Positions 1-64,000 of a DNA stretch of 64,000 nt are shown piece by piece. The stretch covers positions 1 to 64,000 of the forward strand of contig MU129055.1 in assembly GCA_014904985.1 (NCBI GenBank), in the 5' to 3' direction. Under the pieces are notes generated by a model. That model was not told where the DNA came from. It ran no database searches and saw only the letters and a program-made list of their open reading frames with translations. The position numbers were made by a program, and so were the translations under genes. Origin of the DNA: Hydnum rufescens UP504. Taxonomy: Eukaryota > Basidiomycota > Agaricomycetes > Cantharellales > Hydnaceae. Every line of letters starts with the position of its first letter. Within the stretch, counting starts at the first letter, position 1.

Positions 1-182
1 ACGAGCTTAAGGACCACTGTGCTCATTTCTGCCTAGTCCCTTCCAGGCTGCTGGACCACTCCTCCGACATCCCTAACCTCCTTATCTCATTCTTGCCTGG
101 ATTCTTGCGGACTTAGCCAGACTTACACCAGACTTAGCCGGAATTATTTGTGTTTACATTTGTTTGGTGCCCTCATCGCAGC

Positions 183-1223
183 GTGGCCCTGACATGCACA
201 CATGCTGACCACTGCATTTATTCACTCCACTGTGGCAACTCCACAGTCATCATTCCACTCTATGTCGATGACCTCATGATTGGTTACAACATGGATGCTG
301 ACATGATTTGAGTACACACCAAGCTTGAACAACATTTCGAAATGGTTGACCTAGGGGAACTGACCTGGGTGGTGGGAATGCACATCTCTGATGACATTAG
401 GCATGGCCGACTCACCGTTGACCAATCTCAATATCTGCGCAAGGTCTTGATGAGGTTTGGGATGGATGAGTCCAATGCTGTCACCACCCCCTTGCCCAAA
501 AAGCTTGTTTTGCTGGCTGCAACTGATGCGGAAGCAGAAGAGGCTTGCAACTTCCTGTATCTTGAAGCCATTGGATTGCTCATGTATGCTATGACAGGAA
601 CCTGCCCCAACATCGCCTATGCTGTCAGTGCCCTATCCCGATTCACTACCTGCCCTGGCAGTAAACACATTGCTGCAATCAAACACCTCTTCCGCTATCT
701 CCAAGGCACCATCAACCTTGGCATTACATTCTCATGCAATGGCAGAGGCCTCATTGGGTACAGTGACTCAGATTATGCAATGGACCCCACCACTCACAAA
801 TCCATATCTGGTGCTGCATTCATGCTGGCAGGGGGACTGGTCTCCTGGAGCTCCAAACAGCAGCCCCTGGTTGGACTATCCACAATGGAGGTTGAGTACA
901 TTGCAGCTGCCGAGGCCTGCAAAGAAATTGTCTGGCTGCGCCACTTACTTCATGAACTCAGCCAAGACACTTCCTCAGCCACCACACTGTTCATTGACAA
1001 CTGCAGCGCTCTTCTCCTTGCCAAAAACCCTGTCAATCACTCCCATACCAAGCACATTGACACTCACTACCATTTCATCCGCCAATGCATTGCCACCAAT
1101 TCCATTAACACTCAATTAATCCCCACAGCCGACAACCCTGCCAACATCTGCACAAAACCACTAGGGAAGCAGAAGCTGACACATCTACGCAACCTCCTTG
1201 GACTATCTGAGGTCACTCCATAG
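183..1223 (+). pseudogene. copia reverse transcriptase C-terminus and RNase H (broken)
   Basis: This is the end of a copia polyprotein. In the frame of the ORF that starts at 342, the upstream sequence encodes a block ending in YVDDLMIGYN (RT palm catalytic motif), then a TGA at 309-311, then 293 further residues. That last part carries typical copia RNase H landmarks: YSDSDYA, SWSSKQQ, STMEVEYIAA, DNCSALLLAKNP and HTKHIDTHYHFIR. In an active element the RT copies the genomic RNA and RNase H removes it in virus-like particles. Position 342 is simply the first Met after the nonsense codon, so it is not a natural start. The long intact RNase H reading frame suggests moderately recent inactivation. 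Confidence 0.85.
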
Positions 1224-1259
1224 GACCCAACTCTAGGGGGCACTTGGAGCAAGGGGGCA

Positions 1260-1578
1260 TGTTGAGCATCAGATGCTCCAAGCACCAATCTGAAGTCCGC
1301 TTGCCACTACAGGCAAGTAACTCCACTTGCCAATAGCAGCCCATGGCCTGATCTCCTATATATACCCAATGTTTTCCTGCAGCGCAATAACTGTTTCTAC
1401 ACCAGTGATTGCGCTACAGGCAAGCTCCTTTGTCCACCTGTAATCACACCTTCCATAGTCTAATCTATAACCATTTCTACACTGGTGATCGCACTACAGG
1501 CAAGCTCCTTTGTCCACCTGTAATCACACCTTCCGTAGTCTAATCTATAACTGTTTCTATGCTGGTGATCATGCTACA
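1260..1578 (+). repeat. 3' LTR of the copia element
   Basis: It starts TGTTGAGCATC directly after a GGGGGCA purine tract and ends ...GCTACA, giving TG...CA ends. A TATA-like stretch (CTATATATACC) lies near 1350. A segment of roughly 80 bp beginning near 'TTTCTACACC' and ending 'TAATCTATAA' is tandemly duplicated inside the LTR (about 1393-1470 and 1471-1550), with a third partial copy at the end. The 5' LTR is outside the window, so age cannot be estimated. Confidence 0.7.
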
Positions 1579-2589
1579 CCCTCAACCCCGTGACCTAGAT
1601 CCTATTGCTAATCGCTTTTACCTGAAGAAACACTATGTGGATGCTTTGGCCACCTTCATTGGATCTGCGAGCACCACTGCCCAGAGGTGGTATTCCCATA
1701 TACAGAGAAATGGATTCCATGTCCCTGTTCCTCTCCCATCATGTGAATATCCCAGTGCCAACTTCTGATGCCATTTTGAGCACCATGATACCAAAGTGCA
1801 AATCATGGCAGATGTGGAGATATTCCTTCAGCATGGTTACTTGTGTTGAGGGTATGCACAATGGTTGATGCACAAGTTCGTTGCCTGCCTCTTGCAAGAC
1901 CTCAGGATGCCTTGTCCCCATTTTGGCGTTGATGACAAACTCATTGGTGCTGTTTTCTGCATGGAGGATTTGGAGGACTCCTGTGTCTCTGGAGTCATCA
2001 GAGGATTGGAATGAGATGGGGTACCTGTGTTTGCAGTGACCATTTTGGAACCATGGTCCAAGACAGTTTGGGACAGGATACCATGTTTGAAGACACCTTG
2101 GCAAAATATGACCAATGTCTCACCAGGACTGGAGCATGACTTCCTTCTTATATCAGTGGAGTATGCAGTCCCCTTTGATCATTCATTTCCTTGGTTCTCA
2201 GCCCCTGCATACAGCTATCCAGGGTTCTACTACCAATACAGGGACAAGAAATATTATGAAGAGCAGGCTTTTCTCAAAGCATTGGTAGTGGTAGACCCCC
2301 AACAAGAGTCCATACTGCTATTGACAAAGTCATATGAAGTGGTGGCAAAGTTCTTGGGCCCAGGGCCCTTTTTCTGTGCTTGAAATCCTCCCATCTGTCT
2401 TCCCACTTACAAATCCCAATGTGCCTGGTGCACTGGAATCAGCTCATATTAACCCTCCTTTGGACCCATTACTCACCACCTCAGCTCTTGGTGAGCTTAT
2501 GGCTTATCATCTTTATTTGGCTCCACCCCAGATGGTTTTGGATAATGTGAGTGACTTTCAAGCTTTTCTGTACATTTGAATCTAATACC
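1579..2589. other. anonymous CpG-poor sequence between LTR and Ulp1-like region
   Basis: This holds only short overlapping reading frames. A plus-strand run at 2027-2383 encodes 118 residues with no domain I recognise. It may be the 5' part of the Ulp1-like gene that follows, with introns and frameshifts, since base composition is continuous with it. Confidence 0.3.
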
Positions 2590-3300
2590 TTTCTCCTGGC
2601 TTAGGTCCAGAGCATGGCTCATAGGAAGTATGGGCAGAGGCCATGGCCTCCACACCTCCCTTCTGAAGGAGGTTTCATCATGTTTCAAGATGGCACCCCA
2701 GTCAATGATGATGCAATCAACTCATATATCAATGTCCTGAAGATGTTTGTGCACCCTAGCATCCATGTCTTCAACACCTTTTTCTTTTCACACTTACTTG
2801 ATGGTTTTGACAAAGTGGCAACATGGCACAAGGATCTTTGTCATCCTGTGTTTACACACACATGGAGCAAATTATCATACCAATCCATCTCAAATCCCAG
2901 AGTCACTGGGCAACTGTTTCTATTGACTTTAAGAGATGTATTGTCACATACATGGACTTGATATTTCTGCCTTCCACCTTTGAATTTGTTACAGAGATCA
3001 TGCGGAAATACTTAGCAGACCTCACTGCACTCAAGATGTGTTCATTTGACCTTGAGGCATGGACTTTCATTGGGTCTAAGGATACTGTTCATCAGGTCTT
3101 CCGTTGTTGGTTCTTTTCTGACTATGATTCCCTAGTCTCCACAGCAGACAGGAACTGTGGATTGTGGTGTTTTTTTAATTGCAAACATCTGCAACTGCAC
3201 TGGGATTCAGCCTTGGAAAGTTCTTTGCCCAACTGAGGTGCCTTTGGCAAGGCTTCAGTTTATGGTCGATGTGGTTTGGGGAGTTATCAATTATCCCCAG
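2590..3300 (+). pseudogene. Ulp1-like cysteine protease (C48 family), frame-broken
   Basis: Ulp1/C48 proteases cleave SUMO-like conjugates through a His-Asp-Cys triad with an oxyanion Gln. Three pieces in order fit this fold. The first (frame of 2614) contains NDDAINSYINVLK and HPSIHVFNTFF, like the 'WLND..IN.Y' opening of Ulp1 domains. The second (frame of 2823) contains SHWATVSIDF (candidate catalytic His, codon 2904-2906) and TYMD (candidate Asp, codon 2955-2957). The third contains QTGTVDCGVF (Gln codon 3145-3147, Cys codon 3163-3165). Pieces two and three join in frame if a GTCTTC...CCACAG intron is removed. Pieces one and two need a small indel. Ulp1 domains are commonly carried by large DNA transposons, so this is more likely a transposon accessory gene than a host deSUMOylase. 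Confidence 0.6.
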
Positions 3301-3909
3301 GGATATGACCATGCATTACAGTCAATTTTCCCATCACACAGCCCTCCAGCTTTCATCCTCCCCAATGAGCCTAATTACATCCATGTCCCCCATCCCACTC
3401 TCCCCCATCCTGTCCCCAAGATCATGCCTGCTCCCATGCCTGCTGTCACCACTGTTACCCCTTCCAGACATAATGAACAACCATCCCCCCAACAGCATTC
3501 ATGGGGTGATATCACAGAGAATGAAGGGCACAATTTAATTTGGAATGCTGCTGTGGGTGATGTTGCATCATACCAGAGGATCATGGTTGTCCTTGATCAC
3601 CATGTAAGGGTGAAGAACAAAGATGCAACACCTTTAGCTCAGTATCTCAGGGCACATTGGAGGGGTAAAGCATGAGGTGTCTATGATCAGGATTTTGATT
3701 GGCAAGAGCATTCCCATATGTGGACAATTTCCTGTTCTCAACCTGGGGATGATTATTCGTTGCATCATGGTGAGGGTGGTTCTCATTGCAACATTCAGGA
3801 TCGTTCTTGCTCCCCCCCTATAGGGTCCTTGTGAGATGCTGGATTACTTCCCAGTGATTGGAGTGAGTCTGTTCATGCCGAGTCATCCTCACATCATGGG
3901 AGGCATCTG
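3301..3909 (+). other. CpG-poor tail of the Ulp1-like region, no recognised domain
   Basis: Plus-strand reading frames run through (for example 3157-3675, whose second half is Pro-rich), but no domain is recognisable. The stretch is probably part of the same degraded transposon gene. Confidence 0.3.
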
Positions 3910-4584
3910 GTGGATGCCAAAGAGCAATCCACAATGGAGATGAACTTCACTGCCATCTCTGTTGATGATGTGGCCATGGCAACTGCTTCTGCACCTCCCA
4001 TTATTGCCCCTCCTGTCATTGCCTCCCCTGTTGTTCCTCCTCCCATTGTCCCTCCCATTGCCCCTGCTGCCACCATCATCCCTCATGTTGCTGTTGCTCC
4101 TCCTGTCATCACCCCTGCTCCTGCTGTTGTCCCCTCTCCCATCATTGTCGACCCCCCATCACCATTGCCCCACCTCTTGCTGTTGCCTCCCCTTCTGCCA
4201 TTGTCTTGCCTGTCATTGCCTCTCCTGCCATTGCCTCACCTGCCATCACCCTTCCTGCTGTGGTCCCTCCCACCATCGCCCCTCCTGCAGTCACCCCTGC
4301 TGCTACCCCTTCTCTTGCTGTTGTCTCCCCTTCTGCCATTGTCCCTCCTGCTGTTGCCTCTCCTGCTGTCACCCTTCCTGCTGTTGACCCTCCTGTCATC
4401 AGCCCTCCTGCCATCACCCCTGCTGCTGCTGCTGCCATTGTCCCTCCTCCCCCCATTGTTCCCCCCTCGCCCTTGCCTCTCCTTCTACCATTACCCCTTC
4501 TCCTGTTGCTGGCCCTCCTGCTGCAGCTGCTATCCCTGTCTTAGGGACTTGGTATGCTGTTACCATCAACAAATTTCAGGTTGA
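3910..4584 (+). CDS. Pro/Ala/Ile-rich low-complexity ORF fragment
   Basis: An open frame starting at 3910 reads about 60 residues of Pro/Ala/Val/Ile repeats and then drifts into Leu/Pro/Ser-rich text. The DNA at about 3980-4540 is a degenerate repeat of CCTGCCATC / CCCCTCCTG type, readable in several frames on the plus strand. This is typical of linker minisatellites in large transposon proteins. No function can be assigned, and because several frames are open the frame choice is uncertain. Confidence 0.3.
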   Translation: MDAKEQSTMEMNFTAISVDDVAMATASAPPIIAPPVIASPVVPPPIVPPIAPAATIIPHVAVAPPVITPAPAVVPSPIIVDPPSPLPHLLLLPPLLPLSCLSLPLLPLPHLPSPFLLWSLPPSPLLQSPLLLPLLLLLSPLLPLSLLLLPLLLSPFLLLTLLSSALLPSPLLLLLPLSLLPPLFPPRPCLSFYHYPFSCCWPSCCSCYPCLRDLVCCYHQQISG

Positions 4585-5399
4585 TGGATCTGAGGGCCAG
4601 AATGCTCTCCCCTACAAGCAAGAGACCTTGGAAGAATTTTGTTCAATGGGTGCATTGGCAATGAGTTGCTCTTGTGTTAACAAAAAGTGGTTGAAGAAAC
4701 AAGGACGAATTGTGTACAGGATGTCCACCTATTTTAAGGACTACATGCTGGGACAAGAAGTCTTGGAGAGCACTCGGGCAAGAGCCAAGGCCCAGAATTA
4801 TTTGGGTGTTGAGTTGATAATGCTCCCCAGCATTGACTATACTCAAATTGGGTGTCAGGCCATGGACTTGTCTTATGCCTCTGTGGTGTATGATCGAGCA
4901 TGATCATCGGAAGAACGAGATGCCTTACTTGCAGTTGCACCCCGTATTCACATCAATTCAGCACAGATGGGTCCCCAATTCCTTGAACATGACCTTTACC
5001 CCATCCCTCCCCAACTGGTGTCTCATAGTCCACACAAAATGGCAGCATGTTCATTCACCATGCAGGATTTTGAGCTTCACATTGCCCTCCAAGAACAGAG
5101 TGAAGGTAGCCACTCTGTCAGTCTCACACTTTGATGGTTTATGATGTTGCTTCATGCCTTCTGGGAAAGAAAGCCTGGGACATTTGTGAGCAGACTCTCT
5201 CCCTCACATGTGACTCTTTGCAATGAGCTGGTATGAGTTCTTGGCTGGTTTGGATACACTGAAGAGTTCAGAGTGTGGGAGACTTTCAGGATTAGATCCA
5301 ACATGAAATGGCATCTGGTGCTCAAAATCCCCTAACATTATTATTTTTATCCTGTTATAATTGCATTGTTTGTTTGGTCACATTGGCAGAATCCAAGGT
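4585..5399 (+). other. unrecognised ORF 4628-4903 and surrounding sequence
   Basis: A 91-codon frame at 4628-4903 (starts MEEFCSMGALAMS) has a non-repetitive, protein-like composition, with basic and Tyr-rich segments. I do not recognise it. It may be one exon of the same large degraded transposon gene as the Ulp1-like pieces. Confidence 0.25.
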
Positions 5400-5965
5400 G
5401 TTTGAACTAGATGGCTTTGTCATTTTTGGGGTCTCTCCAGTCCATCTTAATCAACTTCAAGCTAGACGTTGGGCTGCACTTCATGTTGTGGCTTTCTGTT
5501 GGCAGGAGTTGTTATTTGGTCTCATCCTATCACTCACCAGGCCATGGTTTTTCCATCACTTTTCATGCATGGTCTCTCCAATCCATCTTAATCAACTTCA
5601 GGCTAGACATCAGGCTACACTTTGTGTTGTGGCTTTCCATCGGCAGGAGTTGCTATTTGATCTCACCCTATCACTTGTCAGGTCCACAAATTCTCCATCA
5701 TTTTTTTTATGCATTTTCATGATCTCCCCAATCCATCTCAGTCAACTTCAAGCTATACATTGGGCTACACTCTGTGTCATGGCTTTCCATTAGCAGGAGT
5801 TTTTATTCAATCTCGCTCCATCACTTGTGAAGTTGTGCAGTTTTCATTGGTTTTCACACATTTTTGCAGTCTCTCCAGTCCATCTCAATCAACTTTGAGC
5901 TACACTTCATGTTGTGGCTTTCTGTTGCAGGAGTTCTCACTCATAACAATAGCATTATTCTCCAT
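5400..5965 (+). repeat. four-copy tandem repeat, unit about 141-150 bp
   Basis: Four direct copies begin with variants of TCTCC(A)(G/A)TCCATCTTAATCAAC near 5431, 5572, 5722 and 5870. Each continues through a GGCTTTCTGTTGGCAGGAGTT-type block to a CTATCACTTGTCAGG-type end. Copies have diverged by substitutions and small indels. The repeat can be read as protein in more than one frame, but the phase changes between copies argue against conserved coding. Confidence 0.8.
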
Positions 5966-6148
5966 TCATGCATCTATTTTCATTGTCTGTGGAGTAAAGC
6001 TGACAGGATATGCTCTGCTAGATCCTCCCATCAATATCTTGTGCATCATATGGCTCATGTGCAACAAGGATCAGAGCAACCTGTGGTGCCGTGCCTTTCT
6101 GGTTCACATCATCTTGTGCCTGAGGTGGTCATTCGCCTTGGCTGTCCT

Positions 6149-6405
6149 CCCACACCCCATCTCCCACACCCATCTCCCACACCCCATCCTCCCACACCCC
6201 ATCCTCCCACACCCCATCCTCCCACACCCATCCTCCCACACCCCATCCTCCCACACCCCATCCTCCCACACCCCATCCTCCCACACCCCATCCTCCCACA
6301 CCCCATCCTCCCACACCCATCCTCCCACACCCATCCTCCACACCCCATCCTCCCACACCCCATCCTCCCACACCCCATCCTCCCACACCCCATCCTCCCA
6401 CACTC
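6149..6405. repeat. 15-bp minisatellite CCCCATCCTCCCACA
   Basis: About 17 near-identical copies of a 15-bp unit in uninterrupted tandem, with a few one-base losses around 6228, 6318 and 6338. Long ORFs in several frames on both strands here are artefacts of the repeat. Confidence 0.95.
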
Positions 6406-6411
6406 CCTCCT

Positions 6412-8350
6412 GTGTCTATGCCTATGCCAACTCAGTCTTCTCATAATACCCCATCTGATCAGTCACTGCAGTCAACCTTCCAAGGGCAGACTCTCAGATT
6501 TTCGAAATGCCTGACATCCAAACTAAAGTCCACAACGGCTCATACCAAAGTGAGGTCCAAGGCTGGGGAGAAAGATCCAACAGCCTCAAAGTTTGCAGTG
6601 CATGGAGTGACTTCTGGGAGGGATAAGGTTGGATATTCTTGAAATGGGTCTCCAAGTCTTTCCTTGACCAGCCATGACATTCATTCCTCCCTTCCCATTC
6701 TGAGTCTCCACCCATCTAAACCCATTGTGGACTCGGCTTCTAACCCCCTCCAACCTCCTCTCACTGAATCTAAAAATGCTGCAATGTCAATCTCAGCTCG
6801 AAATTCTAGCAATCAATTGACTTCAATATCACAGTCAACCTCAAAATCTGCCCTGCCTTCCCTGGAACATACCAAGGATTGTGGGGTTGATGTCAAGGAC
6901 TTGCAGATGTTCTGGGGTGATGATTATATCATGGCAAACACAATGTTAGGCATTGAGAGCTCAGGATCTGATGCTGATGCTGATTGGGACCCCGCAATAT
7001 CTACTGGTGGCAAGGACCTAAGTGACAGAGAACACTTCAGTGATGCCAATAGTGCCAAAGATGTTCATGTGTGATCTATGGGCAAAGAGCCCAGCCCTGT
7101 GTGCTCAGTTGCCAAGAAGGCCTCTCCTGGGCCTTGTGGACATGGAGGTAGATTCTTGCAAGCTCAGTTGGACGAGGTTGAAAAGCATGCTGAACTGTTC
7201 CAGGGTGCAATGGCTAGCTTGGCCAAGTTGTGGGGCTGTCATATTTCAATACTATATCGAGTGGCTAAAGTGGCAGGAGCTCTGAAGAAGCATTGATGAC
7301 CAAATGCTTGGAATTCGTTTCAACATCAACAAAAGAAGTTGAAGAAGACCCCCTCTGGTCTCAGTGTGTAGGTTTAATATTTGTTGCTCTACTCATTTTC
7401 TGATGCCTTATATAGGAAAAGGAGGTGCAATCATATGTCAACACCTTCAGCCAACATATGTCAAGCTGTGAGCTTGGGGGGCCCAGTTCTGAGGCCTGGC
7501 ATGAGCATTGCAATACCCTTATAGACAATCTCAGTACAGAGAAAGCATCTGATACAGCTTGTATTGCCATGTCTGGAGGTGATGTGGCCCATCAGATGGC
7601 CTTATCCTGATCAAAAATTGATAGTGAGGTATGTACTATTCTACATATTTATTCATTCTGTGCTACATGGGCTAACATGCTGATGTCTAGGGACAGGCAC
7701 TTCATCAGATCAGGGTTCATCTCATGTACTTGATGGTGTTGGACCTCACCTCCTCAACAGCAGCACATGGCCAGAACTCAATTAACTTCAACAGTGAGGA
7801 ACTAAGGGCATGGGTGGACCATGAATGGAATTCTCATGACACTCCTGAAATGAAGAAACCCTTGCCTCACTGATACATATATTCTAGAGTGAAAGGGGGT
7901 GGCTGAAGACCTTGTTAAATTCCACAAGGATCAGGATGAGGCTACTTGCACTAAGGAGATGAAGGATCAGTACACCTTATGGAAGGCTGTCTCAGCAGAT
8001 TTATGAAGGATGCTTTGTATGTATCCTTTGAAAGATCCACTGTTGAGATTTCTCATGAACCTACCTCATGTCTCAGGATCACTGCAATTGGACTACAAGA
8101 CTATGCCCTGGTCATTGATTGTTCAGAAAATGAGGTTGTCATGAATCTGCTGTGTCTGTTGGCCAGATGTTGAGGGTATGCCTTTGCTTGGCACATTTGG
8201 TTTGGATGACCTCAAGACACATCATTGGCGACTGCTTTATGATGCGATACACTCTACTGATGTGTTCACAACTCTCTGTTTTGAATGAATTAGTGACTAT
8301 GGTATGTCCTACCATTATAGTATTCTTGGATTTGATTACTGAATGGTTTT
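6412..8350 (+). other. degraded CpG-poor transposon sequence, no clear gene
   Basis: Plus-strand open segments (6664-7074, 136 codons, Ser/Asp-rich; 7022-7296; 7979-8173) look like pieces of a multi-exon protein with acidic and Ser-rich linkers. No domain is recognisable and frames shift often. TG/CA dinucleotides are abundant and CG very rare. Several intron-like GTATGT...AG intervals can be imagined but not proven. Confidence 0.3.
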
Positions 8351-8955
8351 TTGGTAGACCTGGGTGATGATGATATCCTAGTCACTGGGATGAACAATGT
8401 GCCATTGCTCACTGTGTGGCAGGCAGAAGGCCTCCAAAAGGGGAAGAAGCATAAGATAGTGGAGGCTGAGGTTACTGATGAGCATGCCAACAAAGGGTCT
8501 GGGTCAAAGGTTCTGCAAGTGGTTCCACCTTCTGTTTCCAGCAGGCTGAAGCCAGCAAAGAGGAAAGGGAAAGGGAGACTAACCCTAAAGTCCCTCCCTT
8601 ACATTGATGATGCCTCTGATGTGCCTGTGACACCTGCAATTTCAGTCCATGAACCTGAACCATCTCTATCAAACTCATCTTTGCCTGAGACAATGCCAAT
8701 TCCTACAGCCTTGCCAACTCCTCTGACAGACACAGGAGTTAATCCTTTCAGCTCAAAACCTGGCTCAACACCATCATATTTTCCATCATCTCTTCTTCCA
8801 CCTTCGTCCACTCTTCTGCCTTCAACCAGTCTTCCACCTTCAACCACTCCTCCACCCTTGTCCACTCTGCCTCTGTCATCTACACTCCTCCCATCATCAA
8901 CTTTTCCACCATTGTCTACTTTTCTGCCATCTACTTTTCCATCATTGTCAGCCTG
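8351..8955 (+). pseudogene. Pro/Ser-rich ORF, interrupted by the foldback element
   Basis: The frame at 8351 opens with a mixed-composition stretch (GDDDILVTG near the start, a KKHKIVEAE basic/acidic patch, RLKPAKRKGKGR). It ends in a degenerate 18-bp-type minisatellite encoding (P)LSTFLPSTF-like Ser/Thr/Pro repeats. The repeat stops at about 8949 and resumes at about 13,954 with the same peptide pattern. This indicates that the 5-kb element between was inserted into this reading frame. Function unknown. Confidence 0.55.
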
Positions 8956-9110
8956 GTCAGCCAATTATCAGTATCTAATTAGATACTTTGAAGGTTGCAT
9001 TTATATGCTCTAACTATATATCAGACCTGGGGGCCCCCAGGGGCCCCTGCAATTCAGTCGAGGGGGCTGGTCAAGCAGCCCAGGGGCCCCTGGGGCCCCT
9101 AGCCATTAGG
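8956..9110 (+). repeat. left inverted terminal segment of foldback element
   Basis: It begins GTCAGCCA, then ATCTAATTAGAT, then TTGCATTTATAT, CTCTAACT and two GGGGCCCC-containing blocks. The same order of motifs is found inverted at 13,800-13,946. The two ends are diverged, but their landmarks align along about 145 bp. Confidence 0.75.
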
Positions 9111-9116
9111 ATTATT

Positions 9117-9168
9117 GATTTATTATTTATTTATTTATTTATTTATTTATTATTATTATTATTATATA
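9117..9168 (+). repeat. (TTA)n/(TTTA)n tract, left outer end
   Basis: A TTATT microsatellite. On the minus strand, the proposed reading direction of this half, it is a (TAA)n tail after the last module. All three module arrays in this window end in such a tract. Confidence 0.85.
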
Positions 9169-9175
9169 CAGTACA

Positions 9176-9269
9176 CTAGGCTCGCCCAGTGGGGCTCACC
9201 CATGCACCCAAGAAGAGCAGCCACAGGCTGCTCTTCTTGCGCACTTGGAGCAAAATGGAAAATGCATAC
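9176..9269 (-). other. module L5: intron-like segment, degenerate
   Basis: Donor GTATGC follows AAG, and a CCTAG acceptor is possible, but no ACTAAY branch motif is present. The hairpin at 9209-9239 has arms CAAGAAGAGCAGCC and GGCTGCTCTTCTTG. A preceding exon-end hairpin has GACCACCCCTGC / GCAGGGGTGGTC-like arms near 9280-9300. Confidence 0.5.
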
Positions 9270-9435
9270 CTTAAATGACCACCCCTGCCACAGCAGGGGT
9301 GTGCTTGCATGGGATCCTGTTCATGCGTTCATGTGGCCTCATTTGCCTATTTGCATGGGGCCCAGTGTGCATGTCTTGCGGGGCTTATTCAGGGGTTCGC
9401 ATGGGTTCCTGTCCAGGGGGAGGTTATTTTGTCAC

Positions 9436-9534
9436 CTAAAATAAACAATGTGTTAGGTAAATGTAATAAAGCACAAGAAGAGCAGCCCATGGCTGCTCTT
9501 CTTGCGCGATTGTAGCTCCAGAAAAAAAACTTAC
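9436..9534 (-). other. module L4: intact intron-like segment with hairpin
   Basis: Minus strand: CAAG|GTAAGT donor, CCTAAC branch motif, TTTTAG acceptor, 99 nt. Hairpin at 9471-9507 with arms CAAGAAGAGCAGCC / GGCTGCTCTTCTTG. Confidence 0.7.
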
Positions 9535-9713
9535 CTTGAGAGTACCACAGACCCACCACAGCAGGTGTGTGGTACTCACACGTTCGCAGTTTCGTTCATG
9601 GGATTTGGTTTCACAGGGTGGGTTTGGGGTCGTGGGGCTTCGGGTCATGGGTTTCGGTTTGCGGGGTTTCAGGTTGCGGGTTTGCTGTTGGGGGTTCGTG
9701 CAGGGTTCAAGAT

Positions 9714-9822
9714 CTAGAAAATAAAGGTGTTAGTTATTAAACATTAAAGCATCGCAAGAAGAGCAGCTTACGCTGCTCTTCTTGCACCACAAAAATAAAT
9801 AAAAAATAAAAGATAAACTCAG
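9714..9822 (-). other. module L3: intron-like segment, donor mutated
   Basis: Minus strand: AAG|CTGAGT where GTGAGT is expected, ACTAAC branch motif, TTTCTAG acceptor, 109 nt. Hairpin 9754-9785 uses the CAAGAAGAGCAGC stem. The donor change should stop splicing here. Confidence 0.6.
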
Positions 9823-10063
9823 CTTGGAGTACCACACACCTGCTGCAGCAGGTGTGTGGTTTCATTGGCTCTGCATCGTTTTGTGTCTTCAGTGTGGTCC
9901 TTCGCGCGTGGTGTTCATTTGGCGTGTGGCCTTCAGCACGTGGGTTACCGTCTAGCGGGTGTCCATGTGGTGCGCAGTCGTTTCGGGGGGCTCGGGGTTC
10001 ATTTGGCGGGTCTTTACTTGGCGGGCGTGTGTTCCGTTTGTTGGTTGTGGGTCAGCCGACAAC

Positions 10064-10164
10064 CTGGAAAAGCAGATACATTAGTTAGAAATTAAAACCA
10101 GCACAAAAAGAGCAGCTTTCGCTGCTCTTTTTGTGCGGCTGTATCGATTTGGGGGAGAACTCAC
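10064..10164 (-). other. module L2: intact intron-like segment with GAAA-loop hairpin
   Basis: Minus strand: AAG|GTGAGT, CTAACTAAT branch region, TTTTCCAG acceptor, 101 nt. Hairpin 10101-10136; on the reading strand the stem AGCAGC/GCTGCT closes a GAAA (GNRA-type) loop. Confidence 0.7.
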
Positions 10165-10468
10165 CTTATATAGTACCACACACCCACCGCAGCGGGTGTG
10201 TGGTCTCTGGTTCACTCATTGGGCGCGTCTGGTGCATTGGGCACGTTCTCATGTGTTGTGTCCTCATGTGTCGCGTCCTCGGTGTGTTGCGTCCTCATGT
10301 GTTGCATTCTTGTGTGTCATGTCCTCATGTGTCGCATTCTCGTGTGTTGCGTCCTCGTGTGTCGCGTTCTTGTGTGCTGCATTCTCGTGTGCTGCATTCT
10401 TTTTCTTGCGTTTCTGTTTGGGCCAGCATCGTTTGACGAGGCCCGCCATGCCTTGACCAGGTTGTGAT

Positions 10469-10586
10469 CTAGAATAATAAAGACAATAAAAGATATGTTA
10501 GTAAAAAATCTAAAGGAGTGCAAAAAGAGCAGCAGCGGCTGCTCTTTTTGCGCATTGTAGCTACTACGATAAAAAAAGAAACTCAT
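10469..10586 (-). other. module L1: intron-like segment, donor mutated
   Basis: Minus strand: AAG|ATGAGT (GTGAGT expected), ACTAAC branch motif, TATTCTAG acceptor, 118 nt. Hairpin 10520-10551 with arms CAAAAAGAGCAGC / GCTGCTCTTTTTG. The preceding exon-end hairpin lies near 10592-10625. Confidence 0.6.
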
Positions 10587-10692
10587 CTTATATGACCACA
10601 CACCCACAGCAGCGGGTGCGTGGTCATCTGCTTCCCTTTTCAGGCGGTTGCCCTGCTTCCTTTTCTGGGCAGTTGCAGTGGGTGGTTGTTGT

Positions 10693-11376
10693 GGTTGTGA
10701 AGAGAACGCAACTCAACGCCGGCAAATGCCAGCACTCAAAAAGCGCCCAAGTCTCATGGCCACAAGCACAATATAAATTAATAGCAAGCACCTAGACATG
10801 TTCTAAATACTAAATAATAAATATTTATCCAAAAATGCAAAAGAAGATAACAATAATAAGTTAGGGCTCAATAAGGCACGATAGGCCTATATTATAAAGT
10901 GGATTGGGCCACTTCTATAGGTCAGAAGTGGCCCAAATTTAAATATATTGTGGGTATATGTTCCCCTACGTGGGCGACTAATTATACCAGGTGTTCCTTC
11001 CATTTTTCAATTTTTCACACCTTCAATTCCCTATTTAGGGAATTGAAGGCATGAAAAATTGAAAAATGGAAGGAACACCCAGTATAATTAGTCGCCACAT
11101 AGGGGGAACATATACCCACAATATATTTAAATTTGGGCCACTTCTGACCTATAGAAGTGGCCCAATCCACTTTATAATATAGGCCTATTGTGCCTTATTG
11201 AGCCCTAACTTATTATTGTTATCTTCTTTCGCATTTTTGGATAAATATTTATTATTTAGTATTTAGAACATGTCTAGGTGCTTGCTATTAATTTATATTG
11301 TGCTCATGGCCACAGGACTTGGGCGCTTTTTGAGTGCCGGCATTTGCTGGCGTTGAGTTGCGCTCTCCGCAACTGC
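10693..11376. promoter_or_regulatory. central palindrome, candidate divergent promoter
   Basis: The two halves are reverse complements with about 14 differences over about 345 nt by eye (roughly 96%). The exact centre is a perfect 13+2+13 core at 11021-11048 (CTTCAATTCCCTA / TAGGGAATTGAAG). Each half also carries its own internal hairpin (TTGGGCCACTTCT / AGAAGTGGCCCAA) and AT-rich runs such as TAAATATTTAT and AATATAAATTAAT. It sits exactly where both module arrays would start, so I infer a bidirectional promoter. A recombination or replication role for the palindrome itself is an alternative. Confidence 0.55.
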
Positions 11377-11457
11377 GCAGCCACACACCGAACAGACAAC
11401 TGAGAGAGGCAAGCCAATGACCACACACCCACAGCAGTGGGTGTGTGGTCATGTAAG

Positions 11458-11568
11458 GTGAGTTTTTTTTTATTGAAGCAGATATGCTGGCGCAAAAAGA
11501 GCAGCGAAAGCTGCTCTTTTTGTGTGGCTTTGAATATCATTACTAACATTATTCTTTTATTATTTTAG
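11458..11568 (+). other. module R1: intact intron-like segment, GAAA-loop hairpin
   Basis: AAG|GTGAGT, ACTAAC, TATTTTAG, 111 nt. Intron hairpin 11490-11524 with a GAAA loop. Exon-end hairpin 11419-11450 (GACCACACACCCAC arm). Confidence 0.75.
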
Positions 11569-11763
11569 ATCATGGCCTGGTGGCTCAAAAGAAAAACCAG
11601 CCAATGATGAGGGCCGAACGGTCAGGGTCCAAATGACAATGCGCCAACCAAATACACAACAAACAAAAAGATGCCAAACGATGCCATGACAAGTGAGAAC
11701 GCGCCCACTGAGTGACCACGCGAACCACACACCTGCTGCGGCGGGTGTGTGGTTCTATGTAAG

Positions 11764-11864
11764 GTAAGTCCATCGTGCACCTCTAATAGCCCAAAAAGAG
11801 CAGCCAATGCTGCTCTTTTTGGGCTGGTTTTAATTTTTAACTAATATATCATCTCTTATTCTAG
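11764..11864 (+). other. module R2: intact intron-like segment with hairpin
   Basis: AAG|GTAAGT, ACTAAT, TATTCTAG, 101 nt. Hairpin 11788-11825 extended to AGCCCAAAAAGAGCAGC. Exon-end hairpin 11723-11754. Confidence 0.75.
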
Positions 11865-12024
11865 ACCATCGCCTCAACCACAAGAAACCCCCGCCAAATG
11901 AACCCCCTCCCCGAAACAACAACCTGCATGCCACCCCCGAATCGTAACCCACCGAAACCGTGCCAGAAGACCACGAGAGCCACAAGAACCACGCACCTGC
12001 CAAAGGGGTGTGTTGGTTTTCAAG

Positions 12025-12132
12025 GTAAGTACTTACCGTCACACAAAAGGAGCAGCCTAGGCTGCTCCTTTTGCATGGCTTTTCTTTTTTATTTATTTTG
12101 GCTCTCAACTAACGTTTGATTTATTATCGTAG
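12025..12132 (+). other. module R3: intact intron-like segment, compensated stem
   Basis: CAAG|GTAAGT, ACTAAC, TATCGTAG, 108 nt. Hairpin 12044-12074 has arms CAAAAGGAGCAGCC / GGCTGCTCCTTTTG: an A-to-G change in one arm is matched by T-to-C in the other. Confidence 0.75.
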
Positions 12133-12284
12133 GTTGTCCGTCTGTACCCACAACCCGCACAAACCGCAAATCGAAAACCCCCAACCCGCCAGACAAAACC
12201 TGGGAACAGGGATGCACAACACAAGACACCAGAAATGCCAGATGGAACCACACACCCACTTTGGCGGGTGTGTGGTAATACTAG

Positions 12285-12368
12285 GTATCTCTAATCCCAC
12301 CAGTGCCAAAAGAGCAGCAGAAGCTGCTCTTTTGGCACCTCTGTTTTCTTTTTTTTACTGGAAACAAG
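12285..12368 (+). other. module R4: intron-like segment, 3' end truncated
   Basis: CTAG|GTATCT donor. The hairpin 12303-12338 is well formed (GTGCCAAAAGAGCAGC arm), but the branch motif is lost (TTTTACTGG) and only a weak ACAAG acceptor follows. Exon-end hairpin 12246-12276. Confidence 0.55.
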
Positions 12369-12441
12369 GCGTATACCACGCACTGAGAACGCCCCAAATG
12401 AACCACACACCCGCTGCGGCAGGTGTGTGGTAATATATAAG

Positions 12442-12542
12442 GTAAGTAAATGTAGTGTATGCAACTGCGCAAAAAGAGCAGCAAATGCTGCTCTTTTTGT
12501 GCTGGTTATGATCTCTTACTAACATATTATCGATTTTTCTAG
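12442..12542 (+). other. module R5: intact intron-like segment with hairpin
   Basis: AAG|GTAAGT, ACTAAC, TTTCTAG, 101 nt. Hairpin 12468-12501. Exon-end hairpin about 12400-12431 with arms ACCACACACCCGC / GCAGGTGTGTGGT. Confidence 0.75.
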
Positions 12543-12730
12543 GACATTGCCTGAACCAGAACCCACCAAATGAACGCACACCAAACGAACCCCCCCCTCC
12601 CAAACAACCAACCACTGAATGAAGGCCCACCAAACGCAACCCGCCAAATGAGACCCACCAAGTGAAGACCCGCCAAACGAATAACCACATAAACCACACA
12701 CCCGCTTCGGCGGGTGTGTGGTAATACAAG

Positions 12731-12838
12731 GTATGTTTTTATTACTGTAAATACAGTGGCACAAAAAGAGCAGCAAAAGCTGCTCTTTTTGCGCTGCTTT
12801 GAATCATTGATACTAACATATCTATTATTTTAAACACG
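12731..12838 (+). other. module R6: intron-like segment, acceptor lost
   Basis: CAAG|GTATGT, ACTAAC, then TATTTTAAA where TAG is expected. Hairpin 12758-12794. Exon-end hairpin about 12693-12722 has a CCGC-TTCG-GCGG loop closure, a UUCG-type tetraloop. Confidence 0.6.
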
Positions 12839-12977
12839 CCCACCAAACCAGAGGCCAAAACACGACATGCCAAGAACACCCCCTGGACAAAACCCAGTAA
12901 CAGGAATGCATGGCACGAGGCTGCGGGGGCCCCGAACGAACCACGCACCCACTTCAGCGGGTGTGTGGCAATATTGG

Positions 12978-13077
12978 GTGAGTTTTCGAGTACAGTATGG
13001 CGCCAAAAGAGCAGCATCAGCTGCTCTTTTGGTGTTGTCTTTGGTTTTTTTTTCTTTACTAACGTCTTATTATCTAG
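12978..13077 (+). other. module R7: intact intron-like segment with hairpin
   Basis: TTG|GTGAGT, ACTAAC, TATCTAG, 100 nt. Hairpin 13000-13034 uses the CCAAAAGAGCAGC / GCTGCTCTTTTGG stem type. Confidence 0.75.
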
Positions 13078-13218
13078 GTACCTCCACTGCGCAATACCCC
13101 ACCCGATGAGGTTTGAGACGAATATGAACATGCGCAGCTGCCCGGACCCCAGATCTGCATGACACCGAACTAAATATGGTACCACACACCTGCTGCAGTG
13201 GGTGTGTGGTAATACCTG

Positions 13219-13327
13219 GTAAGTTATCAATTACAGGACGTACGACAGCGCCAAAAGAGCAGCAGAAGCTGCTCTTTTGGCGCTGCCTCTTTTGTTTTCT
13301 TTATTAACATATTATTTACCGATCTAG
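13219..13327 (+). other. module R8: intact intron-like segment with hairpin
   Basis: CTG|GTAAGT, TTAAC branch-like motif, GATCTAG, 109 nt. Hairpin 13247-13284 extended to AGCGCCAAAAGAGCAGC. Its first 30 nt closely match R9, pointing to recent local duplication. Confidence 0.7.
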
Positions 13328-13452
13328 GTGCCTTCTCCCTCCCTGCGTGAAAAACCCCCACACGAAATACGGAGGCATAGCCCCTGACAACTGCGCCTGA
13401 GGGCCCAGCCCTCAAACACCTGCAACTGATGTGACCCCGGGCAAAGCACCTG

Positions 13453-13561
13453 GTAAGTTCTTAATTACAGGACGTACAAGGGGCCAAAAGAGCAGCTTCT
13501 GCTGCTCTTTTGGCCCCCCTTGTTTTCTTTTTTACTAATGTATTATTATTTGTTGTTCTAG
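13453..13561 (+). other. module R9: intact intron-like segment with hairpin
   Basis: CTG|GTAAGT, ACTAAT, TTCTAG, 109 nt. Hairpin 13480-13518 extended by GGGG/CCCC flanks. No ACCACACACC hairpin is seen in its upstream exon, unlike most other modules. Confidence 0.7.
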
Positions 13562-13650
13562 GTCCCCTCCAGAAAATCATGCCAGAGATGGGCTGGGCAG
13601 CAGTCTGATTCCCAATTGGGAGTGAGGTGCATGATAAGGGGAGGATATGT

Positions 13651-13654
<4 letters not shown>

Positions 13655-13687
<33 letters not shown>

Positions 13688-13688
13688 C
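13655..13688 (+). repeat. (TAA)n tract, right outer end
   Basis: About ten TAA/TAAA units after the last module of the right half, mirroring the tract at 9117-9168. Confidence 0.9.
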
Positions 13689-13799
13689 ATTATAAACAAA
13701 ACACACCACCCCAGAGGGGTATGTAAGAATAATACTACAGTGGTGCAGGAGAGAGCCCTGGTTGAGATCTATAAGTTGGAGCTTGGTTTGATGTGTGAA

Positions 13800-13946
13800 G
13801 TCCCACACAGGGGCCCCTGGGGGCCCCTGCCTGAATCACGGAAATCAGGTTAGCCGGCCCCAGGGGCCCCTGCTATCAAAACCTCTAGTTAGACTATATA
13901 AATGCAAGGCTTGTAATATCTAACTAGATATACATTTGTGGCTGAC
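13800..13946 (-). repeat. right inverted terminal segment of foldback element
   Basis: Reverse-complement counterpart of 8956-9110. Read on the minus strand it gives GTCAGCCA, ATCTAGTTAGAT, TTGCATTTATAT, GTCTAACT and then the GGGGCCCC-rich part. Confidence 0.75.
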
Positions 13947-13953
13947 TGAGTTG

Positions 13954-14135
13954 ATCATTGTCCACTTTTCCACCATTGTCCACTTTTCCCCTGTCATCTA
14001 CTTTTCTGCCATTGTCCACTTTTCCATCATTATCAACTTTTCCATCATCATCAACTTTTCCATCATCAACTTGTCCACCATGGTCAACTTTTCCTCCACC
14101 CTCAATGCTTGCTCCAGGCAAAAACTAACTATTTG
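13954..14135 (+). pseudogene. resumed Pro/Ser-rich minisatellite ORF
   Basis: Continuation of the repeat interrupted at 8949. One plus frame reads repeated STFPPLSTF / LPLSTFPSLSTF motifs and ends at a stop near 14127. Unit about 18 bp (TCCACTTTTCCACCATTG and variants). Confidence 0.55.
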
Positions 14136-14545
14136 ACTGGGATGATGTCATTCAGACTATACACACTCAATATTCATACCAGGGTTCAGTCAGTTAGCCA
14201 CTACAACTGCTACCTTGGGATGACCTGGTCTTGATTGACTCCATGATAAACTTAATAAATAGATCCTCTTATAATCTGGTTTGTATATAATGATGGCAAT
14301 CCCTATATATATGCTTAGGCCAAAGTCTCCATTGGGGCCCCTTGAGAAGTAGGCCTACTTAGATTCAAAGGGCAATGGACCAAAGAACAGTTTGAAAGAG
14401 TGGTGTTAAGCCTATATATGGCTTTATATCCATCAAGGTGCTGAAATACAAAGGTCACTGAAAACACCCCTTGGGGCCCCAATGATCCAAAGCCTGCTTA
14501 GGCCCAAATAGTGCCATGTTTTTGGGCCTAACTAGGGCTGATTTT
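14136..14545. repeat. inter-element sequence with a 0.2-kb inverted repeat
   Basis: At about 14310-14512 a TTAGGCC...AAAG...ATTGGGGCCCCTT arm is mirrored by CCTTGGGGCCCCAAT...CTTTGG...GCCTAA, flanking about 120 bp. It resembles a small foldback or MITE-like element. The rest of the stretch shows nothing I can assign. Confidence 0.5.
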
Positions 14546-14649
14546 GTGGCTGACCAAGGTGTGCTGCTGTTGCTGTTGCTGCTGCTGTTGTTGTGTCGTG
14601 GTCATGCCATCACATTTCTGTTGCTGGGTGTGGCTGTGTAGTTGCGAAA

Positions 14650-15064
14650 TTCAATGCCAGCAATTGCTGACACTTGAGAAGTGCCCAAGCACTGGCACTG
14701 CAAGCACAGTACACAATAGGAACAAGCATGTATATTTAAAATAAATACTATATAATAAATATTTGCCAGGAAAACCTGAAGAAGCCAATGATAATGAGTC
14801 AGAGCTCAATAAGGCATGAGATGGCTAATTGCAGAGTGGATTGGACCAATTCTGATGTGTAGAAATGGCCCAATCCACTCTGCAATTAGCCATCTCATGC
14901 CTTATTGAGCTCTGACTCATTATCATTGGCTTCTTCAGGTTTTCCTGGGCAAATATTTATTATATAGTATTTATTTTAAATATACATGCTTGTTACTATT
15001 GTGTACTGTGTTTGCAGCACCAGCACTTGGGTGCTTCTTGAGTATTGGCAATTGCTGGTGTTGA
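14650..15064. promoter_or_regulatory. palindrome of second copy, candidate promoter
   Basis: Reverse-complement halves centred at about 14857, where the GTGGATTGG / CCAATCCAC hairpin forms the turn. Flank sequences (CTCAATAAGGCA, AATAAATATTT, CACTTGAGAAG) are homologous to the palindrome at 10693-11376, but the innermost part of that longer palindrome is missing here. Confidence 0.6.
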
Positions 15065-15164
15065 ATCTACATCTTGTTTCCCATCTCCACAACCACAACA
15101 AGCAGCCACCCAAAAAGGCAAGCACATGACCATGCACCCACCACTGTGGGTGTGTGGTCACAAG

Positions 15165-15269
15165 GTGAGTGTTTTGTCAAGTAGATACAATGGCGCAAAA
15201 AGAGCAGCGAAAGCTGCTCTTTTTGCACTCCTTTGACTCTTTATACTAACATTTCCTGTATTATTCTAG
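15165..15269 (+). other. module S1: intact intron-like segment, GAAA-loop hairpin
   Basis: CAAG|GTGAGT, ACTAAC, TATTCTAG, 105 nt. Hairpin about 15193-15228 with a GAAA loop. Exon-end hairpin GACCATGCACCCAC / GTGGGTGTGTGGTC just upstream. Confidence 0.75.
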
Positions 15270-15370
15270 ATTGAAGCCTGAGGTCCAAGGCATGATGAAA
15301 ACCTGAAAAACGAGGACCCAGACAGCAGCATGCCAAAAAAATATGTGCAAACAACACAACACACAGCAAC

Positions 15371-15602
15371 ACACCACACAAAGACACACCACACAAAGAC
15401 ACACCACACAAAGACACACCACACAAAGACACACCACACAAAGACACACCACACAAAGACACACCACACAAAGACACACCACACAAAGACACACCACACA
15501 AAGACACACCACACAAAGACACACCACACAAAGACACACCACACAAAGACACACCACACAAAGACACACCACACAAAGACACACCACACAAAGACACACC
15601 AA
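15371..15602. repeat. 15-bp minisatellite ACACAAAGACACACC
   Basis: About 15-16 nearly perfect copies inside the exon-like segment between S1 and S2. Long ORFs on both strands are repeat artefacts. Confidence 0.95.
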
Positions 15603-15683
15603 ATGATGCACCACATGGCAACATGCCAAATGAGGGCCCCAGAACCACATACCCGCTGCGGTGGGTGTGTGGTACTACATAAG

Positions 15684-15790
15684 GTGAGTCCCCAACCCCC
15701 AGTAAATACAACTGCACAAAAAGAGCAGTGAAAGCTGCTCTTTTTGCACTGCTTTCGAACTTTTTACTAATGTGTCTTTTATTATTCTAG
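15684..15790 (+). other. module S2: intact intron-like segment with hairpin
   Basis: AAG|GTGAGT, ACTAAT, TATTCTAG, 107 nt. Hairpin 15714-15749. Exon-end hairpin of CCGCTGCGG type at about 15641-15675. Confidence 0.75.
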
Positions 15791-16046
15791 CTGTGCCTTC
15801 ATCCAATGCATGACATACCCATGAAACAACCAGAACCCAAATGCCAACATGACATGCCAATGTGACATGCCAATGCAACACAGCAATGCAACACGCCAAT
15901 GCAACATGACATGCCCACACACCAATGACATGACATGTGGCACTGTGCCAAATGAGGACATGACCATGCCAAACAAGGATGCAACTGCACCCAATGCAGG
16001 CCCCAGAAATCACACCCACCCTGGCAGGTGTGTGGTCCTATATAAG

Positions 16047-16155
16047 GTGAGTCCCCATCCCCCCCTGTAGCTACACCCATGCAAAAAGAGCAGCCAAAGC
16101 TGCTCTTTTTGCATGGTGTTTAACTCTTAACTAATTTAAAACTCTTATCCTTTAG
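16047..16155 (+). other. module S3: intact intron-like segment with hairpin
   Basis: AAG|GTGAGT, ACTAAT, CCTTTAG, 109 nt. Hairpin 16078-16114 extended to CATGCAAAAAGAGCAGC. Confidence 0.75.
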
Positions 16156-16315
16156 GTCTCAACTTCCCTTGCAAACAAATACCAACATGAGCCCCCCCCT
16201 GCAACCCCATTTATCAACACCTGAACAATGGGGCACAGAGAGGACCTGTATGTATGACCCAGAATATATGGCCCCAGTACCCCACACTCCCACAGTGGGT
16301 GTGGGGTACTACAAA

Positions 16316-16431
16316 GTATGTTTTCTTTTTTATTTTCACTTCTTGTTCTTGTGGCACAAAAAGAGCAGCATAAGCTGCTCTTTTTGTGCTGCATTACTGT
16401 TCTACTAATGTTTCATCAATTATTTCTTTAG
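16316..16431 (+). other. module S4: intact intron-like segment with hairpin
   Basis: AAA|GTATGT, ACTAAT, CTTTAG, 116 nt. Hairpin 16354-16391 (GGCACAAAAAGAGCAGC arm). The exon-end hairpin has changed to CCCACACTCC / GGGTGTGGGG-like arms. Confidence 0.7.
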
Positions 16432-16666
16432 GTCCTGAACCAGAACCCCCACAAACCCCCAAATATGAACCCGCCAAATGAGATGCTGCAAACAATAACC
16501 ATGAACAAGCCCCCACAAATGAAAACTGACTCCCTTGAGGGAGTGCCCAAAGGGAACTGGCCCCTGACTGGGGGTGTATGGGTATGTGCAGATGCAGGTG
16601 CATAACCCACATGAACCATCCACCCCCTGTGGTGGCAGACCCCTTGGGGGGGGGGGTAATATGTAT

Positions 16667-16742
16667 ATAGTGTAATATGTATATAATAATAGTAGTAATA
16701 ATAATAATAAATAGTAAACAAATAATAATAAATAAGTATATA
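16667..16742 (+). repeat. (TAA)n-rich outer end of second copy
   Basis: ATAATAATAGTAGTAATAATAATAATAA-type microsatellite after the last module, matching the position of the tracts at 9117-9168 and 13655-13688. Confidence 0.8.
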
Positions 16743-16819
16743 ATCTAGCACAGCCATGGATTGGCTGACAGATGGCCCAAAAACTGAATTGGAATGGCCT
16801 GATTTCAGCCGTAAGGTTT

Positions 16820-16877
16820 GGGGGACCTATTAGGTACCATTTTCTGCCCTGAAAGTGGTACCTAAATTAGGTCCCCC
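16820..16877. repeat. short inverted repeat
   Basis: GGGGGACCTA..TTAGGTACCA is mirrored by TGGTACCTAA..TTAGGTCCCCC around a loop of about 17 nt. Possibly the end of another small element; no function is apparent. Confidence 0.6.
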
Positions 16878-18299
16878 ATGTGACTGACCAGCCTGAACTA
16901 CTTATACTTCTAGAGATCAAAAGGGTTTATGAATAAAGGGATGTTGAATAAAAGGAGGGATGTATATAATAGGAAATGCTGAAAGAGGAAGGCACAATGG
17001 CAGTGAGGGGAAAGGCCATGTGATGATGCAATATGCTTGGTTATTTGTATGTAAGTGAGGTTACGAGTACAACTTGTAACACCTGCCTTGTGAGTGCTAT
17101 GATGCCTGCCAAATTGCAAGCTGAGTCTGCAGCAGGATGCTCTGCCCAACCTTTATCAAATAGGAATCATGCCCATGAAGCCAAGGGGGTGCACGTGATC
17201 AAATCTGGGAACATAGGTACCCCCCCCCCCCTCTGGGGACCCTAAATACTTTTTTTGACCTCATTTTAGGGAGTCACTGGGGGAACTTAGGAATGCTTTA
17301 TGAGGCTTCTGGATAGTTTTAAGCAGTAATACATTGGTAATCAAGCTGCAGGTGATAACCAAGGTCACACTTCTACCCTTTGCCACCTATTTAGCTGCTA
17401 ATCCCCATCCACAGACCTGTCTGTCTTCAGTCCTGTTGACCAGTATTGCAATTTTGGGTCACTTGACCTCTTAGTGGCATTTCATGTTGGAATTGGGGGA
17501 CAGGCAACTCATTGCTTAGTCAGCATCATCCTCATATAGTGTCTCAGGATGTACCAAACCCTTGTTAGCCTGAGCTCTGATTGTTGCATGAATCCTCAAG
17601 TGATCCTTCAACATTTGGACACCCCTCCACCCAGTCAGAGCCATATTCATTGACCTAGAATAGAGACTTGAATTTGGTTCCTGGAGAAAATAGAAATGAC
17701 ACGCACTCTGAGGTCAAATAATAATGCCATTCTTCTTTTTGGTCATTGATATGGCAGTCCTAGGCAGATAAGAGACTTGCTGGTGATAAAAGTGATGCCC
17801 GCACAGTCAGGTCATGTGCCAAGTTCTCACGGGCTAAATTAATGCCTATATTTGGTCTTACATCCGTTACGTCCGTATATCCGCCTCGGCTCTGACAGAT
17901 ATAGGCAGATTTAAAGGGTACCCCCCTTCAGGTCTTAAGTTCATAATTCGACCTGAGTTCCATTTGATTCCTTACACCCCCTTGCATGAAGCTTAATCTC
18001 ACCAATGATGATGCAGAATGAGTGGAAACAAGCTTGCCTTTTACCTCAAGCCTCCAAGGCAAATTTCTGCCACTTCTTTATGCTTCATCAATCCACATGC
18101 ATGAGCTTAATGCTTAGTCAGCACTTGTTTCTTGGGTTCTCTCCACTGGCACCCTCTGATCTGCTGTTGTTGCATGAATCTCTTGGCAAAGTATGGTTGA
18201 CACTTGATCCAGAAGGCACAGAGTGATTTTCCAGTGATGTATATATGTTTTATTGTTACATACAGATATTTGACTTGAGTTGACTTTGAGTCAAGTCGA
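16878..18299. other. non-coding, composition changes here
   Basis: No supported gene. CpG is rare up to about 17.8 kb and becomes common beyond it, marking the edge of the CpG-poor transposon block. Confidence 0.5.
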
Positions 18300-18404
18300 G
18301 TCAGTAAATTTGGCTTGACTTCGGAGATAAGTCAAAGTCAGCGGAAGTCATGCGGAGTCGCCCGAAGTCGGGCTCGAACCAAGCGGAGTCGCGGCAACAC
18401 TACC
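18300..18404 (+). repeat. dispersed repeat, possible hAT-type terminus (copy 1)
   Basis: It contains ACTTCGGAGATAAGTCAA, GTCGCCCGAAGTC, CGGAGTCGCGGCAACACTA. The same series recurs at 39146-39252. The outer end, read inward, begins TAGTGTTGCCGCGACTC, compatible with the short TAGNG-type ends of hAT transposons. No matching other end was found. Confidence 0.45.
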
Positions 18405-19465
18405 CATAACTAACAGTCCACCAACTCCATTGCAGCTTTGACAGCCACAGCCTTCCACAACCACATGTCAAATCAAAGACAAGGGTGACAGAGGTCCTTT
18501 GTTGGAGAATGCTATAGTACACCTATTAGGCATTGTATAGTTTTGGAGGCAAGTGAGATAGGCATCTTGAGGCCAAAACATGTGCTTTCTCTCATCATTG
18601 TCCTCGCAATGCAGAGCCAGAACATTGGGACCCCGGTTGCGTCTGAGGCTGTGGCATCAAAGCTGCAATAGAGTTGGGTCGGAACTATCAGAAGGAGAAG
18701 TGCTTCTACATATATTCTATTAGGGCGCGCTGGCTGTACAATGAGTGTGGAGTGCTTTGTTATTTGTCTTGCATAGGTTTCGCTTCGCCAGGCGGTCTGG
18801 CTGGCCAGAGGCGCTCACCGACCCTCTGTCTGACTTTATCTCGATGCTGGAACCAATTTCTTCGATATCGTTCCCCTTCCACGATACGTCTCTCCGCTAC
18901 TGCTTTGCGCGTTCTCACAGGCTGTGTCGCAGTGCATACCAACGCACGCACTAGCTCAAGGCCTAGGGCGCCAACGATCAAGAGCACAAATTACGAGCAT
19001 TGGGTACCTTGACCATTCTCCTTACTGTGGTCCTTGGACAGCGGAAGCACCTAGACATGGCCCAACCTGTAGGTATCTACTCACTTTCAGTCGAAGCTCC
19101 AACCTGTCTCCACTTCTCTCTGACTTCATCCCGCAGCTCTCCTCCAATCGGATTGACTTGGATGTTGGTGAACAACCTAGTACGGACAAGCAGAACCGCT
19201 CCCAACCCTCTGATGTGTGTAACCATAGAGCTGACTTGGAACCTACGTGTGGACTCACTGCGTGCATATGTAGTCCGCGTTTCCGGCTTCATCCGCCCTC
19301 GAGCTCAGAGCATGCACGGTATCTGACCCACCTTCGCGGCGGCGCAATCCCAGCCCTCAAGCTAGCGCTTCCATAGTAGCCAAAAAGGCCCCTGACGGTT
19401 CCGTATGTCGCTCGAGCTCGTGTGCTCACGACTTGCATCTCACCCGCCATTCATTCTAGCCCTCT
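18405..19465. other. upstream region of membrane-protein gene, no supported gene
   Basis: Three overlapping plus-strand frames (18674-19012, 18924-19376, 19000-19326) are open with CpG-rich host-like composition. They could hold 5' exons of the gene at 19466, but I cannot find a consistent splice path or a known domain. Confidence 0.3.
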
Positions 19466-21483
19466 GTGACTCGCCGCATTCTGAATCTCCGGGGCTTCAC
19501 TTCCACGGCAACTATTCGTATCATTTTGTTCGCCCTGTTTCTGCCTCCTGTTCTCGCTCAAGCGCCAGCGAACGATATCATCTCTTGGCCCAGCGGCCTG
19601 CTTCTTCTTGCAAGCATCCTTTATGCGGGTCTTGGTACCGAGTCCGACACTCTTTGGGCAGTAGACCCTTCCATCGGCATCTTCCTCGGAAATGGGCTCC
19701 CCACATTCTCCCTAAAGGCTATGCGTCGCGTCAAATGGGTCAGCAAAGCCTGTCACTTCCTATCCGACATTCGTTCAACGCACGGAACGTCGAACTTTTG
19801 GATACGTTCCAACGAAATCACAGCGGCCGCTCGCGCTGAAGCCTTGAAAAAGACAAGTTCCATTCTTCACCCTGTCACATACCAGCCCTTCCCAAGGCCC
19901 TCCGACGAGAGTTCATGGAGATTGACGTCCGAGGGCCTCATAATCCCCACAAGTTGGACCCCGTCTCCCCAGGCTGGAGCCCCGTAACCCAAGCTCCCCA
20001 AGCATCAGACCCAGTCGTCCAGACCCCCCTCTGCGCGAGACTTCTTACTCTTCGCCGCCGTGGATTATCACCTTTTCAGACACTGGACGGTGAACGTGTA
20101 CCGGGGTGATGAGCTCCAGTTTTCCACGCTGTGGATGCCAAATCACTCCGTCATCGACGTCGACAGCGAGGACAATGCACTGGCCGTGGTTGCTGCTCAC
20201 ATGGTTTGCCGACCCTATCCTCAGACTCGATTGCAAGGTCAGGCGAAGAAGGAGGGCTTGGCTGAGGAAGGACCATGGAGGCTCAATCTAGTTGGGGTAA
20301 ACCTCGACGCGCCCATTTGCGCCATTGACTTCCACTCTTACACCTGGACATCCTCTAAAGTCTCTGCCTCCCTGAACGAGCTTGCGCGCGCATATTACCG
20401 AGTTGTGCAGCACGTCAAGCAACATGCCCAACATGCCATAGCTTTCGGTGCGCTCGACTCTGGTCAGCTGGCCACAGTCAACATTGGACAATCACTGTGG
20501 ATCGCCATTCTAGGCGGCGAATTGCTCGATAAGGGCCGCGTGACCTTCCAGAATCTTCCCGGTCGCCGGGCCATTATAGATACCTCTGCGGACGAGGCCT
20601 ACCTTGAGCGCGTCCAGGCTGTGCTCGAAGCCGTTGGACCCTACGTGAATACACTCAAGTTCTTCGACCTCATCTTCAGTGGCGGCGCGTCCATTCCGCC
20701 AACGTACGCCTTCCTCTTTGCGGGCTCTGCGGACAGATGATTATCTGTTACTTCCTCAGCGTTGGTACGTCCGCCGGCGTATGGACGAGTGTGACTCTCG
20801 CCAACTCCCTCTACTCAGGCAGCCTCACCGACAGGCATACCCTGTTCTTCGGACGCACACCGAGGACATTGGAGCCGGGGATGAAGATGTCTGTTCCAGA
20901 CGCGGGGTCCAAAGAACTCATGGTTGTCGCCACGTTTGATCGCTCTTCGCCCCGTGCTCCACAAGGTCTGACTCCAGGTCTATTTCTCAACGGTTTTGGT
21001 CTCTTGGCTGCTATCCTCGGCGCCGTCTTCCAGGAGCAAACTCGGAGAAGTCTCGGTTTCGGACCGACGGTGCCCACGGCAACCTGGGTGATCTACACAT
21101 CCATCGCGCTCTCTCTGGGAACGTCTCTCCTTATCCTCACACTCGTCATTTTGCAACTGGACGCGCGTACGTGGTTCGACGACCATCAGAGGCCGACCCG
21201 CTGGGCGATATACTCGACTGTATTGGCATCCCTCGTTATCTGCGCTCTTGCCGCATTTTTTGTGCGCTGTCGTCTTGGACACCTGTGGCCTATCCTGGAT
21301 GCCCTGACCTGGCTGTCGGGCTTGCCTCTCGGCATATTCGAGAACGGGCGAATGATCTCGATAGACGATAATTACGTTCATCTGGTCCTTGTCAACCGGT
21401 GGATGCTTGGTGCGGTGTCGAGTTCCGTAGGAAGTAGCCTACATGGAGTGACTGGAGCGAGTGGAATTTGCTGGAGACATTGA
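19466..21483 (+). CDS. predicted multi-pass membrane protein, unknown function
   Basis: Three exons read through in frame: 19466-19983, 20023-20703 and 20760-21483, giving about 640 residues. The second intron (56 nt, GTACGC...CTCAG) repairs an apparent frameshift. The first (39 nt, GTAACC...CCAG) removes a single in-frame TAA but is unusually short, so a nonsense mutation is the alternative. The N-terminus has a hydrophobic segment (TIRIILFALFLPPVLAQ) resembling a signal or anchor. The C-terminal third has three or four likely membrane spans: FLNGFGLLAAILGAVF, a long one around ALSLGTSLLILTLVIL, AIYSTVLASLVICALAAFF and LDALTWLSGLPLGIF. The middle is soluble. No family recognised; the Met at 19466 is the first in frame and not certain. 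Confidence 0.6.
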
Positions 21484-23307
21484 CTGTACTAGTTCATGTT
21501 CATCAGGACTGAAGACAGGTTGAATTGTGTATTATAGATCCATGCATGCGGCCTTGACCTTCCCAATCTCAGGTATTCTTCCCGGATTCGCTACGTGTGC
21601 TAACACAATGGAGGAGGGTCTCCACCAACGGACAAGGAGTTATACTAGTGAATATCTGCCGCCGAAGGGACCGGTGCCATACAACGTGGTTTGGGGGTGC
21701 CTGGTCGCCTAAGAACCCTGAGTAGCGAATATGGCAAGTACGAAGAGTGATTCACTACCCACCCTGAACAGGACCGTCAATGGACCTTCATGCTGAGTAG
21801 ATTTGGGAGGTTAGCGCTTTGAGTCGAGGATACCCAGCCGTCATCTGATCCCGCAATTGATCGCTCAAGACTGATCATGCGCAAACTCGAGCTAGCTCAA
21901 AACGTCAACAGTGCTTCTGCTTTCTATGTAGCTTGGCTGCTTTCCCCCCTCGCTTTTGCTTTTTGCTACAGACAATGGGTGAGGCATGCAGTGTGGATAT
22001 CACGGGGTATGACGCTCCACAAGATCATGGGCCCCTCACAGACCTTGCATAATTAGCGTGCTTCCGCGCGCTGACAAGGAATAATCAATCGCTGATCCAT
22101 TTAGCCTTAATGTATGCCGGGATGTGTCGTGAGAGAGCGTCAAACGATCATCGGCATCACGCCAGAAGCATCGTGAGCATTGTGGAGCCCAATTGTTAAG
22201 ACCATGCCTTGTGAATAGCACAATCAACGGACAGCCTTGAAAAGGCTCCGAACATAAGACCAACTTAAGATCACAGAATAAGGGAAGCAGAGACGCGTGA
22301 TGCGGGATGCCGTATTATGTTGTAGAGTTTAATGGCCTCGAGACGCTACAAATTTGGAAAGCAGCTGGAGCCCACAGCCAACCACATTTTTACAACCCAC
22401 CATAGGGGGATAAGTCTATTTTACCAGAGTCCTTCTCGACTTAGATGCCACGTCTAAGAGTGGTGGGAGGCTCAGAAAAGGGACTTCAAGTAATAGGGGT
22501 GCTGCGACGGAGATGGGTGCCATTGATTTTTGGCCCCAAAAATTGGCGAGCTTTATGTAGGTTCCGAGGCTCACAGGTTTCACTTTGTGGGGATCTATTT
22601 TCAGAGTCTGTGCCTAGCTATAGATGACTGTTGCGCTCGTGAATTTTTCACTTGTGACCAATACTTCAGGCGATATTTAAAAGGCAGTGAAGGAGTTCAT
22701 CAGGAAAAGTGAGGGTGCCCAAAAACCAGAGGAAGGCGTGGACAAGGTATAGTGACGATCATAAGGATGGACTGTAAGCTAGCGGTGTTCAGGGAGAGGG
22801 GGCGCTGGGAGGATAATATAGGGAAAAATACTTAGGTTAACATCGATACCCCGATTTTTCGGGCTCCACGTGCCAGATCTCGAAGGGCAAAATCCGTCTG
22901 GCAGATCAAATAGCACCTGCGGCGGCGTTTCAATGCTCTCCGATTGAATTGATGAGGTAATGTATCAAATAAATCGCGACGCCAGCAATCAATGGCCTTT
23001 GAAGCGTCTGGAATGAAATTGATCCAAAAATAATGGCACTACGCTGACATCGAGGCTTCAAGCCCTCCCAAGCTATTACATTATTTCTGAGATGGTTACA
23101 CCAATTTCGAGCAGTGTTACATTACGCTTCCATAGATTTCGCGGGACAGTATTGCATCCGCAAATCACTCCGAACTACCCGTATATATTTCTGTCTTTCC
23201 CTTCACAACCACAGTCTCTTTGTCCACTATTATTCGTTACTACTTTCTTGCTTGCCCATACTCTGCTCCCCCACCATCACCTTACTCCCTCGCCTTCACT
23301 CAACACA
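21484..23307. other. intergenic, no gene seen
   Basis: Only short scattered frames. The last 200 bp before 23308 are pyrimidine-rich (CCCTTCACAACC, TCTTTGTCC, CCCCCACC), a common feature of basidiomycete promoters. Confidence 0.5.
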
Positions 23308-25199
23308 ATGCTCATCGCTGCCCTCGCACTCCTTGTTCTTCCCGCTGCTTATGGATCTCAGTCTCCATGGTCCAAACGATCCCTCAGCCTGACAGCTCAT
23401 GCTAAGGCACAGAAAGATTTTATGAAATTGGAACGTTCTATAGCCCACCTGGCAAGTGTCTTATGCGGGTCGATCTTTCTCTGAACTGAATTGATTTTTC
23501 TATCCTCAAAGGCCACAGTCAAGCCCGTCGCCTCCACCTGGTATGCTGGTAGGCAAAATTTACAATACTGAAAGCTGCATCATTTCCGATTCTTCGTTAC
23601 ATAGGCTGGCATCCGACAGACTTCCCCCCAGAGCATCTCCCCTGGAAAAAGTACACCACAGTGAAGTATGCGTTCGCAGCGACCACGCCTAACCCAGCGG
23701 ATTTCAAGATCGCCCCTGCGGATGATCCAATTGTGTAGGTTCTTTTTCTCCCTTTTTAGAATTCGAAGTTCGACGTGTTTCTATGCTGAACTTGCAATAC
23801 TTTTCCCCCTTAGGAAGAAGGTCATCCGACTAGGACATTCGAACGTGCGTCGGTGCAGCCGGTTTGTTTGGCGAATGCGAGGCTTATATCCCTCCACCCT
23901 TTGTCCAGAATGTGGCGGTCCATATTAGTATTGGAGGTTGGACCGGGTCACAGTACTTTAGCACTTCAGTGGGCAATGCTGCGAACCGCACAGCTTTCAT
24001 CAAGGCCATCAACAATATGGTGACTCACTATGGTTTCGATGGTGTCGACTTTGAGTAAGTGGTCTCGTCTCGCCTTGGTACCGAGGTTTCAATTCCCCCT
24101 TTCAGTTGGGAATACCCCAACAGCCAGGGAATTGGCTGCAATACCGTCAATAGCAAAGACACCGCCAACTTTCTGGAGTTACTGAAGGAACTCCGCGCTT
24201 CCAGTCTCCCGAAGAAGGCTGTACTTTCCGCCGCCACTGCGATCGTTCCCTTCCTGAATCTGAGTGGAACTCCCGTGTGTGCCTTTTATATTATCATGTT
24301 CCTAATCCTGACGTGTCACTCCTGCCTCAGTCTTCCGATGTTTCCCAATTCGCCAAATACCTTGATTATATTGAGGTCATGAACTATGACGTCTGGGGAT
24401 CTTGGTCGCAAACTGCCGGTCCCAATGCACCTCTCAACGATTCTTGCGTCGCAAAGCCTGATCAAGCCGTGGGCTCAGCCGTGTCAGCCGTGGCCGCTTG
24501 GACCAAGGCTGGCATTCCTGCTCGTCAGATTGTTCTCGGTGTCGCAGCATATGGTCACTCCTTCGCGGTCAAGAAAGCCGACGCTCTGGGGTCAGGGAAG
24601 ACCCTCTTGACGTCATTCCCACCATTTAATGCCAGCGCCCAACCCAGCGGCGACAAGTGGGATGATGCGGCTGGTCCTGATATATGCGGTAACGACCAAC
24701 CGAAGGGGTGAGTTCTTCCGGTGTTCATGGTACTCGAGCCTATTCGTTCTAATGGGTCATACCTGTTCAGGGGTATCTTCAATTTCTGGGGATTGGTCGA
24801 TGGGGGTTTCCTGACGAAAACAGGCGCTGTTGCCCCTGGCATCAAGTACCGATTTGATAGCTGTAGCCAAACAGTCAGTCATCTTTGAGATGGGTCCTCC
24901 TGGTATCTTATCTGAGTCGTCGGTCTTTGCTCAGCCCTCTGTCTATAACACCACTTCTGGAGTCTGGGTAGAGTTCGATGATGCCAGGTCTTTCCGTACG
25001 GGCTCTTTCCACCTTTTATCTTCGATTCTGGATATTAAACCTCTTTGTACCAGGTGCCAAAGGCAAGTTCATCGCTACCCATGGACTTCGAGGCTTCGCA
25101 ATGTGGGAAGCTGGGGGCGACTATGATGATATCTTGCTAGACGCTATTCGCGCGGGCGCTGGCTATGATCACGTCGGCGGAAATTGCCGTGGTGCCTGA
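23308..25199 (+). CDS. secreted GH18 chitinase
   Basis: It hydrolyses beta-1,4-linked chitin outside the cell or in the wall. Ten exons fit: 23308-23451, 23512-23548, 23605-23734, 23814-23844, 23909-24054, 24106-24274, 24331-24707, 24771-24873, 24935-24995 and 25054-25199, totalling 447 residues. The N-terminus MLIAALALLVLPAAYG is a signal peptide. Next come a WYAGWH start of the barrel, a SIGGWTGSQYF strand and the catalytic DGVDFDWEYP motif (GH18 DxxDxDxE; the last Glu is the acid). MNYDVWGSW and GVAAYGHSF follow, and GFAMWEAGGD is the last barrel strand. No chitin-binding module is visible. The first intron starts GCAAGT (GC-AG type) and exon 4 is only 31 nt. Length fits single-domain fungal GH18 enzymes. 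Confidence 0.92.
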
Positions 25200-26268
25200 T
25201 CTTTGGAAGACCATCCTTTCCCTTTTTTCGTATGTCCACATAGCCTCTGATCATAACCACTTGAATGTACACCTCGGCCTCGCTGGATAACAAGCAATCC
25301 GCCTTGTAGGCGTTATACCACCTTTCGCTCATAGCAGTCACGCTCTTTTCGATACAGGCGTTCGTTCCATTTTTCATTTTCATAGTTCCGTGACTTTGAC
25401 AGTGCCTTTGTCATTGATTTTGGATGGCCTAAATTTCAGCTTTGTAGCTTTCGATGTATTGTGCAACTCGTAGGTAAATCTAGCTGGAGGCCATACCCTT
25501 ACATATTCGGTTGGGGATTTACAGAACCGGTATACGGAGTAAAGGGGGTGATCGTCACGATGATGAGAAGCAATCTTTCCCCTCTGAGATGTTCCGGTCA
25601 CCTAGTAGTGGGGGGGGGGTTTGGTATCAGGACAATTGGAGTTCGAAACGAAAACAGAGCTCGTCATGGCGTAATGATTTTAGACAAGTGCCGAATCTTC
25701 AATATCAATGCACCAGTTGGGACTTTTGCGTTTGTGCGCCCGTTCCTACACACCCAGCAACTCGGCATCAAAATGAAGGACGAATGTCCCTCCACGGTCG
25801 AGTCTTCGGTATGATATCACTAGGCAAGGGTTTTCTTTGGAGGTGAGAAAGCTATCGGCCGACTGGGCCAAGTGGAACGCGCACTCGACATTATCTGGTA
25901 CCGTCACCTCGCCAGTATTTATGTCGATATTCACGAAGGCCGTGACTTCGACAACAGGTTTGCCGGGACAACTGAAATTTGGGGGCCCAAGTCAAGGACT
26001 CGCCCCCAGAAATACGGTAAATCGATGGATTCGACGCTCACATACGAAATACTCTCGGGAACGGAAAGCAAGTTGGCCCCTTTTCCCCTGGTTTGAGTGT
26101 GCAGTCGTACTGGAGAACTTCAGCCAGGCGACAGCGCTTGGATGAATCCGGCATCGTGGCCCGATTCAATCGGATGTTGCCGTCCCGCGGATTCTTCCAT
26201 TTTGAGGACTCGTCTCATTATTTTTTTTTTTTAAAAAGAATCTCTTCTCCAACGTGTCCCCATCCGCC
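25200..26268. other. intergenic with possible minus-strand gene remnant
   Basis: Between chitinase and S-adenosylhomocysteinase. A minus-strand frame at 25746-25934 (62 codons, begins MNIDINTGEVTVPDN) looks protein-like but has no recognised domain and no clear partner exons. A poly-T run at about 26220-26232 precedes the next gene. Confidence 0.3.
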
Positions 26269-28103
<1,835 letters not shown>

Positions 28104-28422
28104 ATACCCACTGAATCCCCCTGGGCCTCAACGTGCCTTGGTCTATGATTCGTGGTTTCCCATGCTTTCTTCCCTCGATCTGTCATGTTGATTTTCTAAC
28201 TGCCAAAGATTATCCATTGTCCCCAACACATTCTATCACACGCATCGGCCTCAACGAGCCCCCTTCTCACTGCATCCATCTAGTTTACTAGCACGATTTC
28301 TGTACCAAATGCACAACTACAAGCTAAATCGCAATTGTTCAACCAACTTCATATATAGCATGTAGATAAATATTAACCTGATCTCCCCAATAAAAAAAAG
28401 TGGCTATTACAACATCGTAAAG

Positions 28423-31400
28423 CTATCGTGAAGGCTTCGAATTACTATCCTTGGTGGGCTTGAAACACAGGAATTCAATCGCCGTCGACCTCCGACTCTC
28501 GTGCAACGTCCTCTTGACCCCGGCTAACTCACGCTGCAAGTTGTCCTGCTGATTCCCTGTCGACTTCCGGGAGTACGCGGCAGATATAGTGCCATATATG
28601 GCCGTAAGGGTATCGCTGGCAGCGGGCGAGACATATTGCACTAATGTCTGATGCATAAACTCAATCTCAAGCGTCGCCTGTCATACGCCCAACGCCAGTT
28701 GGAGAGAGTTAGAAGTTATTATGACTAGGGGAGAAATGGAATCGTACTCGGAGCATGCCCCCCATCCCGAATTTCTTAACTTGCTGGAAGCAGGTCAATC
28801 CTTCGCTGGCGACATCCTCGACCAAGGTATTCATGGTGCGCTCCAGCAGATTCTTCGCCACCACTGTGACCTGAGAGTGAATGCCGACCAGGTAGAGCAA
28901 AGCCTCGTACATGTATTCCCTGACCTCTGCATGGCCGTCGTGAGTTTCCTTAGACTACGAATGATTGTTTGGAAACACACCTGTTGGTCTTGGGGTCTCG
29001 TACCAATCGATCCCGCTGTCCAACACGCCTTTGCGGATGATCGAACCGAGCTTGGCAGACTTATCCTTGATGTAATCCCCGAAGAGGGTCTTGTCCAAGA
29101 CCTCGACAACTTCCATCAGTGTCTAAAACGGCAAGCATGAGAAGGGATGCTAAAAAGGTGGAATACGGTGATACACACTATCCGTTCTTGGCCAATCGTG
29201 ATACCGAGTGCGGACTCAAGTTGGTTGAGCATACCAGGAATGATCGACTTGCTCATATACCCGAAACTGGATGTCATAAGGAGCAATCGGGTGTCCTACA
29301 GAGTGCAGGATGAGTACCATAGTAAAGAGGGGATGGAGACTCGGTAAAACTCGCATGATTCGATACATCGAGAGGAGTGAGGCCTGCCGCAGCTTTCTCA
29401 ACGGCAGAGCTTGAAGGAACATAGTCTCCACGAGACAGCACTTCCAACCCATCCAGCAACGAGTATACAGAGTCAATGAATGCCTTTTGAATCTTAGCAG
29501 CGAAGTCTCGCCCGATGGGAATCTGCTTGGCGGTAGGTCTGGACAAGGCGACATCAATCCCACCAGCAATCTTGTATGCCGAAGTAGCCGCGTGGGTTTG
29601 GAATTTATGAAGATGTGAAAGGTAGATTGTGATCGCCGGCCTGTCGGGATCAAGTTCCCAAGTCTCGAGATGGTGTAATTTGGCCGCATCTACAGGGGAA
29701 ACGAATGAGTACATATGTTTGAGTGGTGAACGAAGGGAACAAAGAGGGCAGGCTGACCCCGCAGCCAGGTCTCGCACATCGCATCTTCAAACCGCCACCG
29801 GGCACTCTCAAGCAGACTCCGCAACCCCGAGCTTGCATCGCCCGCCAGTCCCGCAGTTGTTACATCATTCACGCATTCGTTGATTTCAGATAAAATCTTC
29901 GATACGTAGTAGGCAGTAGTAATGGAATTTGATGTAGATGGAACGAATGGAGGGATGCCCCCTGTTGGTGCTGCTGATGATAGACTAACAACGGCTTTGT
30001 CTGACAACGTGAAGAATTCAGATAAGAGTGAGATATAAAGCTTGACGATATCGAGCGCCATAGTCCGGCATTGTTGTGGACTTCGTCTAGAAGACGAAGG
30101 ACCACCAACATTCTAAGGCAAATAGAATGAGGCAATGTATAAATGAATGATGGATGCAGAATCAGAACACGTCACCTTCTTAAACCTCCCGTCCATATAG
30201 TCCTTGGCGATTTTCCAAAATGGTGGTAAGGATGTTAAAATCACTTCGGAAACATTCTTGACCATGGCAAGTATAGCAATCCAGACCTCGGAGCCTGCTC
30301 CTTTGGCTATTATGTGTTCGAATGATTGTGTTAACAGGGGCGGTTTGTCTGGTAAGGAAGTCCCCGTACCGACTACGCCATCCATACTTGGCGTCCCCAG
30401 TCCTGAGATCAGCATTTGCAAATCCTTTGCGGAGGCAGCCACGCTATCAGAACTGTCCGAGACCTCATTCCGAGCGTCTATTCCAGCATTAGGATACTTG
30501 AGTCCCGCATGGAAATAAAAGTCCGACACACCTTGAATGCGGGTTACACAAACTTGGTGGGAGTCGCGCATGTGATTAAGGATGTATTGATGCTGACTAT
30601 CGAAGTAAATCCAAACGGGGTCGTCGCTGGTATTCATCTCCAGAATTATTCTGGGTAGTCGAGAGCATCAGAAATGCGTTTTTCATGCAAAGCAGAACAC
30701 GGACTCGATTGTTTTTACTTGATCCTCTACGCTTCGGGATGGGTCCGTAAGTTGATTGATGAGCAGATTCCGCATTTCTGCCATGACTTTCTCTACAGCA
30801 CCCCAGACTTTCTCAACGATCCGCTTATGTTGAGGCTCGAGAGACCCGCTCCCAGATACAATGCCGCCAGAGACTAGCTGGTCAGGTCGTGAATCAAGAA
30901 GGATTTTCCCCTTGTTGTAATCTCGTAAGGCTGCCTCAAACCTGCCCTGTGATTGCATATTCTCAGCATTCATCTCCGGTCGCTTGGAAAAGGAACCAGG
31001 AGAAGTGAGGAACACACAGCTCGATAGATTCCACCAGGGATCCAGGAAGGTTAAAGAAAAATTTTGATCGCTCAAATACGCCAAGCGTGGAGCGGACGCG
31101 CTGTGCTTTCGATGCGTTTTCCAATATCGGGAGAAAGACTTGGTCTGCCTTTTGACTAGCCTCTGCGCCATAAAATTTCAGGAAAAGAAAAATCGTACGA
31201 AATAGTGGGAATCACGTTTGAGTTTGTCATGTATCATTTTGGAGCCGTATTCATTCTCTGGGGTTAATACGCCCTCTCGCATATCCGTGTACAGCGCTAA
31301 GTAAAAATGCAAGGTGAGGAGATGCGACGAACGAGGGACTCAAAGGATCTATAGAGCTGACCATCGGTGGAGGCCTTGACGGAGACGAAGTGATCGAAGT

Positions 31401-31941
31401 TGTCCCCGACAAGGATTCGAATGGCTTCTGAACGAGAATCAAGGACTTTCCTCAAATGATTGGTCCCCAAAGCTAGGTCCTGATACGCCGCATTCGGATG
31501 CACCGCCGAGAGAAAGGCTTTGGGATCGAACGACTTGGACGATATTAGGACCGCAGCCTCTGTAAGAACCGTCAGGGCTAAATTTAGTACTATAAATAAG
31601 GCCCTACACACTCGAGTCAAGATCAAGATCTTTCACACTATTGTGAACAAAGAAGTAAACAGGCAGAACGTGTTCATATGATCTGGAAACTTACTCAATG
31701 CCCCGGGGGTTGAGTCCAAGGGGGTCTGCGAGCTCACTCTCAGCTCCGGGGCCACTGGTAATGGCCCCTGCGATGGAATCACCTAGTTCATGGTCAATAT
31801 CTTCCCATCTCCTGGGACAGAATCATTGCTATCAAGGAACATAGCACAGCCATGATTAGTGACATACGTAGGATCGAGCGATGATATGCGATAGGCCTTC
31901 AATATAGCAGCTTCGTCAATCTCAAAATTGAATCTTCCCAT
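28423..31941 (-). CDS. SEC5: exocyst complex component Sec5
   Basis: Sec5 is a subunit of the octameric exocyst that tethers secretory vesicles to the plasma membrane at growth sites such as hyphal tips. The gene runs on the minus strand from ATG 31941 (MGRFNFEIDEAAILKAYR, the usual Sec5 opening) to TAG 28423. Many exons are separated by short introns; I did not fix all boundaries. Landmarks in order: ELADPLGLNPRG, FDPKAFLSAVHPNAAYQDL, DNFDHFVSVKASTDGQLY, DPVWIYFDSQHQYILNHM, SLPPFWKIAKDYMDGRFKK, ELDPDRPAITIYLSHLHKFQ, FQQVKKFGMGGML and the C-terminal HQTLVQYVSPAASDTL, IEFLCFKPTKDS. These agree with fungal Sec5 along its length. No obvious lesion, though not every exon was checked. Confidence 0.88.
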
Positions 31942-32089
31942 TCACAGCGTTCCGTTGGGATCGAGACGAGGCAGCGCGTCAAGTAAACAGGTGTCCCGGC
32001 AATTTGCGGGACTAGCTAGCTATGGCGGCCCGAATGTCGCACAAGTGTGTGTGTATCAGCAGTCCGCGGATTTTGTGTGCCGCATTAAG
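31942..32089. other. SEC5 upstream region with part of a dispersed repeat
   Basis: From about 32020, GGCGGCCCGAATGTCGCA and AGTCCGCG.ATTTTGTGTG motifs match, inverted, sequence at 34735-34835. A transposon fragment therefore lies within 100 bp of the SEC5 start. Confidence 0.45.
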
Positions 32090-33092
32090 TTTCTGTGTGT
32101 GTTAACAATTCACCTGCGAATTTTGTGTGTGCGTGTGCGCACATATGTTCAAGCACCTTCACTTCACCAATATCAGTATATCCGAGCCAGGCCACTCCCC
32201 ATGGTTCATATGACCATGCTAAGTGTTCCAGGCCGTCTAAGGCTCGTCTGACCGTCTATATCGCTATCTTTGCCCCTCTATACCCTATTAGTCAGCATTT
32301 GGCCATATTTGGAAATCTTACATAAGTCACGAAGTGTGAACATTAATCTTCAATTCCCTGGTCGGTGTTGGTGCAATATAATCAGATAAGAGGCCAAAGA
32401 GCCTCTGATAAGAACTCCACCATCAGGTGCCAAATTCTCCTTGGGATACGGGGCCAGACCCGACGTGCATCCGGACCCTCCGAAAACAGGCTTTTCCGTT
32501 TCCTTTCCAAGCTATTTGTCGGGAATGTTCTAGTGGTAAGTCCCAGGTATACCTTGGGTTTGTGAAAGCCAGGAACGAGCCACAGACCCGCAGTTAGACA
32601 AGCGGCGGCGAAGCGATTGAGTCACGTGTTCTCAACTGCGCTCAATCCACTCGACCTATCCTCTCCTTTATCGCTCTCAATCATTAGTTTGGCATTAGGG
32701 CCTGTTCGGATACCCCAGAAACGCGTTTTTCAATATAAAAACGGTGAAACGTTTTAAGTCGTTCTGCCATTTTTTAAATTGAGAAACACGTTTCTTCGCG
32801 TTCGAGACGTTTCTGGGGCATCCGAACAGGCCCTTGTATATTAGTTTTTTCACCCTCCCATTAATATTTTCTCCCAATTGGATACTTCGTATTTTTTGAG
32901 TGATTTATGACTTATGTAATATTTCCAAATATGGTCCGATGCTGACTAATAGGGTATTGAAGGGCGATATAGGCGGTCAGACGGCCTGGAACACTTAGCA
33001 TGGCCATATGAACCATGGGGAGTGGCCTGGCTCTGATATACTGATATTGGTGAAATGAAGGTGCTTGAACATATGTGCGCACACAGAAACTT
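32090..33092. mobile_element. foldback element with arms of about 0.2 kb
   Basis: The left arm 32090-32335 and right arm 32903-33092 are inverted copies sharing CACATATGTTCAAGCACCTT, TCACCAATATCAGTATATC, CCACTCCCCATGGTTCATAT and CCCTATTAGTCAGCAT. The left arm has small insertions. No ORF with transposase features lies between. A MITE is nested at 32698-32833. Confidence 0.75.
32698..32833. mobile_element. 136-bp MITE with 26-bp terminal inverted repeats
   Basis: Begins GGGCCTGTTCGGATACCCCA and ends with its reverse complement (one difference), continuing as GAAACG / CGTTTC. The interior is also partly self-complementary. Flanks read ...CATTA and TTGTA..., so no clear target duplication. GGGCCTGTTCGG-type ends are common in small DNA transposons of plants and fungi. 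Confidence 0.8.
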
Positions 33093-33990
33093 ATCGCTAG
33101 TAGCGGCAAGCGCTAGTCCCTGACTCTTCGTAGGTAGGGGATTTTGTGAAATCATGATTGTGGAGATAAAAGAATATCGTAATATTCAGGTATGTACAAA
33201 TGAAAGAGGATGAGGGGGGCGGGGGGGAACGGTGTGAGGCCTTCTGTTTTTTTAAATGTCGTGTTGATGATCCGTGATTGACATAGTTGAGTGAGAGGGG
33301 TACAAATCAAGCATACAGAGTACCGTGTACAAGGAAGAGCATACAAAGAACATAGTGTCTCGTTAACTCTGTGAATTGTGAAGTGCGATATGAAACTGAA
33401 ATTATGGTGGTGCATACCAGTGCTTCCTCAAGTCCCTACCTTGAGATTTGGACGTCGAAGGTGTGCCATATGTAGAGGAGTCATTTGAAGTTGCCACATA
33501 TTCATTGTCAACTAGCATACCTCAGTCAGGCATGATAGCTCGCGTGGTGGAAGTAGAGGTGTGGGAGGAAGACGCAGGGCCTGACGCACGAGTGCCAGGA
33601 GCCGAGCGTAAAATCCATCCCTAGGCGGGAGCATCCCCCATCTCAGAAGAGCATGACAGATATGGCTGGGGACTATATGCAATCAGCTGCGGAGTCCATT
33701 GTGCATTATGGGAATTCACTGCATCTGGGAACCATCACCCCAAGAAAGATTTAGTATTATACATCCTACCCATTGGCTTTACATGGTGCTTTGAGAACCC
33801 TCAGATACGAGAGACCAACTTACGGTTTTGTGCGGAGTTCCCATGCCCCCATAGGTGGTTGAGATGAAGTATAAAGAAGAGGATGTGTTTGAAAAGAACA
33901 AGACACGGCGGCGATAACGTACACAGGTAGCACATCATGAGAAAGCCTCGACATGGTGCCAGGGCCCCCACGAGCTCTATTGGCACTTTG
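33093..33990. other. intergenic, no gene seen
   Basis: Short frames only; a minus-strand frame at 33152-33415 has no recognisable features. A GGGGGGCGGGGGGG run occurs near 33214. Confidence 0.4.
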
Positions 33991-34512
33991 AGGCGTAATT
34001 CACGGATTTTCGGACGAAATTTTCGCGACACGTAGAGCCAGTTCACGGATTTTGGGTGGCAAACGTAGGTGCTTCCGCTCACGGATTCTGGGGCGTGCCC
34101 TGTGAAATGTAGATCCACATTCCGGATCCCGGCTGCTGTCCTGGCTGAGTGGTTGGGTTGCAGTGGTTGATTCTAAATGTTTTGAGTCGCTTGGTCACTC
34201 GCTCCCAGTGCAATTGTTAGCCTCCGGCTGTCTCCGGATCTGCCTAACTCGACCCTCGAAACTGGATGCCGACGACGACGCTGACAAAGCTGAGAATGGC
34301 GAGGATTCAAATTGGGGCCTGGCAGCTTGGGGGGGATGCTAAGCTCACGGGAGGCGCCAGAAACCCGTTACTGCAAAAATGCCGTTTTTAAAATAAAATT
34401 TGTAGGAATGTAGATCCGGAATTGACGGATTTTTCGAGGTCAGGGGAAACCTAGATCCAGAATTCACGGATTTTCGGCCCCCCAGGAGGTCATTCACGGA
34501 TTTTCGAAGGGC
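33991..34512. repeat. cluster of CACGGATTTTCGG motifs
   Basis: At least six copies or near-copies of TTCACGGATTTT(C/G)GG occur at about 33998, 34032, 34078, 34432, 34461 and 34494, in the same orientation, with GTAGATCC(G/A)(G/C)AATT-type sequences between. They are irregularly spaced, so not a simple tandem repeat. Confidence 0.6.
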
Positions 34513-35160
34513 CAATGCCCTCTGGCGGATCAATGTTCAATTAGCGCTCGCGGGGGTCCTATGGTGCCACGGATGCCCACTCATCAGAAAGCCGTGAAAG
34601 TCAGAAAGGCACACACAGCCGCATGAGAGTGACAAACCTTATCGCGGTCGGAGCTCTATCGGCGACGCGAACTATATTGATCGGATTCAAATGCATCCAC
34701 CCGAAAACACTCTCTTTCAGAGTTGAGGAATTCGAATGTGGCGCCGCCAACACACGCACACAAAATTCGCGGACTGCTCACACACACAGAAAACTGATGC
34801 GACATTCGGGCCGCCATGCACTACCTGCTCGAGTGGGTGTCAGCAATGTTGTCGGGCCTCGGCTCTCCTCGGCTTGCTCTTTTTAACCTTTCTCGGTTTC
34901 CGTCGGCTTTGAATTTCGAGCGGATCCCACAATAAGATGAATTCCCTTTTTTGGTACTTGAGATCTCGGCAGGGCGTGACATGCTGATGACACGTCACAA
35001 CTCGTGAGGGAGTCGCTCTTCTGCGAACCGCCTACGGGGCATCCAAATCCAGATTTCTCTCTCTCTCTCTCTCCCAGCCCAGCCCGGTGTTTCCGCAACT
35101 TGGCTCGGCTTGTATCTGACTCAGTCCACGGCTCGAGCTAACGTGGAGCGGACTTACGGA
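34513..35160. other. intergenic with repeat fragment and (CT)n
   Basis: 34735-34835 is an inverted match to 32022-32130 (ACACAAAATTCGCGGACTGC). A (CT)n run lies at about 35055-35074. No gene supported. Confidence 0.5.
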
Positions 35161-35370
35161 CGCACTACTGGATGGTGTTAATTCGATCCTGAGATCGACA
35201 TCGGCTTGGGTATGGGGTTTTCACGTATGAAGGAGGGGACCTGAATTTTAACCGCACGATCATGATTCATAGCTGCAGAGGTCGAGTCCCAAACAATTCA
35301 AGACGATGGGTCGTATTGGAAAAAAAGAATCCAAGGCAAACCGCACGATTCATCTCAGTCCAAAAGCCTA
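35161..35370. repeat. segment shared with 44465-44665 and its mirror near 50020
   Basis: ACTACTGGATG(G/A)TGTTA, TTTTCACGTATGA, AAACCGCACGATTCATCTCA and the text between recur at 44465-44665 and inverted at about 49880-50070. In all three places it lies downstream of a small secreted-protein gene copy. Confidence 0.7.
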
Positions 35371-35377
35371 ACCACTG

Positions 35378-35562
35378 AAGCCGACCCCGCGGCACAGCCC
35401 ACTACCTTCAGTTTGATCCGCTATACGCTAGACGTACTAAAGCCGACTGCGCGGTACAGCCCACTAGCTTCAGTTTGATCCGCCATACGCAAGAGCATAC
35501 TAAGTCCGACTGCGCGGCACAGCCCGCTACCTTCAGTTTGATCTGCCATACGCTAGAGAAAT
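35378..35562. repeat. three-copy tandem repeat, unit 62-63 bp
   Basis: CTTCAGTTTGATC recurs at about 35406, 35468 and 35531, within units containing CGACTGCGCGG.ACAGCCC and CCATACGC. Diverged by point changes. Confidence 0.85.
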
Positions 35563-35599
35563 CCAAAGTTGCATGGAATTCTGAGGTGGGTTGTATATC

Positions 35600-36000
35600 G
35601 AGGCTGGATTTATTCGTGTCTTACATAATCGCAATCCACTTGGAATTTAGGGCAGCACTGAAGCCTTCAGCTGAACCGATCGAAGGTTGAGCTTACGGGG
35701 TCTTCGGGCTCTTCGAGCATGGGAGGGAGAAGCGACAATGAGTATGTGACCTCGTCTCGGATACGCATTGTTTTGACCCAATCAAAAAGGATAGCGGGTG
35801 AAAAGCGAATTCTGTCGTCTCGAAATACACAGCATGATCGAAGCAGCTAGCATGCAAGTGAAGCACTGTTCTGTACAGTACTGTTGACTTCAAAGTGAGC
35901 CGAGATCTCCCGGAGGCATTGGCTCGACTCTCGGCTTTAAGTACCATCAGCAACACTGTATCCTGCAAAGAACTAGCCCTGGCCCACGTTCAAATGATCT
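35600..36000. repeat. segment duplicated at about 59080-59480
   Basis: Both places contain GCAGC(A/G)CTGAAGCCTT, CTTCGGGCTCT, ACGCATTGTTTTGACCC and AAAGCGAATT/AAAGAGAATT in the same order and orientation, clearly diverged. No gene is evident. Confidence 0.7.
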
Positions 36001-36323
36001 ATGATATTTTGTTCTCCGAGGTCCTGTACATCCAACAGCAAAGCCAACGGAACAATACAGGCACGACGTATTCGGAAATTCGATCGGCAAGGTGATACAT
36101 ACAAAGGACAGAAAGCTCTATCAGACGAACATAGAAGGACAGGGGATGGAAACGGAGACAAGATCATGTGGTGCGTCCCCACTTTTTTTAGCGGTCACAA
36201 GAATTTAATAGTGATTCTGAGAATTTCCGGTTTCAAGACCCGCCACGTAGGTAGCGGGAATTAATCACGTCAACGTTGGCTTCAACCTCGGCATTAGCAA
36301 AGAGATGACTAGGAGAGATTGGA

Positions 36324-37039
36324 TTATGTGCTCACCAGGATTGCATAGTTATTGGAAACCAGGATGCTACCAATATATACTCCGGGGGCGTAAAATGTCT
36401 GTTCAAGTAGATCTTTCGCGGCTACCGAATCGCTTTCGAGCGTACTGCAAGACAGACAACATCAGCACATGTCCTTACAAGTGGGCATAAAAGAACACCA
36501 AGACATACAAGACAAGTCTATTTTTGACTCCAATGATGCCGAATCCCGTCACCGTGATGTAGCCGTACTTATTGTCTTCAACGAATCGTATAGTGTATCT
36601 AACGTCTGACGAAATTGACCATTCAGCGAGTTGAAACAGAGATAGAGGAATGCAAGTGATATTACCATAATGCAAGATACCGGTAGAGTCGATGTAACCA
36701 TTCTGTCCACCGATCCCAGTGACAATGTTCGCGAGGAGAGAGCCATCAGGTCTTGTCCAGTTGCCCCTACAGTCGGCATTAGTAGCATCGATTAGCTTCT
36801 TGAGTTTTAAAATCGAAGCGAGTGTAGTTGTACCCTAGGATGTGGGCGTTAGCACGGACGCCTTCCGGAATAGTAATCTCGCCGAGATTGTTAAGGTCTA
36901 CGATGATCGTCGAGATAAACGCGAGCTGAAATTGAGGGGTCGCCAGCTGCGGCGGCTGAGAGCGGGGCGCCACAGCGCCAAAGGCAGCAATGCCAAGGGA
37001 GAGGACAGTGAAGAGGCGGAGGAACATGATAAGATTCAA
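36324..37039 (-). pseudogene. small secreted protein, copy 1 (frameshifted)
   Basis: Minus strand from ATG 37039 (an alternative Met lies 5 codons in) to TAA 36324. The N-terminus MNLIMFLRLFTVLSLGIAAFG is a signal peptide. The mature part has motifs shared with two other copies: YTRF, GNWT.PDG.LLAN, GYIDSTG, TCIPLSLFQ, then an intron (donor GTATGT, acceptor TTGCAG) and a last exon starting TLESDS. Relative to the others, CGCTTCGATTTT lacks two bases (CGCTTCGCGATTTT), shifting the frame about 75 codons in. The stop that ends copies 2 and 3 early is here a Tyr codon (GYNYTRF). An intact ancestor would be a cysteine-poor secreted protein of about 180 residues. Family unknown. Confidence 0.6.
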
Positions 37040-39145
37040 GGCGAAGAATTATTCTATAGTTATTTTATAGCCAGAGTATTCCCACTCCGCCAGTCGGCCG
37101 AGTCAGACTCCATACGTAGTTCCTTGACGCTTACAGCGGTTGAATTCTAGATAGTGGCGGTCGGCAATCACTTGTAATCGACAACCCCTGACACGGATCA
37201 AGTTACTACGGGCGGCCTGGAAAAAACGGTTTCATGTTCCTAGCCTCACACAATCTAGGTACAGCTTCGTGGATTAATGAGAGTGTATTTGGGTGGACAA
37301 TATCAGCAATATCTTGGCTTCAGAATTTGAAAAAACCCCTCGACACTGGAGGAATAATAGTAGTGAAATAAAGCGGATATTGATGCTATCAGTTCTCAAT
37401 ATCATGGCGATGGAATTGTATTATGAAACCAAAAAATCGTAGTAACCGCATTTCTCTCCACGTTCGCGCAGATCCAACTCAAACCCTAGGAGCCGTTCGA
37501 TCTATGAACGTGTTCCGCCGAGGGCTCTGAAATCGGCCTCGGTGGCTGTGTATTAGCCAGAGTCAGCCGGAAATAACCTCCTCCTTTGAGAAATGAATCA
37601 CTATATTTAGAATTACCAATGGGTCCGAATAAAATAGGAGCCCAAAGCCACCCCCAAAAGCATTCCGCAGCCCAGAAAGAGCAGAAGGCTGAAATGAGCC
37701 TTGTTACGCAACAATCACAAGGAAATCAGAGAATCACGAGAATTGCAGAAGACTCACGCGAAGCGGAAATTAGTCATTATAACGAGCGCTAAAAAAAAGC
37801 TATTGTTTCAGTCAGTAATGTAGACCATATAGAAGTACTGTACGCGCGCAAAGTCTAGCAAAGAGATTTTTTGGTGACCTGACATTTGTGCTAACTTTAA
37901 TTGCGTAAGGACGTATGGCAGCAAAGTGACATCTTCCGAGTTCTGAGCAATTTTGATGATAAGATTCTCACTGATCGCGATGCTGATGGAGATACTGATC
38001 CGGACGTATCCTGCGACGAGAACGACCGAGATTATTGCGACGAGAACAGTGATAGCCATGTCGCCATATGTCTTTGATCTAGCCCATACACCCGAAATTG
38101 AAGTGGCTTGTAGTGTGATTGGGCAACTCATCGATATCGATGACTAGCCTCTGCGCACCGCCATATTCTCTGTCAGTAATAAATACAGTTCTCTATCGCT
38201 TTATCTGACGGGTGTCTAGATACATGTTTCTAGTTAAATCCCGAGAAATGCCCACTCTTTTGCCCATTCCTTCCTGAAAAACTGCCATAACACGGTTTCC
38301 CATTCTCATTCATTTGTTTATTCCCTCATTTGATCTTTTGTTCGCTTCCTTTTCATTCTCCTTTTTTCACTCAAAATAAGCCTCCAACAGCATAGAAAAC
38401 TGGTTTCTGTGGCCAGAACTGAATAATTAGGGACTTTGCCAATTCTTCAGCCGTGTGAGATCCTAGGGCATGTAGAAAAGCAACCCCCCAAATGTGACAG
38501 GTTTGCTATGGGTTCTAGCAACTGTTTTCACGAGTATGACGTGACACTTTGCTGCGCGTACAGTAATATGGAAGTAGATACCTAATAAATGATCCAAGAT
38601 TCCGTGATGAGCTTTCAAAACATTCTCACAAGTCCTCACAATACACTGGATCAAAAAGACACCAAGTTTTCCAGTAGATTCTGAGCCCAGCTGCTTGTCA
38701 AGTACGACGGACATTAGTAATAGTCACGTGATGTTAACAGCTTTTGCAAGTCTGCCGACCCGCATATCCATTTCAAATCAAGTCAAGCCAAGCTTAAAAA
38801 ATTTGATTACAAATATTCAGCTTGACTTCAGCAAACATATCTGCACTGAAATAACATTGACCTTCATGCATAGCTAGAGCACTCCACAGTGCCATAGGCA
38901 CATTACTGCAACCCTTGTGGTAAAATCTCTGCCCCAAGTCTTGGTCTTTGCTGATCAAACATTTTCGGATTTTATACCGTTAATTTCTGGCCTACCATAT
39001 TCAGACCGAGCACTGCCCAGTGTGAGAAGATACATCAGGCACCCAAGAAAGGTGATGGAATCTCAGATGAGAGGTTGACTCTGTGCTATCACTATTGTAC
39101 ATATACTGTATGTAAGTATGCAAAAAAGGATTCAAGTGATGAGTC
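37040..39145. other. intergenic, no supported gene
   Basis: The first 150 bp are the promoter side of the secreted-protein copy. A minus-strand frame at 37808-38131 (107 codons) contains one hydrophobic stretch (AITVLVAIISVVLVAGYV), but I cannot support it as a gene. Confidence 0.35.
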
Positions 39146-39252
39146 TAAAATTTGCCTTGGACTTCGGAGATAAGTCAAGTCTCTCGGAACTCCTGCCGAA
39201 GTCGCCCGAAGTCAATCCTAAGCCACGCCAAGCCGAGTCGCAGCAACACTAC
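39146..39252 (+). repeat. dispersed repeat, possible hAT-type terminus (copy 2)
   Basis: Matches 18300-18404: ACTTCGGAGATAAGTCAA, GCCGAAGTCGCCCGAAGTC, CCGAGTCGCAGCAACACTA, same orientation and same end point. Confidence 0.5.
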
Positions 39253-39258
39253 TTAAAT

Positions 39259-39905
39259 TAACGATGACCCAGCCGAAGAGAGCAGAAAATAAACCCACGC
39301 TTTTTACGTACTCGAAAGTTGTTCCCTCGAAAAGTTTGGATATGTGTGAACCATTAGTCAGGGCCCCAAGTGCAACTAGCCCCACGGATTATTGGCGGAT
39401 GTCCTTTCCCAGAGGACAAGACGGGATCTGTTGGTGTCCACCCCGCATACAAGGGAGGGGTGAATAATTTCCAGGTTTCTTTGCAGTAAAATTCGGATTT
39501 GTTTCCTATGACGAATTCACCCACCATAATTACTCATGTTGCCCCTAGCTAAGTACGATACTCTCCCCCAAAAACCTAGCAAAGTGCCTTTTGGAGGATA
39601 TTAGGATCATGATCACACTGAGGGGCACTTTCAGCCTCGATCTATTAATAAGATGCTGATGTTCGGCAACGATGTATGAGCATTGGGGGGATCGTGACCG
39701 CATCCAATGATTATACAATAAGTCAGGTACAGGAGGTGCCTCCATGTAAACAGCCCCCCTGGAGATTTGTGCTTCGAAACCTGACATTTCCCTCTCCTTT
39801 CACAAAGCGGTTTTCCATTAACGATATCTATATTTCACAGCCTCGCTTGAACGGTGCCTGCTTTCTTAGCATATGTTTCTTGCCAGCTAGAAACCGCCTC
39901 TTTTG
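39259..39905. repeat. 3' flank of alpha/beta-hydrolase copy 1, shared with other copies
   Basis: ATGACCCAGCCGAAGAGAGC, ATCTGTTGGTGTCCACC, CATACAAGGGAGG, CCAATGATTATACAAT and ATATCTATATTTC occur in the same order at 45600-45870 plus 46790-47010, and inverted at 47640-48900. Confidence 0.7.
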
Positions 39906-41800
39906 CTACGGGACCGTAAGAATAATAAATGGCTCAACATCGTACTGTGCAGAGAACGAGAACTCACCGAGTTCCAGAGGCGCCTCCAGGGGAACCTGCA
40001 TAATCCAAATTACATGAGGTTATACATCACAAGTAAACTTACAGGACATACCAGATGGCCGGAATTGACCTTGACATTAGAGGAATTGACCGGTCGCCGC
40101 CAAACGGCGGCCTGAGTGAGGTCCACGGTATTCCTAAAGGATGACGAGCGAATTTTGTCAGGAACAAGGCCCCACGGAAAACACCAAATCCAGGGGACAT
40201 TGAGAAGTGAACCGAAGAGTGTCAGGGACTCACTCATCCAATGGCTCTCGCGCCATAATCCACTTAATCTTCACTTTCTCATCAAGTTCTCTTAGAATTT
40301 CATACGTCTCTTTCTCGAAATTATCATCCGCAAAACACACCGCTTCCTAAGCAGAAAACAAAACAAGTCTCACGAAAAGTCCGTGGTAGGTTCATACCGA
40401 TGAATGTAACACTCGCCTGGAAGTTGCTCATTTTGAGTCGCACGCCGCCCCCTTCCGACGGGGGTATATCGACCAGACCATACTTCACATAAAGGTCAAG
40501 TGCCTCCGGGACCCACACACTGAAGAACGGGCTTCGCAATAAAAGTGCCTTTGCCTCCTCCCTATATGCGTGTCATCGCACATTAGTGTTAATCGCAAAT
40601 CCATTTGTAGGATGAAACGCTGAAACGAGGAACAGACCGGGAAGACCACGAGTGCCGACGGAGGAGTGCCCCATTCACAAAGTTATCTGGCCGGCGGTTG
40701 CGCTCGGGGAAAATGATTGGATCGACAAGGGCGATGGAGTGAAAGATATGTGGATTAGCACAAGCCGCATTTGCTCTGCATAGGGGACATTCCAATTACT
40801 ATGCGATCACGTTCACAGCCCATACGACATCAAGACCCACATGGTGCAACCTCCGATCGAATGGCCGATCGCGACGACATTTCGGTCGTGGAACCCAGAC
40901 TTTTGGCGCCGTGAAGAACACTCGGATGATACACGATCAAGGTGGACAGGAAGAGGCTGTGTTGTGGCTACGAAAGGGCCCTCAGGGATAAAGTTCTCTA
41001 GAAGATTTAGTAGATCCCGGGTGTGGTCGATCCAATCGACTGCAATCTTTCACTCTTAGTTTCCGTTAAGAAGATGATCAAGGTAAGAGAAGAGAACCCA
41101 CAGACATCGCCAAGATACTTGTCATTCAGCAAAGCGCTGTCGCCAGAATTGGCGGTGTCTATAGACCAGACCTCATCGATGTGGATCCCGGAGGACGGAC
41201 GATCACAAAGAGAAATAAGATGTTTAATTGTAGGCTCCCAAACCTTCGCCGTTACTTTCAATACAGGGCCAGAGAAGAATGGCGAGTGATACTGACCTCT
41301 TTGTGAAATCCATTGGCGTGGGAAACTAGAACAGTGATGCCAATAGCCTTCCGGTCTTTAGGTGCCCCAATACGTGCATAACGATTTATGACATTCCAGA
41401 ATATAGGTCCAGTAGATTCCTGGGGGTCCTTCTTCACCTCAGAACCATGGTTCTCGGTTCGAAGTTTTAGGAGAGCTGCGCGCTTTCCTCTCAGCTTAGC
41501 ACCCGTGTCGACGGCCCATGCCTGACGTTTACGTTTCTCTTCAGGGGGCGGTGGGGCAAAAGGCACGGGCTCCACATGGGGATATCGTCTGGGCTCGAGA
41601 AAAGACTGGCGAGGATACGAAGCGGGTATAATATGCGTGGTTACGCTGTATCCTGGTATAAAATCGGGCGACCGAGGTGGAGAAGGGAGTGGAGGATAAC
41701 TTTCGAAGGTGGGTAGAGCTGTAGGTAGATTGCGAAGTCTTCGGATTGGGAATGGCCGGTAATTTGGGAGGGGACTTGGACGTGGTATCGACGAAGACAT
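39906..41800 (-). pseudogene. alpha/beta-hydrolase copy 1 (splice-site lesion)
   Basis: Alpha/beta-hydrolase-fold protein, substrate unknown. Exon 1 from ATG 41800 is open for about 165 residues: MSSSIPRPSP, FPIRRLRNLPTALPTF, HIIPASYPRQSFLEPRRYPH, EEKRKRQAWAVDTG, then VSHANGFHKE (oxyanion-hole region). Later exons carry WEPTIKHLISLCDRPSSGIH, VVAIGHSIGG (nucleophile elbow GxSxG), IFHSIALVDPIIFPE, VKYGLVDIPPSEGGG and a C-terminal block near GEFSFSAQYDVE, ending at TAG 39906. The donor of the intron after RFSVSS reads TC|CTACAA where another copy has TC|GTAAGA, and reading through meets a stop at once. Probably a pseudogene unless another donor is used. Confidence 0.65.
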
Positions 41801-42607
41801 CTGTCGAGACCGGGTGCGAGGGACTGCGGTGTACTGCGGTTACAGAAGACAGAGGCAGCTGGGTAGATGGATATGATGTTGCTGCCTGAAAGCTCAGGTG
41901 GACTGATAGGTTATGTAGTCTCAAAGAAAAGATCATTCAACTTAAATTCCCAGATTCCGAAGCCGGAGATGTATTCCTCGGCGAAGTTTTCGGCTCGTGC
42001 CGATGTGGCACGAAATCAGGAGTAACTCATGAGCAGCTCCCCCCAGCCTGCTGGAAGCTGGGAAAGATTGCTCACGGTCCAGTCAATGACAGCTATATGG
42101 CATGGTCCATATGTGGGTTGTTTTTTGTAGGACCATTCTATTTGGGTAGACCGGCGGTGTGATCTGCTTCCGCTACACCAAATGTGGAAATACCAAAGCG
42201 GAAGCGAAGAGTCCTTCGGGTGAGAGATAAGAAAAAATGATTGTGAAAAACTCTCACACATTCGCTTTGAAGGTCGGCAGGTGCGAATTAAAGCCCAGGA
42301 GTGACGAAGGAAAGGCTCTGAGCGTCTGAGATTGGATTGGACAACATCTGGGAGCAAAATCCCGGAAATTCGGCGCCGGAACTCAACGCAAACACCAGCC
42401 GGAAAGGTGCGTAATAAGCTTATAGCTAATATTTTAACGTTATTGTTATTTGACAGGCTTCGATCACGATTAGGAAATTCGGAAAAAGGAGATTCCTGAT
42501 TTCTCATGTGCGCGGGTGTTGTCGGCATGGGGGAAATGTAGGGTGAAATGACGTGCGAAAAGGGCCAACATAGGATTTTTCAAACGTGCCTACGCCACAC
42601 GGGGATG
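41801..42607. other. 5' flank of hydrolase copy 1
   Basis: About 41940-42150 matches 55170-55410 (GTGGCACGAAATCAGGAGTA, ACTCATGAGCAG), so the duplication includes upstream sequence. The 171-codon minus frame at 42016-42528 has no protein-like features. Confidence 0.5.
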
Positions 42608-42639
42608 TCATTGAACCGGGATAACAGAAACCGAATTGC

Positions 42640-42945
42640 CGGGTGAGCCGAGATTTTACGGTTGCAGTCAATTCCGGCAGTTTCCGAAAGTCAAGCTCTG
42701 AGATCCACCGCTGGCGTGGTATCACGCACACGCATCTGTTGCCAAAACAATATCTCGCGTACCTGAAGAAACCTGTGGTTTGTCCTCACGTAAGCTCCCC
42801 CACGTCATTTCTAAATCTTCGGATATCCCCGAGAAACACCGCTTTCCCTCTGAATCATCTGTTGGAGATGCAGGCCTATTATCAATCCACGGCGCGCAAA
42901 CATTCTTCGGAAAACATGGGAAAAGCAATGTTTGATTAAAATTCG
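42640..42945 (+). repeat. five-copy repeat unit, copy 1
   Basis: ATCTTCGGATATCCCCGAGA...TATTATCAATCCACGG...CATTCTTCGG..AACATGGGAAA. Other copies: about 46440-46600 (+), 47970-48170 (-), 51590-51850 (-), 52390-52600 (+). Open frames in it are not conserved between copies. Confidence 0.75.
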
Positions 42946-43302
42946 ATCAAATCCTGCCGAAACACCCACACTTCGATTTGTATTGACCACATCCGTAGAA
43001 ATATCAATATTTCCGGTTGCCGAACGGACCCGAGCAGATACGGGATCCGTTGTATGAAATGGGGCTACAGAATGTTGTCGACGTTTCAACGATACTCCTG
43101 CCTGGACTCTTCAATTGTCATTGACATGGGTAGCTGACCGTCAGAACCAATGAAGTAACACTAGCCATGGAATTCGTCCGCGATAATAACTCATATTGCC
43201 ATTAGCAGAGTACTGCCCCTTCCACTACCCTTCCCACGCAACATAGCAAGTCGCCTTTGGGGGATATTAATATCACACCGAGCGGATTCTTTTCATCTTC
43301 CA

Positions 43303-43990
43303 TCAACGCGCGTGTTCAAGGAGCATAAGAAGGGTGAATGCCTCAACACCATAATATGCAGAGACCAGAGGTGCCTCTGGGCGATCTGTGTGATCCAAAG
43401 TGAGAATGATGTCAAAATAACGTGTAGGACATACCAGATGGCCCGAATTGAGTTTGACATTAGTCGCATTGACTGGTCGCCACCAAAGCGCGGCTTGGGT
43501 GAACTCCGCTCTAAAGGATAACGGGAAAAAAAAAATCACGGACAGGACCCTATTGGAGATACCAGACTTAGGGGACAAAAGCTTTTGGGATGGCTGTGGC
43601 CCACTCGCCCAATGGCGCGTGCGCCATAACCCACTTGATCTTTACTTTCCCATCAAGTTCTCCTAGCATTTCATACGTCTCTTTCTCGAAATGATCGCCT
43701 CCAAAACACACCGCTTCCTAACAGGGAAAAAAAGTCTTATCACTGTCCGAATGAAAAGCTCACCTGAAAGCTGCTCATTTTGAGTCGCACCCCGCCCCCT
43801 TCCGACGGCGGTATATCAATCGGACCATACTTCACATAATGGTTAAGTGCCTCCGGACCCACACATTGAAGAATGAGCTCTGCAGGAAAATTGCCTTTGC
43901 CTCTTCCCTGAACGTGTATCACGGCACATCAGTTTAATCTCAACCCCGCGCTTACGATGACATGGTGAGGCGGGAAACAGACGGTCATCT
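43303..43990 (-). pseudogene. alpha/beta-hydrolase fragment, copy 2 (3' part)
   Basis: Minus-strand remnants of the last exons only: VKYGPIDIPPSEGGGVRLKM, then FTQAALWWRPVNATNVKLNS and EAPL.., ending at a stop at 43303. The 5' two-thirds of the gene are absent, and the intron near 43730 retains GTGAGC/AG-like ends. Confidence 0.65.
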
Positions 43991-44731
43991 CTGGCAAGGA
44001 AAGCTTATGGTCCTAGCCTAGATCCAGGCGTTCGGGGTCACCCGACGTCCCCTATCGGTGGTCATTGACTTACCTTGACCTTATGTGCAGCATTTTATTT
44101 TCTTGGGTGAGGAGCCAGGATTAGAGTATCATCAGTGCTCAACTCCACACATCGACAGGGGATACGCCACATTGGGTGCACTGGAGCACCGGATGATTCG
44201 GCAATGTAAATTCAACAACTACCTTCCACCTTGTAACATGTGTTGCGTTGCGCACACCTGAATTATCTACTCTCGATCATTCTAGTTCCTCGTCAGTGTG
44301 CGTTTACATCCCGTTTTTGCAAGGAACTAAACAGGGCGAAGCCGCGGTTCACTAAGTAGATCGTGAGACTCAAACATGAATCCGCTACTGAGTGAGAAAG
44401 AGTGCTCCAAAGCATGGTTAGGAACGGAGTGAAGAATGATGTCTCAGCTTCCCATGACAAAGGCACTACTGGATGATGTTAGTTCGGTTCTGAGATCGAT
44501 ATCTGCTTCAATATGGAGTTTTCACGTATGAGGGAACCGACCAGAATTTCCGCCGCACGGTCAAGATTCACAGCTGTAGAGGTCGAGGTCGTAAACAAAT
44601 CAAGACAGTGGATCGTATCCGAAAAAAGGAGAATCCAGGGGAAACCGCACGATTCATCTCAATTTGAAAGTATGAATCACTTCAACCTCCGCGTTAGCAA
44701 AGAGAAAATTGGGACAGATTAGATTATGTGC

Positions 44732-45422
44732 TCACACAAATGCCCAGTGAGGGGCAACCAGCAGGTTACCAACAAATTTTCCGGGGGCGTAAAGGATCTG
44801 TTCAATGAGACCTGTCGCGGCTGCCGAATCGCTTTCGAGCGTACTGCAAGACAGGCAACATGAGTACATCTCCTCATAAGTGGGCATGAAAGAAGGCCAA
44901 GAAATACATGAAAACTTTATTTTGCGTTCCAGCAATGCCGAATCCTTGCATCTGGATGTAGCCGAACTTACTGTCTTGAACGAATTGCACGGTGTATCTA
45001 ACGCCTGACGAAATTGACGATTCAGCGGGTTGAAACAGAGATAGAGGAATGCAAGTGGTATTACTCAGATGAAAGACACCGGTGGAGTCGATGTAACCGT
45101 GCTCTCCACCGAGGCCGCCGACAACGTTCGCGAGTAGAGTGCCATCAGGTTTTGTCCAGTTGCCCCTACGGTCGGTATCAGCAGCACCGATCAGCTTCTT
45201 TAATTTTAAAATCGCGAAGCGAGTGTAGCTCTACCCTCTGATGTCCACGTTAAGACGGGTGCCTTCCGGAATAGTGATCTTACGAAGATTGGTAGTGTCT
45301 ACGACAAGCGTCGAGAGAAACGCGAGCTGAGTCTGAGGGTGGGGAGCCGGCTCACTGCGGGGCGCTCCAGCGACAAAGGCAGCAATGCCAAGGGAGAGGA
45401 CAGTGAAGATGGGGAGGAACAT
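44732..45422 (-). pseudogene. small secreted protein, copy 2 (nonsense)
   Basis: From ATG 45422 the signal peptide MFLPIFTVLSLGIAAFVAGA is followed by PRSEPAPHPQTQLAFLSTLV and ITIPEGTRLNVDIRG, then TAG (45231-45233). After the TAG the same frame continues open with YTRF, GNWTKPDGTLLAN, GYIDSTG and TCIPLSLFQ to the intron, and the last exon begins TLESDSAAATGLIEQ and ends at 44732. Copy 1 has Tyr (TAC) at the stop position, so one substitution explains the break. Shared by copy 3, so it predates the inverted duplication. Confidence 0.65.
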
Positions 45423-47020
45423 GATGGAATTGTAGGCGAAGAATTATTTTATCCAGTGTATTCCCTCTCTGCCGTTGGGCCGAGTTGGACTCCATGCGTG
45501 GTTCCTTGACGCTTAACTCCTGTTGAAATTCCTGGAGGCCGTTACGGGACCGCATGAAGTCGTAAGAGTGTCCATGTAAGAGTGTCGATATCTTTATATG
45601 TTAAGGATGACCCAGCCGAAGAGAGCGGAGAATAAGCCCACGGCCTTTTTTTCGTACTCGAAAGCTGTTCCCTTGGAAATTTTGGACATGTGTGAACCAC
45701 TAGTCAGGGTCCCAATTGCAACTAGGAACCCCAGGGATTATTGGCAGATGTCCTTTCGCGGAGGATGAGAGGAATCTGTTGGTGTCCACCTCGCATACAA
45801 GGGAGGTGTGAACAATTTCCAGGATTCTTTGCAGTAAACTCCAGATTTGTTTCCCATGACGAACACCTGGTCTTAAGTCAAGATTCACGGATCCTGCAGC
45901 TGGGCGTATGTTTCCTCAGGCACGAAATAATCAGTGTGTGAGGAGAGAACATGGATTTTAGGCCCACGACATACTGTATGTGGGATAGTTAGACGGCCTG
46001 AATGTCGTTCGGCAACTCATTTGGCGATGTTTGACATCTTTCGGGCCAGTTGGTGGACTCGGAATTGGTGTGACAATATAAACGGGATCTGCCGTTATCA
46101 CGTGCTCAACGCGAATAGGCGCTCAAAGGGAGTTCTCGCAGAGCGGCAGAGATAAAAGAAAATGACTATGAAACCTATATCTCGCACACCTTTGTTTTTG
46201 AAGCCTCGAAAAGGGAGAGCAGGTGCAGAAAAGTAAGGCCAAAGAGGCGTTTCGTTGCGATCAAGGCTGATACTTCGGGCTCAACTTTTCGCAGCTGCCA
46301 GAATCGGGGGCCACCAGGCGTGATCTTATATATGGATCACGATGGGCGCACCAGTTGCCCCAAACAAGATCTTGCTGTGCCTGACCAAACTAGCCATGGT
46401 TCACGCTCACTTGCGGGCTTTCCCATCGCATGTGATCTGTAGATCTCCGGATGTCCCCCAGAAATGACGTTTTGCCTTCGAATCATCGATACTGCGCTGT
46501 TGATATTTCTCGTTCTGCAGATCGATGCCTACTATCAATCCACGAGGTCCAAACATTCTTCGGGACACATGGGAAAAGCAATATTTGGTCAAAGTGTGAG
46601 GAAATATTGCCGAAATATCCGCACTTCTATTTCTATTGACACATCTTAGTCTTTCCACTTGCCGAACGGACCCAAGGAGGGCCAGATGAAATTGGGGACA
46701 GAGCGTTTTCGACTTTTCAACGGTACTCCTCAGGGCTCTTCATGATCAATTGTCCCTTGAAATGGGTCGCTTGAACCGTTCGAACCAATGATTCAGCGGA
46801 ATTCGCCCACAATAACGCATGTTACCCCTAGCGAAGTACTATCATCCCCGAAAAACCTAGCAAATTCCCTTTTGGGGGATATTAGGATCACACTTAGCGG
46901 ATTTTGAGCGCTTTCAGCCTCTATCTATGAATAACATGCGCATGTTCGGTAGCAATGTACGAGCCTCGAGGGATCGTGGCCGCATCCAATGATTATACAA
47001 TACGACAGGTGCGGGAGCCT

Positions 47021-47633
47021 GGTGTCGGCGTTGAGTTGCGGCACCGAATTTCCGGGTTTTGCTTCCAGATGTGCCTCTATCGTCAAGTGCCTCCCGGGCC
47101 TTAATTTTCCGCACCTGCCGACCCTTTCAAGGTCCTCAAAGCAAATGATAGTGTATCCCCTGGATTTGGCGTTTTCCATGGGGTCTTGTTCCTGATAAAA
47201 TCGGCCCGTCATCCTTTAGGAATACCGTGGACCTCAGGCCACCGTTTGGCAGCGACTGGTCAATTCCTCTAATGTCAAGGTCAATTCGGGCCATCTGGTA
47301 TGTCCTGTGAGTTTGCTTCTGATGTATAACCTCATGTACTTTGGATTATGCAGATTCCCCTGGAGGCGCCTCTGGAACTCGGTGTGTTCTCGTTCTCTGC
47401 GCAGGACGGTGTTGAGTCATTTATCATTCTTACGGTCCCGTAGCAAAAGAGGCGGTTTCTAGCTGGCAAGAAACATATGCCGAGAAAGCAGGCCCCATTC
47501 AAGCGAGGCTGGGAAATATAGATATCGTTAATGCACAACCGTTTTGGGAAGGTAGAAGGAATTTTCAGGTTTGAAGGACAAATCTCGCGGGGGCAGTTTA
47601 CATAGAGGCACCCACCTTGAGCAACGATATCGG
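47021..47633 (+). repeat. spacer of the large inverted repeat, with hydrolase fragment copy 3
   Basis: This 613-bp centre is unique relative to the arms. At about 47215-47443 it holds the last exons of the alpha/beta-hydrolase on the plus strand: ATVWQRLVNSSNVKVNS-like text, an intron GTATGT...GCAG, then IPLEAPLEL and a stop TAG at 47441-47443. Confidence 0.65.
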
Positions 47634-49111
47634 AGGCTCCCGCACCTGTTGTATTGTATAATCATTGGATGCGGCCTCGAGGCTCGTACATTGTTACCGA
47701 ACATGCGCATGTTATTCATAGATAGAGGCTGAAGGCGCTCAAAATCCGCTAAGTGTGATCCTAATATCCCCCAAAAGGGAATTTGCTAGGTTTTTCGGGG
47801 AGGATATAGTACTTCGCTAGGGGCAACATAGGTTATTGTGGTGGGCGAATTCCGCTGAATCATTGGCTCGGACGGTTCAAGCGACCCATTTCAAGGGACA
47901 ATTGAAGAGCCGTGAGGAGTTGGGTCCGTTCGGCAAGTGGAAAGACTAAGATGTGTCAATAGAAATAGAAGTGCGGATATTTCGGCAATATTTCCTCACA
48001 CTTTGACCAAATATTGCTTTTCCCATGTGTCCCGAAGAATGTTTGGACCTCGTGGATTGATAGTAGGCATCGATCTGCAGAACAAGAAATATCAACAGCA
48101 CAGTATCGATGATTCGAAGGCAAAACGGCATTTCTGGGGGACGTCCGGAGATCTACAGATCACATGAGATGGGAGAGCCTGCGAGTGATGGCTAGTTTGG
48201 TCAGGTATAGCAAGATCTTGTTTGGGGCAACTGATGCGCCCATCGTGATCCATACATAAGATCACGCCAGACGACCCCGATTCCGGCAGCTGCGAAAAGT
48301 TGAGCCCGGAGTATCAGCCTCGATTGCCACGAAACGCGTCCTTGGCTTTACTTTTCCGCACCTGCCTTTTCGAGGCTTCAAAACAAATGTGTGCAAGATA
48401 TAGGTTTCATAGTCATTTTCTTTTATCTCTGCCGCTCTGCGAGAACTCCCTTTGAGCGCCTATTCGCGCTGAGCACGTGATAACGGCAGATCCCGGTTAG
48501 ATTATCACACCCCAAACTGAATTGAGTTCCGAGGCCACCTGGCGGGAAATACGCCAAACATCGCCAAATGAGTTGCCGAACGACATTCAGGCCGTCTAAC
48601 TATCCCACATACAGTATGTCGTGGGCCTACAATCCATGTTCTCTCCTCACGCACTGATTATTTCGTGCCTGAGGAAACATACGCCCAGCTGCAGGATCCG
48701 TGAATCTTGACTTAAGACCAGGTGTTCGTCATGGTATGCGAGGTGGACACCAACAGATTCCTCTCATCCCCCGCGAAAGGACATCTGCCAATAACCCCTG
48801 GGGTCTCTAGTTGTAATTGGGGCCCTGAGTAATGGTTCATACATGTCCAAATTTTCCAAGGGTGCAACTTTCGAGTGCGAAAAAAAGGCCGTGGGCTTAT
48901 TCTCCGCTCTCTTCGGCTGGGTCATCCTTAACATATAAAGATATCGACACTCTTACATGGACACTCTTACGACTTCATGCGGTCCCGTAACGGCCTCCAG
49001 GAATTTCAACAGGAGTTAAGCGTCAAGGAACCACGCATGGAGTCCAACTCGGCCCAACGGCAGAGAGGGAATACTCTGGCTATAAATTAATTCTTCGCCT
49101 TCAATTCCATC

Positions 49112-49811
49112 ATGTTCCTCCCCATCTTCACTGTCCTCTCCCTTGGCATTGCTGCCTTTGTCGCTGGGGCGCCCCGCAGTGAGCCGGCTCCCCACCCTCA
49201 GACTCAGCTCGCGTTTCTCTCGACGCTCGTCGTGGACACTGCCAATTTTCGTAAGATCACTATTCCGGAAGGCACCCGTCTTAACGTGGATGTCAGAGGG
49301 TAGAGCTACACTCGCTTCGCGATTTTAAAATTAAAGAAGCTGATCGATGCTACTGATACCGACCGTAGGGGCAACTGGACAAAACCTGATGGCACTCTAC
49401 TCGCGAACGTTGTTGGTGGCCTCGGTGGAGAGCACGGTTACATCGACTCCACCGGTGTCTTTCATCTGAGTAATACCACTTGCATTCCTCTATCTCTGTT
49501 TCAATTCGCTGAATCGTCAATTTCGTCAGGCGCTAGATACACCGTGCAATTCGTTCAAGACAGTAAGTTCGGCTACATCCAGATGCAAGGATTCGGCACT
49601 CCTGGAACGCAAAATAAAGTTTTCATGTATTTCTTGGCCTTCTTTCATGCCCACTTATGAGGAGATATACTCATGTTGCCTGTCTTGCAGTACGCTCGAA
49701 AGCGATTCGGCAGCCGCAACAGGTCTCATTGAACAGATCCTTTACGCCCCCGGAAAATTTGTTGGTAACCTGCTGGTTGCCCCTCACTGGGCATTTGTAG
49801 TGAGCACATAA
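49112..49811 (+). pseudogene. small secreted protein, copy 3 (nonsense)
   Basis: Plus-strand mirror of copy 2: same signal peptide, LSTLVVDTANFRKITIPEGT, NVDVRG then TAG at 49301-49303. The downstream frame is open through GNWTKPDGTLLANVVGG, GYIDSTGVFHLSN, TCIPLSLFQFAESSISSG and VQFVQDSKFGYIQMQGFG to an intron with acceptor TTGCAG. The last exon reads TLESDSAAATGLIEQ to TAA 49809-49811. Readthrough or an unseen intron at the TAG cannot be excluded, since the rest is so well kept. Confidence 0.65.
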
Positions 49812-50579
49812 TCTAATCTCTCCCAATTTTCTCTTTGCTAACGCGGAGGTTGAAGTGATTAATACTTTCGAATTGAGATGAATTTTGCGGTTTCCCCTGG
49901 ATTCTCCTTTTTTCGGATACCACCCGCTGTCTCGATTTGTTTACGACCTCGACCTCTACAGCTGTGAATCTTGACCATGCGGCGGAAATTTTGGTCGCTT
50001 CCCTCATACGTGAAAACTCCATATCCAAGCGGATATCGATCTCAGAACCGAACTAACATCATCCAGTAGTGCCTTTGTCATGGGAAGCTGAGACATCATC
50101 CTTCACTCCGTTCCTAACCATGCTTTGGAGCACTCTTTCTCACTTAGTAGCGGATTCATGTTTGAGTCTCACGATCCACTTAGTGAACTGCGGCTTCGCC
50201 CTGTTTAGTTCCTTGCAAAAACGAGATGTAAACGCACACTGACGAGGAACTAGAATGATCGGGAGTCGATAATTCAGGTGTGCGCAACGCAACACACGTT
50301 GCAAAGTGGAAGGTAGTTGTTGGATTTACATTGCCGAATCATCCGGGTGCCTCCAGTGCACCCAACGTGGCGTATCCCCCTGTTGGATGTGATGTGAGTT
50401 GAGCACTGATGATACTCCAATCGTGGCTCCTCACCCAAGGGGGAGAAAATAAAATGCTGCACATAAGGTCAAGGTAAGTCAATAACGAGCGGTAGGGGAC
50501 ATCGGGTGACCCCGAACGCCTGGATTCTAGGCGAGGACCACAAGCTTTCCTTGCCAGAGATGACCGGTCTGTTTCCCGC

Positions 50580-51260
50580 CTCACCATGTCGTCGTAAGCG
50601 TGGGGTTGAGATTAAAACTGATGTGCCGTGATACACGTTCAGGGAAGAGGCAAAGGCAATTTTCCTGCAGAGCTCATTCTTCAATGTGTGGGTCCCGGGG
50701 GCACTTAACCTTTATGTGAAGTATGGTCTGGTTGATATACCGCCGTCGGAAGGGGCGGGGTGCGACTCAAAATGAGCAGCTTTCAGGTGAGTTTTTCATT
50801 CGGACAGTTGTAAGACTTTTTTTTCCCTGTTAGGAAGCGGTGTGTTTTACGGACAATCGAGAAAGAGACGTATGAAATGCTAGGAGAACTTGATGAGAAC
50901 GTAAAGATCAAGTGGTTATGGTACACGCGCCATTGGGCGAGTGGGCAACAGTCATCCCTTCGCTTCGCTTCCCAAAAGCTTTTGTCCCCTAAGTCTGGTA
51001 TCTCCAATAGGGTCCTGTCCGTGAATTTTTTTTTTCCCGTTATCCTTTAGAGCGGAGTTCACCCAAGCCGCGCTTTGGCGGCGACCAGTCAATGCGACTA
51101 ATGTCAAACACAATTCGGGCCATCTGGTATGTCCTACACGTTATTTTGACATCCACTTCATCCACTTTGGATCGCATAGATCGCCCAGAGGCACCTCTGG
51201 TCTCTGCATATTATGGTGTTCAGGCATTCACCATTCTTGTGCTCCTTGAACACGCGCGTT
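50580..51260 (+). pseudogene. alpha/beta-hydrolase fragment, copy 4 (3' part)
   Basis: Mirror of copy 2 on the plus strand: VKYGLVDIPPSEG around 50716, FTQAALWRRPVNATNVK around 51060-51110, EAPLVSAYYGVQAFTIL around 51190-51235. No 5' exons. Confidence 0.65.
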
Positions 51261-51967
51261 GATGGAAGATGAAAAGAATCCGCTCGGTGTGATATTAATA
51301 TCCCCCAAAGGCGACTTGCTAGGTTGCGTGGGAAGGGTAGTGGAAGGGCGCAGTACACCGCTAATGGCAATGAGTTATTATCGCGGACGAATTCCATGGC
51401 TAGTGTTACTTCATTGGTTCTGACGGTCAAGTTGAAGAGTCCAGGCAGGAGTACCGTTGAAACGTCGAAAACATTCTGTCGCCCCATTTCATACAACGGA
51501 TCCCGTATCTGCTCGGGTCCGTTCGGCAACCGGAAATATTGATATTTCTACGGACGTGGTCAATACAAATAGAAGTGTGGGTGTTTCGGCAGGATTTGAT
51601 GGAATTTAATCAAACATTGCTTTTCCCATGTTTTCCGAAGAATGTTTGCGCGCGCCATGGATTGAAAATAGGCCTGCATCTCCAACAGATGATTCAGAGG
51701 GAAAACGGTGTTTCTCGGGGATATCCGAAGATTTAGAGATGACATGGGAGAGCTTACGATGAGGATACAGTAAACCATAGGTTTCTTTAGGTACAACGAG
51801 ATATTGTTTTGACAACAGATGCGTGTGGGTGATACCACGCAAATGATGCCAGCGGTGGATCTCAATCTGGCAGTTTCCGAAAGTCGAGCTCTGACTAAAT
51901 TGGCTCTGGTCGGTGCAATATGAAATCTTGGCTGACCGGCAATTCGGTTTCTGTCATCCCGGTTCAA

Positions 51968-52329
51968 TCCCCGCAATGACAGGACCCCTGCAAGCACTAG
52001 ACCAACCAGTATCGCAGTTCCGGTATTTTGAGGGCAATTTTGACGAAGAACATAGGTGGTAAATTCCAGGATTCCCGGCCCCAAATGGGCTGCAAACACT
52101 ACAAAAATGCAACAGAACTGCCCGTAGAATAGAAAACAGAAGCCCTTGCATTCATATGCACTGTATATTTGAGAGATAGCACGCAGAGAGGTTTGAGGAT
52201 GCGGAGCTAACGCCCTCATCGCGGCGAGTGCTGGCCTGTGGGATATTACCTTTTATGGTAATAAAAACTCCGGGATGCTGCGTTGTGTTTCCGGGACTCC
52301 CGGATCCGGGTCTCGCAGGGCCGAGAGAT
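51968..52329. other. junction sequence right of the inverted repeat
   Basis: Contains the palindrome TTACCTTTTATGGTAA at about 52245-52260, also present near 58110, in both cases followed within 60 bp by a CCCGGAT.CGGG-like segment. No gene. Confidence 0.5.
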
Positions 52330-53184
52330 CGAGAAATCCAGACCTCGACTTTTGGAAACTGCCGGAATTGAGATCCACCGCTGGCATCATTTGCGTTGTA
52401 TCACGCACACAAAACAATATCTCGCTGTACCAGAATGGTTTATCCTCACCGTAAGCTCCCCCATGTCATCTCTAAATCTTCGGATATCCCCGAGAAACAC
52501 CGTTTCCATCATGTGTTGGAGATAGAGGCCTATTATCAATCCATAGCGCGCAACCATTCTTCGGTAAACATGGGAAAAGCAATGTTTAATTAAAATTTAA
52601 TCAAATCCTGCCAAAATACCCACACTTTTATTTGCCATATCGTAGAAATATCAATATTAATATTTCCCGTTGCCGGACGGACCCGAGCAGAACGGGATAC
52701 GTTGGATGAAACTGGGGCTACAGATTGTTTTCGACGTTTCAACGGTACTCTGGCCTGAACCCTCCAATTGTCACTTGATACGGGTTAGCTTGATCGTTGG
52801 AACCACACTAGCCACGGAATTCGCCCAACATAGTAACTTATATTGCCATCAACGAAGTACCTGCGCCCTTCCACTACCCTTCCCACGAAACCTACCAAGT
52901 CGCTTTTTGGAGGATATTAAAATCACACGGAGCGGATTTTTTTCATCTTCCATCAATGCGTGTGTTCAATAACAATGCGGGATCGTGGCTGCACCCAATG
53001 ATTATACAATGCGTCAGGCACAGGAATATCATTTCTCTATGCAAACTGGTGAGACTTGCCCTCCGAACCTGTGAATCCCTTCTACCTTATTTTCCACTAA
53101 CGATATCTATATTTCACAACCTCGTCCGAATGGAGTCTGCTTTCTCAGCATACATGTCCTGCCAGCCATAAAGCGTCTCTTTTG
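52330..53184. repeat. repeat flank of hydrolase copy 5
   Basis: Copies of the 42640-43300 unit in the same orientation (TCTTCGGATATCCCCGAGAA; GGAGGATATTAAAATCACAC; GCGTGTGTTCAA), followed by the ATATCTATATTTCACA flank also seen at 39830. Confidence 0.7.
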
Positions 53185-55057
53185 CTACAGGGACGTTAGA
53201 ATGATGAATGACTCAGCATTATACTGTGCAGAGAACAGGATCTCACCAAGTTCCAGAGGCACCTCCTGGGGAATCTGCATAATCCAAGGTTCGTGAGCTT
53301 GTAAATCGCAAATAAATCTATGGGACATACCGTATGGCTCGAATCGACCTTGACATTAGAGGAATTGACCGGTCGCCGCCAAACCGTAGCCTGAGTGAGG
53401 TCCACTATGTTCCTAAAGGGCAAGGGGAAAATTTTTTTTCAGGAACAGGACCCCATGGAAGAGAGATGATATTGGGAAGCAAAGTGAAGCACGTCAGTGG
53501 CTTACTCGTACAATGGCTCGCGCGCCATAATCCACTTGATCTTTACTTTCTCATCAAGCTCTCTCAGAATTTGATACGTCTCTTTCTCGAAATTATCGTC
53601 CGCGTAACACACCGCTTCCTAAACGGAAAAGAAAGCCTCACCACAGTCCGTAATAATTTCATACCGACGAATATAAGACTCACCCCAAAGCTGCTCGTTT
53701 TCAGTCGCACCCCGCCCCCTTCCAACGGCGGTGTATCCGCCAGACCATACTTCACATGAAGGTCAAGTACCTCAGGGACCCACACACTGAAGAACGGGTT
53801 TCGCAAGAAATTTGCCTTTGCCTCTTCCCTATCCACGCATCACGGCACATCAATCCAAAACCCCTTCTTACGAGGAAACGCTGAGATGAGGAACGGACCG
53901 AGAGGACCATGACTGTCGACGCACGAGTGCCCCCATCACCCACCTATCAGGCCGACGGTTTCCCTCGGGGAAAATGATTGGATCGACGAGGGTGATCGAG
54001 TGGAAGATACTTGGACTCGCGCAAGCCGCATTTGCTCTGCATAGGGGGCGCTCCAATTATTAGGCGATTATGCTCACATTCTATACGAAATAGAGACTCA
54101 CATTACACAACCTCCACTCGAATGGCCCATTGCGACGACATTGCGATTGTGGAACCCAGACTTTTCGCGTCGTAAAGAACAGTCGAATGATACACGACGA
54201 AGGTGGACAGGAAGAGACTGTGTTGAGGCTACAAAAGGGCCCTCAGGGATAAAGTTCTCCACAAGATTTAGTATATCCCGGACGTGATCGATCCAATCGC
54301 CTGCAATCTTTCAGTCTTAGCATCTATTAAGGAAATGATCAGGGTAAGAAGAGAACCCACAGACATCGCCAAGATATTTCTCATTCAGCAGAGCGCTGTC
54401 GCCACAATTGGTGGTATCTATAGACCATATTTCATCGATGTGGATCCCACTGGACAGATGATCACAAAGAGAAATAAGATGTTTTATTGTCGGCTCCCAA
54501 AGCTTTGCCATTATCTTCAATATAGGGGCCAGAGGAAGCGCGGGCGATACTGACCTCTTTGTGAAACCCATTGCCGTGGGACATTACAACAGTTATGCCA
54601 ATAGCCTTCTGGTCTTTAGGGGCTCCAATACGTGCATAACGATTCACGACATTCCATAATACAGGTCCACGTGATTCCCACGGGTCGTTCTTCGCCTCAG
54701 AATCATGGCTCTTGGTCCGCAGCTTTAGGAGGGCTGCCTGCTTTCCTCTCAGCTTAGTACCCGTGTCGAAGGCCCATGCCTGACGTTTACGTTTCTCCTC
54801 AGGGGGTGGTGAGGCGAATGGCACGGACTCCAGATGGGGATATCGTCTGGGCTCGAGAAAGGACTGGCGAGGATACGAGGCAGGTATAATATGCGTCGTG
54901 AGATTATATCCCGGTACGAAATCGAGCGAGCGAGGAGGAGAAGGGAGTGGAGGATAACTGTCGAAGGTGGGCAGAGCTGTGGGTAGATCGCGGAGTTTTC
55001 GAGTTGGAAATAGGCGGTAATTTGGGGGGGATTTGGAGGTGGTATGGAGGAATACAT
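53185..55057 (-). pseudogene. alpha/beta-hydrolase copy 5 (N-terminal frameshift)
   Basis: Full-length copy on the minus strand, start region ATG 55057, stop TAG 53185. One base is missing in the C-run after MYSSIPPPN, so from about residue 10 the normal text (FPTRKLRDLP in copy 7) appears in another frame. The later part returns to homologous frames: TKLRGKQAALLKLRT, MSHGNGFHKE, WEPTIKHLISLCDHLSSGIH, SIFHSITLVDPIIFPEGN, VKYGLADTPPLEGG. The donor after HLSVSS is intact (TC|GTAAGA). The frameshift makes it a likely pseudogene. Confidence 0.65.
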
Positions 55058-55489
55058 CTCTCGAGACTGGATGAGACGGACTGAGGTGTATTGGGTGGTT
55101 GCCGGCTGGGGGGTCGATGCGATGTTGCGTTTTTCCTGAATGCGCAGAATGGACTTATGGCTTATATAGTCTCAAAGAAAGGATCATACCAGCCACATTC
55201 CCGGATTCCGAACCCGGAGATTGACATGTATTCGGTGGTGCTATTTTTGGCTCGTACCGCTGTGGCACGAAATCAGGAGTAACTCATGAGCAGTCTTCCT
55301 CGCGTTTCTGCAAGCTAAGAAAGACCGCTCATAAGTCTAACAATGGCAGTTGCGTGTGGCGCGCTCCATGTGGATTGTTTTGTAGGATAACTCCATTTGG
55401 GTACTACATAGGCTCGGATTGGCTTTGAGTAGACATAACCTTCCATCCATTATTTTTAAGTACCAAAACAGATTTGCTGACTCAGCATT
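55058..55489. other. 5' flank of hydrolase copy 5
   Basis: Matches the flank of copy 1 (GCACGAAATCAGGAGTAACT). No gene seen. Confidence 0.5.
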
Positions 55490-55690
55490 TTGTCCCAATA
55501 TCAAGATACACAAATAGCCTTCCAAATAGCTTCCAAATGACCCTTGGAAAATGATTTGAGTGGAATTTGAACAGGTATTTGGGCCTCGGGAGCTCCAAAT
55601 ACCCATCCAAATACCACCCAAATCATTTTCCAAGGGTCTTTTGGAACTCATTTGGAAACTCATTTGGAGGTCATTTGGGGAAAGCTATTT
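55490..55690. repeat. 200-bp imperfect palindrome rich in CCAAATG
   Basis: CCCTTGGAAAATGATTTGAG near 55536 is mirrored by CAAATCATTTTCCAAGGG near 55623, and GGTATTTGGG by CCAAATACC, around a centre at about 55592. The heptamer CCAAATG/CATTTGG recurs about ten times here and just outside. MITE-like, no ORF. Confidence 0.7.
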
Positions 55691-55984
55691 GAAACCCCCT
55701 ATTCTCCAAATGTGTTTTGGCAGTCATTTGGGAGGCATTTGGAAGGCAAGTTCCTAGCAGGGTCCAGATAACACTCGGCAGGTGCTCGGCACAGGGGTGG
55801 GTGGAAATGATCTCCGGGCGAGGACTTCGAATTACCCGAATTTCTTTCACCGCGCATGCTGTGACGCAATGATCATCCATTTAGTGCTAGCCGCATCATT
55901 CACTTGTGCAATGGATCCGCAGTCCAGTGGATCACATCGATGATATGTCTATAGATACCACCATTATGCACAGCGCTCTGCGAG
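55691..55984. other. non-coding, with a short repeat shared with 57555-57600
   Basis: ATGATCTCCGGGCGAGG.CTTCGAATTACC occurs at about 55806-55836 and again at about 57560-57590, both after an AGGGGTGGG run. Confidence 0.5.
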
Positions 55985-56581
55985 GTGAGAAGTGTCCTGG
56001 CGATATCCGTGAGCCCTCTTCTTGCCTTGATCATTCCCTTAATGGGTGCTAAGAGTGAAATATTGCAGTCGATTGGATCGATTCATCGAGATGAAATTCC
56101 CACGGACTTGGTGAGACTTTCTTTTCCGCTTAGGAAGCGGCGGATTTCGGGGACGATAATTTCGAGAAAGAGACTCATGAAATTCTCAGAGAGCTTGATG
56201 AGAAAGTAAAGTCCAAGTGGATTATGGCGCGCGAGCCATTCATTGTACGAGTCCACTGACACCCTGCGCTTCGCTTCCCAATATCATTTGTGTTCTGAAT
56301 TTGGTGTCTTCCATGGGGTCCTGTTCCTGAAAATAAATCCCCCGTTGTCCTTTAGGCAGGTAGTGGACCTCACTCAGGCTGTGGTTGGGCGGCGACGGTC
56401 GATTCCTCTGCTGTCAAGGTCAATTCGAGCCATCTGGTATACCCTGTGAGTTTATTTATTATTTGAGGTGCACGCGCTTTGGATTATGCAGATTCCCCTG
56501 GAGGCGCCTCTGGAACTCCGTGAGTTCTCGTTCTCTGAACAGCATGATGTTGAGTCATTCATCATCCTAACCCTCCTGTAG
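55985..56581 (+). pseudogene. alpha/beta-hydrolase copy 6 (large internal deletion)
   Basis: Starts in the second intron of the gene, matches 60385-60475 of copy 7, then jumps at ATTGGATCGA|TTCATCG to sequence matching from about 61098. The nucleophile-elbow and middle exons (about 0.63 kb) are therefore missing. It continues through RRRISGTIISRKR-like text of the penultimate region and the final exon to TAG 56579-56581. Confidence 0.65.
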
Positions 56582-57531
56582 CAAAAGAGGCGCTTCGTAG
56601 CTGGAAAGTAATGTCTGCTGAGAAAGTAGACACCATTCGGGCGAGGTTGTAAAACAGATAGATATCGTTATTTAATAATCGCGGTACCGTTTTGTCAATG
56701 CACCTTTCAGCAAGGGCAAAAGTCTTGCTGAGCCCCGCAGGCGTCAGAACTCGCCCCCCGGAACTTCCTGGGGCACCCGAGGATTATATATTGGCAATGG
56801 GGTGTCGGGTGTCGGGTGTCGGAGTCGGTTGAGTACCGAAAAACTCAATGCACTGCCACTTTAATTCAGTTCCTGACTTGTCCAATAAGCATTGACACTC
56901 CACGAGTTTTAAAAGTTCCGAAAAGGCCTTGGAGCCATCGCCAACACTACCGGTGAGGATTCTCCTTGTAATGGCAGAAGCCTGTGGATTTGTGAGACCA
57001 GTGCAACAGCAGTCGCAGCTGCCGTTGGCTTTCGCGCTTGAACCTACCTACCCATTCTGATCGGGAGTGCAGCATTGCGCGATTCCCAGGTTCTCGTCTT
57101 TTCTTCAGTCATGTTTACACTCATAAATAATTGAAAAATACAGGCACGCACTGGGGTAAATCAGTTTCGCAGAATGATAGCAGGCCGGAATCCTTAAGAC
57201 CGGCGCGATAGCCGCTCATACATTGATGTTGGGGGTATAGTAGCTTTAATACCTGCATCCCCCGCATTCAGCGAGGGTGGCTGGATTCTGAACTGATGAT
57301 TTATCTCATTATGGGATGGTCACATCATCCATTTCCGTACGAATGCCAGCCCAGATGTAACGTAAGTCCACCCTCAATGGGGGGAGGTGGGTGGATGCTG
57401 ACAAAGGGAATCCGGAGGCTGTTGGGTAGAATTCTGAAACTTGAATGAGAGTGACTCGTGTCGTTGCGGCGGGCACGAAAAGCAAGTGTGGCCCACTGTG
57501 ACACACATCCTAAGCCCCAAGAAGATCCGCC
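56582..57531 (+). repeat. direct repeat, copy 1 (3' flank of hydrolase copy 6)
   Basis: Matches 61602-62527 in the same orientation: CAATGCACCTTTCAGCAAGG, GCACTGCCACTTTAATTCAG, GGCCTTGGAGCCATCGCCAA, CCTACCTACCCATTCTGATC, GCCAGCCCAGATGTAACGTA, TAAGCCCCAAGAAGATC. A local GTGTCGG triplication at about 56806-56826 is absent from the other copy. No gene. Confidence 0.8.
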
Positions 57532-59708
57532 TCGGCATAGGGGTGGGAAAGGAAGAGGAAATGATCTCCGGGCGAGGGCTTCGAATTACCAGGCCTGCCC
57601 AGTCAGGTGTGATTCTCTGGCTAGGCTAGGTCTCGCTAAACTGAATGAAATGTGGAAATAAAATTGTAAAGTCCGAATAAAAATATGATTACAAACATGC
57701 CGCGTCATCGTCATGGGAAAAGGAAAATGGGCGACAGAGATAACTACCCGTATCTGTATCATCCTGCCTCACCAGAAAGCTCCCCACATCCCACAACTGA
57801 GGCACACTTTGTCCTTTTTGCTTTGTACTGCTCGCAAGGGTTGGGGTGATTTTTGAGGCTATCGAGACAAATGCTGTTGACCCAAACTCGCTCTTGATTG
57901 GTCTCTGCTGAAGCCCCTCACACTCTGCTATTATCGAAAGCATTGATATTTGGAGTATCCTTAATGCAATGGAGCATGCAAAATCAAATATGAGGGATCA
58001 GGCTAGATTTAGCAAAAGCAGATTATAGAGCCATTGTAGACTTGAGCATGCACGCTCCCACTGAGTCCCAGAGTGCTTGTCACGGCAAATTCCGGGACAT
58101 CGAATGTTACCTTTTATGGTAATAAATGTTTGTCTTGGGTTTTCGGCACCCCCGGATACTCACCTAGGGCTCGCGGGGGTCCTATCATAGGGACTGTAAA
58201 AGGTCCAAACTATGTTGTAGTCTCATGATGGGATTCACTGATGGCTCAGTTGAGAACTTTTGGATCACTCGGAATCCATTCTTGACTTTCCGCCGGATCC
58301 GCCTCGGCCAGATGTAAACCGATATTTTTGACACATTCGGACCCAATCCGAGATCGCTCATCACCACAACTCGGCGGCAAGTGCGGAGAAGCTTGTGTAG
58401 TGTGGTAGGTAGTGGTGCTGGGACCATGAAAATGACTTTGAGTGTGCCCCTGTTCGAACCCCGCTGAACTACATGGTATTTTGACCCCTCCTCCTGTGCC
58501 CATAGCTGCGCGTGCGACCAGGCGGAAATATCCTTTTTTTGGAATTCTCGAGAATCTTCCCCAAACCCGCTCAAAGCATGTCAAATAACTTAAAATGTAA
58601 TTTATGGGCGATTTAATTATGTTTCAGAAACTTATCCACCCTTGTGCCGGCGTTCAGTGATTCCTGGTTTTGCATCCGGGTGGTGTTGAGTCACGTTCAA
58701 AATAAATTGCGCCGAATTGTGTTCCCACGACTCCACTTGGTTCGACTTCAGCTAGTTTTTGCTTAGCAGGCTCAAGTTGTTGTGTGATAAAAGAACCTCA
58801 GTGCAGGGTACGGTTGCGGAGGTACAAACCAGTGAGGTATGTACATGAAATACCTACGTTATATATAGTAAGAGGAGGGCGGCCCTAGAGTGGGCCGGAC
58901 GTGCGGAGAGGGGTAGAGGCACGTGACAACGTACGTCGTAGTCGATACCGCCCATTTCAACACAAGTTACGATGTCCGCTCTGCGGACTGAAACTCCTCG
59001 CCAATGCTGGATGAGATGACCTCTGTGTCTCTTACTGTGTGTGGGCGGGGAAGTCTGAAGGACGCCAAATTCTTACCAACCTGGTGTCTTACATAACGAC
59101 AATCCAGGGCTCCAGGCTTATAATTCGGGCAGCGCTGAAGCCTTAGCCTCGAGAGAAGCAGGACTGAAGAATTGGCTTACAGCTGTACTTCGGGCTCTCG
59201 GAGCGTGGGAAAGACAAGCTGCAATGTCTATGCAACCCTGTCTCAGACACGCATTGTTTTGACCCGATCAAAAGGGATGGTGGGTGGGTGAAAAGAGAAT
59301 TTTTCGTCTCGAGAGCACAGCAGAAGGTATTCTCGGTGAAGCGACTACAGTCGTATTCAGGAATCCGGCATCTCCCGGATTCGCGCCCTCTAACGTTGAG
59401 CCTCATCCAGCAATATCTCGCTCCGCTGCACAAAAACTAGCCGTGGCCCACGTTCCACTCGCAGCTCGCTCACGTGGTCTCTAAGCTTGACTTCGGGCGA
59501 CTCCATATGATTTCCGTTGATCCGGATGGAGCCTCAACTGTCAATATGTGTGGTGCTGCCGGATCTATTACATAAGAGGTGTGCACATGTAGGTCACCGT
59601 AGCGCCCATTGGACTTGGCTGCGAGCCCATTCTGCTGACAGTATACTACAACATCCATCCCTTCATCGTGCCCAATATACCACAGTTTGTCTCGCTCATT
59701 CTCGAAAG
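57532..59708. other. mixed repeat fragments, no supported gene
   Basis: Contains the 57555-57600 repeat, a second TTACCTTTTATGGTAA palindrome near 58110, a GCTCGCGGGGGTCCTAT motif near 58167 (also at 34547), and 59080-59480, which matches 35600-36000. Minus frames at 57689-57943 and 58185-58584 have no recognised domain. Confidence 0.45.
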
Positions 59709-61601
59709 ATGTCTTCCTCCATACCACCTCCAAGTCCCCCCCTATATTACCGCCCATTTCCAACTCGAAAACTCCGCGATCTACCCACAGCTCTACCCAC
59801 CTTCGACAGTTATCCACCACTCCCTTCTCCTCGCTCGCTCGATTTCGTACCGGGATATAATCTAACGACGCATATTATACCTGCCTCGTATCCTCGCCAG
59901 TCCTTTCTCGAGCCCAGACGATACCCCCATCTGGAGGCCGTGCAATTCATCCCACCACCCCCTGAGGAGAAATTTAAGCGTCAGGCATGGGCCTTCGACA
60001 CGGGTACTAAGCTGAGAGGAAAGCAGGCAGCTCTCCTAAAACTGCGAACCGAGAACCGTTCTGAGGTGAAGGACCCCCAGGAATTGACTGGACCTGTGTT
60101 ATGGAATGCCGTAAATCGTTATGCGCGTATTGGGGCACCTAAAGACCAGAAGGCTATCGGGATCACTGTTGTACTTTCCCATGGCAATGGATCGCATAAA
60201 GAGGTCAGTATCACTCGCGGTTCCCTCTTTGGCCCCTGTATTGAAAATAATGGGGAAGGTCTGGGAGCCGACAATTAAACATCTTATTTCTCTTTGTGAT
60301 CGTCCGTCCTCCGGGATCCACATCGATGAGGTATGGTCTATAGACACCGTCAATTGTGGCGATAGCGCTCTGCTGAATGAGAAATATCTTGGCGATGTCT
60401 GTGGGTTCTCTTCTTACCTTGATCATCTCCTTAATGGATGCTAAGAGTGAAAGATTGCAGGCGATTGGATCGACCACGCCCGGGATATACTAAATCTTGT
60501 AGAGAACTTTATTCCTGAAGGTCCTTTCGTAGCCACAACACAGCCTCTTCCTGTCCACCTTGACCGTGTATCATCCGAGTGTTCTTCACGGCGCCAAAAG
60601 TTTGGGTTCCACGACCGAAATGTGGTCGCGATCGGCCATTCGATCGGAGGTTGTGTAATGTGAGTCTTGATTTCCTATACAATGCGAGCGTGATCGCATA
60701 GGAACTGGAACGCCCCCTGTGCAGAGCAAATGCGGCTTGCGCGAGTCCAAATATCTTCCACTCGATCACCCTCGTCGATCCAATCATTTCCCCCGACTCG
60801 GAGGGCAACCGCCGGCCTGATAGGCTTGTGATGGGGGCACTCCTCCGTCGGCAGTCGTGGTCCTCCCGGTCCGTTCTTCGTCTCAGTTTCATCGTAAGAA
60901 TGAGTTTGGGATTAAAAACTGACGTGCCGTGATGCGTGGATAGGGATGAGGCAAAGGCACTCTTCTTGCAAAGCCCGTTCTTCAATGTATGGACCTCGGA
61001 GGCACTTGACGTTTATGTGAAGTATGGTCTGGTGGATATACCGCCGTCGGAAGGGGGCGGGGCGCGACTCAAAGCAAGCCGCTTTCAGGTGAGCCTTACA
61101 TTCATCGGGATGAAATTCCCGCGGACTGTGGTGAGATTTTCTTTTCTACTTAGGAGGCGGTGGGTTTCGCGGACGATAATTTCGAGAAAGAGACCTATGA
61201 AATTCTCAGAGAGCTTGATGAGAAAGTAAAGATCAAGTGGATTATGGCGCGCGAGCCAGTGTACGAGTAAGCCACTAACACCCTGGGCTTCGCTTCTCAA
61301 TACCCTCTGTCTTCTGAATTTGGTGTTTCCATGGGGACCTGTTCCTGAAAAACATTTCCCCTTTGTCTTTTAGGCAGATAGTGGAGCTCACTCAGGCCAC
61401 GGTTTGGCGGCGACCAGTCAATTCCTCTAATGTCAAGGTCAATTCAAGCCATCAAGTATGTCCTATGAGTTTATTTGCGATGTACACCCTCACGCGCTTT
61501 GGATTGTGTAGATTCCCACGGAGGCGCCTCTGGAACTCGGTGAGTTCTCGTTCTCTGCACAGTATGATGCTGAGTCATTCATCATTCTTACACTCCTGTA
61601 G
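59709..61601 (+). CDS. alpha/beta-hydrolase copy 7 (best preserved, possible frameshift)
   Basis: Full-length plus-strand copy. Exons 59709-60203, 60259-60400, 60461-60659 and 60725-60893 join in frame. They give MSSSIPPPSPP, FPTRKLRDLPTALPTFDSYP, VLSHGNGSHKE (oxyanion region), VWEPTIKHLISLCDRP, DWIDHARDILNLVENFIPEG, VVAIGHSIGG (GxSxG, nucleophile Ser) and FHSITLVDPIISPDSEGNRR. Later exons read DEAKALFLQSPFFNVW, VKYGLVDIPPSEGGGARLKA, FADDNFEKETYEILRELDEK, ATVWRRPVNSSNVKVNS and LELGEFSFSAQYDAESF to TAG 61599-61601. At the 60893 donor the exon is two bases shorter than in copy 5 (CTCAGTTTCATC against CTCAGCGTTTCCTC), which breaks phase with the next exon. It may therefore also be a pseudogene. 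Substrate unknown. Confidence 0.65.
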
Positions 61602-62527
61602 CAAAAGAGGCGCTTTATAGCTGGCAGGATATGTATGCTGACACCATTCGAGCGAAGTTGTAAAACGTAGATAGATATAGTTATTAATAATAGAAACCGC
61701 CGTACCGTTTTATCAATGCACCTTTCAGCAAGGGCAAAAGCCCTGCTGGCCCCTCCGCGGGCGTCAGAACGCGCCCCCGGAAACCACCCGAGGATTGTGC
61801 ATTGGCAATAGGGTGTCGGAGTCGGTTGAGTACCGAAAAACTTAATGCACTGCCACTTTAATTCAGTTCCTGATAAGCATTGAGACTCCGCGAGTTTAAG
61901 TTGAGAAAAGGCCTTGGAGCCATCGCCAACATACCGGTGAGGACTCTCCTTGTAATGGCAGAAGCCCATGGGTTTGTGAGACCAGTGCAACAGCAGTCGC
62001 AACTGCCAGTGGCTTTCTCGCTTGAACCTACCTACCCATTCTGATCGGGAGTGCAGCATTGCGCGATTTCCCAGGTTCTCGTCTTTTCTTCGGTCGTGTT
62101 TACACTTATAAATAATTGAAAAATACAGGCGCGCACTGGGGTGGATTAGTTTCGCAGGATGATAGCAGGCCGCAATCCTTACGATCGGTGATGCCGGTGC
62201 GATAGCCGCTCATACATCGATGTTGGGGGGATAGTAGTTTCAATACCTGCATCCCCCGCATTCAGCGAGGGCGGCTGGATTCTGAAGTGATATTTCATCT
62301 CATGATGGGATCGTCACATCGTCCATTTCGGTACGAATGCCAGCCCAGATGTAACGTAATTCCACCCTCAATGGGGGGGAAGGTGGGTGGACGCTGACAA
62401 AAGGAATCCGGAGGCTGTTGGGTAGAATTTTGAAACTTGAATGAGAGTGACTCGTGTCGTTGCGGCGGGCACGAAAAGCAAGTGTGGCCCACTGTGACAC
62501 ACAGTCCTAAGCCCCAAGAAGATCTGC
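61602..62527 (+). repeat. direct repeat, copy 2 (3' flank of hydrolase copy 7)
   Basis: Counterpart of 56582-57531, about 5 kb downstream. Both copies carry hydrolase 3' sequence immediately upstream, so the duplicated unit is hydrolase end plus this 0.9-kb flank. No gene seen. Confidence 0.8.
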
Positions 62528-62569
62528 CTCGCTAGTGCGTCCCTATACATCTCGAGGTCACACCATAAG

Positions 62570-63633
62570 TCACTTTATTGTACATGCGTAAATGATGCTG
62601 AGCCGAGCAGCTACAGTCGTGCGCGAGCGAGGGCCGCCGCATCCACAGGCCATAGCTCTGCGCTCGTCTAGCTTTGCAGCGTTGAACACGGCCTTCAACA
62701 TATCCGTCCTCATCAGCCCATACACACCAGTCTTCGCTCGTGCTGCTTTTGCCTCAGCCAGCTTGTGAGCCTCACGCAGGACACCATCCGTGCCCCCATC
62801 CGCCAGCACATCGATCACACCGAGCGCGTGCAGCTCTTGAGGAGTAAAACGATGTGCATCCAGCGTTGCATCGCGAGCAATTCTCGCGTTGGGCAGTCTA
62901 TAATTCACGACAGCAGCGACGGAAGGCGGCAATGAGGCGCCAAGTTCCACCTGAAAACTCGAGTGGTCAGGAACAATATAGAGTGGGAAGAATAATATAG
63001 GCAGACAGACTTCGGTCATACAGCACCATGCCTTACCGGAGGTCATGACTCGGTAGTCGCATGTGAGAGCAAGGGCGAACGCAGCTGCGAAGCAATGACC
63101 GTTGATGGCGGCAATAATGGGCACTGAAAACATACTATTCAGATATAGGACATGGTTCAAATTGAAAGGAGCGGCACAGACTTGGGAAACCGATAAGTCG
63201 CCTCATCAACAGGTCGAAGTAATCTAGTGCCGAGGGGTGAGCAGATGTGGCGAAAGGCTAAAAGGACTGTGCACACTGGGGAAGAATCCATGGTCCCACT
63301 GCGTCCCTCGAAATCGAGGCCTGTTTAATGATTCGTTGGTCCGCATGACAATGACTGGGGGCATGCGTGAACTGCACCATTAGAAAAGAATTTCTGCTGG
63401 GATTTCGTGCCGACGATGATGAGGGCGCCTGGGGCACCAACCTCGGTAGTAGAGGACCTCCAATCCTTTTCTACGTGATCAAGGGCCTTGAGGAGCACTT
63501 TATCAATAAACTCGTGATTTATGCGGTTGTCGAGTCCATGATGCATCTCCAGCTCCCAGGTAGTGGGAGTAGGATGGTGGACAGAGGCCAGAGGAGCCGG
63601 GGAGCCGATTGGGAACCTGATAGGATATGACAT
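62570..63633 (-). CDS. enoyl-CoA hydratase/isomerase family protein
   Basis: Crotonase-fold enzyme, probably a delta3,delta2-enoyl-CoA isomerase-like protein acting in fatty-acid beta-oxidation. Exon 1 from ATG 63633 reads MSYPIRFPIGSPAPL, ELEMHHGLDNRINHEFIDK and ALIIVGTKSQQKFFSNG. A middle exon reads LDYFDLLMRRLIGFP. Removing a GTCTGT...TTCAG intron gives FPMPIIAAINGHCFAAAFAL and ALTCDYRVMTSGKAWCCMTE, the crotonase oxyanion segment. After another intron come LGASLPPSVAAVVNYRLPNA and RFTPQELHALGVIDVLADGG. E-L-G after the TEV motif fits the plant and fungal isomerase subgroup. The last about 25 residues look atypical; an ARL that could resemble a peroxisomal signal is not followed by a stop. 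The C-terminus is uncertain. Confidence 0.75.
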
Positions 63634-64000
63634 GGCGAGAGCAATGGAGTGACAGACGGATGAGAGAAAGAGGCAGGGTGATGCGAATTTCCCCTGGTGC
63701 CCGACTGGTCAACAAGCCCTTCGTTACCGCTATATAGACTGATATCCCCTGACAAGGGTGATGAGAAATGGCTTGGCGGATCTCGAGTCTGCAGACTCAG
63801 CCGGGGCGAATAAAATATCATATCTGACAGAATTACCCATCGGCGTCGGTTAGTGTTGCCACGGGTCGGCCCTCCTCGGCTTCCTTCAGCGCGAGCAGGT
63901 GTGGGACACCAAGGTCGAGCTTCACGAATCACGCGTGCGAGCTTGCGAGTGCAGGCCGCAGTAGCGTCATGGTCAGTTCTTGGTGACACGCAGGACGCGC
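63634..64000. other. upstream of the isomerase gene; possible last exon of another gene
   Basis: On the minus strand, 63900-63833 can be read as VKLDLGVPHLLALKEAEEGR then a short tail to TAA at 63833-63835, a protein-like ending. A stop lies just upstream in that frame, so it would have to be a terminal exon of a gene entering from beyond the window. Confidence 0.25.

Follow-up and report, generated by a model that had tools for sequence, protein, structure and literature searches.

The closest described systems are the non-autonomous Zisupton / KDZ transposons of fungi, to which the element reported here is similar in its 8-bp target-site duplication, its CA...TG ends and a 15-bp terminus in common with KDZ transposons of the same genome. 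It differs from them in that two predicted non-coding units, with serial introns and hairpins, flank a homogenised palindrome, and no transposase remnant was seen within it. Foldback-type elements (FB, Galileo, Tm1) have inverted arms built of tandem repeated modules and can fold back on themselves. Here too tandem modules are inverted about a centre; however, the arms share modules and the palindrome rather than their full sequence, the modules contain predicted spliceosomal introns, and the termini are KDZ-like. An introner is a single intron placed in a host gene, with the ends of the element acting as splice sites. What the element has in common with introners and introner-like elements is that a mobile element with DNA-transposon signatures spreads repeated introns which are short and structured, whereas the introns described below are internal and serial and would have exons and a promoter of their own. 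Finally, TE-derived long non-coding RNAs are likewise non-coding transcripts from transposons (predicted ones in our case), but here one design, made up of a start in a palindrome, introns, hairpins and signals resembling those for poly(A), is repeated from copy to copy.

The window, i.e. the whole stretch of 64,000 nucleotides that was analysed (contig MU129055.1), comes from the genome of Hydnum rufescens UP504 and contains a whole non-autonomous element at 8949..13953. When copies of the end sequences were compared, most of them began or stopped at these bases, which corrects the limits 8956 and 13946 given in an earlier note made from the letters alone. The inverted ends, the central palindrome and the fourteen outward-reading modules which it described, five on the minus strand to the left and nine on the plus strand to the right, are all present and are more regular than first claimed. 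The framework of the element is as follows:

8941..8948, no strand: left target-site duplication, ATCATTGT
8949..9118, no strand: left terminus, CAGCCTGGTCAGCCA..., with GC-rich subterminal palindromes (292 first-look candidates, 40 scored)
9112..9165, minus strand: A-rich run with repeated AATAAA reading outward, candidate poly(A) signals
10702..11367, no strand: central palindrome, 332-bp arms and 2-nt spacer, putative bidirectional promoter
13651..13690, plus strand: A-rich run with AATAAA reading outward, candidate poly(A) signals
13724..13953, no strand: right terminus (reverse complement CAACTCAGTCAGCCA...), with GC-rich subterminal palindromes (368 first-look candidates, 40 scored)
13954..13961, no strand: right target-site duplication, ATCATTGT

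That this is a non-autonomous mobile element, as the earlier note proposed, is borne out by several observations. The duplication ATCATTGT is perfect on both flanks of the window copy, and a perfect 8-bp duplication was found in five of the eleven copies having both termini (the window, L013, L018, L023 and L030) and was absent in the other six. The genome holds 275 exact palindrome centres, no coding signal was detected in the arms tested (see below), and one terminus is shared with KDZ transposons. The genome count of the stem which the note had suggested gave 3685 exact intron-type stems (AAAGAGCAGC-loop-GCTGCTCTTT) and none for the reversed-pattern control.

The 15-bp left terminus CAGCCTGGTCAGCCA recurs as the 3' end of KDZ transposons of H. 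rufescens: among the non-self full-length matches to a KDZ 3' end, 17 of 19 stop at most 3 bases from the shared terminus (40 of 153 candidates scored), and the open reading frame within one terminus-sharing element is KDZ (Pfam, E 1.6e-50). Because of this shared terminus we read the element as a non-autonomous KDZ. As the left end of KDZ and its duplication were not found in the three loci L034 (partly masked), L035 and L037, shared mobilisation rests on one end. The term ‘foldback’, used in the earlier note, is fair for the shape of the element, but as to mobility it is best classed as KDZ (Zisupton-like) and not as a Foldback family. The 8-bp duplication would also agree with hAT; however, hAT termini read YARNG, and membership was rejected since the element ends in CAGCC and CAACT. 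No transposase belonging to the element was found in the five additional loci that were read for their ends (L029-L033). A DDE-like open reading frame in L029 belongs to a nested insertion that is bordered by TA and has inverted ends of its own, and the piece compared with Pfam matched no family at E 0.1. Those KDZ and hAT-dimer matches near the ends that were examined lie, by their orientation, outside the elements; the KDZ 3' ends among them proved to be meaningful.

The central palindrome is 666 bp long, and its arms are 94% identical in the window copy. Within copies the arms are 96% alike, as compared to 80% between subfamily groups, and in the sequence just beyond the palindrome the two arms of one element are about 76% alike. 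This pattern suggests that the arms are homogenised inside each copy, presumably by conversion between them, and the palindrome may act as a shared promoter for both directions.

On both sides of the palindrome, the modules contain intron-like segments with one hairpin each:

11458..11568, plus strand: right intron 1, complete, GNRA (GAAA) hairpin, exactly matched by gene model BS47DRAFT_1365833
11764..11864, plus strand: right intron 2, complete; gene model with same acceptor, different donor
12025..12132, plus strand: right intron 3, complete, exactly matched by BS47DRAFT_1365833
12305..12336, plus strand: right module 4, hairpin without branch site and acceptor
12442..12542, plus strand: right intron 5, complete; gene model with same acceptor, different donor
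12731..12838, plus strand: right intron 6, lacking the acceptor AG; its 3' limit is approximate
12978..13077, plus strand: right intron 7, complete
13219..13327, plus strand: right intron 8, complete
13453..13561, plus strand: right intron 9, complete
10469..10586, minus strand: left intron 1, with AT in place of the donor GT
10064..10164, minus strand: left intron 2, complete
9714..9822, minus strand: left intron 3, donor lost (AAGCTGAG)
9436..9534, minus strand: left intron 4, complete
9208..9240, minus strand: left module 5, hairpin without branch site and acceptor

The window copy is thus a decayed one: the earlier note had assigned a donor, a branch motif and an acceptor to every module, which holds for 9 of the 14, right modules 4 and 6 and left modules 1, 3 and 5 being defective; all six junctions that it named do fit a donor and an acceptor. 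Complete introns in the window measure 99-111 nt, and the median over the family was 107 nt in a signal-based scan and 121 nt with a looser pattern. The best intron consensus is AAG|GTRAGT, TACTAAC and YTAG. A donor, a branch site and an acceptor on one strand were present at 184 of 247 intron-type hairpins, as compared with 85 of 880 positions drawn at random from the same loci, and 275 of the 279 introns that could be oriented (38 further intron hairpins could not) have a donor matching at least 6/9 and a branch site matching at least 5/7. Polarity was read in 13 of 26 element loci, those in which the centre and one or both ends are known, the other 13 being excluded because they held several elements or missed a known end or centre; splice signals pointed outward at 136 of 150 intron-type hairpins, inward at none, and were ambiguous at 14. 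These counts are not independent, since splice signals descend by duplication of modules.

Divergence was compared across ten intron clusters. Pairwise mismatch, in pooled rates dominated by one cluster of 124, was 0.026 in stems, 0.157 in donors, 0.161 in branch sites and 0.119 in acceptors, against 0.367 in the rest of the intron and 0.514 in the following exon; splice signals were less variable than their surroundings in eight clusters and equally or more variable in two. The intron stems show covariation, with A-T, C-G and G-C pairs exchanged. Among the most similar copies, CpG-type contexts account for about 90% of the difference rate, and CpG is absent from the stems, whose recent conservation therefore does not prove selection. 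An exact single hairpin searched in viral contigs gave no matches.

Most of the predicted exons in the window end in a hairpin as well:

11420..11449, plus strand: exon-terminal hairpin of right exon 1 (families D4/D5)
11724..11753, plus strand: same, right exon 2
12247..12276, plus strand: same, right exon 4
12402..12431, plus strand: same, right exon 5, C(UGCG)G loop
12693..12722, plus strand: same, right exon 6, C(UUCG)G loop; -27.6 kcal/mol, z -7.0
12940..12969, plus strand: same, right exon 7
13181..13210, plus strand: same, right exon 8
10595..10624, minus strand: same, left exon 1
10175..10204, minus strand: same, left exon 2
9831..9860, minus strand: same, left exon 3
9544..9573, minus strand: same, left exon 4

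Some exons have none, right exon 9 being one of them. Where a donor is in range, the exon hairpin invariably covers positions -20 to -24 (208 of 208), and 206 of these hairpins cover -12 to -33; counted apart from these were 26 hairpins with no donor in range, 60 with more than 4 mismatches and 68 that could not be oriented. Positions -20 to -24 upstream of a junction are where exon junction complexes (EJC) load, and the EJC core protein Mago is encoded in the host genome. The exon hairpins might thus mask the loading site and spare a spliced non-coding RNA nonsense-mediated decay, which is a guess and, in our opinion, a rather unlikely one.

Another idea is that the RNAs act in trans, their identical exon and intron hairpins titrating some protein of the host, be it a double-strand RNA binder, the spliceosome, a debranching factor or an RNAi factor, and in this way protecting the family. 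In its favour, the stem sequence itself is constant, beyond what pairing demands, in thousands of exact genomic copies, and the host has Piwi-domain sequences. However, the stems are only 13-18 bp long, which is short for Dicer, and no Rfam family reached its gathering score in 8900-18000 of the window, where the strongest matches were miRNA families lying on the two central palindromes by shape alone. We consider titration unlikely.

It is less plausible still that the element works solely as DNA, with palindromes serving transposition or replication as cruciforms or as sites bound by proteins, and splice-like motifs that are idle passengers. On one hand, the arms of the long palindrome stay similar within lineages, which is a DNA-level process, and the intron stems are near-perfect palindromes. 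On the other hand, a DNA site has no need of strict outward polarity, of splice signals better kept than their surroundings in most clusters, of T-poor exons (6-24% T in 16 arms) beside T-rich introns (35-40%), of stable RNA tetraloops or of wobble pairs. GNRA-type loops are common in introns and UNCG-type loops in exons, and these tetraloops lie on the outward strand (64 GNRA in sense to 0 in reverse complement, 37 UNCG to 3), although few ancestral loops can produce such counts and the hairpins fold about equally well when read on the reverse strand. Wobble pairs are retained at outer stem positions: with four outer pairs added, G-U exceeds A-C by 211:93, much of it due to one frequent, perhaps ancestral, G-U pair. 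In the core stems with duplicates removed the excess is weak, being 34:18 in introns (p 0.036; event proxy 26:16, p 0.16) and 51:33 in exons (p 0.063; event proxy 48:32, p 0.093). A few ancestral states may stand behind the loop and G-U counts in particular. Function as DNA only seems improbable to us.

The modules could also be introners, i.e. intron-making transposons, accumulated inside an older foldback element, as each intron is short, similar to the others and hairpin-bearing. Yet the repeat unit is an exon plus an intron, with the exon hairpin at nearly fixed spacing, the splice sites are internal, and the single isolated-looking hairpin that we checked was not a lone one and lay beside a family palindrome, so we hold such an accumulation to be very improbable.

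The idea that two protein-coding genes with repeated exons have decayed here can practically be dismissed: at least three gene models deposited at NCBI, of 168-192 aa, do lie on family elements, but none of the 18 arms tested has open frames outside the span of 100 exon shuffles, the exon lengths modulo 3 are evenly spread (26/24/24), and the window model BS47DRAFT_1365833 holds its frame by omitting parts of exons. Three deposited family models, possibly ab initio predictions, use predicted intron 1 and/or 3, and the window model agrees fully with our prediction at two of its five introns.

We thus return to a transposon with two predicted divergent, heavily spliced non-coding RNAs, as the earlier note had it; polarity and sequence evolution fit this picture, in which transcription and splicing are deduced from the DNA. 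Hundreds of genomic copies that encode no protein, and whose two halves spell out series of short introns and RNA hairpins away from the centre, suggest something built for spliced, structured RNA rather than for protein. In our model, which we find probable up to and including splicing, this is a non-autonomous KDZ (Zisupton-like) DNA transposon whose interior is two back-to-back non-coding transcription units and not a deletion remnant. KDZ transposase from other elements would recognise CAGCCTGGTCAGCCA and insert the element with an 8-bp duplication. The near-perfect central palindrome would present the same promoter to both sides, conversion keeping its arms alike, and RNA polymerase II would proceed outward through both arms to the AATAAA-rich tracts near the ends, as polarity and signals indicate. 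Splicing would then remove one intron after another, each about 105 nt long with its stem-loop placed after the donor and before the branch site, to give U-poor, A/C-rich non-coding RNAs.

In a last and much more speculative step, the stable hairpin ending most exons would cover the EJC deposition site 20-24 nt upstream of the junction, and we guess that a many-intron non-coding RNA could in this way be spliced, and so pass for a normal host transcript, yet carry no mark for nonsense-mediated decay. The complete proposal is doubtful as a whole: in a protein-less transposon, a single palindromic promoter that homogenises itself would drive two divergent RNA genes, serial introns would give their RNAs host-like splicing, and hairpins on the EJC site of most exons would uncouple splicing from junction marking, allowing a many-intron RNA to escape nonsense-mediated decay or silencing. 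To our knowledge, no mobile element has been described that makes use of EJC placement. New features here are the homogenisation of arms within a copy, the T-poor exons and T-rich introns, the GNRA and UNCG loops, and the hairpins over -20 to -24.

Non-autonomous DNA transposons are usually seen as passive debris between ends visible to a transposase. The interior of this family keeps a precise RNA-level design across subfamilies that are about 20% or more apart, which implies that a non-coding transcript matters for the success of a cut-and-paste element. The family offers a natural many-copy system in which to ask why splicing helps transcripts to escape surveillance, whether nature uses RNA structure at the EJC site, and how a eukaryotic genome keeps long near-perfect palindromes alike.

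The foldback element that the earlier note had recognised in this hedgehog mushroom (Cantharellales) is real, with five left and nine right modules around a central palindrome, as described there. Its ends had been placed at 8956 and 13946, but these are not the exact limits, as most copies of the ends in the assembly (63.2 Mb in 539 contigs; the window is G000:C147:1-64000) start or stop at 8949 and 13953 instead. All six splice junctions proposed at that stage fit a predicted donor and acceptor.

Features in the window
8949-13953: the element, built of outward-reading modules
10702-11367: central palindrome, two 332-bp arms, 94% alike, 2 nt between them
left of the palindrome, minus strand: five modules
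right of the palindrome, plus strand: nine modules
8336-14125: 18-bp (six-residue) repeats of the interrupted open frame, on both sides of the element
14644-16400: second, more diverged family member, no termini recognised
14644-15064: palindrome of the second member, 71-74% to the first
15202, 16088 and 16363: hairpins of the second member
15354-15601: 16.5 near-perfect tandem copies of a 15-bp unit, adjoining the second palindrome

Parts of a module, in outward order
exon
exon-terminal hairpin (most modules): ACCACACACC...GGTGTGTGGT
donor: AAG|GTRAGT
intron hairpin: CAAAAAGAGCAGC...GCTGCTCTTTTTG
branch site: TACTAAC
acceptor: YTAG

Nine of the 14 introns in the window copy are complete. A-rich runs close both arms, and AATAAA, counted over the last 700 bp of every arm in 11 elements, reads outward 85 times versus 30 inward. 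The element is flanked on either side by the eight bases ATCATTGT, and the flanks rejoined without it form a 259-residue stop-to-stop frame, with six-residue repeats, across the insertion point; the element thus sits in an older open frame.

The family is widespread in the genome. Exact copies number 275 for the 22-base palindrome centre, 3685 for intron-type stems and 389 for the 15-base terminus (the last count takes in the ends of KDZ transposons, a Zisupton-like type), and reversed-pattern controls gave 0 each time; at least about 39 further palindrome copies were found among the best 40 of 1296 candidates scored. We examined the window element, 20 of these copies in loci of 8-10 kb, a further five element loci (L029-L033) and one 801-base locus. 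For 13 of the 26 element loci the centre and one or both ends are known, and the splice signals of their 150 intron-type hairpins were outward in 136, ambiguous in 14 and never inward. At G000:C187:38893-39329 (L033 2928-3336) about 12 bp separate a right end from a left end in head-to-tail order, resembling tandem insertions. Two left-type ends, at G000:C16:257725 and 262373, point towards each other across 4.6 kb, possibly a hybrid element.

Perfect 8-bp duplications flank five of the 11 copies with both ends and none of the other six. No transposase of its own was seen in any family copy examined. KDZ transposons share the terminus CAGCCTGGTCAGCCA as their 3' end: among the matches listed, four terminus copies have a KDZ domain 1.5-1.9 kb to the inside, 17 of 19 non-self full-length matches to one KDZ 3' end stop within 3 bases of CAGCCTGGTCAGCCA, and the open frame adjoining one such end is a KDZ with CxC1/CxC2 clusters. 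PMC12730594 gives duplications of 8 bp for Zisupton and 7 bp for Kyakuja. The KDZ left end was not found in the three loci searched (L034, partly masked, L035 and L037). KDZ transposase domains are very abundant genome-wide (best 150 of 584 first-look candidates scored). Sequences of hAT-dimer type also exist in the genome; none was noticed within element ends in an unsystematic look at the matches. At L029 a nested, TA-flanked DDE-like transposon (3499-6633) with inverted ends of about 25 bp lies within an intron of a family copy.

In 18 in-silico-spliced arms from 10 elements (after leaving out two arms in which fewer than three introns were recognised), no open frame exceeded those given by 100 exon shuffles, and the lengths of internal exons fall 26, 24 and 24 into the three classes modulo 3. 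On the outward strand of 16 arms, exons are T-poor (6-24%, and 6-16% in 11 of them) and introns T-rich (35-40%). At least three NCBI protein models are placed on elements of the family. BS47DRAFT_1365833, which matches the right arm in the window, has introns 1 and 3 exactly as predicted; at introns 2 and 5 it takes the predicted acceptor but a different donor, and in module 4 it uses neither predicted site. Of the other two, compared with related copies, one agrees with the prediction at introns 1 and 3 and one at intron 3. These three models may be ab initio and lend the predicted introns weak support.

The hairpins have features of RNA, rather than DNA, structure. GNRA and UNCG are two classic families of stable RNA tetraloops, and both are read here on the outward strand: among 238 unique four-base intron loops GNRA occurs 64 times and its reverse complement 0 times (12 expected from loop base composition), and among 139 four-base exon loops (from 226 unique exon hairpins) UNCG occurs 37 times and its reverse complement 3 times. 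Copies share ancestry, so these are not independent trials. Many remaining four-base loops are one CpG-type change from either. G-U versus A-C pairs stand at 211:93 with the four outer pairs and at 28:15 in the core stem (p 0.07). Two exon hairpins fold with z-scores of -5.4 and -7.0 and two introns with -4.5 and -4.4, but stability is about the same on the reverse strands tested (-5.9, -4.6 and -3.9), so that energy alone gives no polarity.

Twelve clusters of related introns were formed, and two without a recognisable consensus were dropped. Splice signals vary less than the rest of the intron in eight of the remaining 10, and the low mismatch of stems is helped by the detection of hairpins through resemblance.

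Pairwise mismatch in 10 intron clusters, one of which (124 members) dominates
stems: 0.026
donor: 0.157
branch site: 0.161
acceptor: 0.119
elsewhere in intron: 0.367
loops: 0.405
preceding exon end (contains the exon hairpin): 0.212
following exon: 0.514

In 206 unique sequences, stems covary from A-T to C-G at one position (44) and from A-T to G-C at two others (13 and 25), and covariation is clearly lower under shuffled pairing. When CpG, TpG and CpA contexts are set aside, the difference rate among the six closest copies falls by about 90% (exon-and-other class, 0.0535 to 0.0055), the mark of methylated-CpG decay and a sign of cytosine methylation of these elements. The stems have no CpG, so evidence of constraint comes from the deep comparison only.

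Six elements, drawn from four subfamily groups, show a likeness of 96.0% (92-99%) between their own two palindrome arms, versus 79.6% for the same and 79.3% for the other arm type between groups. Just outside the palindrome, the two sides of an element are 75.8% alike, and between groups the values are 78.5% (same type) and 75.3% (other type), a small excess which is partly circular since arm types were assigned by eye from the flanks; the palindrome result is unaffected. The arms are therefore made alike in each lineage only within the palindrome, and two distinct, putatively transcribed arms are kept. In one copy, L010 (C7, near 462700), the likeness of the two arms extends far past the palindrome, which sets it apart from the other aligned copies. 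The conserved palindrome core, with CCAAT-, TATA- and CT-rich stretches, reads as a putative shared promoter.

No element of such design appeared among the open-access papers listed on foldback elements with introns and hairpins, introners, tetraloops in transposable elements, and non-autonomous elements with spliced non-coding RNA; subscription papers and Repbase lay outside this scope, and thus an unnamed family consensus may exist in a repeat library. For transposable elements of Hydnum rufescens the literature listed comprised PMC7550596, and the passages of it that were consulted mention no such element. Introners with DNA-transposon signatures are described in PMC9860276, in an arrangement different from that of the Hydnum element.

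The spacing of the hairpins suggests what they might do. Intron stem-loops lie about 31 nt past the donor and 18 nt ahead of the branch site in introns of about 107 nt (medians), and would shorten the effective intron to near 65-70 nt. Of the exon-type hairpins, 294 were oriented (68 more were unorientable), and 208 were left after dropping 60 with more than four mismatches and 26 without a donor in range; since orientation relied on a nearby donor, its presence is partly selected, but its distance is not. In these 208 the 3' foot is set back from the exon end by 3-12 nt (by 6-10 nt in 204) and the centre lies mostly 21-25 nt upstream of that end; all 208 hairpins cover positions -20 to -24, where the exon junction complex is put down, and 206 cover -12 to -33. 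Mago-like exons and Piwi-domain sequences are both encoded in the genome. A non-coding RNA with many introns would be an expected prime target of nonsense-mediated decay, and we infer that a hairpin over each landing site of the complex might leave the junctions of this RNA less marked.
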